Assembly (NCBI GenBank): GCA_902563505.1
Contig: CACEXK010000001.1
Coordinates: 1-64,000, forward strand
Reading direction: 5' to 3'
Length of the DNA: 64,000 nt
From: an uncultured Alphaproteobacteria bacterium
Lineage (GTDB): Bacteria; Pseudomonadota; Alphaproteobacteria; Methylaequorales; Methylaequoraceae
The notes below the pieces were generated by a model. The model had not been told where the DNA came from. It did no database searches and saw nothing but the letters and a program-made list of their open reading frames with translations. Positions 1-64,000 of the stretch are shown in pieces. Position 1 is the first letter of the stretch. The number at the start of each line of letters is the position of its first letter. Made by a program: the position numbers and the translations under genes.

Positions 1-301
1 TTAGTTTCTCTCGAGCGGATTTTGAAATCTCTTTTCTATTTTCTATCCAATTTTTTCTTATCTTTTTTAGACCACTGTTATAATCATGATTATATTCATG
101 GTTTGAGTAATAACCTGAGGTGTCATAGACAATAATTGATTTTATTTCTTTATCATCTAACTGAATTTCTCTCATTCCAACATGGAGGTCCTTAAAAATT
201 TTACTTTTTATATAAATTTTTTTTGATTTAGGAAAATGTGTATGAAAAAAATTATTTTTACTATCGCTTGGTTGGTTTGAATTACTGACTTTTTTTAGCA
301 T
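1..301 (-). CDS. thiC: Phosphomethylpyrimidine synthase ThiC, N-terminal 100 residues (cut by window edge)
   Basis: The minus-strand reading frame starts with ATG at 301 and stays open to base 1, so only the N-terminal domain is here. ThiC is a radical-SAM enzyme that converts aminoimidazole ribotide to the hydroxymethylpyrimidine phosphate half of thiamin. Recognition rests on the stretch around residues 40-63, with MREIQL followed by VYDTSGYYS, which matches the conserved ThiC N-terminal segment (MREI.L ... VYDTSG.Y). A further GL..IR..WI segment follows. It is divergent from the permease at 395. The catalytic domain and the CxxCxxxxC cluster motif lie outside the window, so activity cannot be judged. 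Confidence 0.88.
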   Translation of the reverse strand, partial: MLKKVSNSNQPSDSKNNFFHTHFPKSKKIYIKSKIFKDLHVGMREIQLDDKEIKSIIVYDTSGYYSNHEYNHDYNSGLKKIRKNWIENRKEISKSAREKL

Positions 302-394
302 TATTTTTTAAAATTTCTTACACCTAATTCTATCATCTATTATAATATTGATAAATTTAAAAAAATAGAAAAATTTAATTAATTTCCAATAACT
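302..394. other. Divergent intergenic region between thiC and the SLC13-type permease
   Basis: These 93 bases must hold both 5' regions. The sequence is almost only A and T, with several TATAAT-like strings (for example near 341-346), too many to choose one promoter. I find neither CTGAGA nor the ACC-rich elements of a TPP riboswitch on the minus strand upstream of thiC. Confidence 0.4.
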
Positions 395-2224
395 ATGTTT
401 TTTTTACAAGGTGATATTTTTATATATGTAAGTTTATTGATTGTTATATCAAGTATGATTTTTTATGCTATTGATAAATTTTCCATGGTTTTTAAATCAA
501 TTGTAATACTTACATTTCTTTTGATTTTTTTTTCAATTTTTCCATTCTTAGATTCAGATGGCACAAACTTGCTCAGTGCTCAGAGTATTCTAAGTGGATT
601 TAGTAATACTTCTTTAATAACAGTGATGTCTTTACTAATTTTAGGTCAGGGTGTTGTTCAAACACGAGCATTAGATGGTTTAATATATAATGTAATAAAG
701 TTTTTTCCTGAAAAATCAAAGATAGTCTTAATCCTAATACTATTTTTTGTTTTAATTCTAAGTGCTTTTATAAATAATACACCTGTAGTTATTATTTTTA
801 TTCCAATAATTCAGGGTATTGTTAAAAATCTTAATCTTTCAATGGGAAAATTTCTTATGCCTCTAAGTTTTGTAGCAATTCTTGGAGGTATGATTACTCT
901 TATAGGTTCTAGTACTAATCTACTAGTTTCTGATTCTCTAAATAAATACTCTAACCTTGATATAGGTTTTTTTGACTTTGCAATTCCAGGCTCAATAATT
1001 GCCATTTGTGGATTAATATATGTAGTGATTTTTTCAAAATATTTCCTAACAGATAGATCACCCATGAGCAATCAACTGGTCAAAGATAGTAAAAATGATT
1101 TTATCACTCAAATAGTACTAAATGAAAAATCAAAGTTAATTGGACAAACTTCTAAAGATGGAAAATTTGAAGGTTTAGAAAATATAAAGATTCTTATGAT
1201 ACAAAGAGGTGAGCATGCTGAACATGGTCCATTCGATGGATTAATACTGGAAAAAGGTGATATAATTGTCATTTCTTCATCGAGAGAACAGTTAACAAAA
1301 ATTCTTAGCCAAAATATTGCATCTTTAGAATCTTTTGATGAAGATAAAGAGTCCGAGGAGGAAATTAAAAATCAGGTGATTATTGAAGCGATGGTTACAC
1401 CTTCGTCAAGTTTAATTGGAAACTCGATAGAAAATGTTAGTTTTCGATATAGATATAATTGTCTGGTGATAGGTTTGCAGAGAAAATCAAGAATTATTAC
1501 TAGTAACATGGGAGAGCTCCCTTTGGAACCTGGTGATACACTATTGATTCAAGGTGAAAAGAACTCAATCAAAGCACTGAGAACCCAGAGTGACCTCTTA
1601 CCAATGGAGTGGGCAAGTTCAGAAATAGCAAATAAGGATATAGCAAGAAAATCTGTTTATACTTTTTTATCAGTCGTTTTGTTGGGAGCACTTGAGATTT
1701 TACCCCTTGTTGTAGCTTCTTTAATGGGTGTTATGTTTATGATGATTTTAAAGGTATTAACAATTCGTCAGGCAATAAGAAGTGTTGACAATAATCTTCT
1801 TCTTTTGATTGTAACCTCTCTTGCTTTAGGTAACATGATTCAAGTAACTGGAACGGCAACATTCCTTTCAGAGCTACTACTGAATATTCTTGACGGTTCG
1901 TCAACACTTATCATTTTAATTTGTTTTTATATATTTGTTTCTATAACAACAAACTTTATTTCTAATAATGCTTGTGCTGTTCTATTTGCTCCTATAGCAA
2001 TTGATATTGCACAAACTCTGAATGTTGATCCTAAGATTTTTGCTATTGCTCTGATTTTTTCAGTTAATACTTCTTTTGCAACTCCATTAGCTTATCAAAC
2101 AAATTTATTGGTTATGGGTCCTGGACATTATAAATTTATTGATTATGTTAAATTTGGATTGCCTTTGACAATTCTATGTTGGATAGTTTTCTTTTTCACA
2201 TTTCCAATGCTTTATGATATTTAA
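395..2224 (+). CDS. SLC13/DASS-type permease with two TrkA-C (RCK_C) domains
   Basis: Inner-membrane transporter of the divalent anion:Na+ symporter superfamily, 609 residues. Hydrophobic helices fill residues 1-220 and 420-609. The hydrophilic middle, about 228-300 and 328-400, looks like two TrkA-C regulatory domains (the second contains LPLEPGDTLLIQG). The first half carries INNTP (126-130) and GSSTN (171-175). The second half carries SNNACAVL and TNLLVMGPG, the paired substrate-binding hairpins of this family. The substrate cannot be read from sequence; sulfate, dicarboxylates or other anions are possible. Its 3' end overlaps serC by 11 nt in the same direction, so the two may be co-transcribed. 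Confidence 0.8.
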   Translation: MFFLQGDIFIYVSLLIVISSMIFYAIDKFSMVFKSIVILTFLLIFFSIFPFLDSDGTNLLSAQSILSGFSNTSLITVMSLLILGQGVVQTRALDGLIYNVIKFFPEKSKIVLILILFFVLILSAFINNTPVVIIFIPIIQGIVKNLNLSMGKFLMPLSFVAILGGMITLIGSSTNLLVSDSLNKYSNLDIGFFDFAIPGSIIAICGLIYVVIFSKYFLTDRSPMSNQLVKDSKNDFITQIVLNEKSKLIGQTSKDGKFEGLENIKILMIQRGEHAEHGPFDGLILEKGDIIVISSSREQLTKILSQNIASLESFDEDKESEEEIKNQVIIEAMVTPSSSLIGNSIENVSFRYRYNCLVIGLQRKSRIITSNMGELPLEPGDTLLIQGEKNSIKALRTQSDLLPMEWASSEIANKDIARKSVYTFLSVVLLGALEILPLVVASLMGVMFMMILKVLTIRQAIRSVDNNLLLLIVTSLALGNMIQVTGTATFLSELLLNILDGSSTLIILICFYIFVSITTNFISNNACAVLFAPIAIDIAQTLNVDPKIFAIALIFSVNTSFATPLAYQTNLLVMGPGHYKFIDYVKFGLPLTILCWIVFFFTFPMLYDI

Positions 2225-3281
2225 AAATAAGCCATCCAATCCTAACTTTTCATCTGGTCCAACAAAAAAACCAGATGAATGGAGAATAGAAAAATTAAAT
2301 TTAAATTTTTTGGGCAGATATCATCGTGCTTCAGATGTAAAAATATACATTCTCAAAATTCTGGAAAAATTAAGATCAATTCTGGGAATACCAAAAAACT
2401 ATAAAATATTTTTGTTACCTGGCTCATGCACCGGGGCTATGGAATCGGTTATTTGGTCTATATTAGGTGAAAGAAAAGTTACATCATTGATATATGATTA
2501 TTGGGGTGTTGAATGGTATAAAAATTTAAAAAAAATAGGGTTGGAGGTAGACTGTAGAAAAAGTCTCAACGGGGAATTACCAAATATTAAAAATATTCCT
2601 TCAGAAAATGATGTTATCTTTGTATGGACGGGCACATCAACTGGTATGGCGTTACCAAATTTAGATTTCTTGAAAAAATCCCACAAAGGCCTGATTTTCT
2701 CTGATGTTACATCATCCGTTTTTATATATGATTTGCCGTGGAAAAAATTAGATGTATCTGTATTCTCATGGCAAAAAGCGCTTGGTTCTGAATCGCAACA
2801 CGGTATTGCTGTTTTAAGTCCAAGAGCAATGAAAAGAATAAAAAATATTAATATGCCAAAAATATTATCATTATATGATTACGATTTTGTTATTAATACT
2901 CCTTCATTGCTCTCTATTTCTGATTTTGATTTATGTTTAGATATATATAAAAAAAAAGGAGGGATCGATGGTAACAGAAAAGTTTGTATTGAAAACAAGC
3001 TTGTTTTAGATAACTGGGAAAAAAAAACAAAATTCATCAAATATTTTGTTAAAGATCCAGTTTATAGGGCTCTTTCACCATGTTATTTTCTTTTTACACA
3101 AAAATTTAAATCTGAAAACTTTTTTAATTTTCTACATAAAAATAAAATAGCTTTTGATATTCGTAATTATAGAAAAGCAAAACCCGGGATAAGGATTTGG
3201 ACTGGACCAACAATAAAAAAAAATGATTTAATTGCTCTCACAAATTGGCTAGATTGGTCTTTTAAGAAATTTATTAAATAA
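2214..3281 (+). CDS. serC: Phosphoserine aminotransferase
   Basis: PLP enzyme that transfers an amino group from glutamate to 3-phosphohydroxypyruvate in serine synthesis; also usable in pyridoxal phosphate synthesis. 355 residues. The N-terminus has the FSSGPTKKP motif, and the PLP lysine is K188 in SVFSWQKALGSESQHG, typical of the alphaproteobacterial form. ATG start at 2214, inside the end of the upstream permease gene. It is followed by hisZ after one base. The usual partner serA (phosphoglycerate dehydrogenase), which in many alphaproteobacteria follows serC directly, is not here. Confidence 0.92.
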   Translation: MIFKNKPSNPNFSSGPTKKPDEWRIEKLNLNFLGRYHRASDVKIYILKILEKLRSILGIPKNYKIFLLPGSCTGAMESVIWSILGERKVTSLIYDYWGVEWYKNLKKIGLEVDCRKSLNGELPNIKNIPSENDVIFVWTGTSTGMALPNLDFLKKSHKGLIFSDVTSSVFIYDLPWKKLDVSVFSWQKALGSESQHGIAVLSPRAMKRIKNINMPKILSLYDYDFVINTPSLLSISDFDLCLDIYKKKGGIDGNRKVCIENKLVLDNWEKKTKFIKYFVKDPVYRALSPCYFLFTQKFKSENFFNFLHKNKIAFDIRNYRKAKPGIRIWTGPTIKKNDLIALTNWLDWSFKKFIK

Positions 3282-3282
3282 A

Positions 3283-6585
<3,303 letters not shown>

Positions 6586-6679
6586 AATCCACATACTAAT
6601 TTCATCAAAATCAAAAATCAAGAAAAAAATGAACAGAAGATGAATAAACTGTTAATATTTATCAGTAATGTGCAGAAAC

Positions 6680-7684
6680 CTAGGGTTTTTCGTGAGAATT
6701 ATTTTTTAAATTATTCAATAATTTTAAGAAATCATCTGGAATTTCCGTTTCAAAAAACATTTTTTGGTTCTTTTTTGGGTGAAGAAAATTGATGGATTTA
6801 GCATGTAATGCCTGTCTTTTTGGTATATTGAAATTTCCATCAATTACTTTAGATATTTGAGAATTTATATTATCTAAGTTTATTTTTTTTTTATACAAAT
6901 CATCTCCAATAAGAGGACATCCCATAAAGTCAAAATGTACTCTAATTTGATGAGTTCTTCCTGTGTGCAATTTGCATTCATAAAAATTAACAGAAAGATT
7001 AACATTTAATATAAAGTTTTCTAATAACCTGTATTCGGTAATCGCTTTTTTCCCCTCATTTTTGTTGCATACAGTCATTTTTTTTCTATTAAATCTGGAC
7101 CTTGCAATATTTTCAACTATAGTTCCATCATTTTTGGGTAATTTATTCCAACACAAACAAATATATTTTTTTGATATTGTTCTGTTTTTAAATTGATCAC
7201 TGAGAGATTTATGAACATTATTATTTTTAGCAACAATCAACACGCCACTTGTCATTTTATCAATTCTATGCACAATTCCTGGACGCAGAACACCTCCAAT
7301 ATCAGATAAAGTTTTTTCACAATGGTATAAAAGGCCATTAACTATTGTGCTATCTTTATTTCCAGCTCCAGGATGGACAACTATTCCTGGTTTTTTATTC
7401 AAAACAATAAGGTATTTATCTTCATAAAGAATATCTAAGTCCATTTTTTTTGGTGTAATGTAACTTGCTTTTGGTTCTGGTATTGAAATCGAAATTATAC
7501 CCGTTTTTTTTAATTTTTGTGACTGATCAGATATTATTGAATCGTTAAACAAAACATTTTGTTCATTAATTAGACTCTTTATCCTATTTCTAGAAAAATC
7601 CTCAAGATTTTGAGATATCACAACATCTATTCTTTTTCCTAAATCGTTGCTACTTACTGAAATATTAATATAATCTTTTTTCAA
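6680..7684 (-). CDS. rluD: 23S rRNA pseudouridine synthase RluD
   Basis: Makes pseudouridines in helix 69 of 23S rRNA. 334 residues: S4 RNA-binding domain in the first 75 residues (RIDVVISQ...SRNRIKSLI), then the RluA-type catalytic domain with HRIDKMTSG and catalytic Asp D142. The only plausible start is TTG at 7684; an in-frame stop lies two codons upstream. This start codon shares one base pair with the ATG of the divergent small gene at 7684, so there is no intergenic space. RluD rather than RluC is inferred from length and neighbourhood with rpoH. Confidence 0.9.
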   Translation of the reverse strand: MKKDYINISVSSNDLGKRIDVVISQNLEDFSRNRIKSLINEQNVLFNDSIISDQSQKLKKTGIISISIPEPKASYITPKKMDLDILYEDKYLIVLNKKPGIVVHPGAGNKDSTIVNGLLYHCEKTLSDIGGVLRPGIVHRIDKMTSGVLIVAKNNNVHKSLSDQFKNRTISKKYICLCWNKLPKNDGTIVENIARSRFNRKKMTVCNKNEGKKAITEYRLLENFILNVNLSVNFYECKLHTGRTHQIRVHFDFMGCPLIGDDLYKKKINLDNINSQISKVIDGNFNIPKRQALHAKSINFLHPKKNQKMFFETEIPDDFLKLLNNLKNNSHEKP

Positions 7685-7974
7685 TGACTAAATACCTGAA
7701 ATTTACTGTAATTTTTTTAGCAATTTTAATAATTATTTTATTTTCAATTACGATAGTATCGATAGCACACAAATACAAGAATAGAGATACTAAAATAGTT
7801 GAAAAAATTATAATTGATCCTGCTTTAGATAAAGATTTCTTAATTTTATCGTTTGAAATCAATGGAGAAAAACTTTATTTAAATGTTGAAAATAAAAAAA
7901 ATAAGTCCAAGTCTATAAAAATTTATAATATTAAGAACGGTGATGAAATCGGTGAAATTATAATTACGGAATAA
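7684..7974 (+). CDS. Small single-pass membrane protein, DUF6476-like
   Basis: 96 residues: one N-terminal membrane helix (about residues 6-28) and a short periplasmic domain of alternating beta character ending IKIYNIKNGDEIGEIIITE. Alphaproteobacteria carry a similar small membrane protein (DUF6476) beside rluD with a comparable ending, so I suggest that family on context and pattern, with moderate certainty. Function unknown. ATG at 7684 shares a base pair with the TTG of divergent rluD. Next gene starts 7 nt downstream. Confidence 0.6.
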   Translation: MTKYLKFTVIFLAILIIILFSITIVSIAHKYKNRDTKIVEKIIIDPALDKDFLILSFEINGEKLYLNVENKKNKSKSIKIYNIKNGDEIGEIIITE

Positions 7975-7981
7975 AAGAAAA

Positions 7982-8437
7982 ATGATATCAGAAAAATTAC
8001 TAATATTTATTACATCCTGGATATTGGAAAATTCAGAGTTTGAAAAAAAAATAGACCCTCCGTCATTTTTTAGTCTATCTAAAGAAGAAATGTCTGATAA
8101 AGCTTGTTATTCATCAGATAATTGTAAAGTCAAGGCTTATTATGTCAAAGAAAGCGGTATTTTTTTTATTGATGATCTAGAACCTGAAGAAAATATCTGC
8201 GATCAGTCAATAATTCTTCATGAAATGATTCATCATTACCAAAAAAATTCGTCAAGGTCATTTGACCTTGATCAAAGAACTATTTGGACATTGCAAGAAA
8301 GACAAGCCATTTATTATCAAAACCTATTTCTTATATCTCAAAAAAGGAAGAATGGCGGTAAAGGACCTGAAAATGTTTTGCAATGTGAAGGTGGATCTTA
8401 CCTAGACCTACAGTACAAATATAACAAATCTAATTAA
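7982..8437 (+). CDS. Small HExxH protein, possible zinc metallopeptidase
   Basis: 151 residues with HEMIHHYQ at 80-87, the zinc-binding HExxH pattern preceded by a hydrophobic stretch (QSIILHEM), as in gluzincin peptidases. Downstream, TLQERQAIYYQN contains acidic residues that could supply the third ligand. Four cysteines (42, 48, 73, 134) might form disulfides, but no clear cleavable signal peptide is visible; the N-terminus is only mildly hydrophobic. I do not recognise a specific family beyond similarity to small DUF metallopeptidases. It sits between the rluD-linked membrane protein and a dioxygenase gene, all on the plus strand. Confidence 0.6.
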   Translation: MISEKLLIFITSWILENSEFEKKIDPPSFFSLSKEEMSDKACYSSDNCKVKAYYVKESGIFFIDDLEPEENICDQSIILHEMIHHYQKNSSRSFDLDQRTIWTLQERQAIYYQNLFLISQKRKNGGKGPENVLQCEGGSYLDLQYKYNKSN

Positions 8438-8459
8438 AAAATTAACTGTAAGATAATAA

Positions 8460-9302
8460 ATGAATCTTAAAAAAGAATATATTGAATATCTTTCATCAAG
8501 CGAAGATTTTTCACCAGAATATATAAAAAATTCAATATATAAAGGAAAGATACTTGTATTCAGAAATTTTCCTCAAATAATTGAGATAAATAATTTATGT
8601 AAAAAATATTTTAAAAAAATCTTAAAAAAAGAACTTAAACCCTTTCTTAGTTCAAAAGATCAAACAAATATTGGTTTAGAAAAATTAATATTCACTTTGC
8701 AAAAAGAAATTAAGACATGCAAACTAATTAAGAAGGCTTTTTCAAGTTTTCTTGAAAATATTAAATTCGAAATTGATGATACATTCTGTGATAAAATTAC
8801 TTTACGATTCAGCCCTGAGAAAAACGTTAATCCATTGGGTTTTTTAAAACCAGTAGGTCCTCACAGAGATACCTGGGCATCAAATGTTTTTCATCAAATA
8901 AACTGGTGGTTTCCAATACATGATGTAGATAAAGATTATTCGATATTTATAGCACCATATTATTTTTTTAAAAAAGTAAAAAATGATAGCAACAATTGGA
9001 GTTTTAAACTTTATAAAAAAAAGGGGGAATCTTTATCTACTCCAGTATCTCGTGAAAAATTAGATGAACAAAAAAAAATTAAATTAAGTGTTAAGTTTGG
9101 TGAAGTATTGTGTTTTTCTGGAAATCATTTGCATGGTAGCTCAATTGGTTTAAAAAAAAGGATAAATATTGAAACAAGAACTGTGTGCTCCAAAGATCCA
9201 AAAAAATATAAGATACCAAAAAACATTGATTCAAATAACAAAAAAAAAAAATATGAATGGTTCAAATCTTTACTAGATAATTCAAGTTATCCAGATGTTT
9301 GA
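8460..9302 (+). CDS. Putative 2-oxoglutarate/Fe(II)-dependent oxygenase
   Basis: 280 residues. The facial triad is visible: PHRDTW gives H135 and D137, and the distal His is H223 or H225 in SGNHLHGSS. Arg 234 or 240 (RINIETR) could bind 2-oxoglutarate. This order and spacing match the double-stranded beta-helix fold of the phytanoyl-CoA/ectoine hydroxylase type, though overall similarity looks remote. Substrate unknown. It faces blh, the retinal-forming enzyme, tail to tail with a 16-nt overlap. A role in carotenoid or retinal modification is only a context guess. Lysine-rich C-terminus with a 12-A run at 9240-9251. Confidence 0.65.
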   Translation: MNLKKEYIEYLSSSEDFSPEYIKNSIYKGKILVFRNFPQIIEINNLCKKYFKKILKKELKPFLSSKDQTNIGLEKLIFTLQKEIKTCKLIKKAFSSFLENIKFEIDDTFCDKITLRFSPEKNVNPLGFLKPVGPHRDTWASNVFHQINWWFPIHDVDKDYSIFIAPYYFFKKVKNDSNNWSFKLYKKKGESLSTPVSREKLDEQKKIKLSVKFGEVLCFSGNHLHGSSIGLKKRINIETRTVCSKDPKKYKIPKNIDSNNKKKKYEWFKSLLDNSSYPDV

Positions 9303-10189
9303 GAATCTTTTAAAAAATTTATTAACAAAATATGTGAGATCGTCAAGCATGCCAAACCTATAAATATATAATTTATATAACTAAAATTTAGAGTCTCAAA
9401 AAATAAGTTTGGAAATATAACTGCAATAAAAAGAGGGATTAGACAAATAATTGTCATAGGGATAGTTTTAAGGACCAAGGTTTTTGTATTTATTTTTAAC
9501 TGTTGTTTCTCATTTATTAAATGTCTTGTTGAATGAAGAAAACAAAAATAAATAAAAAATGATACCAGGGGTTTGAAGAAAGAAAAACAAAAGAAAATAA
9601 GAAGAATTTCAAAAATAATTATATTCTTATTCTTTAATAAACAGTATCCCAACAAAATAATTGAGGATAAAATTATAAGAAATAAAAAAATATCATTATA
9701 CTGTTCAAGAATCTGGATAAAACTCTGTTCAGCTAAAAGAAAATTAAAGATTAATTTAGTTTCTTGAGGATGGAATTCTAACGGAATACATATCACAAGA
9801 AATCCTCTTATAAAAATCTCTAGGTATTTGAATATTTTAGAATTCTTTAAATTAGATTGGTCGCTAATACCAAAGTGAATTGCAGAAAGAAACATAAATA
9901 TTAAAAAAGAAAGATTAGAGTATGCAACCCATAACAAAAAAAAAGTAACTGGAATTGAAATGTAAATTAATAAAAAAATTAAAAGTTGATTTCTATTTTT
10001 TATTAGTTTTTTTCTTTTTGCAGAATCTATATCAAGGCTCCCATGGGCTAAACCTGGCCATATTAGTGGTATTGAAAAGAAAATAATTTGATTTATAAAA
10101 CTAGAATATAAGAAGTCTCCACAGAATACGACAACTAAAAATGTAAATAGAATTGATATAAAAAAAATTTTTGTATCAATATGATTCAT
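9287..10189 (-). CDS. blh: Beta-carotene 15,15'-dioxygenase, Brp/Blh family
   Basis: Membrane enzyme that cleaves beta-carotene into two retinal molecules, the chromophore of proteorhodopsin. 300 residues and many hydrophobic helices. The conserved iron-binding histidines are in GLAHGSLDID (H49), AIHFGISD (H105) and FLHSTRHL (H219, H223), the Brp/Blh signature. Last gene of the crtE-crtI-crtB-crtY-blh series. Its ATG lies inside the end of crtY with a 14-nt overlap, implying translational coupling. The 3' end overlaps the convergent oxygenase gene. Confidence 0.92.
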   Translation of the reverse strand: MNHIDTKIFFISILFTFLVVVFCGDFLYSSFINQIIFFSIPLIWPGLAHGSLDIDSAKRKKLIKNRNQLLIFLLIYISIPVTFFLLWVAYSNLSFLIFMFLSAIHFGISDQSNLKNSKIFKYLEIFIRGFLVICIPLEFHPQETKLIFNFLLAEQSFIQILEQYNDIFLFLIILSSIILLGYCLLKNKNIIIFEILLIFFCFSFFKPLVSFFIYFCFLHSTRHLINEKQQLKINTKTLVLKTIPMTIICLIPLFIAVIFPNLFFETLNFSYINYIFIGLACLTISHILLINFLKDSQTSG

Positions 10190-11321
10190 TATTTTTCACT
10201 TTATTTTTAATTAAACTAATTAATGATAGGATCATTTTTGTTTTAGGTAATGATAACAACATTGCAAAAATTTTTAAAAATTTTGTTCTTCCTGTTAGGA
10301 AGTTTACAATATCTGTAAGATTGTTTTTAAAGAAGAAACAGTAAAAAAAGTATTTGGAATCAGCAGGATATTTTGTAATAAAATCACAAAAGATTAAATC
10401 TAAAAACATAATTAATTTTGGTATTTTTATTTCTTCTTTTTTTCCGGATATTAAATTGTCAACTATCATTTTTGCATTTATAAATGAATTTTGAAAACTG
10501 TATCCTGTGGATGCTCGAATCCAGTTTCCTGACAAACCAATTTTAATCAATTTATTTTCTCTTAAATTTGACTCGTAGAACATTGGAATAATACCTTTTT
10601 CCTTAGAAATTAATTTATAATTGTATCCATTGAAGTTTTTCTTTATATAATTAATTATATCCTTTTTATATTTATTAGATTTATAAATTGTAGTTGAAAA
10701 ATAAGTTGTTTCAATCAATGCTCTTCTTGATGAGAATGGAAGTATATAAAAGAAGTTTATACCTTTAGAAAAACACTGGAAATCCATTAGGGTAATTTTG
10801 TCAATATCTAGTACTTTTTTTTCAAACAAGACCTCAAAGCCATAGAAGTGTTGGAATAATCTATTTTTTTTATTATCAATTTTATTTGGTCTACTATCAA
10901 AAATAAGATTTGATTTATACTCAATATTATTTGATTTTATTATTTTTTCATTTTTATCTATATTTAAGTGATTAATTTTCTGGTTCATAAGAATAGTTAC
11001 ATTTCTTTTCTTAAAACTTGATAATATTCTTTTATAAAATGTTAAAGGTTTTATTCTCAGATAATTGATACCTTTACTTTCAAGTTCTTTTTTTTTTTTG
11101 TCAATTTTGATTACTACCTTGCTCCAAATATTATCAGCATATTTTGTAAATGGATTTTCAGGAACATTCCAAAAACACCAGTTTTTATCATTTGAAAATT
11201 TTTTTTTTTTTTCTAATATCAAAACACTTTTTGAGGTTCTTGTTATTATCTCATTTGCAAGTGTCAAACCAGACAACCCAGCTCCAATAATAATTACATC
11301 ATATTTTTTAGAATTTTTCAT
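10176..11321 (-). CDS. crtY: Lycopene beta-cyclase
   Basis: Flavoprotein that closes both beta-ionone rings of lycopene to give beta-carotene. 381 residues with an N-terminal dinucleotide-binding motif (VIIIGAGLSGLTLANEI) and the CrtY-type NWCFWN segment near residue 50. Later segments FYILPFSSRRALIETTYFS and GNWIRASTGYSFQNSF are family hallmarks. ATG at 11321 overlaps the crtB end by 14 nt. A 14-T run (11199-11212) and a 12-T run (11088-11099) encode lysine runs on the minus strand. Positioned exactly as expected between crtB and blh. Confidence 0.92.
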   Translation of the reverse strand: MKNSKKYDVIIIGAGLSGLTLANEIITRTSKSVLILEKKKKFSNDKNWCFWNVPENPFTKYADNIWSKVVIKIDKKKKELESKGINYLRIKPLTFYKRILSSFKKRNVTILMNQKINHLNIDKNEKIIKSNNIEYKSNLIFDSRPNKIDNKKNRLFQHFYGFEVLFEKKVLDIDKITLMDFQCFSKGINFFYILPFSSRRALIETTYFSTTIYKSNKYKKDIINYIKKNFNGYNYKLISKEKGIIPMFYESNLRENKLIKIGLSGNWIRASTGYSFQNSFINAKMIVDNLISGKKEEIKIPKLIMFLDLIFCDFITKYPADSKYFFYCFFFKNNLTDIVNFLTGRTKFLKIFAMLLSLPKTKMILSLISLIKNKVKNNESY

Positions 11322-12228
11322 AAAATTTAATATCTGTATTTTTTATAGACCGAATGATTTGATTATCAATATCATGGTTAATTACAACTTTTTTAGTATA
11401 AAGAACTCTTATAATAACTTTGATAAAGAAAAATAACTTCTCTAATTTTGTCAAATAAACTCTCTGCTTCCAAATATTATATTTTTTTTTTTTAATTTTT
11501 TTTCCAATTTGCTGATAAAGTTCAGCAGCAATACCAATTGGTAATCTGAATCTTAAAGGTAATTTGTAAATTCCTTCCCAAGCGTTATTATATATTTGAT
11601 CAGCTTTACCTAAAAGTTCTTTGAGTGAAATTGAAAATTGTTTTTTTATCTCATCATTTTTTAGTATTTTAGAATAGTCGGCTTTTTTGTAGTTTCTCAT
11701 TGACTGGGGTATATAGATTCTTTTTCTTTTTAGATCCTCTTCAACATCTCTTGCAATATTTGTAAATTGCATTGCGATACCTAATTGCACTCCCCTAAAT
11801 ATATGTTTTTTTTCTTTTACTCCAATAATTTTACAGAACATATAACCAACTGTACCAGCAACTCTAAAACTATATTCAATTAACTCTTTAATATCTGAGA
11901 AATTGACATTTTTTAGATCACCTCTAACCCCATAAATTAATTCAAGTGGCAAATTTTTTTCAATTTTATATTTTTGCATTATTTTTATGAAATCATTTAT
12001 CTTATTATCTGAAGAGAAGTTAATCTTAATTTCTTTTTTAATTTTTAATAAATTTTCTAATATTTTTTTTTTTTTAAATTTATTTTCGTCTCCTAAGTCA
12101 TCTATTAATCTACAAAAGATATACAAACTTTCTATCTCAGATCTAATTTGTTTTGGAAGAAACAATGAAGCAAAATAAAATGTTTTAGCTCTAAATTTTA
12201 GAGAAAGTTTTTTTTCATTTAATTTCAT
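11308..12228 (-). CDS. crtB: Phytoene synthase
   Basis: Condenses two geranylgeranyl diphosphates to phytoene, the first carotenoid. 306 residues. The two aspartate-rich motifs are RLIDDLGDE (D43, D44, D47) and NIARDVEED (D161, D165), with the following RKRIYIPQ typical of squalene/phytoene synthases. ATG at 12228 overlaps the crtI end by 14 nt. A 13-T run at 12063-12075 encodes lysines in the minus-strand gene. The C-terminus is basic and hydrophobic, as in other CrtB proteins. Confidence 0.95.
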   Translation of the reverse strand: MKLNEKKLSLKFRAKTFYFASLFLPKQIRSEIESLYIFCRLIDDLGDENKFKKKKILENLLKIKKEIKINFSSDNKINDFIKIMQKYKIEKNLPLELIYGVRGDLKNVNFSDIKELIEYSFRVAGTVGYMFCKIIGVKEKKHIFRGVQLGIAMQFTNIARDVEEDLKRKRIYIPQSMRNYKKADYSKILKNDEIKKQFSISLKELLGKADQIYNNAWEGIYKLPLRFRLPIGIAAELYQQIGKKIKKKKYNIWKQRVYLTKLEKLFFFIKVIIRVLYTKKVVINHDIDNQIIRSIKNTDIKFYEKF

Positions 12229-13696
12229 TTGAAATTATATTTTCTATTACTTTTGCCGAACTGATTACACCTGGGACACCTGCTCCAGGATGACTTCCTG
12301 CTCCAGCAAAGTAAAGATTTTTAAAGTCTTCAGATTTATTATGAAACCTAAACCATGCAGATTGTGTAAATATTGGACTTATTGAAAATCCAGTACCATT
12401 AAGTGATTGATAATCATTTTTAAAATCTTCGGGTGTCATATAAAAACAAACATCAAGATTTTTTGTTAAATCAGGTAGAATAGTTTTTTCAAGTGCTTTT
12501 AAAATTTTATCCCTATACCCATCAGCTTTTTTCTTCCAATTTATTTTTGATAATAGGTTTGGAACAGGTGACAAAACATAAAAACAATCACGACCTTTTG
12601 GTGCCATTGATTTATCTGTGGCAGTTGGTCTATGTAGGTATAAGCTGAAATCATCTGCTAATATTTTTTTATCAAAAATATCATTCAACAGACTCTGATA
12701 TCTTTTCCCCATCCATATGGTATGATGAGCAATATTTGGATATTTAATCTTTGTTCCAAAATAAATAACAAAAAGACCCATCGAGAAATCAAGATTATCA
12801 ATTCTTTTTTTTGTCCATTTCTTATTATATTCTGATTTGATTAAATTCTTATATGTAAATGCTGGATCTGCATTAATTATAACTTTGTCAGCAAAAACCT
12901 TCTCCTTATTATTAATTTCAACTCCAACTACTTTTTTACCTTTAGTTAAGATTTTAGTAATTGAAGAATTAGTAGATATATCTATTTTTTCTTCTATCAT
13001 TAGCTTTTTTAAAGCATTAATAAGCTTTCCTGTTCCTCCAATAGCATAATGAACACCCCATTTTCTCTCAAGAAAATGTATTAGATTGTAAATACTAGTC
13101 GTTGAAATTGGGTTGCCTCCAAGTAATAATGGTTGAATACTGAGCGCTTGTCGAAGTTGCTCATTTTTAATAAATTTCGAAACTAGCTTGAATACGGTAA
13201 GATAACTTTTTAAAACAAAAAGCACAGGGATTTGCTTGATCATAAAAAAGAAATTATGAAAAGGGGTTGTGGAAAGTTTTAAAAAGCCGACATTGAATAT
13301 TTTTTCAGAAAACTTCAATAACTTTCTATATCCATCAATATCTCTTTTATCAAATTTTGAAATTTCTTTTTTAGTTTTTTCTATACTGTCTGAATAATCA
13401 AATACCATTGAATTAGATGAAAAATAGAATCTGTACCAAGGGTCTAACCTTACAAATTTGACATAATTTTTTCTATTTTTCCCAAAAAGATTAAAAAGTT
13501 CATCGAATAAGAAAGGTGCTGTAATTACTGTTGGACCTGCGTCGAATATGTAACCAGATTTCTTAAAGACTCTTGCTCTACCACCAATTTGAGATAATTT
13601 CTCAAAAACCCTTACTTCGTATCCCATTGCTCTTAGCCTCAGAGCAGATGCTATACCCCCGAAACCAGAACCGACAACGACAGCATTACCTTTCAT
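12215..13696 (-). CDS. crtI: Phytoene desaturase
   Basis: FAD enzyme that introduces the double bonds turning phytoene into lycopene. 493 residues, normal for bacterial CrtI. The N-terminus has the Rossmann motif GSGFGGIASALRLRAMGYEV and VFEK; the C-terminus has the CrtI signature FAGAGSHPGAGVPGVISSAK. DAGPTVIT near residue 53 is also diagnostic. Starts 3 nt after crtE and overlaps crtB by 14 nt, so it is a central gene of the carotenoid operon. Confidence 0.96.
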   Translation of the reverse strand: MKGNAVVVGSGFGGIASALRLRAMGYEVRVFEKLSQIGGRARVFKKSGYIFDAGPTVITAPFLFDELFNLFGKNRKNYVKFVRLDPWYRFYFSSNSMVFDYSDSIEKTKKEISKFDKRDIDGYRKLLKFSEKIFNVGFLKLSTTPFHNFFFMIKQIPVLFVLKSYLTVFKLVSKFIKNEQLRQALSIQPLLLGGNPISTTSIYNLIHFLERKWGVHYAIGGTGKLINALKKLMIEEKIDISTNSSITKILTKGKKVVGVEINNKEKVFADKVIINADPAFTYKNLIKSEYNKKWTKKRIDNLDFSMGLFVIYFGTKIKYPNIAHHTIWMGKRYQSLLNDIFDKKILADDFSLYLHRPTATDKSMAPKGRDCFYVLSPVPNLLSKINWKKKADGYRDKILKALEKTILPDLTKNLDVCFYMTPEDFKNDYQSLNGTGFSISPIFTQSAWFRFHNKSEDFKNLYFAGAGSHPGAGVPGVISSAKVIENIISNEIK

Positions 13697-13699
13697 GTT

Positions 13700-14794
13700 T
13701 TAGTATTTAATTTTTCTTGAAATTCTATTAAGTATATTTTTTACAACATATTTTACTATTTTATATAATTTCAAATCTGTGTTTTTTGACTTTAATAATG
13801 CTTTTCTTGAAACAGCAATTAAATGTTCGATTGATTTTTCAATTATACCCTTGCTTTTAATTACCTTTATCCAATTAAGAATATCTTCTTCAGATATTGA
13901 TTCTGATTTTCTTTTCAGAAACTCTTGAAGTAAGAACCTCTCTCCTGAAGTTGAGGATTTGAGAAAGTGCATAATTAAAACATTCATTTTTCCTTCTTTT
14001 AGATCTCTTCCGGGAAGTCCACGATCTTTAATACCTAGAAAGTCCGATAAGTCATCTTGTATCTGATACGCCAAACCTGTTTCATATAGTGGTTTAAAGT
14101 AATCTGATTTATAATTTTGAAAACCTTTTAATGATAAAATAAGTTTAACTGGCAAACAAATAAGCCCCCCTGTTTTAGCTCTCGAGGTGGATTCATAATC
14201 ATTCATTTTTAAATCTATATCAGATCTTCCCAATATTTCAATGGATTGACCTTTTACTGTTTGTTTTATTATTCTGGTAAGTTCCTCAATTGCTTTACAT
14301 TTATAATCTGCATTTACATTTATTTTAACCAGAGATTCGAATGAACCTGAAATAAAGTAGTCGCCCAGATTTATAGCTGTATGATCTCCAAACCTGTTCC
14401 ATATTGTAGGAAGACCTCTTCTCAGCAAATCTCTATCTTGCAAGTCATCGTGAATAAGAGAAGCATTGTGAATGAATTCACAACAGACTGCCGTATAAAT
14501 TGCAGATTCTTTATCTAAATGAAAAATATCTGCTGTTATTAATGCAAGAAGTGCTCTGAATCTTTTGCCGCCAGATTGCAATTGATATTTTGCACAATGT
14601 CCCATCCAAGAGTCATCACACAAAAATCCCTTCATTTTTTCTTCTACAAGTCTCAAATCATCAAAATACTTAATACTTTGAGGTAGAGTTGCATTTATAT
14701 TTTTTTTGAAATTATTTAGATTTGTCCAGTTGATAGATGATCTAACAAAATCAAGATTTTCTAGATAGCTTTGATAACTTTGATTCTTACTCAT
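13700..14794 (-). CDS. crtE: Geranylgeranyl diphosphate synthase
   Basis: Trans-isoprenyl diphosphate synthase; context says it makes C20 geranylgeranyl diphosphate for carotenoids, whereas the second synthase at 25056 is the farnesyl type. 364 residues, longer than the usual ~300 because of an N-terminal extension of roughly 50 residues. First Asp-rich motif DDLQDRD at 116-122, second DDLSD at 247-251. ATG at 14794 lies only 8 nt after the stem of the terminator-like hairpin downstream of proteorhodopsin, so its expression may depend on read-through. No Shine-Dalgarno is visible outside the hairpin. Confidence 0.92.
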   Translation of the reverse strand: MSKNQSYQSYLENLDFVRSSINWTNLNNFKKNINATLPQSIKYFDDLRLVEEKMKGFLCDDSWMGHCAKYQLQSGGKRFRALLALITADIFHLDKESAIYTAVCCEFIHNASLIHDDLQDRDLLRRGLPTIWNRFGDHTAINLGDYFISGSFESLVKINVNADYKCKAIEELTRIIKQTVKGQSIEILGRSDIDLKMNDYESTSRAKTGGLICLPVKLILSLKGFQNYKSDYFKPLYETGLAYQIQDDLSDFLGIKDRGLPGRDLKEGKMNVLIMHFLKSSTSGERFLLQEFLKRKSESISEEDILNWIKVIKSKGIIEKSIEHLIAVSRKALLKSKNTDLKLYKIVKYVVKNILNRISRKIKY

Positions 14795-14832
14795 TATAAA
14801 AATAAGGGAAACATCTAAAAATGTTTCCCTTA
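14795..14832 (-). terminator. Rho-independent terminator or attenuator between proteorhodopsin and crtE
   Basis: Perfect 12-bp inverted repeat: arms 14803-14814 and 14821-14832, with a 6-base loop. On the minus strand the stem is followed by TTTTT and then, after three more bases, by the crtE ATG. This is a textbook intrinsic terminator. Lying between a probably abundant message and the biosynthetic genes it could set their ratio. Termination efficiency is inferred, not measured. Confidence 0.88.
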
Positions 14833-14860
14833 CCCTTAATTATATTACATAAATCAAAAT

Positions 14861-15559
14861 TTATGCTTTGGCTGTATCAGCTTTAGCAGCAGCCCAAATT
14901 ATCAAACCAAAAGCGATTTTGTTGACAAAGTCTGCTAGGTTATAAACCCAGTTTAATGTAGCTGGATCAGCTCCGGCACCTGATAGGTAACCTAAGAAAT
15001 AACCAATTGGATAAATTGACCATCCAATAGATACAATCCATTTCATTGCATTGAATGCACTTTTCATTCCTTCAGAATTACTTGAGGCGCTTGCTTGAGC
15101 AGCTTCACCTGCAAATACTTCATAAAGAATGTAAATCCATCCTGCTATACCGACAATAAAACCAACAACAGGGTTTATATATCCGGCTTCTCCCATAAAA
15201 CCGCCAACAAGCATAATAATTGTACCTATTAACAGTCTCCAGAAAATACCTGCTGATGCTGCTCCAACTGCTGCTAGAATTAAGTAAAATTCTACCATTT
15301 GAAGTGGTACAGTAAGCAACCAATCAATATATCTGTATACTAGGGGTGATTCACCTGTAGAGACCCATACATCTCTCATGTAAAAGTAGTGAACAGCGGC
15401 AATTAGCGTAACAAGTCCTGCTACTCTAACAGAAGTTTGCCAATGTTTAGAAACACTGTTGCCTTCAAGAAAGAAGAATGCAGTGGAAGCAACCATTCCG
15501 ATTGAGATAATCCAAAATGATACACCCACGAAATCTTCTGGCTTAAGCATATAGTCCAT
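14861..15559 (-). CDS. Proteorhodopsin, predicted blue-absorbing proton pump
   Basis: Seven-helix retinal protein, 232 residues. D79 (proton acceptor), T83 and E90 (donor) give the DTE pattern of outward proton pumps. H57 matches the His that pairs with the acceptor, and K214 in ADFVNKIAFG is the Schiff-base lysine. The tuning site (position 105 in SAR86 proteorhodopsin) is Q87, associated with blue absorption. The protein starts at the level of helix A without a cleavable signal peptide; a stop codon seven codons upstream excludes an N-terminal extension. Start supported by AAAGGA 7 nt upstream. Codon use is less A-rich than that of neighbouring genes, suggesting strong expression. Confidence 0.97.
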   Translation of the reverse strand: MDYMLKPEDFVGVSFWIISIGMVASTAFFFLEGNSVSKHWQTSVRVAGLVTLIAAVHYFYMRDVWVSTGESPLVYRYIDWLLTVPLQMVEFYLILAAVGAASAGIFWRLLIGTIIMLVGGFMGEAGYINPVVGFIVGIAGWIYILYEVFAGEAAQASASSNSEGMKSAFNAMKWIVSIGWSIYPIGYFLGYLSGAGADPATLNWVYNLADFVNKIAFGLIIWAAAKADTAKA

Positions 15560-15566
15560 ATTTCTA

Positions 15567-15572
15567 TCCTTT
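15567..15572 (-). promoter_or_regulatory. Shine-Dalgarno site of proteorhodopsin
   Basis: AAAGGA on the minus strand, 7 nt before the ATG at 15559. Few genes here have such a clear site. It fixes the start and with it the absence of a signal peptide. Confidence 0.75.
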
Positions 15573-15599
15573 CGTAGTTATTAAAAATTAACCTTAACT

Positions 15600-15628
15600 A
15601 ATATATTAATTAGTGGCTAATAAGTTAA
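15600..15628 (-). promoter_or_regulatory. Candidate promoter of proteorhodopsin
   Basis: On the minus strand TTAACT (15623-15628) is 17 bp from TATATT (15600-15605), an acceptable sigma-70 pair. It would give a leader of about 35 nt ending in a good ribosome site. In such AT-rich DNA similar strings are common, so this is a suggestion only. A small inverted repeat (GGGTA/TACCC, 15652-15670) lies upstream. Confidence 0.35.
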
Positions 15629-15753
15629 TTATTACATACAAGTAGATCTATGGGTACTATAGCGTTACCCAAAAACCTCCCCATATCTTTTAAGTTTATA
15701 GGATGACTAAAATTAAAGCGAATTCAAGAAAAAAAAACTTATAAATCTCTAAA

Positions 15754-16188
15754 TCATTGATTGTATTGGTAAAAAAATTGTGGAAAAAAAGATACGATAG
15801 CTAGGAGGGTTAGATAGACCCTTAGTTTCTTATACCAAATATTTGTATTTTCCTTAAGTAATATTAAATCCATAATTAAACACCATATCAGAAGAAAAAT
15901 TACGATAAGTTCATTATAAAATTCCAAATGTACAAATTGATTTGACCATGCAAATATAACCGGAAGCATGGGTAAAATGTACAAACGATTTTTTTTATAA
16001 TTAATTATTCTTTCCCAATGCATTCCTGAAAGAAATGATATTATCAAAGAGGCATAAATTATTAAAACTTGGTGTAAAATATCAGAATTTAAATGATAAA
16101 TTTTTGGGAAAAAAATTATTAAAAATGTATTGATATAGAAAGGTATAAGACCAAGAGAACCTAATACTATTGTTTGTTTTTCATTCAT
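15754..16188 (-). CDS. DUF3429 family membrane protein
   Basis: 144 residues with about four to five membrane helices. LGSLGLIPFYIN near the N-terminus and LIISFLSGMHWE in the middle match the DUF3429 pattern (LG..GLIPF and the FL.G.HW motif). Function unknown for the family. It lies upstream of proteorhodopsin on the same strand with a 194-nt gap that holds the likely proteorhodopsin promoter, so it is probably a separate unit. Confidence 0.7.
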   Translation of the reverse strand: MNEKQTIVLGSLGLIPFYINTFLIIFFPKIYHLNSDILHQVLIIYASLIISFLSGMHWERIINYKKNRLYILPMLPVIFAWSNQFVHLEFYNELIVIFLLIWCLIMDLILLKENTNIWYKKLRVYLTLLAIVSFFPQFFYQYNQ

Positions 16189-16247
16189 TAATACACTTGC
16201 CTGAAATTATTTAACCTTTATCATAGAAATTTAATTAATTCCATACA

Positions 16248-16463
16248 ATGACTGATCTTGAAATAAAACAAATAGAAGAATACTTGAATAAAAAATTCAA
16301 TACTACAGGCTTTGAAGCTGTAAAGAGAAAATCTATCGATGATTCTTGTGAAATATTATTTGATAATGAGTTTATTGGTTTGATGTATGTTGAGGTGGAT
16401 GAAGGAGAAAAATCCTACCAGTTTCATATGACAATACTAAAAGAAGATCTAATGGAAATCTAA
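16248..16463 (+). CDS. DUF3126 family protein
   Basis: 71 residues. The central DNEFIGLMYVEVDEGEKSYQFHMTIL matches the small alphaproteobacterial DUF3126 family, which has a conserved FIG..fvd.edG..S..F.M.IL.eDL pattern. No signal peptide or membrane helix; probably cytoplasmic, function unknown. The stop codon shares a base with the start of the next gene (TAATG), which suggests translational coupling. Confidence 0.82.
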   Translation: MTDLEIKQIEEYLNKKFNTTGFEAVKRKSIDDSCEILFDNEFIGLMYVEVDEGEKSYQFHMTILKEDLMEI

Positions 16464-17188
16464 TGCGATTTATAATTTTTTTTTATACTTTTTTTTTAAG
16501 CACAAACCTTTTTGCACACCATAAAATTTATAGTCCTCAAGTTGAAGAAGGAAGACAATCTTTTGAATGGAGGGGGCATTTTGATTCTGATGACAGAGAA
16601 TCAAAAAATAAAGCACATCACCATGTTTTGGAAACGGAGTATTCTTGGACACATTATTGGCAAAGTGAAATAGAGCTTCATTTATCAGACAAAGAGGAAA
16701 CTCCTTTTGATTGGGAAAAAACGGAATTTCAAAACCAGGTTCAAATTTTAGACTATAAAAATTTTGCCGCTGCGCTTTATTTTTCTTATAATTTTGTTTC
16801 TGAAGGAGAAGAAGCTGATGAAATAGAGTACAAATATTTAAATCAATTTTATAATGAATCATTGAGTTTTATTTCAAATTTTATTTTTGAAAAACAGGTT
16901 GGTGCAACAGCCGAAGGATCAACTACTTTTAGTTTGAGTAATTCATTAATGTTTGATGGTTTTTTTCGTGATAAATTTAGTTTTGGCATAATAGGTTTCA
17001 GTGATTTTGGTGAAGTTTCCAACCCCAATACATTTGATACACAAAAACATCAATATGGATTACAGTTTGAATCGGAATTTAAATTTAATGATATAGAATA
17101 TGAATTGTCTTTAGGTTATGTACACGGTCTCACGGATTCAACGGCAAACCATTCTTTGATTTGGAATTTTGAACTAGAGTTTAATTAA
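16463..17188 (+). CDS. Secreted beta-rich protein, possible outer-membrane barrel
   Basis: 241 residues, not recognised as a named family. A signal peptide is clear (about residues 1-18, ending LFAHH). The mature part starts HHKIYSPQVEEGRQSFEWRG and continues with alternating hydrophobic/polar strands and many aromatic residues at strand ends (for example YEYELSLGYVHG-type segments), as in small outer-membrane barrels. It ends NFELEFN rather than with the classical terminal aromatic. Histidine-rich near residues 18-60 (HH, AHHHV). Coupled to DUF3126 by a 1-nt overlap and overlapping the convergent lipoprotein gene by 4 nt. Confidence 0.6.
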   Translation: MRFIIFFYTFFLSTNLFAHHKIYSPQVEEGRQSFEWRGHFDSDDRESKNKAHHHVLETEYSWTHYWQSEIELHLSDKEETPFDWEKTEFQNQVQILDYKNFAAALYFSYNFVSEGEEADEIEYKYLNQFYNESLSFISNFIFEKQVGATAEGSTTFSLSNSLMFDGFFRDKFSFGIIGFSDFGEVSNPNTFDTQKHQYGLQFESEFKFNDIEYELSLGYVHGLTDSTANHSLIWNFELEFN

Positions 17189-18204
17189 TAGCCAAGTTCT
17201 TTCAGTTTTTTTAAGTAATTTTCCTCACTGATTAATCCTCTAGATCTCATATTTTCAAGTGATTTAAAAGTTAATTCTCTGTTTGGATTAATTCTTTGTT
17301 TATTGGGAACAGGATAATATTGATTTGGGTTTTGATAAGGAGCCGGGTAGGGGTAGGGATATGGATATGGATATGGATATGGAGTCGGAGGAGGGGAAAC
17401 ATTAGGGTATCCACCCCTATTACCATATTGATAGTTTTGATTTGGATTCCTCATGGACCTAAGCTCTTTCTTTAATTGCTGCAATTCATTTCTTAAACCT
17501 TGCATTTCAATATTAGACGATCTTGCCATGCTCCTCTCATTTTCTGTAAGCCGACTTCTAGCAATTAAAGAATTATTTGTGAGCACAATCCAATCAGCTC
17601 TTCCTTTAGCAATTCTTGGTCTCATAATTCCTGAATTTGGGGGAGCAGCAATAGCGAACGGATTTTTGACAGAAATTATTCTTGATCCAGGAACATATGG
17701 GTTTTTTCTTAGGTCTGGATTTCTTGTTTGAAGCATAGGATCAGTTGTGCTTTGAAAACCTTTTCTGAGAACAGAACCAAAAATAACATTTAATCCATCT
17801 TTATTATAAAAGATTCTTCCCGATACAACTCTGTTATCTTTTAATCTAGTTCCAGGCAAGCCAGAGTACCAACTTTCTATAGTAAAAACTACATCTTGGT
17901 CAGGTTTTGCTTGTGACAAGCCCCTTTCTATTGCCTCAGTTATGATTGTGAGTTTTTCATCAGGAAATAAGGATTGTGTTTTGGTTCCAACCCTTATTAA
18001 AAGTAGTTTAAGTGCTCCATCTATTCTATCTGATGAAACCTGAATTGGGTGCTGATTCGGTCCTGTAAGTTTTGAATCTTGAGAGACAACTTTCACATTT
18101 TCGTAAGCACTTAAATAAAGCACATCATTATCAATGAAAATATCATCAAATGAGGAGCAACTCGCTAAAAAGAAAGTTAAAATCAAAGTAAATAATTTTT
18201 TCAT
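17185..18204 (-). CDS. Lipoprotein with Pro-Tyr repeat and C-terminal SHOCT-like domain
   Basis: 339 residues. The signal peptide ends in the lipobox LASC with Cys16, so the mature protein is lipid-anchored. Residues about 20-215 form a globular part of unknown fold. Then follow a short coiled coil (about 220-250), a Pro/Tyr/Asn-rich linker with a PY repeat, and a C-terminal helical segment (LENMRSRGLISEENYLKKLKEL) resembling a SHOCT domain. The linker is encoded partly by a hexanucleotide repeat at 17357-17382. Function unknown; a surface or envelope role is likely. Confidence 0.7.
   Translation of the reverse strand: MKKLFTLILTFFLASCSSFDDIFIDNDVLYLSAYENVKVVSQDSKLTGPNQHPIQVSSDRIDGALKLLLIRVGTKTQSLFPDEKLTIITEAIERGLSQAKPDQDVVFTIESWYSGLPGTRLKDNRVVSGRIFYNKDGLNVIFGSVLRKGFQSTTDPMLQTRNPDLRKNPYVPGSRIISVKNPFAIAAPPNSGIMRPRIAKGRADWIVLTNNSLIARSRLTENERSMARSSNIEMQGLRNELQQLKKELRSMRNPNQNYQYGNRGGYPNVSPPPTPYPYPYPYPYPYPAPYQNPNQYYPVPNKQRINPNRELTFKSLENMRSRGLISEENYLKKLKELGY
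17357..17382. repeat. Hexanucleotide tandem repeat inside the lipoprotein gene
   Basis: Four full copies of GGATAT plus two bases, encoding alternating Tyr-Pro on the minus strand. Copy-number change would keep the reading frame and alter only the linker length. Confidence 0.85.
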
Positions 18205-18267
18205 AATCCAAGTATGTATTACAAATTTAAAATCTTACTTTTTTTTATATCTGATAAAATTTAAATG

Positions 18268-18289
18268 ATCTACCAGAAAAAGAATCTAT
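18268..18289 (-). other. Possible remnant of a second porin 3' end
   Basis: 18270-18285 matches the last 16 bases of the porin gene (18364-18379) at 15 of 16 positions and would encode FFFW-stop on the minus strand. It could be the scar of a lost tandem porin copy. It is short enough to be chance. Confidence 0.25.
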
Positions 18290-18298
18290 AGTTTTAGA

Positions 18299-18334
18299 TA
18301 AAAAAAAAGGGAGACTAAAATGCCTCCCTTTTTT
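18299..18334 (-). terminator. Rho-independent terminator of the porin gene
   Basis: Arms 18303-18313 and 18324-18334 pair over 11 bp (GGGAG/CTCCC core flanked by A/T runs), with a 10-base loop. On the minus strand the stem runs into a T tract (18308 downwards). It sits 30 bases after the porin stop. Together with the one after proteorhodopsin it is the only clear intrinsic terminator I see in the window. Confidence 0.88.
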
Positions 18335-18363
18335 ACCAAAATTGATTTGGTTTGGTATATGGT

Positions 18364-19728
18364 CTACCAGAAGAAGAATGCACCAACAGAAACGTTAGTA
18401 GATTCTTGAGATCCACCAGCATGCCAGTGAGCTTCAGTGTACGAACCTTCAGCAATAACTCTGAAATCTTCAGTTACATTATGCCAAATCATACCCATGT
18501 GAGACTCAACATAGTTTTGTAGTGCAGAAGTTCTTGTATTACTTGCGTCTATGTTGTTCACATCACCCCAGTCTTCACCTGTTAACACTTGATGGTTAGA
18601 ACCATAAGAGTAACCTAGGTTAGTACCTTGACCAAAGTCATATGTTGCTTGTAAGTATCCACCATAAAAGTGTCTAGCCTTACCTCTGTCATCAAGAGAC
18701 CCAGAATACGCACCGTTCAAGTTTCCTTGAAACTGCATACCAAGACCTACATTGTAGAAACCAGTAGCAACGAAAGTCAAACCTTGGAAAGTCATTTTTG
18801 TACCGAAACCAACAGCTCCAACTGAAACATCGTCAGAGTAGTCTCCGTCAATTGTTGTACCAACAGCCTGATTACCTAGGTTAAGCACGTCAAAAGAGAG
18901 TGCTTCTGCTTGAGTTCTATCGACATTTTGATATTGACCGTCTACCCACCAATAAGTGCCTAGATCACCAACATCAAAAGATAAATCTAACTGAGCTTCA
19001 ACTCTTGGAGTACTATGTTGAGTAGCATCTGCTGCACCGTTTGATAGGATGTCAGTTGCTTGCATAATACCAACTTTTGCTCCGATAGGACCAAGTCCAG
19101 GAGTTGTCCATGTAATTTGCGGATACCAGTCAGCATATACATATCCAACACCAATTCTACCTAATGTTGTACCTGAAATACTACCAGCGGCCACACCAAC
19201 ACCAAATAATGTCATATCATTGACAATAGCGTTTGCGCCATGGATACCTAAACTTCTACCCATTAAAACTGAACCCCAAGATCCAGCAACAGAGAGTGAA
19301 GTTTCACGAATGTTTAACACGTTGTTATCAGCAGAGTCACCATTCGCGTTCATGTGAGTATAAAGACCTAAACGACCAGATACATCTAATCCATTTTTTG
19401 TAGGTGCTTTAACTGTGAACCCCCAAACATTTGGTAATAAACCAACTGAAATTGAAGAAAAATCTTCAGAACCAGCGGTAAGATCATTGGTACCTTGTCC
19501 ACTCATAACAACAGAAGATGCACTATCTCTTGTAGTATATGATTGGTTATTACCAACCCTCTCAATATTACCAGTTGAGGTGTGGTTATAGAATGCGTTA
19601 GCCGCACCATCGAATGAAACTTCCCAACCACTGTCACTCATAAGTAAAACTTTTGAATCAACATCAGTAGAAGAAAGAGCCATTACAGCAGGTATAGCAG
19701 CTAGAGCAATTTTCTTATTAATATTCAT
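18364..19728 (-). CDS. Outer-membrane porin
   Basis: 454 residues. A signal peptide of about 25 residues (MNINKKIALAAIPAVMALSS...) is followed by a barrel with alternating strands and a C-terminal aromatic (VGAFFFW), the insertion signal for the BAM complex. General diffusion porin of the Gram-negative type. The codon and base composition is visibly richer in G+C than its neighbours, and the start is preceded by a strong GGAAGGAAA ribosome site, both suggesting high expression. It has its own terminator. Being a separate unit, it is probably not the dedicated receptor of the TonB operon upstream. Confidence 0.88.
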   Translation of the reverse strand: MNINKKIALAAIPAVMALSSTDVDSKVLLMSDSGWEVSFDGAANAFYNHTSTGNIERVGNNQSYTTRDSASSVVMSGQGTNDLTAGSEDFSSISVGLLPNVWGFTVKAPTKNGLDVSGRLGLYTHMNANGDSADNNVLNIRETSLSVAGSWGSVLMGRSLGIHGANAIVNDMTLFGVGVAAGSISGTTLGRIGVGYVYADWYPQITWTTPGLGPIGAKVGIMQATDILSNGAADATQHSTPRVEAQLDLSFDVGDLGTYWWVDGQYQNVDRTQAEALSFDVLNLGNQAVGTTIDGDYSDDVSVGAVGFGTKMTFQGLTFVATGFYNVGLGMQFQGNLNGAYSGSLDDRGKARHFYGGYLQATYDFGQGTNLGYSYGSNHQVLTGEDWGDVNNIDASNTRTSALQNYVESHMGMIWHNVTEDFRVIAEGSYTEAHWHAGGSQESTNVSVGAFFFW

Positions 19729-19860
19729 ATTATTTCCTTCCCTATAGTTAAGATTAATTAAATAATATGATTTAAATATATCTCATAGAATAAACAATTG
19801 AAGAAATAATTAAAAACAGTCAACAAAAGTGACAAATTTGTTGCATTAATACAACAATCA

Positions 19861-20604
19861 CTACTTTAGTATGAAATTCACTGGAATCTTTATTTTTAGT
19901 AGCTTCCGATCATCAAACAACAACATAGGCGGGGGAGGAAAAATATATTTTCTTAAGATATTTTTAGTTGCATCCAATAATCTTTTTGGCCTTCTTGTAT
20001 CAAATTCCATTTTTTTTAAATCTCCATTAGAATCTATTGAAATTACTGCAATAATTGTTCCCTGTTCTCTTCTTTTGATTGATTGAATTGGGTATGATTT
20101 TGATGCAATAATATTTATTTCTTTAGAAATAAGTGAAAAATATGCCTTTAATTCTTTGCTAATTAAATCTGATTTTTTTCTACTTTCATTTGAAGGTAAT
20201 TGTTTTTTGATCGGTTTTACATTTTCTTGAGAATTAATTTTTTTTCTCGGTGAGACAACTTCTTGCTTTTTTTCGATTTCTTTTTTAATTGGTAATTCTT
20301 TTTTTATTGGGACTTCTTTTTTAATAGGTATACTCTTTTTTAGGGGCACATCTTTTTTTACTGGAGATTCTTTTTCTTTAGTAACTGGTTCTTTCAATTT
20401 TTTTTCATCTATTTCGTTTGTCTTTGGGGGTGCTTTAACATCAGGTCTGAATTTTTGGAATGTACTCAAGTCCATGACAAAAATTTCTTTTTCTTTGTTT
20501 TCTTTGAAAGATTGTATGAAACTAATCATAGAAAAATGAATTAGTATCGAAAAAAAACTAGCTAAAAAAAAAAAGTTAACTCTCAACATTTTTGTGCCTA
20601 ACAT
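19861..20604 (-). CDS. tonB: TonB energy-transducing protein
   Basis: 247 residues. N-terminal membrane helix containing SILIH (S19, H23), the SxxxH motif needed for coupling to ExbB/ExbD. Then comes a long Lys/Pro/Glu linker with repeated PIKKE units (about residues 75-115) to span the periplasm. The C-terminal TonB domain has YPIQSIKRREQG...IDSNGDLKK. Start ATG at 20604; a second ATG at 20589 is possible and has a weak AGG upstream. Last gene of the ABC-ExbB-ExbD-ExbD-TonB series and overlaps the second ExbD by 29 nt. No TonB-dependent receptor is in the window. Confidence 0.88.
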   Translation of the reverse strand: MLGTKMLRVNFFFLASFFSILIHFSMISFIQSFKENKEKEIFVMDLSTFQKFRPDVKAPPKTNEIDEKKLKEPVTKEKESPVKKDVPLKKSIPIKKEVPIKKELPIKKEIEKKQEVVSPRKKINSQENVKPIKKQLPSNESRKKSDLISKELKAYFSLISKEINIIASKSYPIQSIKRREQGTIIAVISIDSNGDLKKMEFDTRRPKRLLDATKNILRKYIFPPPPMLLFDDRKLLKIKIPVNFILK

Positions 20605-20995
20605 TCATTAATACTTTTTTAATACCTTTATCTTTTAAAAGCTCAATAATTTCATTAAGATTCTTTATTTTTGCATTTTTATCTACATTGAGTAATATTT
20701 TTGAATTTTCATCTAATTTAAATTTCAATAGTTCAGAAATTGTAATTTTTTGATCATTCCACTCTACAATTCCATTAGAATTAATAGAAATAGAATTAAA
20801 TGTTTTTTTGACCGATTGATTTTTTTTTACTCCATAAAATGATTCTGGCAGTGTTATTTTCTTATTATCTTTTTTTTGAATAACACCTGTCAAAAGAAAA
20901 AAAATAAGAAGTAAAAAAATTAAATTTATCATAGGAATCATATTGATTGATTCATTAAGATCTTTATTTTTTTTTTTATTTAATTTCAGTATCAT
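20576..20995 (-). CDS. Second ExbD/TolR-like protein, lacking the membrane aspartate
   Basis: 139 residues: one N-terminal membrane helix (about 17-38) and a periplasmic ExbD domain. The helix reads IPMINLIFLLLIFFLL. The conserved protonatable Asp of ExbD/TolR/MotB is replaced by Asn24 (codon AAT). In the preceding gene it is a normal Asp18. I start at ATG 20995; the upstream TTG at 21001 is less likely. It overlaps the first ExbD by 20 nt. It probably forms a heterodimer with it inside the ExbB pore. Confidence 0.85.
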   Translation of the reverse strand: MILKLNKKKNKDLNESINMIPMINLIFLLLIFFLLTGVIQKKDNKKITLPESFYGVKKNQSVKKTFNSISINSNGIVEWNDQKITISELLKFKLDENSKILLNVDKNAKIKNLNEIIELLKDKGIKKVLMNVRHKNVES

Positions 20996-21371
20996 TAGCA
21001 AAGGTTACTTCGTTGATTTGATTTTTTTTAAATAAATCCAACAAAAATATTAATATTTCAATTTCTGAAGTATCATCATTCAGAATTACAACATTTTTAA
21101 AATTATTACTTTCCCATAGTTTTAAAATCTCCGATTCTATTAAATCTTTATCTACCTTTTTTTTATCAATAAAGTATTTATTATTTTTAATAAAAACATT
21201 AATGGTTTTCGGATCACTTGATTGAGTATTTATTTTGTTTTCAATTGAAAATTTTACTTCTCTTCTCTCTGAAAAATTTGTTGCAAGCATAAAAAAAACA
21301 AGCATTAAAAAAATAATATCTATTAAAGGAATAATATTAATCTTTAATGATTTTTTGTTAATCTTATACAT
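20976..21371 (-). CDS. exbD: ExbD/TolR-type biopolymer transport protein
   Basis: 131 residues with a single membrane helix (about 11-32) carrying IPLIDIIFLMLVFFML; D18 is the proton-translocating Asp. The periplasmic part contains the repeated beta-alpha pattern of ExbD (KNNKYFIDKKKVD, KNVVILNDD). Works with ExbB as the proton-driven motor for TonB. Starts 17 nt after exbB and overlaps the second, Asn-containing ExbD by 20 nt. Confidence 0.9.
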   Translation of the reverse strand: MYKINKKSLKINIIPLIDIIFLMLVFFMLATNFSERREVKFSIENKINTQSSDPKTINVFIKNNKYFIDKKKVDKDLIESEILKLWESNNFKNVVILNDDTSEIEILIFLLDLFKKNQINEVTFANDTEIK

Positions 21372-21388
21372 ATAAAAAATAATTTTTA

Positions 21389-21997
21389 TTAATTTTTTTT
21401 TGAGAGTTGTCCCAAAAAGAATTCCAAATTTTTTTGAAAATCGTATATTTTTTTTTCATAATAATAATGACTTATTAATGCTGGTATCGCAACTATTAAA
21501 CCCATTGCAGTTGTTAATAAGGCAGTCCATATTCCACCTGCTAAAATTGAGGGATCAACTAAGCTTCCACCAATTTCCAATTCATTGAATGAGTCTATCA
21601 TTCCGATAACGGTTCCTAAAAGACCAATTAGTGGACTAACTTGACCTATGATTTCAAGTGAAGGTAAAAGTTTGTGAGCTTTATTAAACTCAGAATCTAG
21701 TACAAGATTTAGTTCATCTACTTGTTCGGTTTTTTTGTCTCTTTTTTCAATTATTTGGATGATATCAACTAATAGTGAAATTTGACTTGATGACCCCAAA
21801 TCCTGAATAGAGACTTTGAAATCAGATAAGTTTTTTGATTCTTTTAAGTGCTTAGAAAATTTTTTAAAATTCAAATTACTGAAGAAATAAATTTCAAAAA
21901 ATTTGTAAATAATTATAGCTAATCCAATTATTGACATTACCAGTAGGAGCGAAAATATTATTCCTCCTTTATCTAAATAATTCTGAAATTCATTCAT
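21389..21997 (-). CDS. exbB: ExbB/TolQ/MotA-type proton channel protein
   Basis: 202 residues, three membrane helices. The conserved core [17 protein letters not shown] and [27 protein letters not shown] holds the channel threonines of ExbB. It forms the pentameric stator around the ExbD helices. I call it ExbB rather than TolQ because the neighbouring genes are ExbD, ExbD and TonB, not TolA/TolB/Pal. It starts 19 nt after the ABC ATPase gene, so the motor is likely co-transcribed with the ABC importer. Confidence 0.9.
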
Positions 21998-22016
21998 TTC
22001 TAAAATCCCATAATTG

Positions 22017-22772
22017 TTAAACTATACCACCAAGTATTTTAGGATATTTTTTTTTAAGATTATTATATTCAGCACTAACATTTTTGTTATCAACATTTAA
22101 AGGATTTCTATTTGACTTAACTTTATAATCAAAAACGACTGTACCTGGTTTTTTTGAAAAAAAAAGTATTCTGTCTGAGAGTAATAATGCTTCTTTAAGA
22201 CTATGGGTAATTAGGATGATTGTTATAGGTTTCATTTTCCAATAATTTATTAACACATCATATAGATTTTCAGAGGTCGGTTGATCCAATGAGACAAAAG
22301 GCTCATCCATTAGTAAAATACTTGGTTTATTTATTAAAGCTCTTGCAAGAGAAACTTTCCTTCTCATCCCACCTGAAATAGCTTTTGGGTAGAAATCTAT
22401 AAATTCTGAAAGCCCAAAGTTATTTAATAAATCATTTATATCGCCTTCTATATTTGTTTTTTTCTGGCTAACCAATTCTATGTTTTCTCTCACAGTAAGC
22501 CAAGGCAATAACCTTGAGGATTGAAAAACATAACTTATATTTTCTTCAATATCTTTTCTAGTTTTGCCATTCAATTTTATATTTTGTTTATCTGCAGAAA
22601 TCAATCCACCAATTATGTTCATAAGTGTTGTTTTTCCACATCCTGAAGGTCCAACAATGCACACAAACTCTTTAGAATTAATTTTGATATCAATATTCTT
22701 GAGTACATTGATTTTAGAATTATCTAATTTATTAATAAAGTTTTTTTCTTTGATATTAATTTCGAAATTCAT
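22017..22772 (-). CDS. ABC transporter ATP-binding protein, NitT/TauT (SsuB) type
   Basis: 251 residues. Walker [10 protein letters not shown] at 41-49, the Q-loop in [16 protein letters not shown], the signature [15 protein letters not shown], Walker [13 protein letters not shown], and the switch His in [11 protein letters not shown]. Matches the nitrate/sulfonate/taurine importer class. It forms the importer with the permease at 22775 and the binding protein at 23527. Substrate unknown. Confidence 0.93.
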
Positions 22773-22774
22773 TT

Positions 22775-23524
22775 TTACTTCCAGATTGATATTTTTCTCT
22801 CAAAAGGTCTAACTAAAATAAATTCAACAAATATTATAAGTAAAACGAATGCAAGTGTATAAGCTAAAATTCCAGAAATGTCAAAAAACTGGAAAAATCC
22901 ATATAACTTAAATCCGACACCATTACTTCTTCCAAGAAGTTCTACAACTAAAACTATTTTCCATATGAGAGAAAGCCCAGACCTTGCTGATGAAAGCAAA
23001 TATGGGTACAATTGTGGAAATATAACTTTTAGGTAAAATCTTTTTTTTGGTATTCTGTAGAACTTTGCAACTTCGATATAGTCTCTTTCAATAGCTCTTG
23101 CTCCCTCTCGCATTATTACAGCAACCATAGGAATTTTATTAAGTGAAACAGCAAGAATTGCTGCAATTTCATTCAAACCAAACCATACATAACAAAGTAT
23201 TATAATTACTAAAGCAGGGACATTGAGACCTAGAATAAGCCAATCATCAAGAAAAACATTTATTTTTTTATTTCTTCCCATATAAATACCAAAGAATGTT
23301 CCAATAAACATCGCAATTAGAAATGAGATAAAAACTCTTTTTAAAGTTATTGAAGTATGAATAAAAAGCTCATAGCTTTCAGCTTCTTCAATTATTTTTA
23401 AAAATACTTCCTTGGGGCCAGGAAGCAAATCTACATTGACAACCAAACTTGATACTTGCCATATAATAAAAAAAAGCAGAACGGAAGCAGACCTCAAGAT
23501 CGCATTAGATTGAAGTGAGTTCAT
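22775..23524 (-). CDS. ABC transporter permease, NitT/TauT (SsuC) type
   Basis: 249 residues with about six membrane helices. The cytoplasmic coupling loop has the EAA-like motif EVAKFYRIPKKRFYLKVIFP. I start at ATG 23524 (MNSLQSNAIL), 2 nt after the binding-protein stop; a TTG at 23539 inside the previous gene is less likely. Belongs to the BPD-transporter permease family and pairs with the downstream ATPase, 2 nt away. Confidence 0.92.
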   Translation of the reverse strand: MNSLQSNAILRSASVLLFFIIWQVSSLVVNVDLLPGPKEVFLKIIEEAESYELFIHTSITLKRVFISFLIAMFIGTFFGIYMGRNKKINVFLDDWLILGLNVPALVIIILCYVWFGLNEIAAILAVSLNKIPMVAVIMREGARAIERDYIEVAKFYRIPKKRFYLKVIFPQLYPYLLSSARSGLSLIWKIVLVVELLGRSNGVGFKLYGFFQFFDISGILAYTLAFVLLIIFVEFILVRPFERKISIWK

Positions 23525-23526
23525 GA

Positions 23527-24492
23527 TTAATTTTTCCAAAAAGTTCCTGGAGATAATTTTTCAGCTTTACCGACTAGTTCTTTCCCTCCAATCTTTGAAA
23601 GAATGGAGTAAAGTTTTTTTGATCCCTCAAGTTGTGCCGTTGTGAAATCCTCTGTGGGGATACCTTCTCTATATATTTCGCGAAGTTTGACAAAAATTGA
23701 ATCCTCAGCTACATTCATATTTGGTCTGATTTTCTCCCAGATCTCATCGGATTCTAACATTATTCTTTTAGCTTCTTTTGAAGCCTCAAGAAAATTATTC
23801 AATTTAGTTTGGTTGTTCATACCCCACTCATCTCTAAAAACCCAACCAATAACTGGGACACCTTTAGGAATTCCAAGTTGGGTTAATATGTCATTAATAT
23901 TTATTGCTTTTTTGAACTTTTTATCAGCAAGTAATTTTGCTTGGTAAGGCCAGTAAGTCAGGATTGCATCAAAACTCTCCTGTTTCATTTTTTTATTTAA
24001 GAGTGGTGGAGCCCCAAAAATAGGTTTGCTAAGTTTTTTTAAATCCTCTCCGTGCTTTTGTTTGTAAAATGCTTGGAAAATAAGCCAGCCTTTATCAACC
24101 TGACCTCCTGCAATACCAATTTTTTTTCCCTTTAAATCTGATTCGGAACGGATTGTGGAACTTTCTGTGACTATAAGTCCTCCAGCAGCCATTGAATGAG
24201 GAACAAAAGAAAACAACCTGTTTTCGCTTCTTTGTCTGGAAACCCAAAACCAATCTGTAATGATAATGTCGACTGCTCTTCCTTGTAAAGCAACAGCAGC
24301 TGCATTTTTACTCGCAAGTTCTACAATCTCTAAATCAATTCCAAACTTTTTATCTAAGCCAGTATCTTTGATTAACTTCAATTCCCAATTAGCACTTCCA
24401 TACTGAAGAGAACCAACCTTAATTTTTTCGGCTAATAAATCACTGAATTGTCCTAGTGATAAAATAACTATAGTAATTAAAATTTTTAACAT
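23527..24492 (-). CDS. Periplasmic substrate-binding protein, NitT/TauT (SsuA/THI5-like)
   Basis: 321 residues with a signal peptide (about 1-21, ending LLAEKI). The mature protein begins KVGSLQYGSANWELKLIKDTGL and has the family's AAAVALQGRAVDIIITDWFW and LKGKKIGIAGGQ segments, as in aliphatic sulfonate, taurine, nitrate and pyrimidine-precursor binding proteins. The ligand cannot be told from sequence. First gene of the seven-gene operon that continues through ABC, ExbB, two ExbD and TonB, which suggests a scarce or bulky substrate that also needs TonB-driven outer-membrane uptake. Confidence 0.9.
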   Translation of the reverse strand: MLKILITIVILSLGQFSDLLAEKIKVGSLQYGSANWELKLIKDTGLDKKFGIDLEIVELASKNAAAVALQGRAVDIIITDWFWVSRQRSENRLFSFVPHSMAAGGLIVTESSTIRSESDLKGKKIGIAGGQVDKGWLIFQAFYKQKHGEDLKKLSKPIFGAPPLLNKKMKQESFDAILTYWPYQAKLLADKKFKKAININDILTQLGIPKGVPVIGWVFRDEWGMNNQTKLNNFLEASKEAKRIMLESDEIWEKIRPNMNVAEDSIFVKLREIYREGIPTEDFTTAQLEGSKKLYSILSKIGGKELVGKAEKLSPGTFWKN

Positions 24493-24588
24493 AAGTCTAT
24501 TTTAAAGACATTCTAATTTAGAAAAAAAATCTTATCAATTAGTATTGTAAAATAATATTTTTTTTAATTTAATATATAATATTTGTTT

Positions 24589-24828
24589 ATGACCAAGAAA
24601 AATCAAGAAATTGATCTAAGAGGATTAAAATGTCCAATAGTTGTATTGAAAATTGCAAAAGAAATTAAAAAAGCTAAAGTAGGAGAGATTTTTAAATTTC
24701 TTGTTGATGACCCTAAGGCAGAAAATGATATTGAAGAATTAGCTAAAAATATTAACATCAGAATACTTGAAAAAAAAAAATTTATTAAACAACAAATGTA
24801 TTATCTTTTTGTATTAAAAAAAAATTAA
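24589..24828 (+). CDS. TusA-like sulfurtransferase
   Basis: 79 residues from ATG 24589. The motif region IDLRGLKCPIVVLKIAKEI has the sulfur-carrying Cys of TusA/YeeD/SirA proteins. The second proline of the usual CPxP is Val here (CPIV). TusA relays sulfur to tRNA thiolation or molybdenum cofactor routes; which applies is not shown. It lies 4 nt before xseB and is divergent from the ABC/TonB operon. Confidence 0.8.
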   Translation: MTKKNQEIDLRGLKCPIVVLKIAKEIKKAKVGEIFKFLVDDPKAENDIEELAKNINIRILEKKKFIKQQMYYLFVLKKN

Positions 24829-24832
24829 TTAA

Positions 24833-25051
24833 ATGAATGAATTGTTAGACAAAAAAATTGATGAATTAAGTTTTGAAGAGGCCTTTGATAGGCTGAATAA
24901 AATTGTTGATTTGATTGAAGAAGGTGGAATTAGTTTAGATGATTCAATCAAATACTATGAAACTGGGATCTCTCTAAAAAATCATTGTGAAAAAAAACTT
25001 AAGAATGCTGAAGTGAAAATCAAAAAAGTAATAGACAACAAAATCGAATAA
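24833..25051 (+). CDS. xseB: Exodeoxyribonuclease VII small subunit
   Basis: 72 residues. SFEEAFDRLNKIVDLIEEGGISLDDSIKYYETG is the standard XseB sequence, forming a small helical hairpin that binds the catalytic XseA. Followed by ispA after 4 nt, as in most alphaproteobacteria. The catalytic subunit gene xseA is not in this window. Confidence 0.93.
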   Translation: MNELLDKKIDELSFEEAFDRLNKIVDLIEEGGISLDDSIKYYETGISLKNHCEKKLKNAEVKIKKVIDNKIE

Positions 25052-25055
25052 TTTT

Positions 25056-25952
25056 ATGAAAAATATTCCAGAAAATGTAGAAAATTATTTAGGTACATTT
25101 TCCAAAAAATTTGACAAAAATCTTGTTAAATTATTACCAAAATCTCAACAATTCTCTTCTAAACTATTTGATGCAATGTATTATGTAATCAGAGTTGGAG
25201 GAAAAAGGTTAAGACCAGTTTTTCTTATGGAGATTTCAGAAATACTTGGTGTAGCAAAAACCTATTCTTTTAGAACTGCAGCATCAATAGAATTTATACA
25301 TTGTTACTCTTTGGTGCATGATGATTTACCAGCTATGGACGATGACGATTTAAGAAGAGGAAGTCCAACATGTCACAAAAAGTATGATGATGCCACTGCA
25401 ATATTAGTCGGAGACGCTTTCCAGTCTCTCGCTTTTGAAATTTTAGCTGATGAGAAGACACACCCGAACCCAGAAATTAGATGTTCTTTGATAAATGAAC
25501 TAGCAAAATCTTCCGGTTCTGCAGGTATGGTAGGAGGACAGATGTTAGATCTAGAGGCAGAGAAAAAAAAATTAAATTTAGAGGAAATTCTTAATCTTCA
25601 AAGATTAAAAACAGGTGAGTTGTTCAGATTTTCTTGCTTAGCATCATGCATTCTTTCAGATAAATCAGATGAAATTCCAATTTTTATGGATTTTGCATCA
25701 AAACTTGGATTGGCTTTTCAAATCAAAGATGATCTTCTGGATGTTGAAGGAGACGAAAAAGAGATTGGTAAAAAAACAAAAAAAGACCTTGGTCGAGGTA
25801 AAGAAACATTAATCTCTCTTTTAGGTAAAAATAACGCCAAAAAAAAATCAGAAGATTTGATTTTTGATGCAATTAAATTACTTAAGCCTTATGGAAAAAA
25901 AGCTGAAAAACTTATTGACCTTACTAATTTTATTATTTCTAGAAAAAAATAA
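25056..25952 (+). CDS. ispA: Farnesyl diphosphate synthase
   Basis: 298 residues. First aspartate-rich motif DDLPAMDDDDLRRG starting D89, with the two-residue insertion (DDxxxxD) of bacterial FPP synthases; second motif DDLLDVEGD at 225-229. Makes C15 farnesyl diphosphate for ubiquinone, undecaprenyl phosphate and the CrtE substrate pool. Sits in the xseB-ispA-tlyA order. The usual dxs gene between ispA and tlyA is missing; only 5 nt separate them. Confidence 0.93.
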   Translation: MKNIPENVENYLGTFSKKFDKNLVKLLPKSQQFSSKLFDAMYYVIRVGGKRLRPVFLMEISEILGVAKTYSFRTAASIEFIHCYSLVHDDLPAMDDDDLRRGSPTCHKKYDDATAILVGDAFQSLAFEILADEKTHPNPEIRCSLINELAKSSGSAGMVGGQMLDLEAEKKKLNLEEILNLQRLKTGELFRFSCLASCILSDKSDEIPIFMDFASKLGLAFQIKDDLLDVEGDEKEIGKKTKKDLGRGKETLISLLGKNNAKKKSEDLIFDAIKLLKPYGKKAEKLIDLTNFIISRKK

Positions 25953-25957
25953 TTGTT

Positions 25958-26722
25958 ATGTTCTTTTCTAAAAGAGTCAGAGAAAATCAAGGAAATAAAA
26001 GGTTGGACCTAATCTTAGTGGAATTAAAAATGGTATCCTCAAGGCAAAAGGCAGTATCTCTAATTATAACAGGAAATGTATTTGTAAGTGAAAGAAAAAT
26101 AGAAAAACCAGGAAAACTTGTTAAGTCAAACGAACTGATAAAAATAAAAAAGAAAGAAAATAAGTGGGTTTCACGTGGAGGAATAAAACTTTCTAATGCA
26201 TTAAGAACATTTAGTGTGAAAGTAAATCAAAAAGTTTGTATGGACATAGGGTGTTCAACTGGGGGTTTTACGCAAGTTTTATTGAGTGGTTCTGCAAAAA
26301 AAATATATGCGATCGATGTGGGTTACGGACAATTTGACTGGGAATTAAGAAAATCTGAAAGAATAAATTTACTAGAAAAAACAAATGCTCGATATATTGA
26401 TAGTACTATGATCAAAGAAAAAATTGATTTAATGGTATGTGATGTCAGTTTTATTTCTTTAAAAAAAGTTTTAGCTCCTTGTAAGGTTTTTTTAGCTGAA
26501 AAATATGAAATTATTTGTTTAATTAAACCTCAGTTTGAGTTGAAAAAATCTGATGTAGGTAAAGGCGGAATCATTAGAGACGAAATTCTTCAAAAAAAGA
26601 TTTGTGATGAAATCAAAAATTGGTTTGAATTTGAATTTCAGCCAAAAACTATTCAACTAGCTGAGAGTATTATAAAAGGGCAAAAAGGAAATAGAGAATT
26701 TTTTATCTATGCGAAAAAGTAA
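25958..26722 (+). CDS. tlyA: TlyA family rRNA 2'-O-methyltransferase
   Basis: 254 residues. S4 RNA-binding domain at about 14-75 (RLDLILVELKMVSSRQKAVSLI), then an FtsJ/RrmJ-like methyltransferase with VCMDIGCSTGGFTQVLL, AIDVGYGQ and VCDVSFISL. Family members methylate ribosomal RNA; older annotations call them hemolysin A. It ends 3 nt before the stop of convergent aroC. Confidence 0.92.
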   Translation: MFFSKRVRENQGNKRLDLILVELKMVSSRQKAVSLIITGNVFVSERKIEKPGKLVKSNELIKIKKKENKWVSRGGIKLSNALRTFSVKVNQKVCMDIGCSTGGFTQVLLSGSAKKIYAIDVGYGQFDWELRKSERINLLEKTNARYIDSTMIKEKIDLMVCDVSFISLKKVLAPCKVFLAEKYEIICLIKPQFELKKSDVGKGGIIRDEILQKKICDEIKNWFEFEFQPKTIQLAESIIKGQKGNREFFIYAKK

Positions 26723-26725
26723 CTT

Positions 26726-27796
26726 TTAATTTTTTAGTGACTTTTGAATAAGTAATAAATCTGCCAATACTATTGCCACCATTGCTTCACCAATTGGAAC
26801 AGCTCTAATACCAACACAAGGGTCGTGTCTTCCTTTAGTGGTTATATATGTATTTTTTCCTTCGACATTTATAGTTGATTTTTTCTTAAGAATCGAACTA
26901 GTGGGTTTTACTGCAAATCTTATAACTAAATCTTGACCAGATGTTATACCTCCAAGTGTGCCTCCAGCATTATTAGATTTGAAAGAGACTTTATTGTTTT
27001 TTGAGATAATTTCGTCTGCATTTTCTTCACCTCTTAACTCAGCGCTTTTAAGTCCAGATCCTATTTCAAACCCTTTTACTGCTGGAATACTCATTATTCC
27101 TTGAGCTAACATTGCATCAATTTTATTGAAAACAGGTTCTCCAAGACCAATTGGAACACCAGAAACATTAATTTCGATCATTGCTCCTATAGAAGAACCA
27201 TCTCTCCTAACTTCTTTAATGTATTTTTCCCATTTTTTTAGAACAGATTTATCTGGGCAAAAAAAGTTATTTTTTTTTATTTGATTCCAGTCCCAATTAT
27301 CATAATTAATTTTTTCCTTGCCGATCTGAATAAGTGCACCTCTAATTTTTACTTTATTTCCCAGAATCTTTTGCGCTATTGCACCAGCAGCAACTCTCAT
27401 AGCAGTTTCTCTGGCAGACGCTCTACCTCCTCCACGAAAATCTCGAATCCCATATTTCATTTGGTAAGTATAATCGGCATGTCCTGGTCTAAATTTATTT
27501 TTTATATCATTATAATCTTTTGATTTAACATCATTGTTTTCAATAATAAGTGAAATTGGTGTACCAGTTGTTATACCTTTAAAAACTCCTGACAGAATTG
27601 CTACTTTATCATTTTCTTTTCTTTGAGTAGTAAACTTTGATTGACCTGGTTTTCTTTTATCAAGAAAAGACTGAATATAATTTGCATCTAATTTGATATT
27701 TGAAGGTATACCTTCAACTACGCAGCCAAGAGCTTCTCCATGGCTTTCACCCCAAGTTGTAACTTTAAAAATCTTTCCAAAACTACTTCCTGTCAT
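26726..27796 (-). CDS. aroC: Chorismate synthase
   Basis: FMN-dependent lyase for the last shikimate step, EPSP to chorismate. 356 residues, normal length. Signatures are [17 protein letters not shown] near residue 15, [18 protein letters not shown] near 130 and the C-terminal [17 protein letters not shown]. It follows fabI on the same strand with a 5-nt gap, a typical alphaproteobacterial pair with pdxH divergent beyond fabI. Confidence 0.97.
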
Positions 27797-27801
27797 ATTC
27801 T

Positions 27802-28611
27802 TTAATCCACTGTTATGTCGGGAGCATCAACTGCTTTCATTCCAACTACATGATATCCACAATCAACATGAATTATTTCTCCTGTTACGCCGGATGACAA
27901 ATCTGAAACAAGATAAATAGAATTTTTCCCTACCTCTTGGATATTAGTACTGCGTCTTAAAGGAGAATTGTATTCATTCCATCTTAAAATATATCTAAAA
28001 TCTGAAATACCTGATGCTGCCAATGTTTTAATTGGTCCAGCCGATATAGCATTAATCCTAATTTTTGCTCTACCTAGGTCTTCAGCCAAATATTTCACAC
28101 TTGTTTCTAAGGCTGATTTTGCTATTCCCATCACATTGTAGTGTGGCATAACCCTCTCTGCACCCAGATAAGAAAGAGTGAGAATTTGTCCTCCTCTAGT
28201 CATTAGTTCTTTTGCTCTTTGACATACTGCAGTTAGAGAGTAGCAAGAAACATTTAATGTATTAAGAAAATTTTCTCTTGTTGTTTCAACATATTTACCC
28301 TTTAATTCATTTTTATCTGAAAAAGCAACTGAATGTACAATGAAGTCAAGTGAATCCCAATTATTAGAGATTTTTTTAAAAAAATTATCAATACTTTTAT
28401 CTTCTTGAACATCACATTCAAAAACTAGTTTAGAATTACACTTCTCAGCCAATGGGATAACTCTTTTTTTTATTGAATCGTTAACATATGAGAATGCTAA
28501 CTCGGCTCCGCAATTACTAATTTGTTCTGCAATTCCCCAAGCTATAGATTTGTCATTAGCGATTCCTAATATTATTCCTTTTTTCCCCTTTAAATTTACG
28601 ATTGAATTCAT
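27802..28611 (-). CDS. fabI: Enoyl-[acyl-carrier-protein] reductase (NADH)
   Basis: 269 residues. Short-chain dehydrogenase family; [16 protein letters not shown] is the FabI form of the nucleotide motif. The catalytic pair is in [20 protein letters not shown] (Tyr-x6-Lys). Reduces the trans-2 double bond of acyl-ACP in each fatty acid elongation cycle. Starts 73 nt from divergent pdxH. Confidence 0.95.
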
Positions 28612-28684
28612 ATTTTAATAACCAGTTGGTAATAATTTTTTTTTTTTAGTATTTTTATAATATATTTCGCTTTAAAAAGATAGA

Positions 28685-29254
28685 ATGAATCCTTTTAAAA
28701 AGTTTAATGAATGGTTTAATCAGGCTAAAAAACATTATCCGTTTGATCATACAGCTTTTGCTTTATCTACCTGCCATAAAAACAAACCGCATGTAAGAAT
28801 GGTATTGTTGAAAAAAATTCAAGCAGATGGTTATATTTTTTTTACCAACATAGAAAGTAATAAAGGTCGTCAATTTATGAGTAATAAAAATTTGTCGATG
28901 TGTTTTTATTGGGAAAGCCTAAATAAACAAATAAGAATCAGTGGAAGAGGCTCTATAATAGATTCTGTATCATCTGACAAATATTTTTCATCAAGACCTG
29001 TTGGCAGTCAAATCGGTGCCTGGGCCTCCAATCAGTCAAATGAAATTAAAAGTCGGAAATCTTTGATGAATAAATACACATCTTTTGAGAAGAAATATAA
29101 GAAAAATAATATTCCAAGGCCTAAGTATTGGGTTGGCATTAAAATCTCTCCATCTGAGTTTGAATTTTGGCAACAAGGAAAATTTAGAATGCATAAAAGA
29201 GAGGTGTATTATTTAACAAAGAGTAAATGGCAAAAGAAAATCTTATCTCCTTGA
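28685..29254 (+). CDS. pdxH: Pyridoxamine 5'-phosphate oxidase
   Basis: 189 residues. FMN enzyme that oxidises PNP/PMP to pyridoxal 5'-phosphate. Recognised by VRMVLLKKIQADGYIFFTN, RPVGSQIGAWASNQS, and the C-terminal EFWQQGKFRMHKRE and ending LSP. Cofactor supply matters for the many PLP enzymes nearby (ALAS, SerC, aminotransferase). Ends 3 nt from the stop of the convergent ALAS gene. Confidence 0.95.
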   Translation: MNPFKKFNEWFNQAKKHYPFDHTAFALSTCHKNKPHVRMVLLKKIQADGYIFFTNIESNKGRQFMSNKNLSMCFYWESLNKQIRISGRGSIIDSVSSDKYFSSRPVGSQIGAWASNQSNEIKSRKSLMNKYTSFEKKYKKNNIPRPKYWVGIKISPSEFEFWQQGKFRMHKREVYYLTKSKWQKKILSP

Positions 29255-29257
29255 TCT

Positions 29258-30472
29258 TTAAGCAGCTTTATTAATTTTTAAATTCCTGAAAACAATTTTT
29301 AGCGCATTTACTAATTCTTTAATCATTTTGTCATTATGATTTGGAGAAGCAGTGATTCTTAACCTTTCGCTTCCCTTTGGCACAGTGGGAAAATTAATAG
29401 GTTGTACATAAATTTTAAAGTCATCTAATAAAATCTGACATGTTTTTTTACATAAATTTGGTTCTCCGATGATAACAGGAATAATATGACTTCCGTTATC
29501 AATAAATGGAATATTAGTTTTTTTGAGCAACAATTTGAGGTTTTGAATGTTTTTCAACATATTTTTTCTTTCAGTATCTGAGAACTTGAGGTGTCTAATT
29601 GAAGTATAGGCTCCTGCAGCAATACAAGGAGGTAAGGATGTTGTAAAAATAAAGCCTGATGAAAAACTTCTGATGAAATCAATCAGATCTTTTTTCCCGG
29701 CTACATAACCTCCAATTAATCCAAAGGCCTTTGCAAGTGTGCCCTGAAGAATATCTATTTCATTCATGACATTTTGCATTTCTGCAACACCTGCTCCTCT
29801 TTTACCGTAAATACCAACCGCGTGAACTTCATCCAGAAATGTTAGTGCTCTGTATTTTTTTGCTAATTTACAGATTTCACTAATAGGCGAAAAATCACCG
29901 TCCATGGAATAAACTGATTCAAAAGCAATTACTTTTGACTTGGCATTCATATTTTTTTTCAATTTTTTTTCTAAATCTTCGAGGTCATTATGTTTAAAAA
30001 TCACCTTTCTAGCTCCAGAGTTTTTAATTCCTTGGATCATTGAAGCATGATTTTTCTCATCAGAGAATATCACACATTCAGGTAGTTTTTTTCCAAGTGT
30101 TGATAATGTAGCCTGGTTTGCGAGATAACCGGAATTAAATAGAAGTGCAGATTCTTTTTGATGAAGATAACATAATTCTCTTTCTAATAGAACATGATAG
30201 TGGTTGGTTCCTGATATGTTCCGTGTTCCACCTGATCCAGCACCAACTTTCTTGATAGCTTCGATCATACTTTCAATCACAATTTTATTTTGACTCATAC
30301 CCAGATAATCATTACTACACCAAACTGTTACCTCGGAAACTGAATTTTCCTTATAATTTAATGCTTGAGGGAAATTTCCTGCAATTTTTTCTAAATCTGC
30401 AAAAACTCTGTAATTTCCTTCAATCTTGAGTTGATTTATTGTTTCTTTAAAAAATGCGTTATAATCTGTCAT
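29258..30472 (-). CDS. hemA: 5-aminolevulinate synthase (C4 pathway)
   Basis: 404 residues. PLP enzyme joining glycine and succinyl-CoA to 5-aminolevulinate, the alphaproteobacterial route to heme. N-terminal VWCSNDYLGMS, the glycine-rich GAGSGGTRNISG, DEVHAVGIYG and the PLP lysine K248 in GTLAKAFGLIGG are all present. No cysteine-proline heme-regulatory motif is visible. Overlaps msrB by 4 nt (translational coupling). Confidence 0.95.
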   Translation of the reverse strand: MTDYNAFFKETINQLKIEGNYRVFADLEKIAGNFPQALNYKENSVSEVTVWCSNDYLGMSQNKIVIESMIEAIKKVGAGSGGTRNISGTNHYHVLLERELCYLHQKESALLFNSGYLANQATLSTLGKKLPECVIFSDEKNHASMIQGIKNSGARKVIFKHNDLEDLEKKLKKNMNAKSKVIAFESVYSMDGDFSPISEICKLAKKYRALTFLDEVHAVGIYGKRGAGVAEMQNVMNEIDILQGTLAKAFGLIGGYVAGKKDLIDFIRSFSSGFIFTTSLPPCIAAGAYTSIRHLKFSDTERKNMLKNIQNLKLLLKKTNIPFIDNGSHIIPVIIGEPNLCKKTCQILLDDFKIYVQPINFPTVPKGSERLRITASPNHNDKMIKELVNALKIVFRNLKINKAA

Positions 30473-30849
30473 TTTTTCTCAAACCCCAAAGCAACCGAAT
30501 TTATGCAATACCTTTTGTAATTAGGTTCAGGCCCATCATCAAAAACATGGCCTAAATGAGCATTACATTTTCCACATCTTACCTCAGTACGAATCATGTT
30601 ATAAGATTCATCTTTAATATAACATAGTGCAACGGATTTAATAGCATTTGTAAAACTTGGCCAACCACTTGAGGATTTGAATTTATCTTTAGAATTAAAA
30701 AGCTTTTCTCTACAACAAATACAGTGGTAGACGCCAGTTTCAAAAAAATCGTTATACATTCCAGAATATGCAGGTTCTGTATGAGAATTTTGAGTGACAT
30801 TGTAAGCCATCTCAGATAATTTTTTTCTAAGATTATTTTTATTCATCAT
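30469..30849 (-). CDS. msrB: Peptide methionine-R-sulfoxide reductase MsrB
   Basis: 126 residues. Repairs oxidised methionine of the R form. Zinc-binding CxxC pairs C43/C46 and C92/C95, and the catalytic Cys115 in RYCINSVAL. SSGWPSF is typical of the family. Two adjacent ATG codons at the start (30849 and 30846); either may be used. Upstream of and coupled to the ALAS gene. Confidence 0.95.
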   Translation of the reverse strand: MMNKNNLRKKLSEMAYNVTQNSHTEPAYSGMYNDFFETGVYHCICCREKLFNSKDKFKSSSGWPSFTNAIKSVALCYIKDESYNMIRTEVRCGKCNAHLGHVFDDGPEPNYKRYCINSVALGFEKK

Positions 30850-30906
30850 TAACTCATATAATAAATTACTATAATTTTGAAATAAAAAAATTCATAATAG
30901 TTTTTG

Positions 30907-31998
30907 ATGATAGTAATTCTTGGAACAGGTATTGTTGGACTTTTTAGCGCCTTAAAGTTATTGAAAAATGGAAAAAAGGTAAAACTTATTGATATATTTG
31001 AAGTTAAAGGTAAAGCAACCAATGCATCTGTCGGGATGCTGGCTCCCTTGATTGAAGCAAAACCCTATGAGAGAGAGTTGTTTGATTTGATGTTAGATTC
31101 TAAGGAAATCTGGGATAAATTTCTAAAAAAAAAAGAATTTATAACACAAACTAAATTGAAGAAAAACGCTTCATTACTTGTTGCAAACAACAAAGATGAT
31201 GAAGAGCGTATAATTTTCAAGAGAAGATTCTTTAAACAACTCGGCTTTGAAACTCAATTATTAGATTCTAAAACCACTTTAGAAATTGAGCCTAACTTAA
31301 ATTCAAATATCTATTGTTCTTTATTGTGTGAAAAGCATAATCAAGTTGAGCCATTACCTCTAATTAAATATTTATTTGAGCAGATTAAAAAAATGGGTGG
31401 AGAGGTTGAAAAATTTAATAAAATAGAAAACTTTTCATTTTCAAAGGGTAAATTAAGAATACAGGACTCTTACTATGAGGCAGAGAAAATAGTAATAGCA
31501 TGCGGTGTTTGGAGTTCTAAATTACTCGAGAAATCAATTGGCATTACCTTTCCTACAAGACCAATAAAAGGTATTTCGATGCTTTTTAAAACTAATAAAA
31601 AATTATTTTCCAATAATATTTGGTTTAGAAACATATATTTGGCTCCTAGAGATTTTAATTTTCTTGCAGTTGGTGCTACCGAAGATGAAAAGGGTTTTGA
31701 TAATTCTGTTACTTTGGATGAGATACATTATATAACAAAATCACTCTGGGAGCATTTGCCTGAAATAGAGAAGTTAAAATTTCAGGATATTTTTTCTGGT
31801 CTTCGTTCAGGAGTAATTGATGGTAGTCCAATAATTGGAAATCTCAAAAATAATAAAAATATAATTTGCGCATTTGGTCATTTCAGACATGGTATTCTTT
31901 TGGCACCTGTAACTGCAGAAATAGTATATAATTATGTGTGTGGATCAGAAATAAAAAAAAATTACGACTTTTTTTCACCTGATAGATTTAATTTATAA
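30907..31998 (+). CDS. thiO: Glycine oxidase ThiO (FAD-dependent)
   Basis: 363 residues. FAD oxidoreductase of the DAO family that oxidises glycine to dehydroglycine for the thiazole ring of thiamin. N-terminal IVILGTGIVGLFSALKLL, substrate-domain GMLAPLIEA, and C-terminal FSGLRSGVIDGSPIIGN and GHFRHGILLAP. Start ATG 30907; a TTG one codon upstream is not needed. Assigned as ThiO because thiS and thiG follow at once. Confidence 0.88.
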   Translation: MIVILGTGIVGLFSALKLLKNGKKVKLIDIFEVKGKATNASVGMLAPLIEAKPYERELFDLMLDSKEIWDKFLKKKEFITQTKLKKNASLLVANNKDDEERIIFKRRFFKQLGFETQLLDSKTTLEIEPNLNSNIYCSLLCEKHNQVEPLPLIKYLFEQIKKMGGEVEKFNKIENFSFSKGKLRIQDSYYEAEKIVIACGVWSSKLLEKSIGITFPTRPIKGISMLFKTNKKLFSNNIWFRNIYLAPRDFNFLAVGATEDEKGFDNSVTLDEIHYITKSLWEHLPEIEKLKFQDIFSGLRSGVIDGSPIIGNLKNNKNIICAFGHFRHGILLAPVTAEIVYNYVCGSEIKKNYDFFSPDRFNL

Positions 31999-32020
31999 TT
32001 TTTTTAGTTTATTTTTAGGT

Positions 32021-32242
32021 ATGACAAATAAAAAAGAGTTCACAATAAATGGTAAAAATTTTATTTTTGATAAGTCTCGTTCAAGACTTGATTTAATAAT
32101 TAATAATTTTTTGAGAAAAAGTGTAAAAAAAAATATTGCTGTTGCTGTGAATGATGAACTGGTTCAAAAATCAGAATGGAGTACTACAATAATTAATTTT
32201 GGCGATAGAATAGAGATAGTATACCCATTTAATGGAGGATAA
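32021..32242 (+). CDS. thiS: Sulfur carrier protein ThiS
   Basis: 73 residues, ubiquitin-like. Ends with the diagnostic Gly-Gly (VYPFNGG), which becomes a thiocarboxylate and donates sulfur to the thiazole. Between thiO (22 nt upstream) and thiG (7 nt downstream). The N-terminus is about 8 residues longer than in most ThiS proteins. Confidence 0.93.
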   Translation: MTNKKEFTINGKNFIFDKSRSRLDLIINNFLRKSVKKNIAVAVNDELVQKSEWSTTIINFGDRIEIVYPFNGG

Positions 32243-32249
32243 GAATTAA

Positions 32250-33023
32250 ATGAAAAATGACAAATTAACAATCGATGGAAAAAATTTTAATTCTAGGCTA
32301 ATAATGGGGACGGCATTATATCCAAATGTTAATGTGCTCAATAAATCTTTGAAAATATCTAACACAGAAATAGTCACAATTTCAATGAGAAGGTTAAATG
32401 TAACAAAAAAAGATCATTTTTTTGACCAGATTGATAAAAAATACACATTTCTTCCAAATACAGCAGGATGTTTCACAAAAAAAGAAGCTATTCTGACGGC
32501 AGAACTTTCCAGAGAATCACTTGAAACCAATTGGATAAAGCTTGAGTTAATTGGTGAAGATGAAATGTTACTTCCAGATCCTATTGAACTTTTCTCTACT
32601 TGTGATGAATTGCTAAAAAGAAAATTTAAGATATTCGCATATTGTTCAGATGACCCAATTCTTTGCAAAAGACTTGAGGAGATAGGTTGTGAAGTTGTTA
32701 TGCCTCTTATTGCACCAATAGGCTCAGGACTTGGCATTAGAAACGAACATAATTTAGAGATAATAAGAGAAATGTGTTCAGGTTTAATTTTTGTTGATGC
32801 GGGAATTGGTTTGCCAAGTGACGCGTGTAAAATTATGGAATTGGGTTTCGATGCAGTTTTATTAAACTCCTCTGTTGCAAGGTCCTTGGATCCAGTTAAC
32901 ATGGCTGAAGCTATGAAAATGGCAGTTATAGGTGGGCGAAAAAGTTTTTTATCGGGGGCAATTGAGAAAACAAAAAGAGCGATAAAAAGCACACCATTTA
33001 AGGGAAAGATTTCAAATTTTTAA
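32250..33023 (+). CDS. thiG: Thiazole synthase ThiG
   Basis: 257 residues. TIM-barrel enzyme that condenses 1-deoxyxylulose 5-phosphate, dehydroglycine and ThiS thiocarboxylate. K97 in NWIKLELIG is the imine-forming lysine; PNTAGCFTKKEA and PIGSGLGIRN are conserved. GGAGGA upstream gives a good ribosome site. Its 3' end overlaps pyrE by 26 nt, the largest convergent overlap here. The substrate requires Dxs, whose gene is not in the window. Confidence 0.95.
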   Translation: MKNDKLTIDGKNFNSRLIMGTALYPNVNVLNKSLKISNTEIVTISMRRLNVTKKDHFFDQIDKKYTFLPNTAGCFTKKEAILTAELSRESLETNWIKLELIGEDEMLLPDPIELFSTCDELLKRKFKIFAYCSDDPILCKRLEEIGCEVVMPLIAPIGSGLGIRNEHNLEIIREMCSGLIFVDAGIGLPSDACKIMELGFDAVLLNSSVARSLDPVNMAEAMKMAVIGGRKSFLSGAIEKTKRAIKSTPFKGKISNF

Positions 33024-33657
33024 CGCCCAGTTTTTTTAAGAAATTTATGATGATGATACTATCATTTTTATTAATAATTTTCCTTTTTAAACCAACTGAA
33101 ATAATATAATTCCAAGATGTGAGTGATATCAATTTAATCTTTTTACCATTAACTTCTAAATAGTCTTGATTTATGCCATAATTAAAAATTACAAAAATTG
33201 CTTTTACTGAAGCACCTGTTTTTTTTATTGCCTCAATAAATTTAAATTTACTGCCACCATCAGTCATTAAATCCTCTACTAATAAAACTTTATCTTTTGA
33301 ATTCATAATGCCTTCAATTTGCGAAGTCTTCCCAAATTTTTTTTTTTCTTTTCTAATGTAACATAATGGGAGCTTCATTTTTGAAGAAAAAAATGATGCA
33401 AATGGAATGCCTGCAGACTCTCCACCAGCAATATTGTTTATTGATTTAAGTGATTTCAAACTTGATATCTTTTTTAACCCAAAATTGATTAATTCATTTC
33501 GTTCTTTTGGGAAAGAAATTATTCTTCTGCAATCACAATAAACAGGGCTTTCTTTTCCAGAGGTTAATTTGAATTTTTTTTTTAAACTAAAGTCCACACA
33601 TTTTTTTTCTAATAGGATTGTTGCAGATTTAAATGCTATTTTTTTTTCAAATATCAT
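32998..33657 (-). CDS. pyrE: Orotate phosphoribosyltransferase
   Basis: 219 residues. Transfers ribose-5-phosphate from PRPP to orotate in UMP synthesis. The PRPP-binding loop KVLLVEDLMTDGGS and the N-terminal FKLTSGKESPVYCDCRR are family features. Lysine-rich. Tail-to-tail overlap with thiG; the divergent TPR-sulfotransferase gene begins 161 nt away. Confidence 0.9.
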   Translation of the reverse strand: MIFEKKIAFKSATILLEKKCVDFSLKKKFKLTSGKESPVYCDCRRIISFPKERNELINFGLKKISSLKSLKSINNIAGGESAGIPFASFFSSKMKLPLCYIRKEKKKFGKTSQIEGIMNSKDKVLLVEDLMTDGGSKFKFIEAIKKTGASVKAIFVIFNYGINQDYLEVNGKKIKLISLTSWNYIISVGLKRKIINKNDSIIIINFLKKLGVKNLKSFP

Positions 33658-33818
33658 AAATTAAAAAAAATAAAAATATTATAATTTACTACAATAACAT
33701 TAATTGATATTAGAATTCATTATTAATAAAATAAAAAATCGTTAATAAGATTTTTTTTAACTTTTTCATATTCAAGAGTTCTTGAAGTAAAAAAAATTTT
33801 AATTATTAAAATTTGGTT

Positions 33819-35510
33819 ATGTATCAAAATAAATTAAAGAAAATCGTAAATCTGATTGAAAAAGAAAATTACAACAAGGCACTTATACTTTTTAAAAGAT
33901 TAATAAAAGATTTTCCCTCAGAGGATAATATAAAACTGATTTATATAGATGCACTCTATAAAAAACAAAAATACAAAGATTTATTAAGCGTAGTTAATAC
34001 ATATTTCAAAGGTACAGAAAAAGAAGATGTTTTGAAAATTTCTTCACTTGCTCTCCTTGAAATGCAGGATTATTTAAAAGCTTTAAATTTTCTTAAAAGA
34101 CTTGTAAAGTTTTATCCTCATCCACTTAGTTTCAATTACCTGGCAATTTGTTATGCAAAACTAAATCAAGCGGAAAAATCCTATAATTCTTTCCAAAAAG
34201 CATTAAATTTAGATAATCAAAACGCTTTAATATATATAAACTTTGCAAATTTTTTGAGAGAAAATAATAGGACAGCAGAAGCAATAAAAGTACTAAAAGA
34301 ATTTCATGAACGAATTGAAAATATAAATATATTAATTCTCTTAAGTGGAATTTTAAGAGATATTCGAGATCATAATGAAGCACTAAAGTACTGTGGAGAA
34401 GCAATCAAACTTGATGGAGAAAATCCTAATTTATTATTAATCTTCGCTGTTATAAAACTTGAAATGGGTGAAAAAAAAGAATCAATCGAGATTCTAAATA
34501 GGGCAATTCAATTAAAGCCATTTTTTGGGCCTGCATATAGGTTGTTGAGTTTATTGAAATTCAAAATTAAAGAGGATGTTGTTAATGAACTAGAAAAATA
34601 TTTATCCAGTACAAAAAATGAAGAAATTAATTCAATTCATTTGGGTCTTGCATTATCTGGATTTTTAGAACAAAAGCAGAAATATAAAAAAAGTTTTATA
34701 TATTTAAAAAAATATAATTCATTATATAGAAAATTAATTAAATATAATCAAAATGAGCTTGTTGAAAAATTTCAAAATGTTAAGAATATTTATAATTCAA
34801 TCAAAAATTATAAAGAATCAAATTCTCTAAATGAGCAAGAAATATGCCCTATTTTTGTTCTAGGCATGCCCAGATCGTCAACTTCACTAGTCGAACAAAT
34901 TATTTCCTCACATTCTAAAATATTCGGTTGTGGAGAGTTGGTTTTTTTAGAGGAGGAACTATCAGATCTTTTTAATCAAAAAATAGGTACCAAGAGAATT
35001 GATTTAGTCAAAAGAAATTATTTTTCAAAAACAGGTATTGTTGATAAGAGCTTTAATTTTTTTACCGATAAAAATCCTTTAAACTTCTTTTTCATTGGTT
35101 TAATTCCTATATTCTTTGAAAAATCAAAGATAATATTATGTGAGAGAAATAGAATGGATAACCTATACTCAATTTACAGAAACTTTTTTCCTTCTAGAAT
35201 TGATTTCTCATATGATTTAGAGGAACTAAGGTTCTTTGAGAATTTATATATTGAAATTATGGAATTCTGGGATAAAGAAAAAATCGATTATTATAAAATA
35301 AAATATGAAGAATTAGTTTCTGATTTAAATAAGGGGGTAGATGGGTTGTTTAATTATATTGGGCTTCCAACCGAAGATGGTTGTTATAATTTCCATAGAA
35401 ATAAGCGCGTTGTTCAAACAGCAAGTCTCGTACAAGTTAGAGAACCCTTGTTCAAAACTTCTATGGATGTATGGAAGAATTATGAAAAAGAATTAAATTT
35501 AATAAAATAA
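33819..35510 (+). CDS. TPR-repeat protein with C-terminal sulfotransferase domain
   Basis: 563 residues from ATG 33819. Residues 1 to about 250 are tandem 34-residue TPR helices (for example YNSFQKALNLDNQNALIYINFAN). From about 345 on there is a PAPS-dependent sulfotransferase: IFVLGMPRSSTSLVEQII is the 5'-phosphosulfate loop and KIILCERNRMDNLYSIYRNFF resembles the 3'-phosphate site. Such fusions are common in marine alphaproteobacteria. The acceptor is unknown; the closeness to sugar-nucleotide genes suggests surface polysaccharide, but that is inference. Confidence 0.85.
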   Translation: MYQNKLKKIVNLIEKENYNKALILFKRLIKDFPSEDNIKLIYIDALYKKQKYKDLLSVVNTYFKGTEKEDVLKISSLALLEMQDYLKALNFLKRLVKFYPHPLSFNYLAICYAKLNQAEKSYNSFQKALNLDNQNALIYINFANFLRENNRTAEAIKVLKEFHERIENINILILLSGILRDIRDHNEALKYCGEAIKLDGENPNLLLIFAVIKLEMGEKKESIEILNRAIQLKPFFGPAYRLLSLLKFKIKEDVVNELEKYLSSTKNEEINSIHLGLALSGFLEQKQKYKKSFIYLKKYNSLYRKLIKYNQNELVEKFQNVKNIYNSIKNYKESNSLNEQEICPIFVLGMPRSSTSLVEQIISSHSKIFGCGELVFLEEELSDLFNQKIGTKRIDLVKRNYFSKTGIVDKSFNFFTDKNPLNFFFIGLIPIFFEKSKIILCERNRMDNLYSIYRNFFPSRIDFSYDLEELRFFENLYIEIMEFWDKEKIDYYKIKYEELVSDLNKGVDGLFNYIGLPTEDGCYNFHRNKRVVQTASLVQVREPLFKTSMDVWKNYEKELNLIK

Positions 35511-35585
35511 GTTTCTTTTAGTATTTTTTTTACACTATGTAAAAAAATGTAGATCCAGAAGTATAAATGATTTAATGTACTCATT

Positions 35586-37268
35586 ATGAGTGATTATAAA
35601 ACAGACTTGGAAATAGCAAGAGAGGCCAAGAAGATAAGAATTTCTGATTTGGCCAAAGAAAGATTGTCTATAGGTGAGGAAAATTTAATACCTTATGGTC
35701 ATTATAAATCAAAAATAAACGAAAATTATTTAAAAGAAATTGATAAGAAATCTGATGGAAAGTTAATTCTTGTAACTGCAATGACTCCAACAACCGCAGG
35801 TGAAGGGAAAACAACAACCTCAGTTGGTTTGACAGATGGGCTTAATTATATTGGTAAAAAAGCTATGGTTGCACTTAGAGAACCTAGTTTAGGACCTTGT
35901 TTTGGAATGAAAGGTGGTGCTGCCGGTGGAGGATATGCTCAGGTTGTACCAATGGAAGATATTAATCTTCACTTTACAGGAGATTTTCATGCCATAACTT
36001 CAGCACATATGTTGCTTTCAGCAATGATTGATAATCACATTTACTGGAATTTAGAACCAAAGTTAGACTCCAGAAGAATTACCTGGAGAAGAGTTGTTGA
36101 TATGAATGACAGAGCCCTGAGATCAATTGCAAATTCTCTGGGTGGGATTGCCAATGGTTTTTCTAGAGAGGATGGTTTTGATATTACTGTCGCATCAGAA
36201 GTTATGGCAATATTATGTTTGTCAAAAGATTTTGATGATTTAACAGAAAGACTTGGTAAAATAATTGTTGGCTTTACAAGAGATTTAGAAGCAGTCACAT
36301 GCAAAGATATCAAAGCCGATGGAGCAATGTCAGTTTTACTTAAAGATGCTCTTCAACCAAATTTAGTTCAGACACTTGAAAATAATCCAGCTTTCATTCA
36401 TGGTGGTCCGTTTGCAAATATTGCACATGGCTGTAATACTGTAATTGCAACTAAAACCGCTTTAAAACTTGCAGACTATGTTGTCACAGAGGCAGGTTTC
36501 GGCGCTGACCTCGGAGCAGAAAAATTCTTAAATATAAAATGTAGGAAATCTAGTCTATCTCCAAAATGTGCAGTAGTTGTTGCGACTGTCAGGGCACTTA
36601 AACTTCATGGTGATGCTGACTCTAAAAAACTTGGAGAGGAAAATATTAAAGCACTCGAAGCCGGTTTACCAAATTTATTGAGACATCTCGAAAATTTAGC
36701 TAAATTTAACCTTCCTACAGTAGTAGCAATTAATAGGTTTCCTACTGACTCAGATAATGAGATTTCAAAAGTTCAAGAGGTATGTAAAAATTCTGGCGTT
36801 AATGCTGTCTTGGCTGAACATTGGGCACATGGTGGAAAGGGAGCTTCAAAATTAGCAGAAACAGTTATAGATGTTATAGATAATAACAAGGAAAATTTAA
36901 AATTTATTTATGACGACAAAGATAGTCCAGAAGATAAAATAAAAAAAATTTCGAAAGAGATCTACAGATCATCTGAAGTTACTTTTTCACCACAAGCCAA
37001 AAAGAAATTAAATGAAATCTCTGATCAAGGGTTTGACAACTTTCCAGTTTGTATGGCAAAAACTCAATATAGTTTTAGTACTGACGCAACAAAAAAATGT
37101 GCTCCGGAAGGTCACTCAATGCATATAAGAGAAATTAGGTTATCAGCAGGTGCAGAATTTATTGTTGCAATTGCTGGGGATATAATGACTATGCCAGGTC
37201 TACCAAAAAATCCTGCTGCATATGAAGTGCATGTAGGCAAAGATGGAAATATTAGAGGATTATTTTAA
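35586..37268 (+). CDS. fhs: Formate--tetrahydrofolate ligase
   Basis: 560 residues. ATP-dependent activation of formate to 10-formyl-THF, feeding purine, formyl-Met and C1 metabolism. The P-loop is in [35 protein letters not shown] and the C-terminal [15 protein letters not shown] are standard. Its presence supports use of C1 compounds or formate. The 3' end overlaps the convergent glycosyltransferase by 9 nt. Confidence 0.97.
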
Positions 37269-38381
37269 TAAATCTCTATAAAGTTTTATGAAATCATCAG
37301 AAATTTTTTTGGTTGAAAAATTTTTTTCAACCAGAAGCCTTCCATTCCTTCCATATTTTTTTGTTAAGGATGGATTTAGAATAAGCTCCTCGATAGCATC
37401 AGAAAGAGATTTTGAATCTTTAGATTTTACCAGCAAACCGTTGTAATGATTAATACATATTTCTCTACACCCCGGTACATCAGAAGCGATAATTGGCAAT
37501 CCGCAACTAGCAGATTCAAGAAGACTTTTGGGAAAACCTTCACGATATGATGGAAGAACGGATATTTTTGAAGCTTGTAAAAAAGGAATAACATTTTTCT
37601 TTTTCTCTCTCCAAATGATTAATTTTTCTTTTTCCCATTCTGCAAGCTTTGATCTTTTGATGGATGATCTATTTTTTGGGTCAGGTGATCCAAGTATTAA
37701 GACATTTAGAGTAATTCCTTTGTTTCTTAAAATTTTTAATGCATCTAAAAGTTCATATACTCCCTTATCTTTGAGAATTCTTGAGTGAAAAATTAAATCA
37801 TATTTTTTTTTCTTGCTACTTTTTCTAAAAAACTTTGTTTGGACCCCAGATCCTCTGATTATTTTTGATTGAGTTTTATTTAATACTCCTAGCTTTTTTA
37901 ATAGAGCTAGGTCATCTTTATTCTGAAAAACAAAATATGTATTATTTTTTAAAAATAAATTAATTAACAAAAAATATAATTTCTTTATGAACTTTGTTAA
38001 AATTTTTTTGTTTATAAATAGATAACCAAGTCCAACAACACAGCTGATAATTTTTACATTTTTTTTTAAGAAAAAATTAGCTAGAGTTGTGTATAATATT
38101 GGCTTAAGTGCGATGCATTGAATGATATTGGGTTTAAATTTATAAATAATAAATAAAAAATTAATAAATATAAAAAAATTTGATAAAGGATTTATTGATT
38201 TTCTATTAAAATTAAGATTTGAGGTTTGAAAACCTAAATCTTTAATTTTTTTTTCATATTTTCCAAAATTACTTACAATCATAACATTAAAGAGTTTTAA
38301 TGCTGATTTTGCTTGATCAACTTTATGAGTAAGAAAATATTCATCTTCACTTACAAAATATAAAAGTTTATATTTCTTCAT
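37260..38381 (-). CDS. Glycosyltransferase family 4 protein
   Basis: 373 residues. GT-B fold: an N-terminal acceptor domain with a hydrophobic patch and a C-terminal donor domain containing [31 protein letters not shown], the EX7E motif of GT4 enzymes. Likely adds a sugar in surface polysaccharide or O-antigen synthesis (resembles WbpU/WbnH-type transferases), in line with galU, ugd and phosphomannomutase following on the plus strand. Donor and acceptor are unknown. Confidence 0.85.
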
Positions 38382-38395
38382 AATAGGATTTAAAA

Positions 38396-38842
38396 ATGAT
38401 TTATTATATTGTTGGTGGAATAATTTTAACAGCTATTTTACTTCAAATATTCTTGGAGTTTATCCATCTGCCCCAAAAAAAATTTAAGAAGTATCTTAAA
38501 TTCATAATTTTAGTTATTCTTTTACTATTAATTTTATATTTTATGAGATTTTTTCCTGCTGTAATTTCTGCTATTCCTGCTATTTTTCTTATTTTATACA
38601 GATGGAGCGGCTTTATTAACTTTTTAGCAAATGTTTTTTTTAAACACAAATCGGCAAATAAAAGAAATCAAATTCTTACAAGGAAAGATGCACTTGAAAT
38701 ATTAGGACTACAAGAAGGTGCAACAAAAGAGGAAATAATAGCAAGTTATCAAAAAATGATGAAAAAAAACCACCCTGATCTTGGAGGGTCAGATTGGATA
38801 ACAAAAAAATTGAATGAGGCCAGAGATATTCTTTTAGGTTGA
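38396..38842 (+). CDS. Membrane-anchored DnaJ-domain protein
   Basis: 148 residues: N-terminal membrane helices (about 1-20, 33-52 and 54-78) and a C-terminal J domain (about 95-148) with the HPD tripeptide in MKKNHPDLGGSDW, needed to stimulate Hsp70 ATPase. This layout is common in alphaproteobacteria and resembles the mitochondrial Tim14/Pam18 arrangement. Client unknown. Between a divergent glycosyltransferase and galU. Confidence 0.85.
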   Translation: MIYYIVGGIILTAILLQIFLEFIHLPQKKFKKYLKFIILVILLLLILYFMRFFPAVISAIPAIFLILYRWSGFINFLANVFFKHKSANKRNQILTRKDALEILGLQEGATKEEIIASYQKMMKKNHPDLGGSDWITKKLNEARDILLG

Positions 38843-38875
38843 GATTTTTTTTTTTTAAGTTAATTTTATCCATTT

Positions 38876-39745
38876 ATGAAAAGTTTAATTAAAAAAGCTA
38901 TTTTTCCTATTGCAGGCTTGGGAACAAGATTTCTACCGGCAACAAAATCAATTCCAAAAGAAATGCTAACCATACTGGATAGACCAGTTCTTGAATGGGC
39001 AGTTTTAGAAGCCTCTAAATCAGGAATAGAAGAAATGATATTCGTAACCTCATCAAATAAAAATACTATACTAGAACATTTTGATAAATCTGAACTCTTG
39101 GAACTATCTTTGAAAAAAAAAAAAAAACTAGATAAATTAAAATTAATTAAAGAGCAAAATAAGCTTGGGTATTTTTCTATTGTTATCCAAGATGAACCAA
39201 AAGGGTTGGGTCATGCTGTATGGTGTGCTCGCAAATTAATAAAAAAACATGAAAATTTTGCAGTTATTCTTCCAGATGATGTTATTCTATCAAAAACTCC
39301 AGCTATTAAACAGTTAATAAATGTTTTTAATGAAACAAATTATAGTTCAGTAGTAGGTCTAAAAAAAGTTCCAAAAAAAGATGTTTCTAAATACGGGGTA
39401 ATCAACATTAAAAAAAAATATCCAAATTTCTATTCTATTTCTGATTTAGTTGAAAAACCCAAGATTGATGAGGCACCCTCAAATCTTAGTGTTGTAGGTC
39501 GTTATGTATTAAGTGAAAAAATTTTTAAAACTCTTAGCCTTAAAAAAAAAGGTTTTGGAAACGAAATTCAATTAACAGATGCTTTGAATTCATTAATTGA
39601 ACAACCAGGTCTTTTTGGAACTGAATTTGAGGGCAGGAGGTTTGATTGTGGAAGTAAGCTTGGGTTTATCGAAGCTAATTTGAACTTTGGATTGAATGAT
39701 CCAGAAATTAAATCTAATTTAAGATTGTTGATGAAGAAGTTATGA
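38876..39745 (+). CDS. galU: UTP--glucose-1-phosphate uridylyltransferase
   Basis: 289 residues. Makes UDP-glucose. The nucleotidyltransferase N-terminus has AIFPIAGLGTRFLPATKSIPKEML, later EPKGLGHAVWCAR and LPDD. UDP-glucose is the substrate of the Ugd encoded next, with which it overlaps by 4 nt. A 14-A run at 39113-39126 encodes a lysine run and is a potential slippage point. Confidence 0.96.
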   Translation: MKSLIKKAIFPIAGLGTRFLPATKSIPKEMLTILDRPVLEWAVLEASKSGIEEMIFVTSSNKNTILEHFDKSELLELSLKKKKKLDKLKLIKEQNKLGYFSIVIQDEPKGLGHAVWCARKLIKKHENFAVILPDDVILSKTPAIKQLINVFNETNYSSVVGLKKVPKKDVSKYGVINIKKKYPNFYSISDLVEKPKIDEAPSNLSVVGRYVLSEKIFKTLSLKKKGFGNEIQLTDALNSLIEQPGLFGTEFEGRRFDCGSKLGFIEANLNFGLNDPEIKSNLRLLMKKL

Positions 39746-41064
39746 AAATCACAATAATTGGTACAGGCTATGTAGGTTTGGTTTCAGGAACATGTTTTGC
39801 TGAATTTGGCGTAACTGTAACTTGTGTTGATAAAGATAAAGAAAAAATTGGAAAACTGAAAAAAGGAATTATTCCTATTTTTGAACCAGGTTTAGATGAA
39901 TTAGTAAAAAAAAATATTAGTGAAAAAAGACTTTATTTCGATACAGATTTGGAAAAATCCTTAAAAGAGGCTGATATAATCTTTATTGCTGTTGGCACCC
40001 CATCCAGAAGAGGAGATGGTCATGCTGATTTATCATATGTTTTCTCTGCAGCAAAAGAAATAGGGAAAAGACTCAAAAAATATGCAGTAATTGTTAACAA
40101 ATCAACTGTGCCAATAGGGACAGGAAAGAAAGTTTACGAAATTATTAAAAAGATCAACCCAAAACTTAAATTCGATGTTGCTTCTAACCCAGAATTTCTC
40201 AGAGAAGGATCGGCAATTAATGATTTTATGAGACCTGATAGAGTGGTTATTGGTTGTGATAGTGACAAAGCTAAGAATCTACTAAGAGAACTTTATAGGC
40301 CATTATATTTGCTTGAGACGCCAATTATATTCACAAAAAGAGAAACAGCTGAGCTGATAAAATATGCAGCTAATTCCTTCCTAGCAACAAAAATTACTTT
40401 TATAAATGAAATATCAGATTTGTGTGAAAAAGTTGGAGCTAATGTAAGTGATGTATCAATTGGTATTGGTCTTGATGGAAGAATTGGTAAAAAGTTTCTT
40501 CATCCTGGCCCAGGTTATGGAGGATCATGTTTTCCGAAAGATACTCTAGCTTTAGTTAAAACTGCTCAAGATAAAAATAGTCCACTGAAGTTAGTAGAGC
40601 ATGTGGTCCAAAGTAATCTGAATAGAAAAAAAATGATTTATAAAAGAGTTCTAAAAATGCTCTCGAAATTAAAGAAAAAGAATAAAGTTATATCAATATT
40701 AGGCTTGACTTTTAAACCTAACACAGATGATATGAGAGATAGCCCGAGTCTTAATTTAGTTCCATCGTTAATAAAAAATAATTGTAAACTTAAACTTTAC
40801 GACCCTGAGGGAATGAAGGAAGCCAAAACATATTTTAAGAAATATTCAAATTATATAAAATGGTGCAATGACTCCTATGAGGCTTGTGAAAAGTCTGATG
40901 CTTTGGTTATTCTCACGGAGTGGAACCAGTTTAGAGCTTTGGACCTGGTTAAATTAAAAAAAATACTTAATCATCCAATAATTATAGATTTAAGAAACAT
41001 TTATAACCCTAAAGAACTACAAGAACTTGGATTCGATTATGATTCAATAGGAAGACCAATTTGA
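39742..41064 (+). CDS. ugd: UDP-glucose 6-dehydrogenase
   Basis: 440 residues. NAD-dependent oxidation of UDP-glucose to UDP-glucuronate for capsule or LPS sugars. N-terminal ITIIGTGYVGLVSGTCFAE, and the catalytic Cys263 in GPGYGGSCFPKDTLAL. Overlaps galU and the following phosphomannomutase by 4 nt each, so the three form a tight operon for surface-sugar nucleotides. Confidence 0.96.
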   Translation: MKITIIGTGYVGLVSGTCFAEFGVTVTCVDKDKEKIGKLKKGIIPIFEPGLDELVKKNISEKRLYFDTDLEKSLKEADIIFIAVGTPSRRGDGHADLSYVFSAAKEIGKRLKKYAVIVNKSTVPIGTGKKVYEIIKKINPKLKFDVASNPEFLREGSAINDFMRPDRVVIGCDSDKAKNLLRELYRPLYLLETPIIFTKRETAELIKYAANSFLATKITFINEISDLCEKVGANVSDVSIGIGLDGRIGKKFLHPGPGYGGSCFPKDTLALVKTAQDKNSPLKLVEHVVQSNLNRKKMIYKRVLKMLSKLKKKNKVISILGLTFKPNTDDMRDSPSLNLVPSLIKNNCKLKLYDPEGMKEAKTYFKKYSNYIKWCNDSYEACEKSDALVILTEWNQFRALDLVKLKKILNHPIIIDLRNIYNPKELQELGFDYDSIGRPI

Positions 41065-42449
41065 AAAAAACTATCTCCCATGTTTTCGATGAAACAATAA
41101 TTAGATCTTATGATATAAGAGGGGTATATAAGAAAACACTTTTTCTTGATGATGCAAAAATTATTGGTAATGTTTTTGGTTTGGAAATGGATGAAGGTTC
41201 AACAGTTAATGTTGCTTATGATGGACGAAAATCATCATTTGATCTCAAGGATAATTTGATATACGGGCTACTAGAGGCTGGAATAAATGTAAATGAGATT
41301 GGTTTGGGTCCAACACCTTTATTATACTTTTCTTGTTATGAATTAAAAGCAGATGGTGGAATAATGGTTACCGGATCGCATAACCCAAAAGATCATAATG
41401 GATTCAAAATAGTCAAAAATAACTCTCCTTTTTTTGGCGATGATTTAAAAAGAATTGAAAAAAATGCTAGAAAGTTTTCAATTAATAGAGTTAAGGGAAA
41501 ACTAAAAAAAATTAATATATCAGAGGATTATATAAAAAGATTATTCAAAGGTTTTAAGCAGAAAAAAAAAATAAATATAGTTTGGGATGCTGGAAATGGA
41601 GCAGCAGGTAAAATTATGAAAAATATTTCATCAAAAATTTCAGGAAAACAAGAAGTTTTATTTGATACAATTGATGGAGACTTCCCAAACCATCACCCTG
41701 ATCCATCTGATCCAGAAAACCTAAATTTTTGCAAAAAAGAAATTTTAGAAAAAAATCTAGATGTTGGGTTTGCTTTTGATGGAGATGGTGACAGATTGGG
41801 AGTTGTTGACGATTTAGGTAGGGTAATTCCTGGAGACAAAATTCTGCTACTTTTAGCCCAAGATTTACTAAAAAAAAAAAAACCTTTAATCATAGGTGAT
41901 GTGAAATGTAGTCAAGTTTTTTTTGATGAAATTGAGAGACTTGGTGGAGATGTAATAATGTCAAAAACAGGGCATAGTCATGTTAAAAACGATATGAAAA
42001 AGTATAAAGCAGATTTAGCTGGGGAAATGAGTGGACATATTTTCTTTGCATTTAATTACTTTGGATTTGATGACGCACTTTATGCTTCAATAAAGTTTTT
42101 AGAAATTTTGAATAATAATGACCAAAAACTATCCAAAATTGTTGATAAAATTCCTAAAGTTTTTAATACTCCCGAGATAAGAATTGATTGCAGTGATGAA
42201 ATAAAATTTGATGTTATAAATAATGTGATTAAAAATTTAGATCGATATAAAAAAAAAATAGTTGATATTGATGGTATAAGAGTCAGTGAAAACAATGGTT
42301 GGTGGTTGCTTAGAGCATCTAATACTCAACCTGCCTTGGTTGTTAGATGCGAATCACTAAGTCAAAAAGGTCTTGATTTTCAGAAAGAGTCAATAAAAAA
42401 AGAACTTTTAAAAACAATGCCCTCGCTATCAAGTAAAATATTCTCTTGA
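41061..42449 (+). CDS. Phosphomannomutase/phosphoglucomutase
   Basis: 462 residues. Interconverts hexose 1- and 6-phosphates. The phosphoserine loop is VTGSHNPKDHNG with S106, the metal site DGDGDR follows, and the C-terminal sugar-phosphate loop RASNTQPALVVRCES is intact. AlgC/ManB type. TTG start at 41061 within the ugd stop (4-nt overlap). Supplies glucose 1-phosphate for galU or mannose 1-phosphate. A 13-A run lies at 41870-41882. Confidence 0.93.
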   Translation: MKKTISHVFDETIIRSYDIRGVYKKTLFLDDAKIIGNVFGLEMDEGSTVNVAYDGRKSSFDLKDNLIYGLLEAGINVNEIGLGPTPLLYFSCYELKADGGIMVTGSHNPKDHNGFKIVKNNSPFFGDDLKRIEKNARKFSINRVKGKLKKINISEDYIKRLFKGFKQKKKINIVWDAGNGAAGKIMKNISSKISGKQEVLFDTIDGDFPNHHPDPSDPENLNFCKKEILEKNLDVGFAFDGDGDRLGVVDDLGRVIPGDKILLLLAQDLLKKKKPLIIGDVKCSQVFFDEIERLGGDVIMSKTGHSHVKNDMKKYKADLAGEMSGHIFFAFNYFGFDDALYASIKFLEILNNNDQKLSKIVDKIPKVFNTPEIRIDCSDEIKFDVINNVIKNLDRYKKKIVDIDGIRVSENNGWWLLRASNTQPALVVRCESLSQKGLDFQKESIKKELLKTMPSLSSKIFS

Positions 42450-42501
42450 AAATTTATTATCAATTATCTAATTTATAACAGTAGCACAATATTAGTATTA
42501 A

Positions 42502-42816
42502 ATGGCCGACGAATTAAAAATTTCCTCACAACAACTTTTAACTGAACCAAAAGTTAAAGAAAAAAAACCAAAGCTTTACAAAGTTATTTTGCTTAACGAT
42601 GATTATACGCCTATGGAATATGTAGTTATACTTTTAAGGAAAATTTTTAATAAATCCGAGTCTGAAGCAGTAAATATAATGTTAATGGTTCATAAAAAGG
42701 GTTCAGGAATTTGTGGAATTTTTACTAAGGAAATTGCAGAGACAAAAGTTTTTAAAGTTTTGAAAATGGCAAAAAATGATCAGCACCCACTCAAATGTAT
42801 AATGGAGCCTGAATAA
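42502..42816 (+). CDS. clpS: ClpS adaptor protein
   Basis: 104 residues. Delivers proteins with destabilising N-terminal residues to ClpAP. Conserved YKVILLNDDYTPMEYVV forms the N-degron pocket; VHKKGSG carries the conserved His and Gly; the N-terminal tail that enters ClpA is present. Stop codon overlaps the clpA start by one base (TAATG). Confidence 0.96.
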   Translation: MADELKISSQQLLTEPKVKEKKPKLYKVILLNDDYTPMEYVVILLRKIFNKSESEAVNIMLMVHKKGSGICGIFTKEIAETKVFKVLKMAKNDQHPLKCIMEPE

Positions 42817-45086
42817 TGATATCAGACGAATTAGAAAAAACACTTCAAAGAGCGCAAAATCATGCACAATCATTAAGTCACCAATACATGACTTTAGAAC
42901 ATTTATTATATTCAATGGTTGATGATAAAGATGTTAAAAATATTTTAGAGGCATGTGAGGTTGATGTTGTTTCATTAAAAAAAGAGCTTGAAAATTTTTT
43001 AACAAAAAATCTAAATGATCTAATTAGTGAATTAAATGAAGAGGTAAAGCCAACACTTGGTTTTCAAAGAGTAATTCAGAGAGCTGTGATACATGTACAA
43101 TCATCTGGAAAAGACCAAACTAATGCAGCAAATGTTCTAGTGGCAATATTTAGTGAAAGAGAATCGCATGCTGTTTATTTTCTTCAGAAACAGAACCTTT
43201 CTAGGCTTGATGTGGTTGATTATTTGTCACATGGTATAGGAAAAAATAATGATGATGTTTTTGAAAAACAAGTGGATGAAGACATTGAAACGGATTCAAA
43301 TGTAAAAGAAATTGATTTTGTCAGCCAGTACTGTGTTAATTTAAATCAGAAAGCTATATCTTCCAAAATTGATCCCATAATAGGAAGAAAAGATGAAATT
43401 GAAAGAACTATTCATATACTTTCCAGGAGGAATAAAAATAATCCTATTTTTGTTGGCGATCCTGGTGTTGGTAAAACTGCTTTAGCAGAGGGGCTAGCCT
43501 CCAAAATTATAAAAAATGAAGTACCTGAAATCTTAAAAAATTCGGTAATTTTCTCATTAGATCTTGGAAATTTACTTGCTGGTACAAGATTCAGGGGCGA
43601 TTTTGAGGAACGATTAAAAAAATTAATGAATTATTTTGAAAAAAATAATAATTATATCTTGTTCATTGATGAGATACATACAATTATTGGAGCGGGTGGA
43701 ACAAGTTCAGGTTCAATAGATGCTTCAAATATTTTAAAACCTGCTCTTACGAGAGGCAATTTCCAATGTATTGGGTCAACAACCTATAGTGAATATAGAA
43801 ATTATTTTGAAAAAGATAGAGCATTGTGTCGACGATTTCAAAAAGTTGATATTGATGAGCCATCGAATGAAGACACAATAAAAATTTTAAGCGGAATAAA
43901 GGAGTATTATGAAAAATTTCATAATGTTCAATTCGATGAGGAATGTATACCTGAGGCTGTAAAACTATCTCAAAGATATTTGTTGAATTTGAAGTTGCCA
44001 GACAAAGCAATAGATATTCTGGATGAAACAGCTGCAGCTGTAAAAATAAATGTAAAAAGAAAATTAAAAACAGTGAAAATTGAGGATATCCAACTTACAA
44101 TATCAAAAATAGCGAATATCCCTGAAAACTCAATTAAATCAAATGAAAAATATAAATTGAAAACACTGGAAAGAGACCTTAAAACACTTATTTTTGGTCA
44201 AGATAACGCTATAAAGATGGTTTCATCGGCTATTAAAATGTCAAAAGTAGGTTTGAGAAATAAAGAAAAAACTATAGGTTCTTTTTTGTTTACAGGTCCT
44301 ACCGGTGTTGGAAAAACAGAATTGGCAAAACAGTTAGCTAATATCATGAGAATAAATTTTGTTAGATTTGATATGTCTGAATATATGGAAAGACACAGTG
44401 TTTCAAAACTTATTGGTGCACCTCCTGGTTATGTAGGTTATGATCAAGGAGGACTTTTGACTGATGCAGTTGACAAGAACCCGCACTCAGTTGTTTTGCT
44501 AGATGAAATTGAGAAAGCTCATCCGGACCTATATAACATTCTTCTCCAAGTCATGGACTATGGAAAACTTACAGATCATCTTGGAAAAGGAATTGATTTT
44601 ACAAATGTTGTTTTGATAATGACAAGTAATGTTGGTGCCTCTGATTTAGTTAGAGAAAAAGTAGGTTTTCTTGGAAATCAATCTGAAAATGATAATACTA
44701 AGGCTATAAATAATTTCTTTAGTCCAGAATTTAGAAATAGATTGGACGCTGTAGTTAATTTTAAAATGCTTAATGAGAAAAATAGCATGAAAGTTGTTGA
44801 TAAATTTTTAATGGAACTTGAGGCCATCTTGGTTGAAAAAGATTTAATCCTTAATGTTTCTCAACATGCAAAAAAAGAATTGTTTAACCTAGGTTTTGAT
44901 AAAATCAATGGAGCCAGGCCAATGGCAAGAATCGTTCAAGAAAAAATAAAAGTACCACTATCAGAAATTCTTTTACAAAGAAATATTTCCCTGGGCATTA
45001 TAAAAGTAGATTATGATCAAAGTAATAAAAAATTCAAAATTGACTTTGTGCCTAAGAAAGATAAAAAGGAGTTAGTTAATCATTAA
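42816..45086 (+). CDS. clpA: ATP-dependent Clp protease ATP-binding subunit ClpA
   Basis: 756 residues. N-domain with two Clp repeats (1-140), first AAA+ module with Walker A GDPGVGKT at 214-221, second with GPTGVGKT at 494-501. No ClpB-type middle coiled coil, so ClpA rather than ClpB. The ClpP-binding loop reads VGF (near FLGNQSEN) where E. coli has IGL. Unfolds substrates for ClpP. Coupled to clpS. The 3' end overlaps the convergent FemAB-like gene by 11 nt. Confidence 0.96.
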   Translation: MISDELEKTLQRAQNHAQSLSHQYMTLEHLLYSMVDDKDVKNILEACEVDVVSLKKELENFLTKNLNDLISELNEEVKPTLGFQRVIQRAVIHVQSSGKDQTNAANVLVAIFSERESHAVYFLQKQNLSRLDVVDYLSHGIGKNNDDVFEKQVDEDIETDSNVKEIDFVSQYCVNLNQKAISSKIDPIIGRKDEIERTIHILSRRNKNNPIFVGDPGVGKTALAEGLASKIIKNEVPEILKNSVIFSLDLGNLLAGTRFRGDFEERLKKLMNYFEKNNNYILFIDEIHTIIGAGGTSSGSIDASNILKPALTRGNFQCIGSTTYSEYRNYFEKDRALCRRFQKVDIDEPSNEDTIKILSGIKEYYEKFHNVQFDEECIPEAVKLSQRYLLNLKLPDKAIDILDETAAAVKINVKRKLKTVKIEDIQLTISKIANIPENSIKSNEKYKLKTLERDLKTLIFGQDNAIKMVSSAIKMSKVGLRNKEKTIGSFLFTGPTGVGKTELAKQLANIMRINFVRFDMSEYMERHSVSKLIGAPPGYVGYDQGGLLTDAVDKNPHSVVLLDEIEKAHPDLYNILLQVMDYGKLTDHLGKGIDFTNVVLIMTSNVGASDLVREKVGFLGNQSENDNTKAINNFFSPEFRNRLDAVVNFKMLNEKNSMKVVDKFLMELEAILVEKDLILNVSQHAKKELFNLGFDKINGARPMARIVQEKIKVPLSEILLQRNISLGIIKVDYDQSNKKFKIDFVPKKDKKELVNH

Positions 45087-46197
45087 ATGGGTTGTATTCA
45101 TTGAGATATTTTAGTGATTCATTTACTTTTTTTCTCTCTTCTTTTAGAAATACTTTTATTGGCTCCTCTAAACTTTTAGTTTTAAACCAATGATTACTAA
45201 AAGTAAGCTCTGGGATGTATCCCCTAGCGATTTTATGTTCACCTTGAGCACCTGCTTCGACCTTTTGAATCCCGTTTTTAATTGCAAATTCAATGGCCTG
45301 ATAATAACAAAGTTCAAAATGTAAAAATTTAACTTCTTCCAAACATCCCCAATACCTTCCATATAAAGTATCCAGTCCTAAAAAATGAATTGAACAACCC
45401 AAAAATTTATTTTTTTTGAATGCTTGAATGATCAAAAGTTTTTCTACTTGATTTGTTTTAATAAGTTCAGTAAAAAAAGAATCATTTAAATAAGGTATGC
45501 TCCATTTTTTATTAATTGTATTTAAATAACACATGTAAAAAAGATTTATGTCATCTACATTGATTTCTCTGCCTTTTTTTATTAAGAATGTTATACCCAA
45601 ATTTTTCAAATATTCTCTTTCTTTTACTATATTTTTTCTTTTATTTCTTTTAAGCTTAGACAAGTAATCATTAAAATCCTTATATAAACGATTGTACCAA
45701 AAATACTGAATACCTAACCTTTGGGTAAAACCATATGTATTTAATAGATTTGAATTTTTTTTATTAATAAAGTTGATATGAAAAGATGAGATTCCTTTTT
45801 TCATTAAAAAATCCGTTAAATTATTCAGTAATTCTTCATTATTGATCTTTTCTTTAGGGTATATAAATTTTTCACGGGATACAGGAGTGAAAGGTATTGC
45901 AGATAAATATTTAGGAAAGTAATTAATTCCCAATTGGTGATGTGCATTAGCAAATATATGGTCAAACACATACTCTCCACTAGAATTAAATTTTTTGAAA
46001 TTTGGTATTATTGCTATAATTGATTTTTTTTTTTCTATTACAATATGTTCTGGTATCCAACCTGATTTCTGATCAGTACATTTTGTTTTTTCTAGATTTA
46101 TAAAAAAATCAAAATTTATAAATGGTGGTTTGTCATGAAAAGATTTCTCGCAAAATTCTTTAAGTTCATTAATTGATGAAATTGTACTTATTTTCAC
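45076..46197 (-). CDS. GNAT/FemAB-like protein of the COG3146 (DUF482) family
   Basis: 373 residues, GTG start. N-terminal FINFDFFINLEKTKC...GWIPEHIVIE and C-terminal YYQAIEFAIKNGIQKVEAGAQGEHKIARGYIPE are the hallmarks of COG3146, a peptidoglycan-biosynthesis-like acyltransferase family with a GNAT fold. Precise reaction unknown. Gene lies 1 nt after the RidA gene on the same strand, so they probably share a transcript. Confidence 0.85.
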   Translation of the reverse strand: MKISTISSINELKEFCEKSFHDKPPFINFDFFINLEKTKCTDQKSGWIPEHIVIEKKKSIIAIIPNFKKFNSSGEYVFDHIFANAHHQLGINYFPKYLSAIPFTPVSREKFIYPKEKINNEELLNNLTDFLMKKGISSFHINFINKKNSNLLNTYGFTQRLGIQYFWYNRLYKDFNDYLSKLKRNKRKNIVKEREYLKNLGITFLIKKGREINVDDINLFYMCYLNTINKKWSIPYLNDSFFTELIKTNQVEKLLIIQAFKKNKFLGCSIHFLGLDTLYGRYWGCLEEVKFLHFELCYYQAIEFAIKNGIQKVEAGAQGEHKIARGYIPELTFSNHWFKTKSLEEPIKVFLKEERKKVNESLKYLNEYNPFND

Positions 46198-46198
46198 T

Positions 46199-46678
46199 TT
46201 ATTTAAAAATTAGGCCAAAGATACCATCAATTTCAATAGGTGAATTTTTTGGTAGTGAATTAACACCCATAACGCTCCTACTATGCTCACCATTCTCTCT
46301 ACCTAATACATTTACTATAAGATTCGAGGAGACATTGAAAAGAGATGAGTGATCTTTAAATTGCTCTGAGCAATTCATATAACCTTTTATATTAAGACAT
46401 TTTATACTAATTATCCCTTTGGTAATATTAATAAAATCGCTCAAATTCCAAAGCAAATTTGAAGTTGCTAATTCAATAGATTTTATTGCATCTTTCTTTG
46501 AAAGATTAACATCTATTTTTCCTGAGAATTTTAATTCTCCATTAACAACTGGTAACTGACCAGAAATAAAAATTAAATTTTCAAATTTTAAAAAAGATTT
46601 GTAATTAGCGATTGGACTATTAGTAAAAGTTCTTTTTATTTTTAATGAATTTAATCTATCTGAAAGAAAATTACTCAT
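46199..46678 (-). CDS. RidA/YjgF family protein
   Basis: 159 residues from ATG 46678 (a TTG one codon upstream is not needed). [16 protein letters not shown] and the C-terminal [20 protein letters not shown] fit the YjgF/RidA fold of the longer YjgH-like subgroup (about 155 residues). Members hydrolyse reactive enamines/imines; the arginine that binds the carboxylate is plausible in HSRSVMG. Overlaps the end of the upstream NrdJ-tail gene by 8 nt. Confidence 0.83.
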
Positions 46679-47504
46679 CAAACTCGTGAAGACAGGTAAG
46701 ACACTTTATGAGATTTTTTTCTTTGTAAACTGTAAAGTTTCCACATTTATCACAGGGGTCTCCCTCTAAATTATGTATATTTTTAATTTTTTCTGTTTCA
46801 TCTTTATTATTTTCATTTGTTATTAGGGTAAGGTTACTATCAAAAATATTTTTTCTAATATAACCTTTACTAGTAAACTTTTTTAAAACTGTTTCTGCAT
46901 TTTTATCCTCATTTATTGTATTTTCATAGTCCGGAATTAATTCCGTAGTTTGGTTAGTTGACTGGTTGCTAAGATCATCTCTTCCTAGATATGAAATTGC
47001 TAATTCTTTAAAAATATAATCTAGAATTGAAGTTGAAAATTTTATTTCAGCATTTCCTTTAACTTCTCCACTTGGTTCAAATTTTGTAAATGTGAACGCT
47101 TCCACGAATTCTTCCAAAGGCACCCCGTATTGAAGACCAATTGAAACTGAGATTGCAAAATTATTCATTAAACTTCTAAAAGCAGCACCCTCTTTGTGCA
47201 TATCAACAAATATCTCCCCCAAGCTTCCATCCATGTATTCACCAGTTCTCAGATATACTTTATGATTATTTATAGATGCCTTTTGAGTGTAACCTTTTCT
47301 TCTATCTGGTAATTTATTTCTTTTTGAATTGTGTTTCTTGAAATTAATTTTTTTATTATCAAGATTTTTTTTAAATTCGTCTAAAAAAACATTAGTGTAG
47401 TTAATGAAATCAAGCTTTTCTTTCTTATTCATTTTTTCAAGTTTATTTTTTTGTTTTTTCACGAAAAGATCTACAAACTTTTTTATTTCTTTAAAATTAT
47501 CCAT
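46671..47504 (-). CDS. Stand-alone C-terminal (TSCPD/NrdJb-like) protein of class II ribonucleotide reductase
   Basis: 277 residues. Residues 67-166 ([58 protein letters not shown]) match the C-terminal region that follows the catalytic barrel in long alphaproteobacterial NrdJ proteins. The C-terminus has two CxxC pairs (C251, C254, C268, C271), like the zinc-type tail that delivers electrons in NrdJ. The catalytic domain is not adjacent: the upstream neighbour is a divergent NDUFA12. Pseudomonas has a comparable split (NrdJa/NrdJb). Likely acts with an NrdJ catalytic chain encoded elsewhere. Confidence 0.82.
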
Positions 47505-47547
47505 ATTTGAGTTATTAGTTATTAATAATTAGGTTATAATTAATATA

Positions 47548-47916
47548 ATGAGATTATCATATAATTCTATTTTTTTAAAAATTTATTGTCTGATTTTTGC
47601 AAAAAAAGTTGGGCAAGATCAGTATGGAAATATATATTACAAAAAAAAAAACCTAACACCTAAAAATAACTTTAGAGAGAGAAGGTTTGTGCTTTACAAT
47701 GGGATGGTTGAGGCTAGTAAGGTTCCTCAAGAATGGAATGCATGGATTCACCATATGACTGAAGAAATTCCTAAAATAGAACCTAAAAAGCAAAGTTGGA
47801 TAAAAGATCATTCTCCAAACCTAACTGGAACACCATTTAAGTATGATTATAAAGATAAAAAAGATCCAAAAAAAATAAAAAACATATATGACATATGGTC
47901 ACCTGATGAAAAATAG
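47548..47916 (+). CDS. NDUFA12-like complex I accessory subunit
   Basis: 122 residues. VGQDQYGNIYY, ERRFVLYNGMVEASKVPQEWNAWIHH and the C-terminal HSPNLTGTPFKY are conserved with NDUFA12/B17.2, an accessory subunit of respiratory complex I found in mitochondria and alphaproteobacteria. Overlaps the start of the first mlaD by 11 nt. NDUFA12-mlaD-DUF2155-aat is a recurring alphaproteobacterial order. Confidence 0.92.
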   Translation: MRLSYNSIFLKIYCLIFAKKVGQDQYGNIYYKKKNLTPKNNFRERRFVLYNGMVEASKVPQEWNAWIHHMTEEIPKIEPKKQSWIKDHSPNLTGTPFKYDYKDKKDPKKIKNIYDIWSPDEK

Positions 47917-48343
47917 ATTTTTAAAATTTTTTCTTGGTATTCTTTTAGTCATAATAGTTTTTGAATTAATGCTAATTGAAAAATCCAGTAATAAAGATGG
48001 ATTTGTTAATTACTTTGCAACTTTTGATAAAATTGATGGTGTGAATGTAGGGGCGGATGTTACACTATCAGGAATCAAAGTAGGTGAAGTTAGCAAAATT
48101 ATATTGGATAATAATTATCCAAATCTACAACTTACTGTTGATAAGAAATTAAAGATTTCGTCGGATTCTTCTGTTTCAATTCAAACAGACGGATTGTTCG
48201 GATCAAAATTTCTTGTCATAGAAATAGGTGGGATGGAATCATATATGAAAGATGGGGATGCTTTTTCATTTGCTGAGGATTCTATGTTAATTCAAGATTT
48301 ACTTAAGAATATAATTTCAATAGGAGAAAAAAATAAATTATGA
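47906..48343 (+). CDS. mlaD: MlaD-type MCE protein (first of two)
   Basis: 145 residues from ATG 47906 (MKNRFLKFFLG), preferred over the ATG at 47888 deep in the previous gene. One N-terminal membrane helix and an MCE domain (about 30-115) with DGVNVGADVTLSGIKVGEVSKI and DGLFGSKFLVIE. Periplasmic lipid-binding ring of the Mla pathway that maintains outer-membrane lipid asymmetry. Overlaps the second MCE gene by 4 nt; MlaE and MlaF are not nearby. Confidence 0.87.
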   Translation: MKNRFLKFFLGILLVIIVFELMLIEKSSNKDGFVNYFATFDKIDGVNVGADVTLSGIKVGEVSKIILDNNYPNLQLTVDKKLKISSDSSVSIQTDGLFGSKFLVIEIGGMESYMKDGDAFSFAEDSMLIQDLLKNIISIGEKNKL

Positions 48344-48789
48344 AAAAAAACTATTTTGAACCAATTTTAGGTTTCATTACATTAATTATTGCAATCTTGT
48401 TTTTAAAACAATTCGTAAGTGTTAACACAGCGGATTCAAATACATCCACATATAATTTACAAGCAAGGTTTTTAAAAGCTGGAGGAATTATGATTGGAAA
48501 TGATGTGAAAATGAGAGGTGTAAAGATTGGTGTTGTAAGCGATGTGAAACTTGATAAAGAGTATTTTGCTTTGATTGACTTTCAAATATATTCAAAAATA
48601 AAAATTCCAAGAGAAAGTAATATCAAAATTGCAAGTGATGGAATTCTTGGAAATAAATACCTATCAATTACTCCACAAGGAGATAATTTGGATAATTATT
48701 TAGAGAAGTCGGGTGAGATAAAAGATGTTGAAGATTATGAGTCTATTGAAGATCAGGTTAGTAAAATAATTTTTCTGGCAACTCAATAG
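48340..48789 (+). CDS. MlaD-type MCE protein (second of two)
   Basis: 149 residues: N-terminal helix (about 8-25) and MCE domain (about 38-120) with GGIMIGNDVKMRGVKIGVVSDVKLD and DGILGNKYLSITPQGD. This copy is the closer to standard alphaproteobacterial MlaD. Together with the preceding gene it forms a tandem pair with a 4-nt overlap, so hetero-oligomeric rings are possible. Confidence 0.87.
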   Translation: MKKNYFEPILGFITLIIAILFLKQFVSVNTADSNTSTYNLQARFLKAGGIMIGNDVKMRGVKIGVVSDVKLDKEYFALIDFQIYSKIKIPRESNIKIASDGILGNKYLSITPQGDNLDNYLEKSGEIKDVEDYESIEDQVSKIIFLATQ

Positions 48790-48793
48790 TTTT

Positions 48794-49015
48794 ATGAAAA
48801 AATCATCAAATCACTTATTATGGTATGGAAAAGGTAACAAAATTATTTCATGTGATGAGACAAATAAGGTTTTAAACGAGAATTACATGGAAATTAAAAA
48901 CATAGTACAAAACTCTTATGATGATGCTATTCTGATGGGTTGTGATAAAAATGATTTTAAAAAGAAATTAACATCTTTGATCAATAACTTAGATTTTTCT
49001 CTTGGAAAAAAATAA
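48794..49015 (+). CDS. Small hypothetical protein
   Basis: 73 residues, not recognised. No signal peptide or membrane helix. Begins KKSSNHLLWYGKGN and is then mostly helical (NYMEIKNIVQNSYDDAILMG, then KKKLTSLINNLDF). Flanked by mlaD (4 nt) and DUF2155 (1 nt) with the same orientation, which supports it as a real translated gene. Function unknown. Confidence 0.6.
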   Translation: MKKSSNHLLWYGKGNKIISCDETNKVLNENYMEIKNIVQNSYDDAILMGCDKNDFKKKLTSLINNLDFSLGKK

Positions 49016-49016
49016 T

Positions 49017-49415
49017 TTGAAATCTATAAAACAAAAATTACTTTTTATTTTTATTGTAGCATTTTGTTTCTGCAGTCATTCAAAAGAATTAGAATGTCAA
49101 GGAGCGATTATTAGGATTTTAAACAAAATTACTACTGAAAAATCACTGTATGTAATTCCATTGTCACAAACTTTGGAATTAGAAAATGCGAGGATTATAA
49201 TTTATAGATGTGTGAAATTAGATGATGATTCTGGGGATGATGAAATTGCACTTATGAGTCACAAGTTAGAGACATTTAGAAATGAAGAGGATTTTTTTGG
49301 TTGGACATTTAAATCGTCACAATACTTGAACACACCTATTAATCCAATCTATGATATTAAATTACAAGAATGTTTAATAGATGATCCAATATTTTTAAAG
49401 CGAATTCCTCTTTAG
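49017..49415 (+). CDS. DUF2155 family secreted protein
   Basis: 132 residues from TTG 49017 with a signal peptide (KSIKQKLLFIFIVAFCFCSHS). An alternative TTG at 49002 lies inside the previous gene without a ribosome site. The mature protein has the DUF2155 pattern: AIIRILNKITTEKS, an IIIYRC cysteine, GWTFKSSQYLNTPINPIYDIKLQEC with the second conserved cysteine. Conserved next to aat in alphaproteobacteria. Function unknown. Overlaps aat by 4 nt tail to tail. Confidence 0.85.
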   Translation: MKSIKQKLLFIFIVAFCFCSHSKELECQGAIIRILNKITTEKSLYVIPLSQTLELENARIIIYRCVKLDDDSGDDEIALMSHKLETFRNEEDFFGWTFKSSQYLNTPINPIYDIKLQECLIDDPIFLKRIPL

Positions 49416-50032
49416 AAATATTCAAATATATTATGTTTTAATTTTTCAGGAAAAGTAAGGTTTTCTGTGGAGTTCTTCTTTAGAATACTTTTGTATTCAT
49501 TTTTATTTATTCTCTTTGTTCCAAATTGCCTTAAATGTTCAGAATAAAATTGTGTATCAATTATATTAAAACTTCCTTGTTTTAAAAAAGCAGCAAGATA
49601 TACCATGGCAATTTTACTTGCATTTTCTCTGAGACTAAACATACTTTCACCACAAAATATTTTTCCTAAAACTATTCCGTATAAGCCCCCAACCAATTTT
49701 TCTCTATCATAGCATTCTACAGATTTTGCTATACCTTTATGAAATAATTCTGTGTAATTATCAATTATTTGGTTATTTATCCAAGTGCTATGCCTGTATT
49801 GATTTTTTGCACAAAGATTGATAACACTTTTAAATCTACTATTAACTTTTATTGTAAATTTTTTTTTTTTTAATATTTTTTTTAAACTTTTTGGTAAACG
49901 AAAATCTTGTAAATTAATTATGCCCCTTTCATTTGGGTCAACCCAATAAATATAAGGATCATAATAGGATTCTGACATAGGAAATAGACCTTTTTTATAT
50001 GCTTTAAGAATAATTCCCGGTGTCAAAAACAT
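49412..50032 (-). CDS. aat: Leucyl/phenylalanyl-tRNA--protein transferase
   Basis: 206 residues. Adds Leu or Phe to proteins with N-terminal Lys or Arg, marking them for ClpS/ClpAP. Motifs are GLFPMSES, YWVDPNERGIINL, and VGGLYGIVLGKIFCGESMFSL. Together with clpS-clpA at 42.5-45.1 kb the window encodes an N-degron route. 8 nt after accC on the same strand. Confidence 0.95.
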   Translation of the reverse strand: MFLTPGIILKAYKKGLFPMSESYYDPYIYWVDPNERGIINLQDFRLPKSLKKILKKKKFTIKVNSRFKSVINLCAKNQYRHSTWINNQIIDNYTELFHKGIAKSVECYDREKLVGGLYGIVLGKIFCGESMFSLRENASKIAMVYLAAFLKQGSFNIIDTQFYSEHLRQFGTKRINKNEYKSILKKNSTENLTFPEKLKHNIFEYF

Positions 50033-50040
50033 TTAAAACT

Positions 50041-51375
50041 TTAGTCCTTAATACTATTTACCCAGTTGACATCAAAATTTGCCTTTTGGAATTCTGTTTT
50101 ATTAATTATTTTCTTTAGAAAAGGAATGTTGGTTTGCACACCTTCAATTACATATTCATTTAATGCTCGCTTTAATCTCATAATACATTCAATTCTATCC
50201 TTTCCAGTTGAAATAACTTTAGCAATCAAACCATCGTAGAATGATGAAATATTGCATCCTGTATATAATGATGAATCAATTCGAATCCCTGGTCCTCCAG
50301 GCGGATGATAGGTTTTTACAAGACCAGTAGACGGAAAAAGAGTTATGGGATTTTCAGCATTAATCCTGCATTCAATTGAATGACATGTTTTATGAAGTTT
50401 ATCCTGTTTGATTGATAATTTTCCACCTGATGCAACATTTAATTGTTCTTTTACAATATCAACATTATAAACTTCTTCTGTTATAGTATGTTCTACTTGT
50501 AATCTTGTGTTCATTTCTATAAAGAAAAACTCACCGTCACTATATAAATACTCGACTGTTCCAACATTGGTATAATTAATTTTCTCCATTGCTTTTTGGG
50601 TTAATTCACATATTTTTTGTCTTTTATCTTCATCAAGCTTTGGTGAGGGGCATTCTTCAATAATCTTTTGATTTCTTCTTTGAATAGAACATTCTCTCTC
50701 GCCGATATGAATTATTTTACCTGATATGTCTCCCATAATCTGTACTTCTATATGTCGTGGGTTTTTAAGAAACTTCTCAATATAAACATCATCATTGCCA
50801 AAACATTGTTCTGCTTCTTTTTTTGCTAAAAGAAAATTACTTTTTAGATGTTTTTCTTCCTCAACAATTTTAATTCCTCTTCCGCCTCCCCCATTTGTAG
50901 ACTTAATTATTATTGGGTAACCAATGCTACTCGCAGTTAATTTTGCATCTTTATAGTTTTCAATATTTTTCTCACTTCCTGGTATTACAGGCAATCCAAT
51001 TTTTTTTGCTAAAGCCTTTGCTTTAATTTTATTTGCCATCTTATCTATATGTTCTGGTTTTGGGCCAATAAAAGTAAATCCATGATCATTAACAATCTTT
51101 GCAAAACTAGAGTTTTCGGCAAGCATTCCTATTCCTGGATGAATACCATCTGCATTTGCAATTGTTGCTGCAGATATTATCGACGGAATATTAAGATACG
51201 AACTTTTAACATGGGGAGGTCCAATGCAAACGCTTTCATCTGCAAGTCTAACAAACATTTCTTTTTCATCAGCTGTTGAATGAACAACAACAGTTTTAAT
51301 ATTTAATTCTTTACAAGCTCTCAGTATTCTCAGGGCAATTTCACCCCTATTAGCTACTAAAATTTTTTTTAGCAT
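50041..51375 (-). CDS. accC: Biotin carboxylase subunit of acetyl-CoA carboxylase
   Basis: 444 residues. ATP-grasp enzyme that carboxylates biotin on AccB. N-terminal KKILVANRGEIALRILRACKEL, ATP loop STNGGGGRGIKIVEEE, IHIGERECSIQRRNQKIIEE, and EMNTRLQVEHTITE are all present. Coupled to accB (1-nt overlap). AccA and AccD are elsewhere, as is usual. Confidence 0.97.
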   Translation of the reverse strand: MLKKILVANRGEIALRILRACKELNIKTVVVHSTADEKEMFVRLADESVCIGPPHVKSSYLNIPSIISAATIANADGIHPGIGMLAENSSFAKIVNDHGFTFIGPKPEHIDKMANKIKAKALAKKIGLPVIPGSEKNIENYKDAKLTASSIGYPIIIKSTNGGGGRGIKIVEEEKHLKSNFLLAKKEAEQCFGNDDVYIEKFLKNPRHIEVQIMGDISGKIIHIGERECSIQRRNQKIIEECPSPKLDEDKRQKICELTQKAMEKINYTNVGTVEYLYSDGEFFFIEMNTRLQVEHTITEEVYNVDIVKEQLNVASGGKLSIKQDKLHKTCHSIECRINAENPITLFPSTGLVKTYHPPGGPGIRIDSSLYTGCNISSFYDGLIAKVISTGKDRIECIMRLKRALNEYVIEGVQTNIPFLKKIINKTEFQKANFDVNWVNSIKD

Positions 51376-51809
51376 TATTCAATCAAAATTAGAGGTTCAC
51401 CAAATTCAACTGGTGCTTCATTGCTTACAAAAATTTTTTTTACTATACCGTTTTTATCCGCAGTGATTTCATTCATTGTTTTCATAGCTTCAATGATCAA
51501 TAAAACTTGTCCAATTTTTACATTTTGACCTAATTCAACAAATTTCTTAGCACCTGGCTCCGGAGATAAATAGGCTGTTCCAACTAAGGGGGATTTAAGA
51601 GCATTTTCTAATAAATTTTTTGTTTTAATTTCTTTATTATTTTTTTCAACAATTTCTGGAAATTCACTAAATACTCCATTTTCTCTTTTTTTGAGGGTAT
51701 AAACTGCTTTTCCTTCAGAGTAGGTTAGTTCTGAGAGACCATTCTTTTCCATAGCCTTAGAAAGTTGCTCGATATCATCTAGAATTTTTTTATTAATTTT
51801 TTCTGTCAC
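51375..51809 (-). CDS. accB: Biotin carboxyl carrier protein of acetyl-CoA carboxylase
   Basis: 144 residues, GTG start. The biotinyl lysine is K110 in IIEAMKTMNEI, in the C-terminal lipoyl-like domain (LKSPLVGTAYLSPEPGAKKFVELG). The N-terminal helix and linker are typical. Directly after aroQ (0 nt gap) and overlapping accC by one base. Confidence 0.97.
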   Translation of the reverse strand: MTEKINKKILDDIEQLSKAMEKNGLSELTYSEGKAVYTLKKRENGVFSEFPEIVEKNNKEIKTKNLLENALKSPLVGTAYLSPEPGAKKFVELGQNVKIGQVLLIIEAMKTMNEITADKNGIVKKIFVSNEAPVEFGEPLILIE

Positions 51810-52241
51810 TTATTTTTTACCAAAATTGAATGATTTTAATGCTATAAGGTATACATCTGTTCCAAACCCGGCAATAATACCATTAACGACTGGGCTTATA
51901 AATGAGTTTTTTCTAAAATCCTCTCTTTCAAAAATATTTGAAATATGCACCTCAACTTTTCTAATTTTTAGGGCTTTTAAAGCATCATGTATAGCAATTG
52001 AAGTATGAGTTAAAGCTCCAGCATTAATTATTAGACCCTCAAATTCATTAGAAGATTGAATTTTTTCGATAATTTCACTTTCTGAGTTACTTTGAAAAAA
52101 AGAAACAGAAAGATTTAATTTACTAGACTCCTCAAGGCATTCTTTTTCTATATCTGATAGAGTTTTTTTTCCATAAATCTCTGGTTCTCTTGTGCCGAGT
52201 AAATTTAGATTAGGTCCGTTTATAATTAAAATTTTTTTCAT
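51810..52241 (-). CDS. aroQ: 3-dehydroquinate dehydratase, type II
   Basis: 143 residues. Shikimate pathway, dodecameric class II enzyme. N-terminal [21 protein letters not shown] with the catalytic Tyr, and [29 protein letters not shown] with the substrate-binding residues. Second shikimate gene of the window (with aroC). Overlaps the M48 gene by 4 nt and abuts accB, the standard alphaproteobacterial aroQ-accB-accC block. Confidence 0.96.
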
Positions 52242-53542
52242 TTTCTCTCTCTTTTTCTAATTTCTTTTTCAAGGTCAGCGATTTTGTTTAACAATATTTT
52301 ATCTTTTGAGATTCTTTTAACTCTTTGAATGTGTATCTTAGCATTCTTTATTTCATTAACTAACAAATATTTTTCTGCTAGTGCGTAAGAGGAAAAATCA
52401 TATTTTTTGACTTTACCAAAATTTAAACCCAAATAGTGCCACGCTTCAACTGGAAATTCATCATTCTTTATGTATGTCCATAGTAAATTAATCGATTCGT
52501 TGTAGCCTTTACTTGAATTTGAATGATATAAAGCTTTAGCTAAAAATAAATTGAAACTTTTTTCCCTGGGATCTAGTTCTATTGCTTTTCTGAATGATGG
52601 TATTGATAAATTAATTTTTCCACTTTCATAAAGTATTTGTCCTTTTAATTCGTGAAAAAATGGATTCTCAGGGTCTTCGTTAATACATTTATCAATCAAT
52701 TCTATTGCTAAATTACTTTTGCCTATCTTATAATTCATTAATGAAAAAGCATATGCACTCTGTAAGTCATTTATTTTTGGATAAATTAAATTTAATTGTT
52801 TCTCACTTAGAAAGAAACCATTTAGTTTAGCTTTTACAAGTGAATAACTTTTTTCAAGATTTAAAAATTCCTTAATTTTTTGATTTTTAAGGTTTAAGTT
52901 TATGTATTTTTTTCTTTCGCTTGATAAAGGATGAGTTAAAAAATAAGGATTAATTTGTTTTAAATTTTCGTTCCTTTCTAAAGTTTTAAATATGTTTAAT
53001 AAACCTTCTAGTGAAAATCCAGCACTTTTTATTAATCTAATAGCTGTTTGATCAGCGATTGATTCTTGTCTTCTTGAAAATGACAATAAATTTGAAGTTC
53101 CTAATTGCTGCCCACCAAGAAGAATAGCTGTTCCAGCTTGAGTAGAACCAGTAGCAATTACACCTGCGGCAAGAATTGATGATAGAATATTTATCATTGA
53201 AGATTTTTCAGCTGCTTTAATTTTTTCTGTAAAATGTCCACCTGTAATGTGACCTATTTCATGTGCTATAATTCCAGCTATATCATCGATTTGTTTACTT
53301 TCAAGAAGCAATCTGGTTGTAAAAAAAAATTTTCTTCCAGGAATTACAAATGCATTAATATAATTCTGATTATCGATATAAAAATTTAAGGAATCGGGAT
53401 TTATGTCAGTTTCTTCTATGAGTTCATTTGCTATATCTTTGAGAAGTTTTTCAGTTTCTGCATCTCTTATTACATTCAAATTTCTTGCAGACAAACTGTA
53501 AAAAAAAAAACAAGACAATAAAAAGACTATTAATATTTTCAT
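52238..53542 (-). CDS. M48 family periplasmic metalloprotease with TPR repeats (BepA-like)
   Basis: 434 residues. Signal peptide about 1-19 (ending SLSARN). Zinc site HEIGH at 94-98 in [13 protein letters not shown], with downstream [11 protein letters not shown] supplying the third ligand. C-terminal half is TPR repeats (for example [23 protein letters not shown]). Same layout as E. coli BepA, which handles outer-membrane protein assembly; that role is inferred. Overlaps aroQ by 4 nt. Confidence 0.9.
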
Positions 53543-53581
53543 ATATCAAATATAGATAATATATTACTTTAAAGTTTTACA

Positions 53582-54748
53582 ATGAATAACAATAATTTTT
53601 ATTTACCATCAAATAGGTCATATGTTGAAACATTTAATGTTATGCAACTTCTTTCAGAGGCGAACAAACTCCAAGAAAAAGGAAGAAAAATTTATCACCT
53701 TGAACTTGGGGAGCCTCAGTCAATGACACCTGAAATAGTCAAGAAAGAAATACAAAAACTGATAAAATCAAATTTACCTGGATATACACCATCTAATGGA
53801 ATTGAAGAGTTGAGAATAAAAATTTCAGGTTATTATAAATTAAAATATAATTTAGATATTGACCACAATCAAATATTTATAACAACTGGTTCCTCAGGGG
53901 CATTCTTATTAACTTTTCTTACATGTTTCAATGTTGGGGATAAAGTTGCAATATTTAACCCAGTTTATCCTGCTTATCGAAATATTCTGAAGTCTTTAAA
54001 TATTAATGTAGTCGAGATACCTTCAGACAAAAAAAACCTAGGGTATATAGATGTAAAAAAAATCGAAGGTTATTCAGAAATTGATGGATTAATAATCTCA
54101 AATCCTAATAACCCTAATGGACAGGTATTTGAAGGTGAAGAATTAAAGTATCTTTATGATTTTTGTGAAAAAAATAAAATCAAATTAATTGCTGATGAAA
54201 TATATCATGGCATTGAATTTGATCAAAAATCTAAATCAATTTTAAATTTTGGTGATAACTCAATAGTAATTAATAGTTTCTCAAAATACTTTTGTATGCC
54301 CGGCTGGCGTTTAGGTTGGGCTATAGTTCCAATTTCGTTGGTTCAAAATTTTTTAAGATTATCTCAGAATCTTTTTATCTCCTCAGGAAATATTGCACAA
54401 TATTCAGCGGTAAAGATTTTTGACTGTATTGATGTTTTAGATTCAATAGTTGAAAATTATAAAATAATTAGAGAATCAATTTTCCAAGAATTATCTCGTT
54501 TCGATATGATAAAATTTAAAAAACCAAAAGGTTCTTTTTATTATTATATAGATATCAGTGACTTAAATATTGATTCAAGAAAATTAACTAAAACAGTCCT
54601 ACATGAAACAGGTGTAGTTCTTACTCCTGGTATAGATTTTGACAAAATTAATGGATCAAAATCATTTAGATTGGCTTATTCCATTGATGGAGAAGTCGCT
54701 GAGGAAGGAACCAAAAAATTAATGCAGTGGTTTTTATCGAATTATTGA
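53582..54748 (+). CDS. PLP-dependent aminotransferase, class I/II
   Basis: 388 residues. PLP lysine K235 in NSFSKYFCMPGWRLGW; SNPNNPNGQ and DEIYHGIEF are family motifs. Close to aspartate/tyrosine/aromatic aminotransferases of fold type I, subgroup I-gamma; substrate not determined by sequence. Divergent from the M48 protease gene; the 3' end overlaps rne by 7 nt. Confidence 0.9.
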   Translation: MNNNNFYLPSNRSYVETFNVMQLLSEANKLQEKGRKIYHLELGEPQSMTPEIVKKEIQKLIKSNLPGYTPSNGIEELRIKISGYYKLKYNLDIDHNQIFITTGSSGAFLLTFLTCFNVGDKVAIFNPVYPAYRNILKSLNINVVEIPSDKKNLGYIDVKKIEGYSEIDGLIISNPNNPNGQVFEGEELKYLYDFCEKNKIKLIADEIYHGIEFDQKSKSILNFGDNSIVINSFSKYFCMPGWRLGWAIVPISLVQNFLRLSQNLFISSGNIAQYSAVKIFDCIDVLDSIVENYKIIRESIFQELSRFDMIKFKKPKGSFYYYIDISDLNIDSRKLTKTVLHETGVVLTPGIDFDKINGSKSFRLAYSIDGEVAEEGTKKLMQWFLSNY

Positions 54749-56820
54749 TTCCACCAACCTTGTCTTTTTTCAGCTTTTTGTTTATTTTTTAAAGCTTCTA
54801 TTTTTCCTCCTTGAATAGCTATTTTTCTTTTATTCTTCTTTTTATCATCTGGTGATAATTTCTTATCTAAATTAAAATCTTTTGCTTTGGCTCTGTAACT
54901 TTTTCTCTTGGAAATTTTCTCCATTTCTTTTTCATTGTTTTTTAATTCTTTTATATCAAGATTGTTATTTTTTTCATTTTTTGGAATTTGATCTTTGTTT
55001 TTAATTAACTCTTGTTGATTTAAATTTTTAGAAGTATCTTGAAGGTTCTTTAAATCATCTATAAGAATACTTTTGTTACTATTTTTTACTATAATTTCAT
55101 TTTCTTTATAAATGAAAAATTCTTGATCATTCAATTCTGATAAAATTTTTGTATTCATATTTGTTTTAAATCTTTTGGAAAGATCAGATTGTTTAGTGCT
55201 TTCAGTCTTTACGAGATTATTTATTTTTTCATTACAAATAATATATGGTTTTGATTTTGGACTTTCAGACAAAATTTCAAAATATGTTCTTAATATTTGA
55301 TCAACTAAGAAATCCTTTGACAGTGTATTTCCATAACCATTACAGTGGTCACATTTAATTGAGTTTCGTGAGTCTTCTATAACTCTTAATCTTTGTCGGG
55401 AGAGTTCCAATAAACCAAAATTGCTTATCCTTCCAATTTGGATTCTAGCTCTATCATTTTTAGCAAATTCTCTCATTTTTCTCTCAACCTTTATATTATG
55501 ATTTCTATCCAACATGTCGATGAAATCAATTACAATTAAGCCTGCAAGATCTCTAATTCTAATTTGTCGGCTAATTTCCTCAGCTGCTTCAAGGTTCGTT
55601 TTAAATGCTGTGTCTTCAATATTTCTTTGCTTAGTGAATTTTCCAGAATTTATATCTATAGCAACCAAAGCTTCAGTTTGATTAATTACTAAGTATCCCC
55701 CAGATTTTAGGTGAACTATTGGATTATTTATGTCAATTATTTTCTTTTCTACTCCATAGGAAAAAAACAAAGGTTTTTTTTCTTTATATAATTTAAGATT
55801 TTTAACAGACTGTGGCATAAATTGTTTAACAATTTCCTTAGATTTTTGGAGAGTTTTTTTGTCATTTATAAGTATATTTTCGTATGAGGAGTCAAAGTAA
55901 TCTCTGAGAAACCTTTTGATGAGATTATCTTCTTCATGAATCAGAGAAGGTGCATTAGATTTAATGGTTTTTGAAGTAATTTCATTCCACAACTTTATCA
56001 AAGAATTATAGTCTCTTTTGATTTCTTTCAGTCCCATTGCTTGCCCCGCGGTCCTAACAATGACTCCCATTCCACTTTTTATATTTAGTTTGCTAACTAA
56101 ATCTTTTAATTTCTTTCTTAATTTAATATCTATTATTTTCCTCGATATTCCGCCTCCTTTATTTGTATTGGGCATAAGAACACAATATTTTCCGGCTAAT
56201 GATAGTCTGGTAGTTACTGCTGCTCCTTTATTTCCTCTCTCTTCTTTTACAACTTGAATAAGAATTACCTGGTTGCTTTTAATGACCTCCTGAATACTAT
56301 ATTTTTTGTGAAACACTACAGACTTGTTTTTTTTTTCTAAATTTCTTCTTGGTTTTTTTCTTTTTATTCTGTTTGAAGGGAGATCCTCTATTGGTTTATA
56401 ATTAAAAAAATCAAAAACTTTTGTTAAGAAACCTTTTTGATTATTTAAATTATTTTTTTCATTAGATTCCTGATTATCCTCAAATGCTTGGTCTAAATAA
56501 TCATCTTCTTCTGAATCTAATAAATTTTTCTTTGATTGTTCTAGTTCTTGTTTTAAAAGTTTTTTTTTATCTGCTGTAGGTATTTTAAAATAATCAGGAT
56601 GTATTTCATTATAGGCCAAGAAACCATGCTTATTTCCTCCGTAATCAATGAAAGCTGCTTGAAGAGAGGGTTCGACCCTCACAATCTTTGCCAAGTAAAT
56701 ATTTCCTTTAATTCTATCATTTTTCTTCTTTTCTGACTCATAGTCTATAAGATTATTGTTTTCTATAATTGCAACTCTTACCTCTTTATCCTGATCGGCA
56801 TCTATTAACATTTTCTTCAT
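54742..56820 (-). CDS. rne: Ribonuclease E/G
   Basis: 692 residues from ATG 56820, chosen because a clear AAGGAA lies 9 nt upstream and the protein then begins KKMLIDAD as in other alphaproteobacterial RNase E; an ATG at 56871 would add an odd 17-residue leader. S1 domain (about 35-215) with an acidic/basic insertion, DNase-I-like catalytic domain with AIDINSGKF and VIDFIDM aspartates, the CDHC zinc-link, and a Lys/Asn-rich tail (about 500-692). The shortened tail compared with E. coli suggests a reduced degradosome platform. Confidence 0.95.
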   Translation of the reverse strand: MKKMLIDADQDKEVRVAIIENNNLIDYESEKKKNDRIKGNIYLAKIVRVEPSLQAAFIDYGGNKHGFLAYNEIHPDYFKIPTADKKKLLKQELEQSKKNLLDSEEDDYLDQAFEDNQESNEKNNLNNQKGFLTKVFDFFNYKPIEDLPSNRIKRKKPRRNLEKKNKSVVFHKKYSIQEVIKSNQVILIQVVKEERGNKGAAVTTRLSLAGKYCVLMPNTNKGGGISRKIIDIKLRKKLKDLVSKLNIKSGMGVIVRTAGQAMGLKEIKRDYNSLIKLWNEITSKTIKSNAPSLIHEEDNLIKRFLRDYFDSSYENILINDKKTLQKSKEIVKQFMPQSVKNLKLYKEKKPLFFSYGVEKKIIDINNPIVHLKSGGYLVINQTEALVAIDINSGKFTKQRNIEDTAFKTNLEAAEEISRQIRIRDLAGLIVIDFIDMLDRNHNIKVERKMREFAKNDRARIQIGRISNFGLLELSRQRLRVIEDSRNSIKCDHCNGYGNTLSKDFLVDQILRTYFEILSESPKSKPYIICNEKINNLVKTESTKQSDLSKRFKTNMNTKILSELNDQEFFIYKENEIIVKNSNKSILIDDLKNLQDTSKNLNQQELIKNKDQIPKNEKNNNLDIKELKNNEKEMEKISKRKSYRAKAKDFNLDKKLSPDDKKKNKRKIAIQGGKIEALKNKQKAEKRQGWWNQ

Positions 56821-56829
56821 TTTTAAAAA

Positions 56830-56835
56830 TTCCTT
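56830..56835 (-). promoter_or_regulatory. Shine-Dalgarno site that fixes the rne start
   Basis: AAGGAA on the minus strand, 9 nt before the ATG at 56820. It favours this start over the in-frame ATG at 56871. Confidence 0.7.
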
Positions 56836-56939
56836 AAAATCATTATTAATATATTCTTCATAATAAAACAAAAATCAGTTATATTGATTTATTTAAAAAA
56901 AACACACTATATATAGTATAATAAAATAAAAACTGTAAA

Positions 56940-58007
56940 TTGAAAGTCCCTATTAAAAACATTTTATATCTTTTAATTTTTTTTTACAGTAGCGAATTAT
57001 TTTCTGCAGAAATAATTAATCTAAGATTTGGCTCTGACGCTCAAAAAAATAGGGTGGTTATTGATTTATCAGATGACACTTCATTTAGTAGTAAAGTCTT
57101 TGAAGACAAAGTTAATATTAAGTTTAATGAAAAAATTATTCTCAAATATGATTTAAAAAAAAATGATCAACTTACCAAACTAAATTTTTTAAAAAAAACA
57201 AATGAACTTTCATTAACTTTTAAAAGAAAAATTCATGCACCAAATATTTATTTATTAAAAAAAAAGAAAAATAAGTTCTCAAGAATTGTAATTGACTATT
57301 TAAGAGAAAGAGAAAAACAGAAAATAATTATAATTGATCCTGGTCATGGTGGAAAAGATTCTGGAGCTGTTGGTTTGATGAAGCAACTTGAAAAAAATGT
57401 AACCCTGGAGGTCGCATTGTTATTAGAAAAAAAATTTGCTAAACACAAAAAATTAAAAGTTGTTTTGACAAGGAATAAAGATCAATTTTTAAAACTCAGG
57501 CAAAGAACCAGAATTGCAAAAGTTAATAATGCTGATTTATTTATCTCTCTTCATGCTGATTATCATAAAAATAAAAGAACACGGGGAATATCCTTATATA
57601 CATTATCTGAAAAAGCTTCAGATAAAGAAGCTGCAGCATTAGCAAGAAGAGAGAATAGGTCTGATTTAATTGGGAGTGTAGATTTGTCTACGGAAACTTC
57701 TGAAGTTACAAATATATTAATAGATTTAACAAAAAGAGAAACACTTAATCAATCTAGTCATTTAGTTAATTTTATGATTAAAGAATTCAAAAATGATATG
57801 AATCTTTTGCAAAGAACTCACAGATTCGCTGGATTTGCTGTTTTAAAATCATTAGATATTCCATCGGTACTTATTGAAATGGGTTATTTATCTAATAAGG
57901 AAGATTCAAAGCTATTGGCAAATAAAAATTATCAAAATAAAATTGCAGATGATATTGTTAAAGCCGTAAGAAATTATTTTAATTGGAAAGAAAAAAATAA
58001 TAGCTAG
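56940..58007 (+). CDS. N-acetylmuramoyl-L-alanine amidase (AmiC-like)
   Basis: 355 residues, TTG start. Signal peptide about 1-23 (ending LFSAE), AMIN domain about 24-115 for envelope targeting, then Amidase_3 with the zinc ligands H136 (IDPGHGGKDSGA), E151 (EKNVTLEV) and H205 (ISLHAD), and the catalytic Glu in SVLIEMGYLSN. Cleaves peptide stems from peptidoglycan during cell division. Divergent from rne and 11 nt upstream of mrcA. Confidence 0.92.
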   Translation: MKVPIKNILYLLIFFYSSELFSAEIINLRFGSDAQKNRVVIDLSDDTSFSSKVFEDKVNIKFNEKIILKYDLKKNDQLTKLNFLKKTNELSLTFKRKIHAPNIYLLKKKKNKFSRIVIDYLREREKQKIIIIDPGHGGKDSGAVGLMKQLEKNVTLEVALLLEKKFAKHKKLKVVLTRNKDQFLKLRQRTRIAKVNNADLFISLHADYHKNKRTRGISLYTLSEKASDKEAAALARRENRSDLIGSVDLSTETSEVTNILIDLTKRETLNQSSHLVNFMIKEFKNDMNLLQRTHRFAGFAVLKSLDIPSVLIEMGYLSNKEDSKLLANKNYQNKIADDIVKAVRNYFNWKEKNNS

Positions 58008-58018
58008 AATTTAATACC

Positions 58019-60382
58019 ATGAAAAAATATTTTTCAAATTTTATCTACCTTTCCATGATATCTATAATTAGTTTTTTTTTTATAGTTGTATTTATATTTT
58101 ATTTTTTCGGAAAAGATTTGCCTAGTTTTGATAAATTATCCTCATATCAACCTAGATTGGTTTCAAAAATTTTTACATCAAATGGTAATTTTCTTGAAGA
58201 TTATTCTAATGAAAACAGGGTATTTAGTAGTTATAATGAAATCCCTGAAGAATTGATAAACTGCTTTTTAGTCTCTGAGGATATTAACTTTTTTAAACAT
58301 ATTGGTATTGATTACAAGGGTATATTAAGAGCTTTCCTAAAAAACCTAAAGAAAACTTTTAGTAATAAAAGATTAGAGGGGGCTTCAACAATAACTCAAC
58401 AGGTTGCAAAGAACTTTCTTCTTTCCAATGAAATTTCATACACTCGAAAGATTAAAGAAATTATAATTGCTCTAAGAATGGAAAAAGTATTAGAAAAAGA
58501 ACAAATAATGGAACTGTATTTGAATGAAATCTATTTAGGTAATGGTTCTTATGGAATAGCATCTGCATCACTTAATTACTTTAATAAGTCTCTTTCTGAT
58601 TTAAAACTACATGAAATGGCAATGCTTGCAGCACTTCCAAAGGCCCCATCAACATACAACCCATATAAAAACCCTATAAAAGCTCTTAAAAGAAGAAATT
58701 GGGTGTTAAAAAGACTTTTAGATGAAAAATTTATTGCAGTTGACGAATATTCATCAATGTTAAATATGAAAATTGAGCTTTCTAAAAGTGAAAAAATACT
58801 TAACAAAGATAACGCGTCATTTTTTAAAGAGGAAGTTAGAAGAGAAATTGTAGCAAAATTTACAGAAAGTAAATTGTACGATGGTGGACTATCAATCATG
58901 ACTACTCTTGATGAAGAATTTCAGCTCAAAGCCGAGGAAGCCTTTAAAGAGGGATTGCGCGATTATTCAAATAGGTCGGGGTGGAACGGTCCTATAGGAA
59001 ATATAAAAATTAATGGTGATTGGGAAAAAAAATTTGAAGATTTTAAGGAACCTCCAGGTTTGTATGAAGATACAATAGCAATTGTAAAGAAAGTAAATAA
59101 TGATCGTATATTAGTTCTAACAAAAGAAAAGAAGGAATTACAGATATTTCAGCACCAAATGTCTATAATCAGTAAAAAAACAATTGTATTAAAAAAAAGA
59201 TTTAATCCTGGTGATTTAATAATTTTATCGCTCAATAAAGAGTCAAATGTTTACGAACTTAGCCAAATACCTGAGGTGAATGGCGCCTTAGTTGCAATCG
59301 AAAATGCTACTGGAAGAGTTTTAGCGATGGTTGGGGGTTATGACTCCAGTTCTTCATTTAACAGAGCTGTACAAGCTAAAAGACAACTAGGTTCATCTTT
59401 TAAACCATTTGTTTATATAACAGCCCTTGAAAATGGTTATTCGCCTGTAAGTAAAATATTAGATGCACCTTTTGTAATTGATGATTTGTCAAAAGATGGA
59501 GTTTGGAGACCCACAAACTATGGCGATAAGTTTTACGGTCTAAGCACGCTTAGATTAGGAATAGAAAAATCAAGGAATCTAATGACAATTCGCTTATCAG
59601 ACAAAATTGGTTTGGAAAAATTATCAGAATTATCAAAAGATTTGGATATCTATAAAGATTTTCCTCTATTGATATCTAGTTCACTTGGGTCACTTGAGAG
59701 TTCTTTAATGAAAATAACATCCGCTTATGCCTCAATTGCTAACGGTGGTTACAAAGTTTCTTCAAGATTGATCGATGCCATTTATGATAATAGAGGTAGG
59801 ATAATTTATAATGGTGACAAGAGTATTTGTAATAATTGTAATTTTGATATGGATGAAAGTCTTGATGATTTTGATCTGAATAATTATGCCGTACCAACTA
59901 AAAAAAATAGATATGAGCAAATTTTTTCAAGTGAAACTGCTTACCAAATGACTTCGTTCCTAATGGGTGTGATAAAGAGAGGAACAGCAAAAAATATTAA
60001 TAGTTTTAGTTTTCAGGTTGCAGGAAAAACAGGAACTACAAATGAAAATCAAGATGCTTGGTTTGTTGGGTATAATTCAGAAATCACTGTTGGGGTTTTT
60101 GTAGGCCATGATGTTCCTAAATCTCTGGGAAGATTTGAAACAGGATCGAGGGTAGCTGCGCCAATATTTGAAAATTTTCTTCATAAAATTTACCAAAACA
60201 ACGAACCAAAGCCATTTAATATTCCAGAATCTATAAAGTTTATTAATGTTGATTTGTTTTCAGGAGAACCAAGCAATCATGATTTTATTACCGAGTCCTT
60301 TAAAAATGACTTTAATTTTGATAGAAACTTTAAAGGGTTGAAAGGTAAAAAGGAAGATTTTCAATTAAGAGGTTTTTACTAG
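58019..60382 (+). CDS. mrcA: Penicillin-binding protein 1A
   Basis: 787 residues, bifunctional. One N-terminal membrane anchor (about 9-30). Glycosyltransferase domain with SEDINFFKHIGIDYKG (86-101) and GASTITQQVAKN. Transpeptidase domain with the SxxK serine S459 in LGSSFKPF and KTGT in VAGKTGTTNEN. Builds and crosslinks peptidoglycan. Stop codon overlaps the GTG start of the true prfB reading frame by one base. Confidence 0.96.
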   Translation: MKKYFSNFIYLSMISIISFFFIVVFIFYFFGKDLPSFDKLSSYQPRLVSKIFTSNGNFLEDYSNENRVFSSYNEIPEELINCFLVSEDINFFKHIGIDYKGILRAFLKNLKKTFSNKRLEGASTITQQVAKNFLLSNEISYTRKIKEIIIALRMEKVLEKEQIMELYLNEIYLGNGSYGIASASLNYFNKSLSDLKLHEMAMLAALPKAPSTYNPYKNPIKALKRRNWVLKRLLDEKFIAVDEYSSMLNMKIELSKSEKILNKDNASFFKEEVRREIVAKFTESKLYDGGLSIMTTLDEEFQLKAEEAFKEGLRDYSNRSGWNGPIGNIKINGDWEKKFEDFKEPPGLYEDTIAIVKKVNNDRILVLTKEKKELQIFQHQMSIISKKTIVLKKRFNPGDLIILSLNKESNVYELSQIPEVNGALVAIENATGRVLAMVGGYDSSSSFNRAVQAKRQLGSSFKPFVYITALENGYSPVSKILDAPFVIDDLSKDGVWRPTNYGDKFYGLSTLRLGIEKSRNLMTIRLSDKIGLEKLSELSKDLDIYKDFPLLISSSLGSLESSLMKITSAYASIANGGYKVSSRLIDAIYDNRGRIIYNGDKSICNNCNFDMDESLDDFDLNNYAVPTKKNRYEQIFSSETAYQMTSFLMGVIKRGTAKNINSFSFQVAGKTGTTNENQDAWFVGYNSEITVGVFVGHDVPKSLGRFETGSRVAAPIFENFLHKIYQNNEPKPFNIPESIKFINVDLFSGEPSNHDFITESFKNDFNFDRNFKGLKGKKEDFQLRGFY
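60367..60372 (+). promoter_or_regulatory. Shine-Dalgarno site of prfB zero frame
   Basis: AAGAGG ends 9 nt before the GTG at 60382. It supports translation starting upstream of the in-frame TGA and so the frameshift model. Confidence 0.6.
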
Positions 60383-61477
60383 TGAAATATGAAATTTTAG
60401 AGATTTCAAATAGAATTAAGGTTTTGCTGGAAAACCTAAGGGGGTTTGTTTGAAAAAAAACAAATAAGAACGGAGTTACAGCAAATTGAAAAAAACTTAG
60501 AAAATCAGGGTAATTGGAATGATTTCAATAAAATTAATAAAGATTTAAAGAAAAAAAATTATCTATCAAACTTTCTTAAATCTTTAGACAATTTGAGTCA
60601 AACTTATCATGATACTCTTGAATTAATGGAAGTTTCTGATGAATCTCATGATTCAGATCTTGTAAATGATTTAGAAAAGGAAATGAAATCATTAGCAAGT
60701 AAAGTTAATTTACTTCACCTTGAAACATTAATGTCGGGAAAGGCTGATTCAAGAAGTGCTCTAATAGAAATTCATTCTGGAGCAGGGGGGGTGGAATCTC
60801 AAGATTGGGTTGAAATGCTACTGAGAATGTACACTAGGTGGGCTGAATCAAAAAGTTTTAAAATAGAATTAATTGATCAAAGCGTTGGAGAAGAGGCCGG
60901 TTTTAAATCTGTTACAATGAAAATAGAGGGTGATAAGGCTTATGGTTGGCTAAGATTAGAAAATGGAGTGCATAGGCTTGTTAGGATTTCACCATTTGAT
61001 TCTCAATCTAGAAGACATACAAGTTTTGCATCGGTATATTGTTATCCAGAAATCGACAATACAGTAGATATTCAAGTTCATGAGAAAGATTTAAGAATAG
61101 ATACATTTCGTGCATCAGGTGCTGGAGGACAACATGTAAATAAAACTGATAGTGCCGTTAGAATAACTCATCTTCCAACTAAAATAATTGTTCAATGTCA
61201 AAATAGTAGGTCACAGCATAGAAATAAGTCAATTGCCATGGACTTACTAAAATCTAAGTTATATGAAATTCAATTAATTAAAGAGGAAGAAGAAAATAAA
61301 AAAAATAGATCTCAGAAAAGTGAAATTAGCTGGGGAAATCAGATCAGATCCTATGTTATGCAACCCTACAGAATGGTCAAGGATCACAGGACTAATGTTG
61401 AAATTTCTGATGTTGGGGCAGTATTAGATGGTAAAATAGACATTTTTTTAGAAAACCAATTAATCAAGTTAAATTAG
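60382..61477 (+). CDS. prfB: Peptide chain release factor 2, expressed by programmed +1 frameshift
   Basis: Recognises UGA/UAA. Zero frame: GTG 60382, 23 codons, TGA at 60451-60453. A +1 shift there (skipping base 60451) enters the long frame from 60452 to 61477, giving 364 residues against 365 in E. coli. The frame-1 peptide ends LENLRGFV, matching E. coli's ...DVLRGYL before its frameshift. The RF2-specific SPF tripeptide is in VRISPFDSQ, and the catalytic GGQ in SGAGGQHVNKT. Without the frameshift, a TTG at 60446 would give a 343-residue protein. Follows mrcA with a 1-nt overlap and overlaps bcp by 14 nt tail to tail. Confidence 0.93.
60439..60453 (+). promoter_or_regulatory. Programmed +1 ribosomal frameshift site of prfB (variant slippery codon)
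   Basis: Reads AGG GGG TTT GTT TGA. The internal Shine-Dalgarno AGGGGG, the 3-base spacer codon and the in-frame UGA have the same spacing as E. coli (AGG GGG TAT CTT TGA). The slippery codon is GTT rather than CTT. When RF2 is scarce, slow UGA reading would allow the shift and restore RF2. Confidence 0.88.
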
Positions 61478-61925
61478 ACAGAAACGCATAAACTTCATCA
61501 ACATGACCTTTGACTTTAACTTTTCTCCATTCTTTAATTAATACTTGGTTTTCATCTATAAGAAATGTTGATCTTTCAATGCCCATGTATTTTTTCCCAT
61601 ACATAGATTTTTCCACCCACACTTTAAAAAGTTTACATAACTTACCTGATTCATCGCTTGCAAGTTCTATAGAAAGGTTGTGTTTTAACTTAAATTTCTG
61701 GTGTTTTTCAATAGTATCTTTGGAAATTCCAATTATAACAGTATTTTTTTTATCAAATTTAGATTTTAGTTTTGAGTATTCAATAGCCTCAAGTGTGCAG
61801 CCCGGAGTATCATCTTTTGGATAAAAATAAATTAACATTTTTTTTTTAAAAAATTCATTTATATTTGTTTTTAGACCACTTTCTAAAATTAAATCAAAAT
61901 TTTCAATTTTCTTTCCTATCTTCAT
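61464..61925 (-). CDS. bcp: Thioredoxin-dependent peroxiredoxin of the Bcp/PrxQ type
   Basis: 153 residues. Peroxidatic Cys43 in PKDDTPGCTLEA. The second cysteine five residues later in E. coli Bcp is Ile48 here; another cysteine (about C96, GKLCKLFKV) might resolve, or the enzyme is of the 1-Cys type. Reduces peroxides. Overlaps prfB tail to tail; divergent from the AsmA-like gene. The prfB-bcp-DUF3971 neighbourhood is recurrent in alphaproteobacteria. Confidence 0.92.
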   Translation of the reverse strand: MKIGKKIENFDLILESGLKTNINEFFKKKMLIYFYPKDDTPGCTLEAIEYSKLKSKFDKKNTVIIGISKDTIEKHQKFKLKHNLSIELASDESGKLCKLFKVWVEKSMYGKKYMGIERSTFLIDENQVLIKEWRKVKVKGHVDEVYAFLSNLT

Positions 61926-61982
61926 AATAAAATTATTTTTGTTATGTTTTTTATGACTCAGTTATAGTTAAATAATATAAAA

Positions 61983-64000
61983 ATGAAAATAAAATATTTA
62001 AAAAGCTTTTCCTATTTTCTCTCGATAGTTTTTTTGGTATTTTTTACAATTCTTTTAATTTTTTTTTTCTTGTTATCTATTAAACCAATAAAGATTAATT
62101 TTGTTGATTATTTTGATAGGGAAAGCCAGATTCTCAAAGAAACCAATTTAAAGGAAGTTGGGGATATTTATCTTAGTTTTAATAGAAAATCAAAAAACTT
62201 TGAATTATTGATTGAAGATTTAGTACTTGGTGATTCTTATTTTAAGAGTACACAAATGAATTTAGATTTTAAATTATCCAGAGATTTTTTTGATACATCC
62301 TTAAAAATTTATGATGCTGATTTTACAATTAGAGGAAAGAATAATGAAAATGATACTCTCGACTATTCCAATGCTTTAATTAAATTAAAAGAAAAATTTG
62401 ACTTTATTAATAAATTCAATGTTATTGAAATTATTAATAGTAAGTTATTAATAGATTTGAGTGAAGATCTAAATCTAAACTATTTGATAGATTTAAAAAT
62501 AAAAAATGAAAGAATTTTTGGCATTATCTCTGAATTAGATAATGTTAACAATTATTTGTCTTTTGATTTAAAAAAAACCGAAGATATTAACTCTAATTTT
62601 GAAATTAAAAATTTTAATATCGATTTTGTTGAACTTATGTTTGGTGAAGATTTATTGGATTTAAAGGATCTTAGAATCTCTGGAAGTTCTAAATCAGCTA
62701 TGTTGAATGAAACAAGTTTAGGTGAACTTAAGTTTGATTTTTTTTTGGATGGTGAATTAAACTATGAGACTAATAATATTAAGAAGAAAATAATTTTTGA
62801 AAGAAATAATTTTGATGGATCTTTAAAAAATAATAAACTTGAAATTCTTTTAGGCTTTAATGATAAAGAATCACAGTTTGCGATAGGACTAAATACGATT
62901 CTAAATGAAGACCCTAAACCAAACTTTTATCTTAAAATTGACTCAATTTATGTGAAAAACCTTTTAAATGTTTGGCCAAAAGGCCTTGCTAATTCGGTAT
63001 ACTTCTGGATGAAGAAAAACTCTAATGGATTGATAGATAATGTAAGGATAGATATAGAATCTAAATTTGACGGAAAAAATATAATTTTAGGAAAAGTTGA
63101 TGGTACCTTTGAGTGTAATAATATTGAAATCCAATATATGGACTCGATGCCATCAATAAAAAATATTTATGGGAATGCAAAAATGGAAAATTCAAGAGTT
63201 TTTTTTGATATAAATTCTGGAAATTCAAATAATCTTCAAATAAATCGTGGAACAGTTGATTTATATGACTTAGATAGTGAAACAGAAAAAGCTGATATAA
63301 ATCTAAATATTTCATCAGTTAATGCTGATGTAGTTAAGTACTTAGATCTAACTGAGATAAATAAAAGTAATTTTGCCAAATTAAAAAAAATTGATGGAAA
63401 TACCGTAATCGATTTAAATTTAAAATTTCCTTTGTTTCTTGATTTAAAAGCTGAGCAGATTAATTACAATGCTGAAGCAGAAATATCTAATGGCTTTTTC
63501 AATAATGTATTTAAAGATTTTTCAATTAATGACTTAAAGCTAAACATTAAAGTTAAAGAAGATTTGGTAAAATATGATGGTGAGGGTTTTATTGAAAATT
63601 CGTTCATGAATTTTGACGGTGAGCAAATTTCTGAGGAAAATAAAATTTTTGACAAGATAAATGGTAAAATAGATTTGGAGGGACAACTTTTAGAAAAAAT
63701 AATAAAAAATCAATTCTCAAATTATCAAGGTAGCATTAATTTAAATTTTTCATATATTGAAGATGAAAAAACCTTTAAAATTGAGGGAATAGGTGAACTT
63801 GATAACTTTTATGCTGAATCAGATTTTCTAGGAGAGAATCTTGATTTCACTGATGGAAAAATTAGATTTATAGTTAGTCCATTTAATAACAAGTATTCTG
63901 GTTTTATTGATCTGAAAACTAAAAATGTCATTCTTGAAATTGACACAATATTTGACGATTTAGAAGTTAAAAAAGCTAAAATTCCAAAGTTTGTGAGTCC
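61983..64000 (+). CDS. AsmA/DUF3971-like envelope protein (YhdP type), 3' truncated by window
   Basis: The frame from ATG 61983 is open to the end of the window: 672 codons without stop. N-terminal membrane anchor about residues 8-33, then a long periplasmic region of short beta-rich repeats with segments such as WPKGLANSVYFWMKKNSNGLIDNV, typical of DUF3971/AsmA-like proteins, and IDGNTVIDLNLKFPLFLD. YhdP-family proteins form periplasmic bridges thought to carry phospholipid to the outer membrane. C-terminus not seen. Divergent from bcp. Confidence 0.82.
   Translation, partial: MKIKYLKSFSYFLSIVFLVFFTILLIFFFLLSIKPIKINFVDYFDRESQILKETNLKEVGDIYLSFNRKSKNFELLIEDLVLGDSYFKSTQMNLDFKLSRDFFDTSLKIYDADFTIRGKNNENDTLDYSNALIKLKEKFDFINKFNVIEIINSKLLIDLSEDLNLNYLIDLKIKNERIFGIISELDNVNNYLSFDLKKTEDINSNFEIKNFNIDFVELMFGEDLLDLKDLRISGSSKSAMLNETSLGELKFDFFLDGELNYETNNIKKKIIFERNNFDGSLKNNKLEILLGFNDKESQFAIGLNTILNEDPKPNFYLKIDSIYVKNLLNVWPKGLANSVYFWMKKNSNGLIDNVRIDIESKFDGKNIILGKVDGTFECNNIEIQYMDSMPSIKNIYGNAKMENSRVFFDINSGNSNNLQINRGTVDLYDLDSETEKADINLNISSVNADVVKYLDLTEINKSNFAKLKKIDGNTVIDLNLKFPLFLDLKAEQINYNAEAEISNGFFNNVFKDFSINDLKLNIKVKEDLVKYDGEGFIENSFMNFDGEQISEENKIFDKINGKIDLEGQLLEKIIKNQFSNYQGSINLNFSYIEDEKTFKIEGIGELDNFYAESDFLGENLDFTDGKIRFIVSPFNNKYSGFIDLKTKNVILEIDTIFDDLEVKKAKIPKFVS

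Follow-up and report, generated by a model that had tools for sequence, protein, structure and literature searches.

Tandem ExbD genes with aspartate and asparagine at the proton-carrying membrane site: a conserved class of Ton loci, mainly in Alphaproteobacteria

In the ExbB5-ExbD2 Ton motor of E. coli and Serratia, the dimer is made from a single ExbD gene and thus contains two copies of the membrane aspartate, Asp25. Models of ExbBD, TolQR and MotAB assume 36 degrees of rotation per proton and a channel that alternates between the two essential aspartates (PMC12215075, PMC12905483). Such a motor is assumed to require two identical proton carriers, and an Asp/Asn pair of ExbD proteins is a natural test of how it turns. 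We describe such a pair in a 64,000-nucleotide stretch of alphaproteobacterial DNA (the window). Its ExbB, ExbD and TonB proteins are homologous to those of E. coli and Serratia, the site concerned corresponds to Asp25 and the periplasmic fold matches, but the window has two ExbD genes with one Asp between them.

The ExbD pair and its genomic surroundings

ExbB, both ExbDs and a TonB-like protein were encoded together in the window, and all four exceeded their Pfam cut-offs (25.4 bits for ExbD, PF02472; Table 1). The ExbD genes overlapped by approximately 20 nt and were flanked by ExbB and the TonB-like gene. ExbD2 starts at ATG or possibly at an upstream TTG (position 21001), from which the Asn would be residue 26. 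When a profile of ExbD2 orthologues was aligned to the solved E. coli and Serratia ExbD chains, the Asn fell on Asp25. The essential membrane Asp was present in ExbD1 and absent in ExbD2; the system retains one Asp-bearing gene. The original prediction of neighbouring ExbD genes with D18 in one and N24 (codon AAT) in the next was confirmed by Pfam, the codons and this alignment. Against the TolR family, the two ExbDs scored 42.5 and 38.0 bits and did not reach the cut-off of 127.3.

Table 1. Features of the window, with positions, strand and supporting evidence
Feature	Position	Strand	Evidence or remark
Porin-like outer-membrane protein	18364-19728	-	weak PF13609, under cut-off; downstream, syntenic in family
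TonB-like, N-terminal membrane helix and TonB C-terminal domain	19861-20604	-	PF03544 30.8 bits, above cut-off
ExbD2, Asn-bearing	20576-20995	-	PF02472 67.6 bits; IPMINLIF, N24 from ATG
ExbD2 Asn codon AAT	20924-20926	-	E. coli ExbD Asp25-equivalent site
ExbD1, Asp-bearing	20976-21371	-	PF02472 70.9 bits; IPLIDIIF, D18
ExbD1 Asp codon GAT	21318-21320	-	residue 18
ExbB, pentamer subunit	21389-21997	-	PF01618 91.5 bits
ABC importer (ATPase, permease, NMT1/THI5-like binding protein)	22017-24492	-	Pfam; upstream, syntenic in family

In the window ExbB, the equivalents of E. coli T148 and T181 were still Thr, and the equivalent of E176 was Thr. Loss of Glu176 was rejected as a hallmark of D/N motors, since the position varied between T, E, V, Q, A and L among D/N systems. 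The genome to which the window belongs encoded three TonB-dependent receptors. The ABC importer adjoined the Ton genes throughout the family, and its substrate is possibly shared with a TonB-dependent receptor. Elsewhere in the window (14861-15559), an opsin-like seven-helix protein was judged by eye to be a proteorhodopsin.

Conservation and spread of the Asp/Asn pair

ExbD-family genes were found in 29 of the 32 genomes of the window's family. The typical set was the tandem pair and one stronger, TolR-like gene, located 33 kb from the pair where one contig held both. The pair was part of a syntenic block encoding a binding protein, permease, ATPase, ExbB, ExbD, ExbD, TonB and porin. The first ExbD was of the IPLID/VPLID type in every pair read, and the second carried P-M-I-N in all readable genomes (25/25). 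The ExbD2 proteins of the family were only 36-51% identical to that of the window and the Asn was invariant nonetheless, which is far beyond chance.

When the ExbD2 alignment was used to scan 84,980 species, each represented by one genome, further Alphaproteobacteria and Nitrospinota proved to have the pair, and a class-level search combined with reading of the loci found it across the Alphaproteobacteria, the class of the window. Within Pseudomonadota, approximately 29 GTDB-type families had the order ExbB-ExbD(Asp)-ExbD(Asn)-TonB, almost all of them alphaproteobacterial (27 in the window's class and two elsewhere in the phylum); this order also occurred in Nitrospinota and in cultured roseobacters, e.g. 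Phaeobacter inhibens and Leisingera. The original prediction had treated a single locus and proposed a search of homologous operons; the locus proved real, and the search revealed a wide, conserved class instead. In total, 85 distinct D/N, 21 D/D and one D/S tandem pairs were collected, and the Asp gene preceded the Asn gene in all 85 D/N pairs. A seemingly inverted order (L250) was an artefact of an upstream-extended ORF. A seeming ExbD1-ExbD2 fusion (one 287-aa ORF in L220/L175) was also discarded, as the end of ExbD1 was out of frame, which fits a one-base assembly indel. The Asn codon in the wider class was AAT in 41 cases and AAC in 12.

The Asn motif was also searched as a DNA pattern, Asn-only by design, which matched 36 of 385 class genomes and 17 of 399 phylum genomes, both counts being lower bounds; the reversed-pattern control gave no matches. 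At the loci reached with this pattern, the Asp-type ExbD was a separate neighbouring gene, except in G154, which had an apparent indel, and in G258, where the locus lay at the edge of a contig. Some genomes contained a second, more divergent ExbD pair, and those at L279-L284 were likewise D/N. Plasmid searches with the ExbD2 of L205 and L217 gave no matches.

In the class search, tandem pairs with a single ExbB were D/N in 18 cases and D/D in one, a ratio that may be biased by a query built from Asn-type proteins, though the profile weighs a single site little; pairs with two ExbBs were never D/N and nine times D/D (Fisher p = 1.4e-6). Among one-ExbB pairs, only that at L187:2504-3383 was found to carry two Asps; a TonB-like gene lay downstream, and the tree grouped the second ExbD of this pair with proteins of the Asn type, perhaps reflecting a reversal. 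In the best tree, most Asn-type ExbDs formed one group, with those of Nitrospinota apart, but a single clade was not rejected (p-AU 0.31), and the Asn-type ExbDs may have arisen once or more than once.

Other departures were also seen. A gammaproteobacterial Asp/Ser pair followed by TonB (L116:504-1314) represents another non-acidic replacement at the Asp site. An Omnitrophota Asn-type ExbD lay beside ExbB (L075:4962-5357), with no Asp partner found within the locus. A Ruegeria conchae plasmid (L289:7915-10760) encoded ExbB and an Asp/Asp ExbD pair; the neighbouring genes included one for DUF4384 and others for type VI secretion, but no annotated TonB.

A candidate motor with one proton site

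Ten near-complete genomes from other families contained exactly three ExbD genes, namely the pair and a stronger match taken as TolR. Window-family genomes of >90% completeness likewise had three; G014 showed the pair alone. TonB-dependent receptors were present in 13 of 14 such genomes. Three genomes (G592, G058 and G155) had a single receptor, which adjoined the pair, and one genome with the pair (G226) showed no TonB-dependent receptor. Operons combining the pair, TonB and a receptor occurred in Nitrospinota and in a marine alphaproteobacterium. At L261 the pair was located within a complete heme-uptake operon, and on a plasmid of Phaeobacter inhibens it was accompanied by TonB, by a receptor and by an iron-type ABC importer. 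Since the pair was the only ExbD set besides TolR in many near-complete genomes and receptors were present, the D/N system is very probably the working Ton motor, although TolQR might cross-energise TonB.

We infer that the ExbB pentamer would hold a heterodimer of one ExbD1 and one ExbD2. Protons would be carried by ExbD1 alone, at one site per dimer, and the Asn of ExbD2 would act as a neutral stand-in for protonated Asp; MotB D22N has been described as a protonation mimic (PMC9389320). The ExbD2 helix would then pass the hydrophobic collar without proton uptake or release. If the step of 36 degrees per proton applied, a turn would cost five protons rather than ten. The dimer would be permanently asymmetric, and the pull on TonB would be transmitted by the usual contacts between ExbD and TonB in the periplasm. 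We consider this arrangement, with Asn mimicking protonated Asp, the most plausible account of the sequence data, if with some reserve. The chances seem about even that 5:2 motors built on an obligate Asp/Asn heterodimer are widespread, with one proton site, permanent asymmetry and half the protons per turn, such that alternation between two Asps would be unneeded.

No Asp or Glu was found in 62 distinct Asn-type membrane segments, which rules out relocation of the acid within the membrane segment. In ExbD2 the residue before the conserved Pro was usually Ile, Val or Leu, against Thr or Ala in most ExbD1s. The structure of ExbD2 was predicted with moderate confidence (mean pLDDT 70); the modelled periplasmic domain was similar to that of ExbD in solved structures, some of which contain TonB or a D-box peptide.

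The one-Asp motor has to be weighed against a 2026 review according to which the Asp is absolutely required (PMC12905483), and against the models in which two Asps alternate (PMC12215075, PMC12905483). The D/D pair at L187, the genome G226 with no receptor seen and the Asn-type ExbD at L075 with no partner found also speak against it. ExbD1 could instead form a working Asp/Asp homodimer, with ExbD2 as an accessory or regulatory protein (a brake, or a contact to TonB or the cell wall) in separate or inactive complexes. A tandem exbD2 of Xanthomonas is dispensable for iron uptake and has another role (PMC3551730), and ExbD periplasmic domains could contact TonB whatever the state of the membrane Asp. 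However, no readable family member lacked ExbD2, the gene for which overlapped exbD1, and most of the 18 invariant columns of ExbD2 were in the membrane segment, not in the periplasmic domain, as expected if the ExbD2 helix sits in the ExbB pore. We regard the accessory role as unlikely, though deserving of attention. The original prediction had left the choice between a single Asp per dimer and a structural or regulatory second protein; with the pair as the sole non-TolR ExbD set in many near-complete genomes that have receptors, the former is now better supported.

A higher or different assembly, e.g. 6:3 or two motors, with Asn-type subunits as place-fillers, appears improbable: the 2026 review mentions a 6:3 assembly reported for E. 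coli ExbBD, but holds 5:2 to be the physiological stoichiometry (PMC12905483). Sequencing error, recent mutation or a decaying copy can practically be dismissed, since, although the assembly of the window's genome has a completeness of only 86.8%, nothing was found in favour and the reading frames were intact, both Asn codons were in use, and Asp, sought in the second gene of close relatives, was absent from all readable ones, with Asn in 25/25 family genomes and approximately 29 families.

Comparison with known tandem ExbD systems

We found no description of an Asp/Asn ExbD class in the open-access literature, which is weak evidence of absence; in a term search of the 2026 review (PMC12905483), ExbD heterodimers and ExbD2 were not mentioned. 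The conserved pair in cultured roseobacters makes models of two-Asp alternation directly testable, and in an Asp/Asn motor the two halves of the dimer would be distinguishable in structures. The pair also suggests that evolution may have adjusted the number of protons spent on each pull.

The hmu operon of Ruegeria TM1040 (exbB, exbD1, exbD1a, tonB) resembles the D/N heme-uptake operon L261 in gene content; hmuR is needed for heme uptake in this strain (PMC5225302). Two-ExbB TonB systems of the window's class (L180, L182-184, L188, L189, L191, L192 and L213) also have adjacent ExbD genes, but differ in that one ExbB is long and the other short, and in that each ExbD carries the Asp. Tandem ExbD pairs of Bacteroidota are Asp/Asp, unlike that of the window. 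The Myxococcus gliding motor AglRQS combines one TolQ-like with two TolR-like subunits, which may form hetero- or homodimers; in contrast to the window, both TolR-like subunits are stated to carry the Asp (PMC9389320). Sphingobium SYK-6 likewise has ExbB, ExbD1 and ExbD2 in one operon with TonB, and this system has been implicated in uptake through receptors, but there each of the two ExbDs is stated to retain Asp-25 (PMC8599685), whereas the second ExbD of the window carries Asn.
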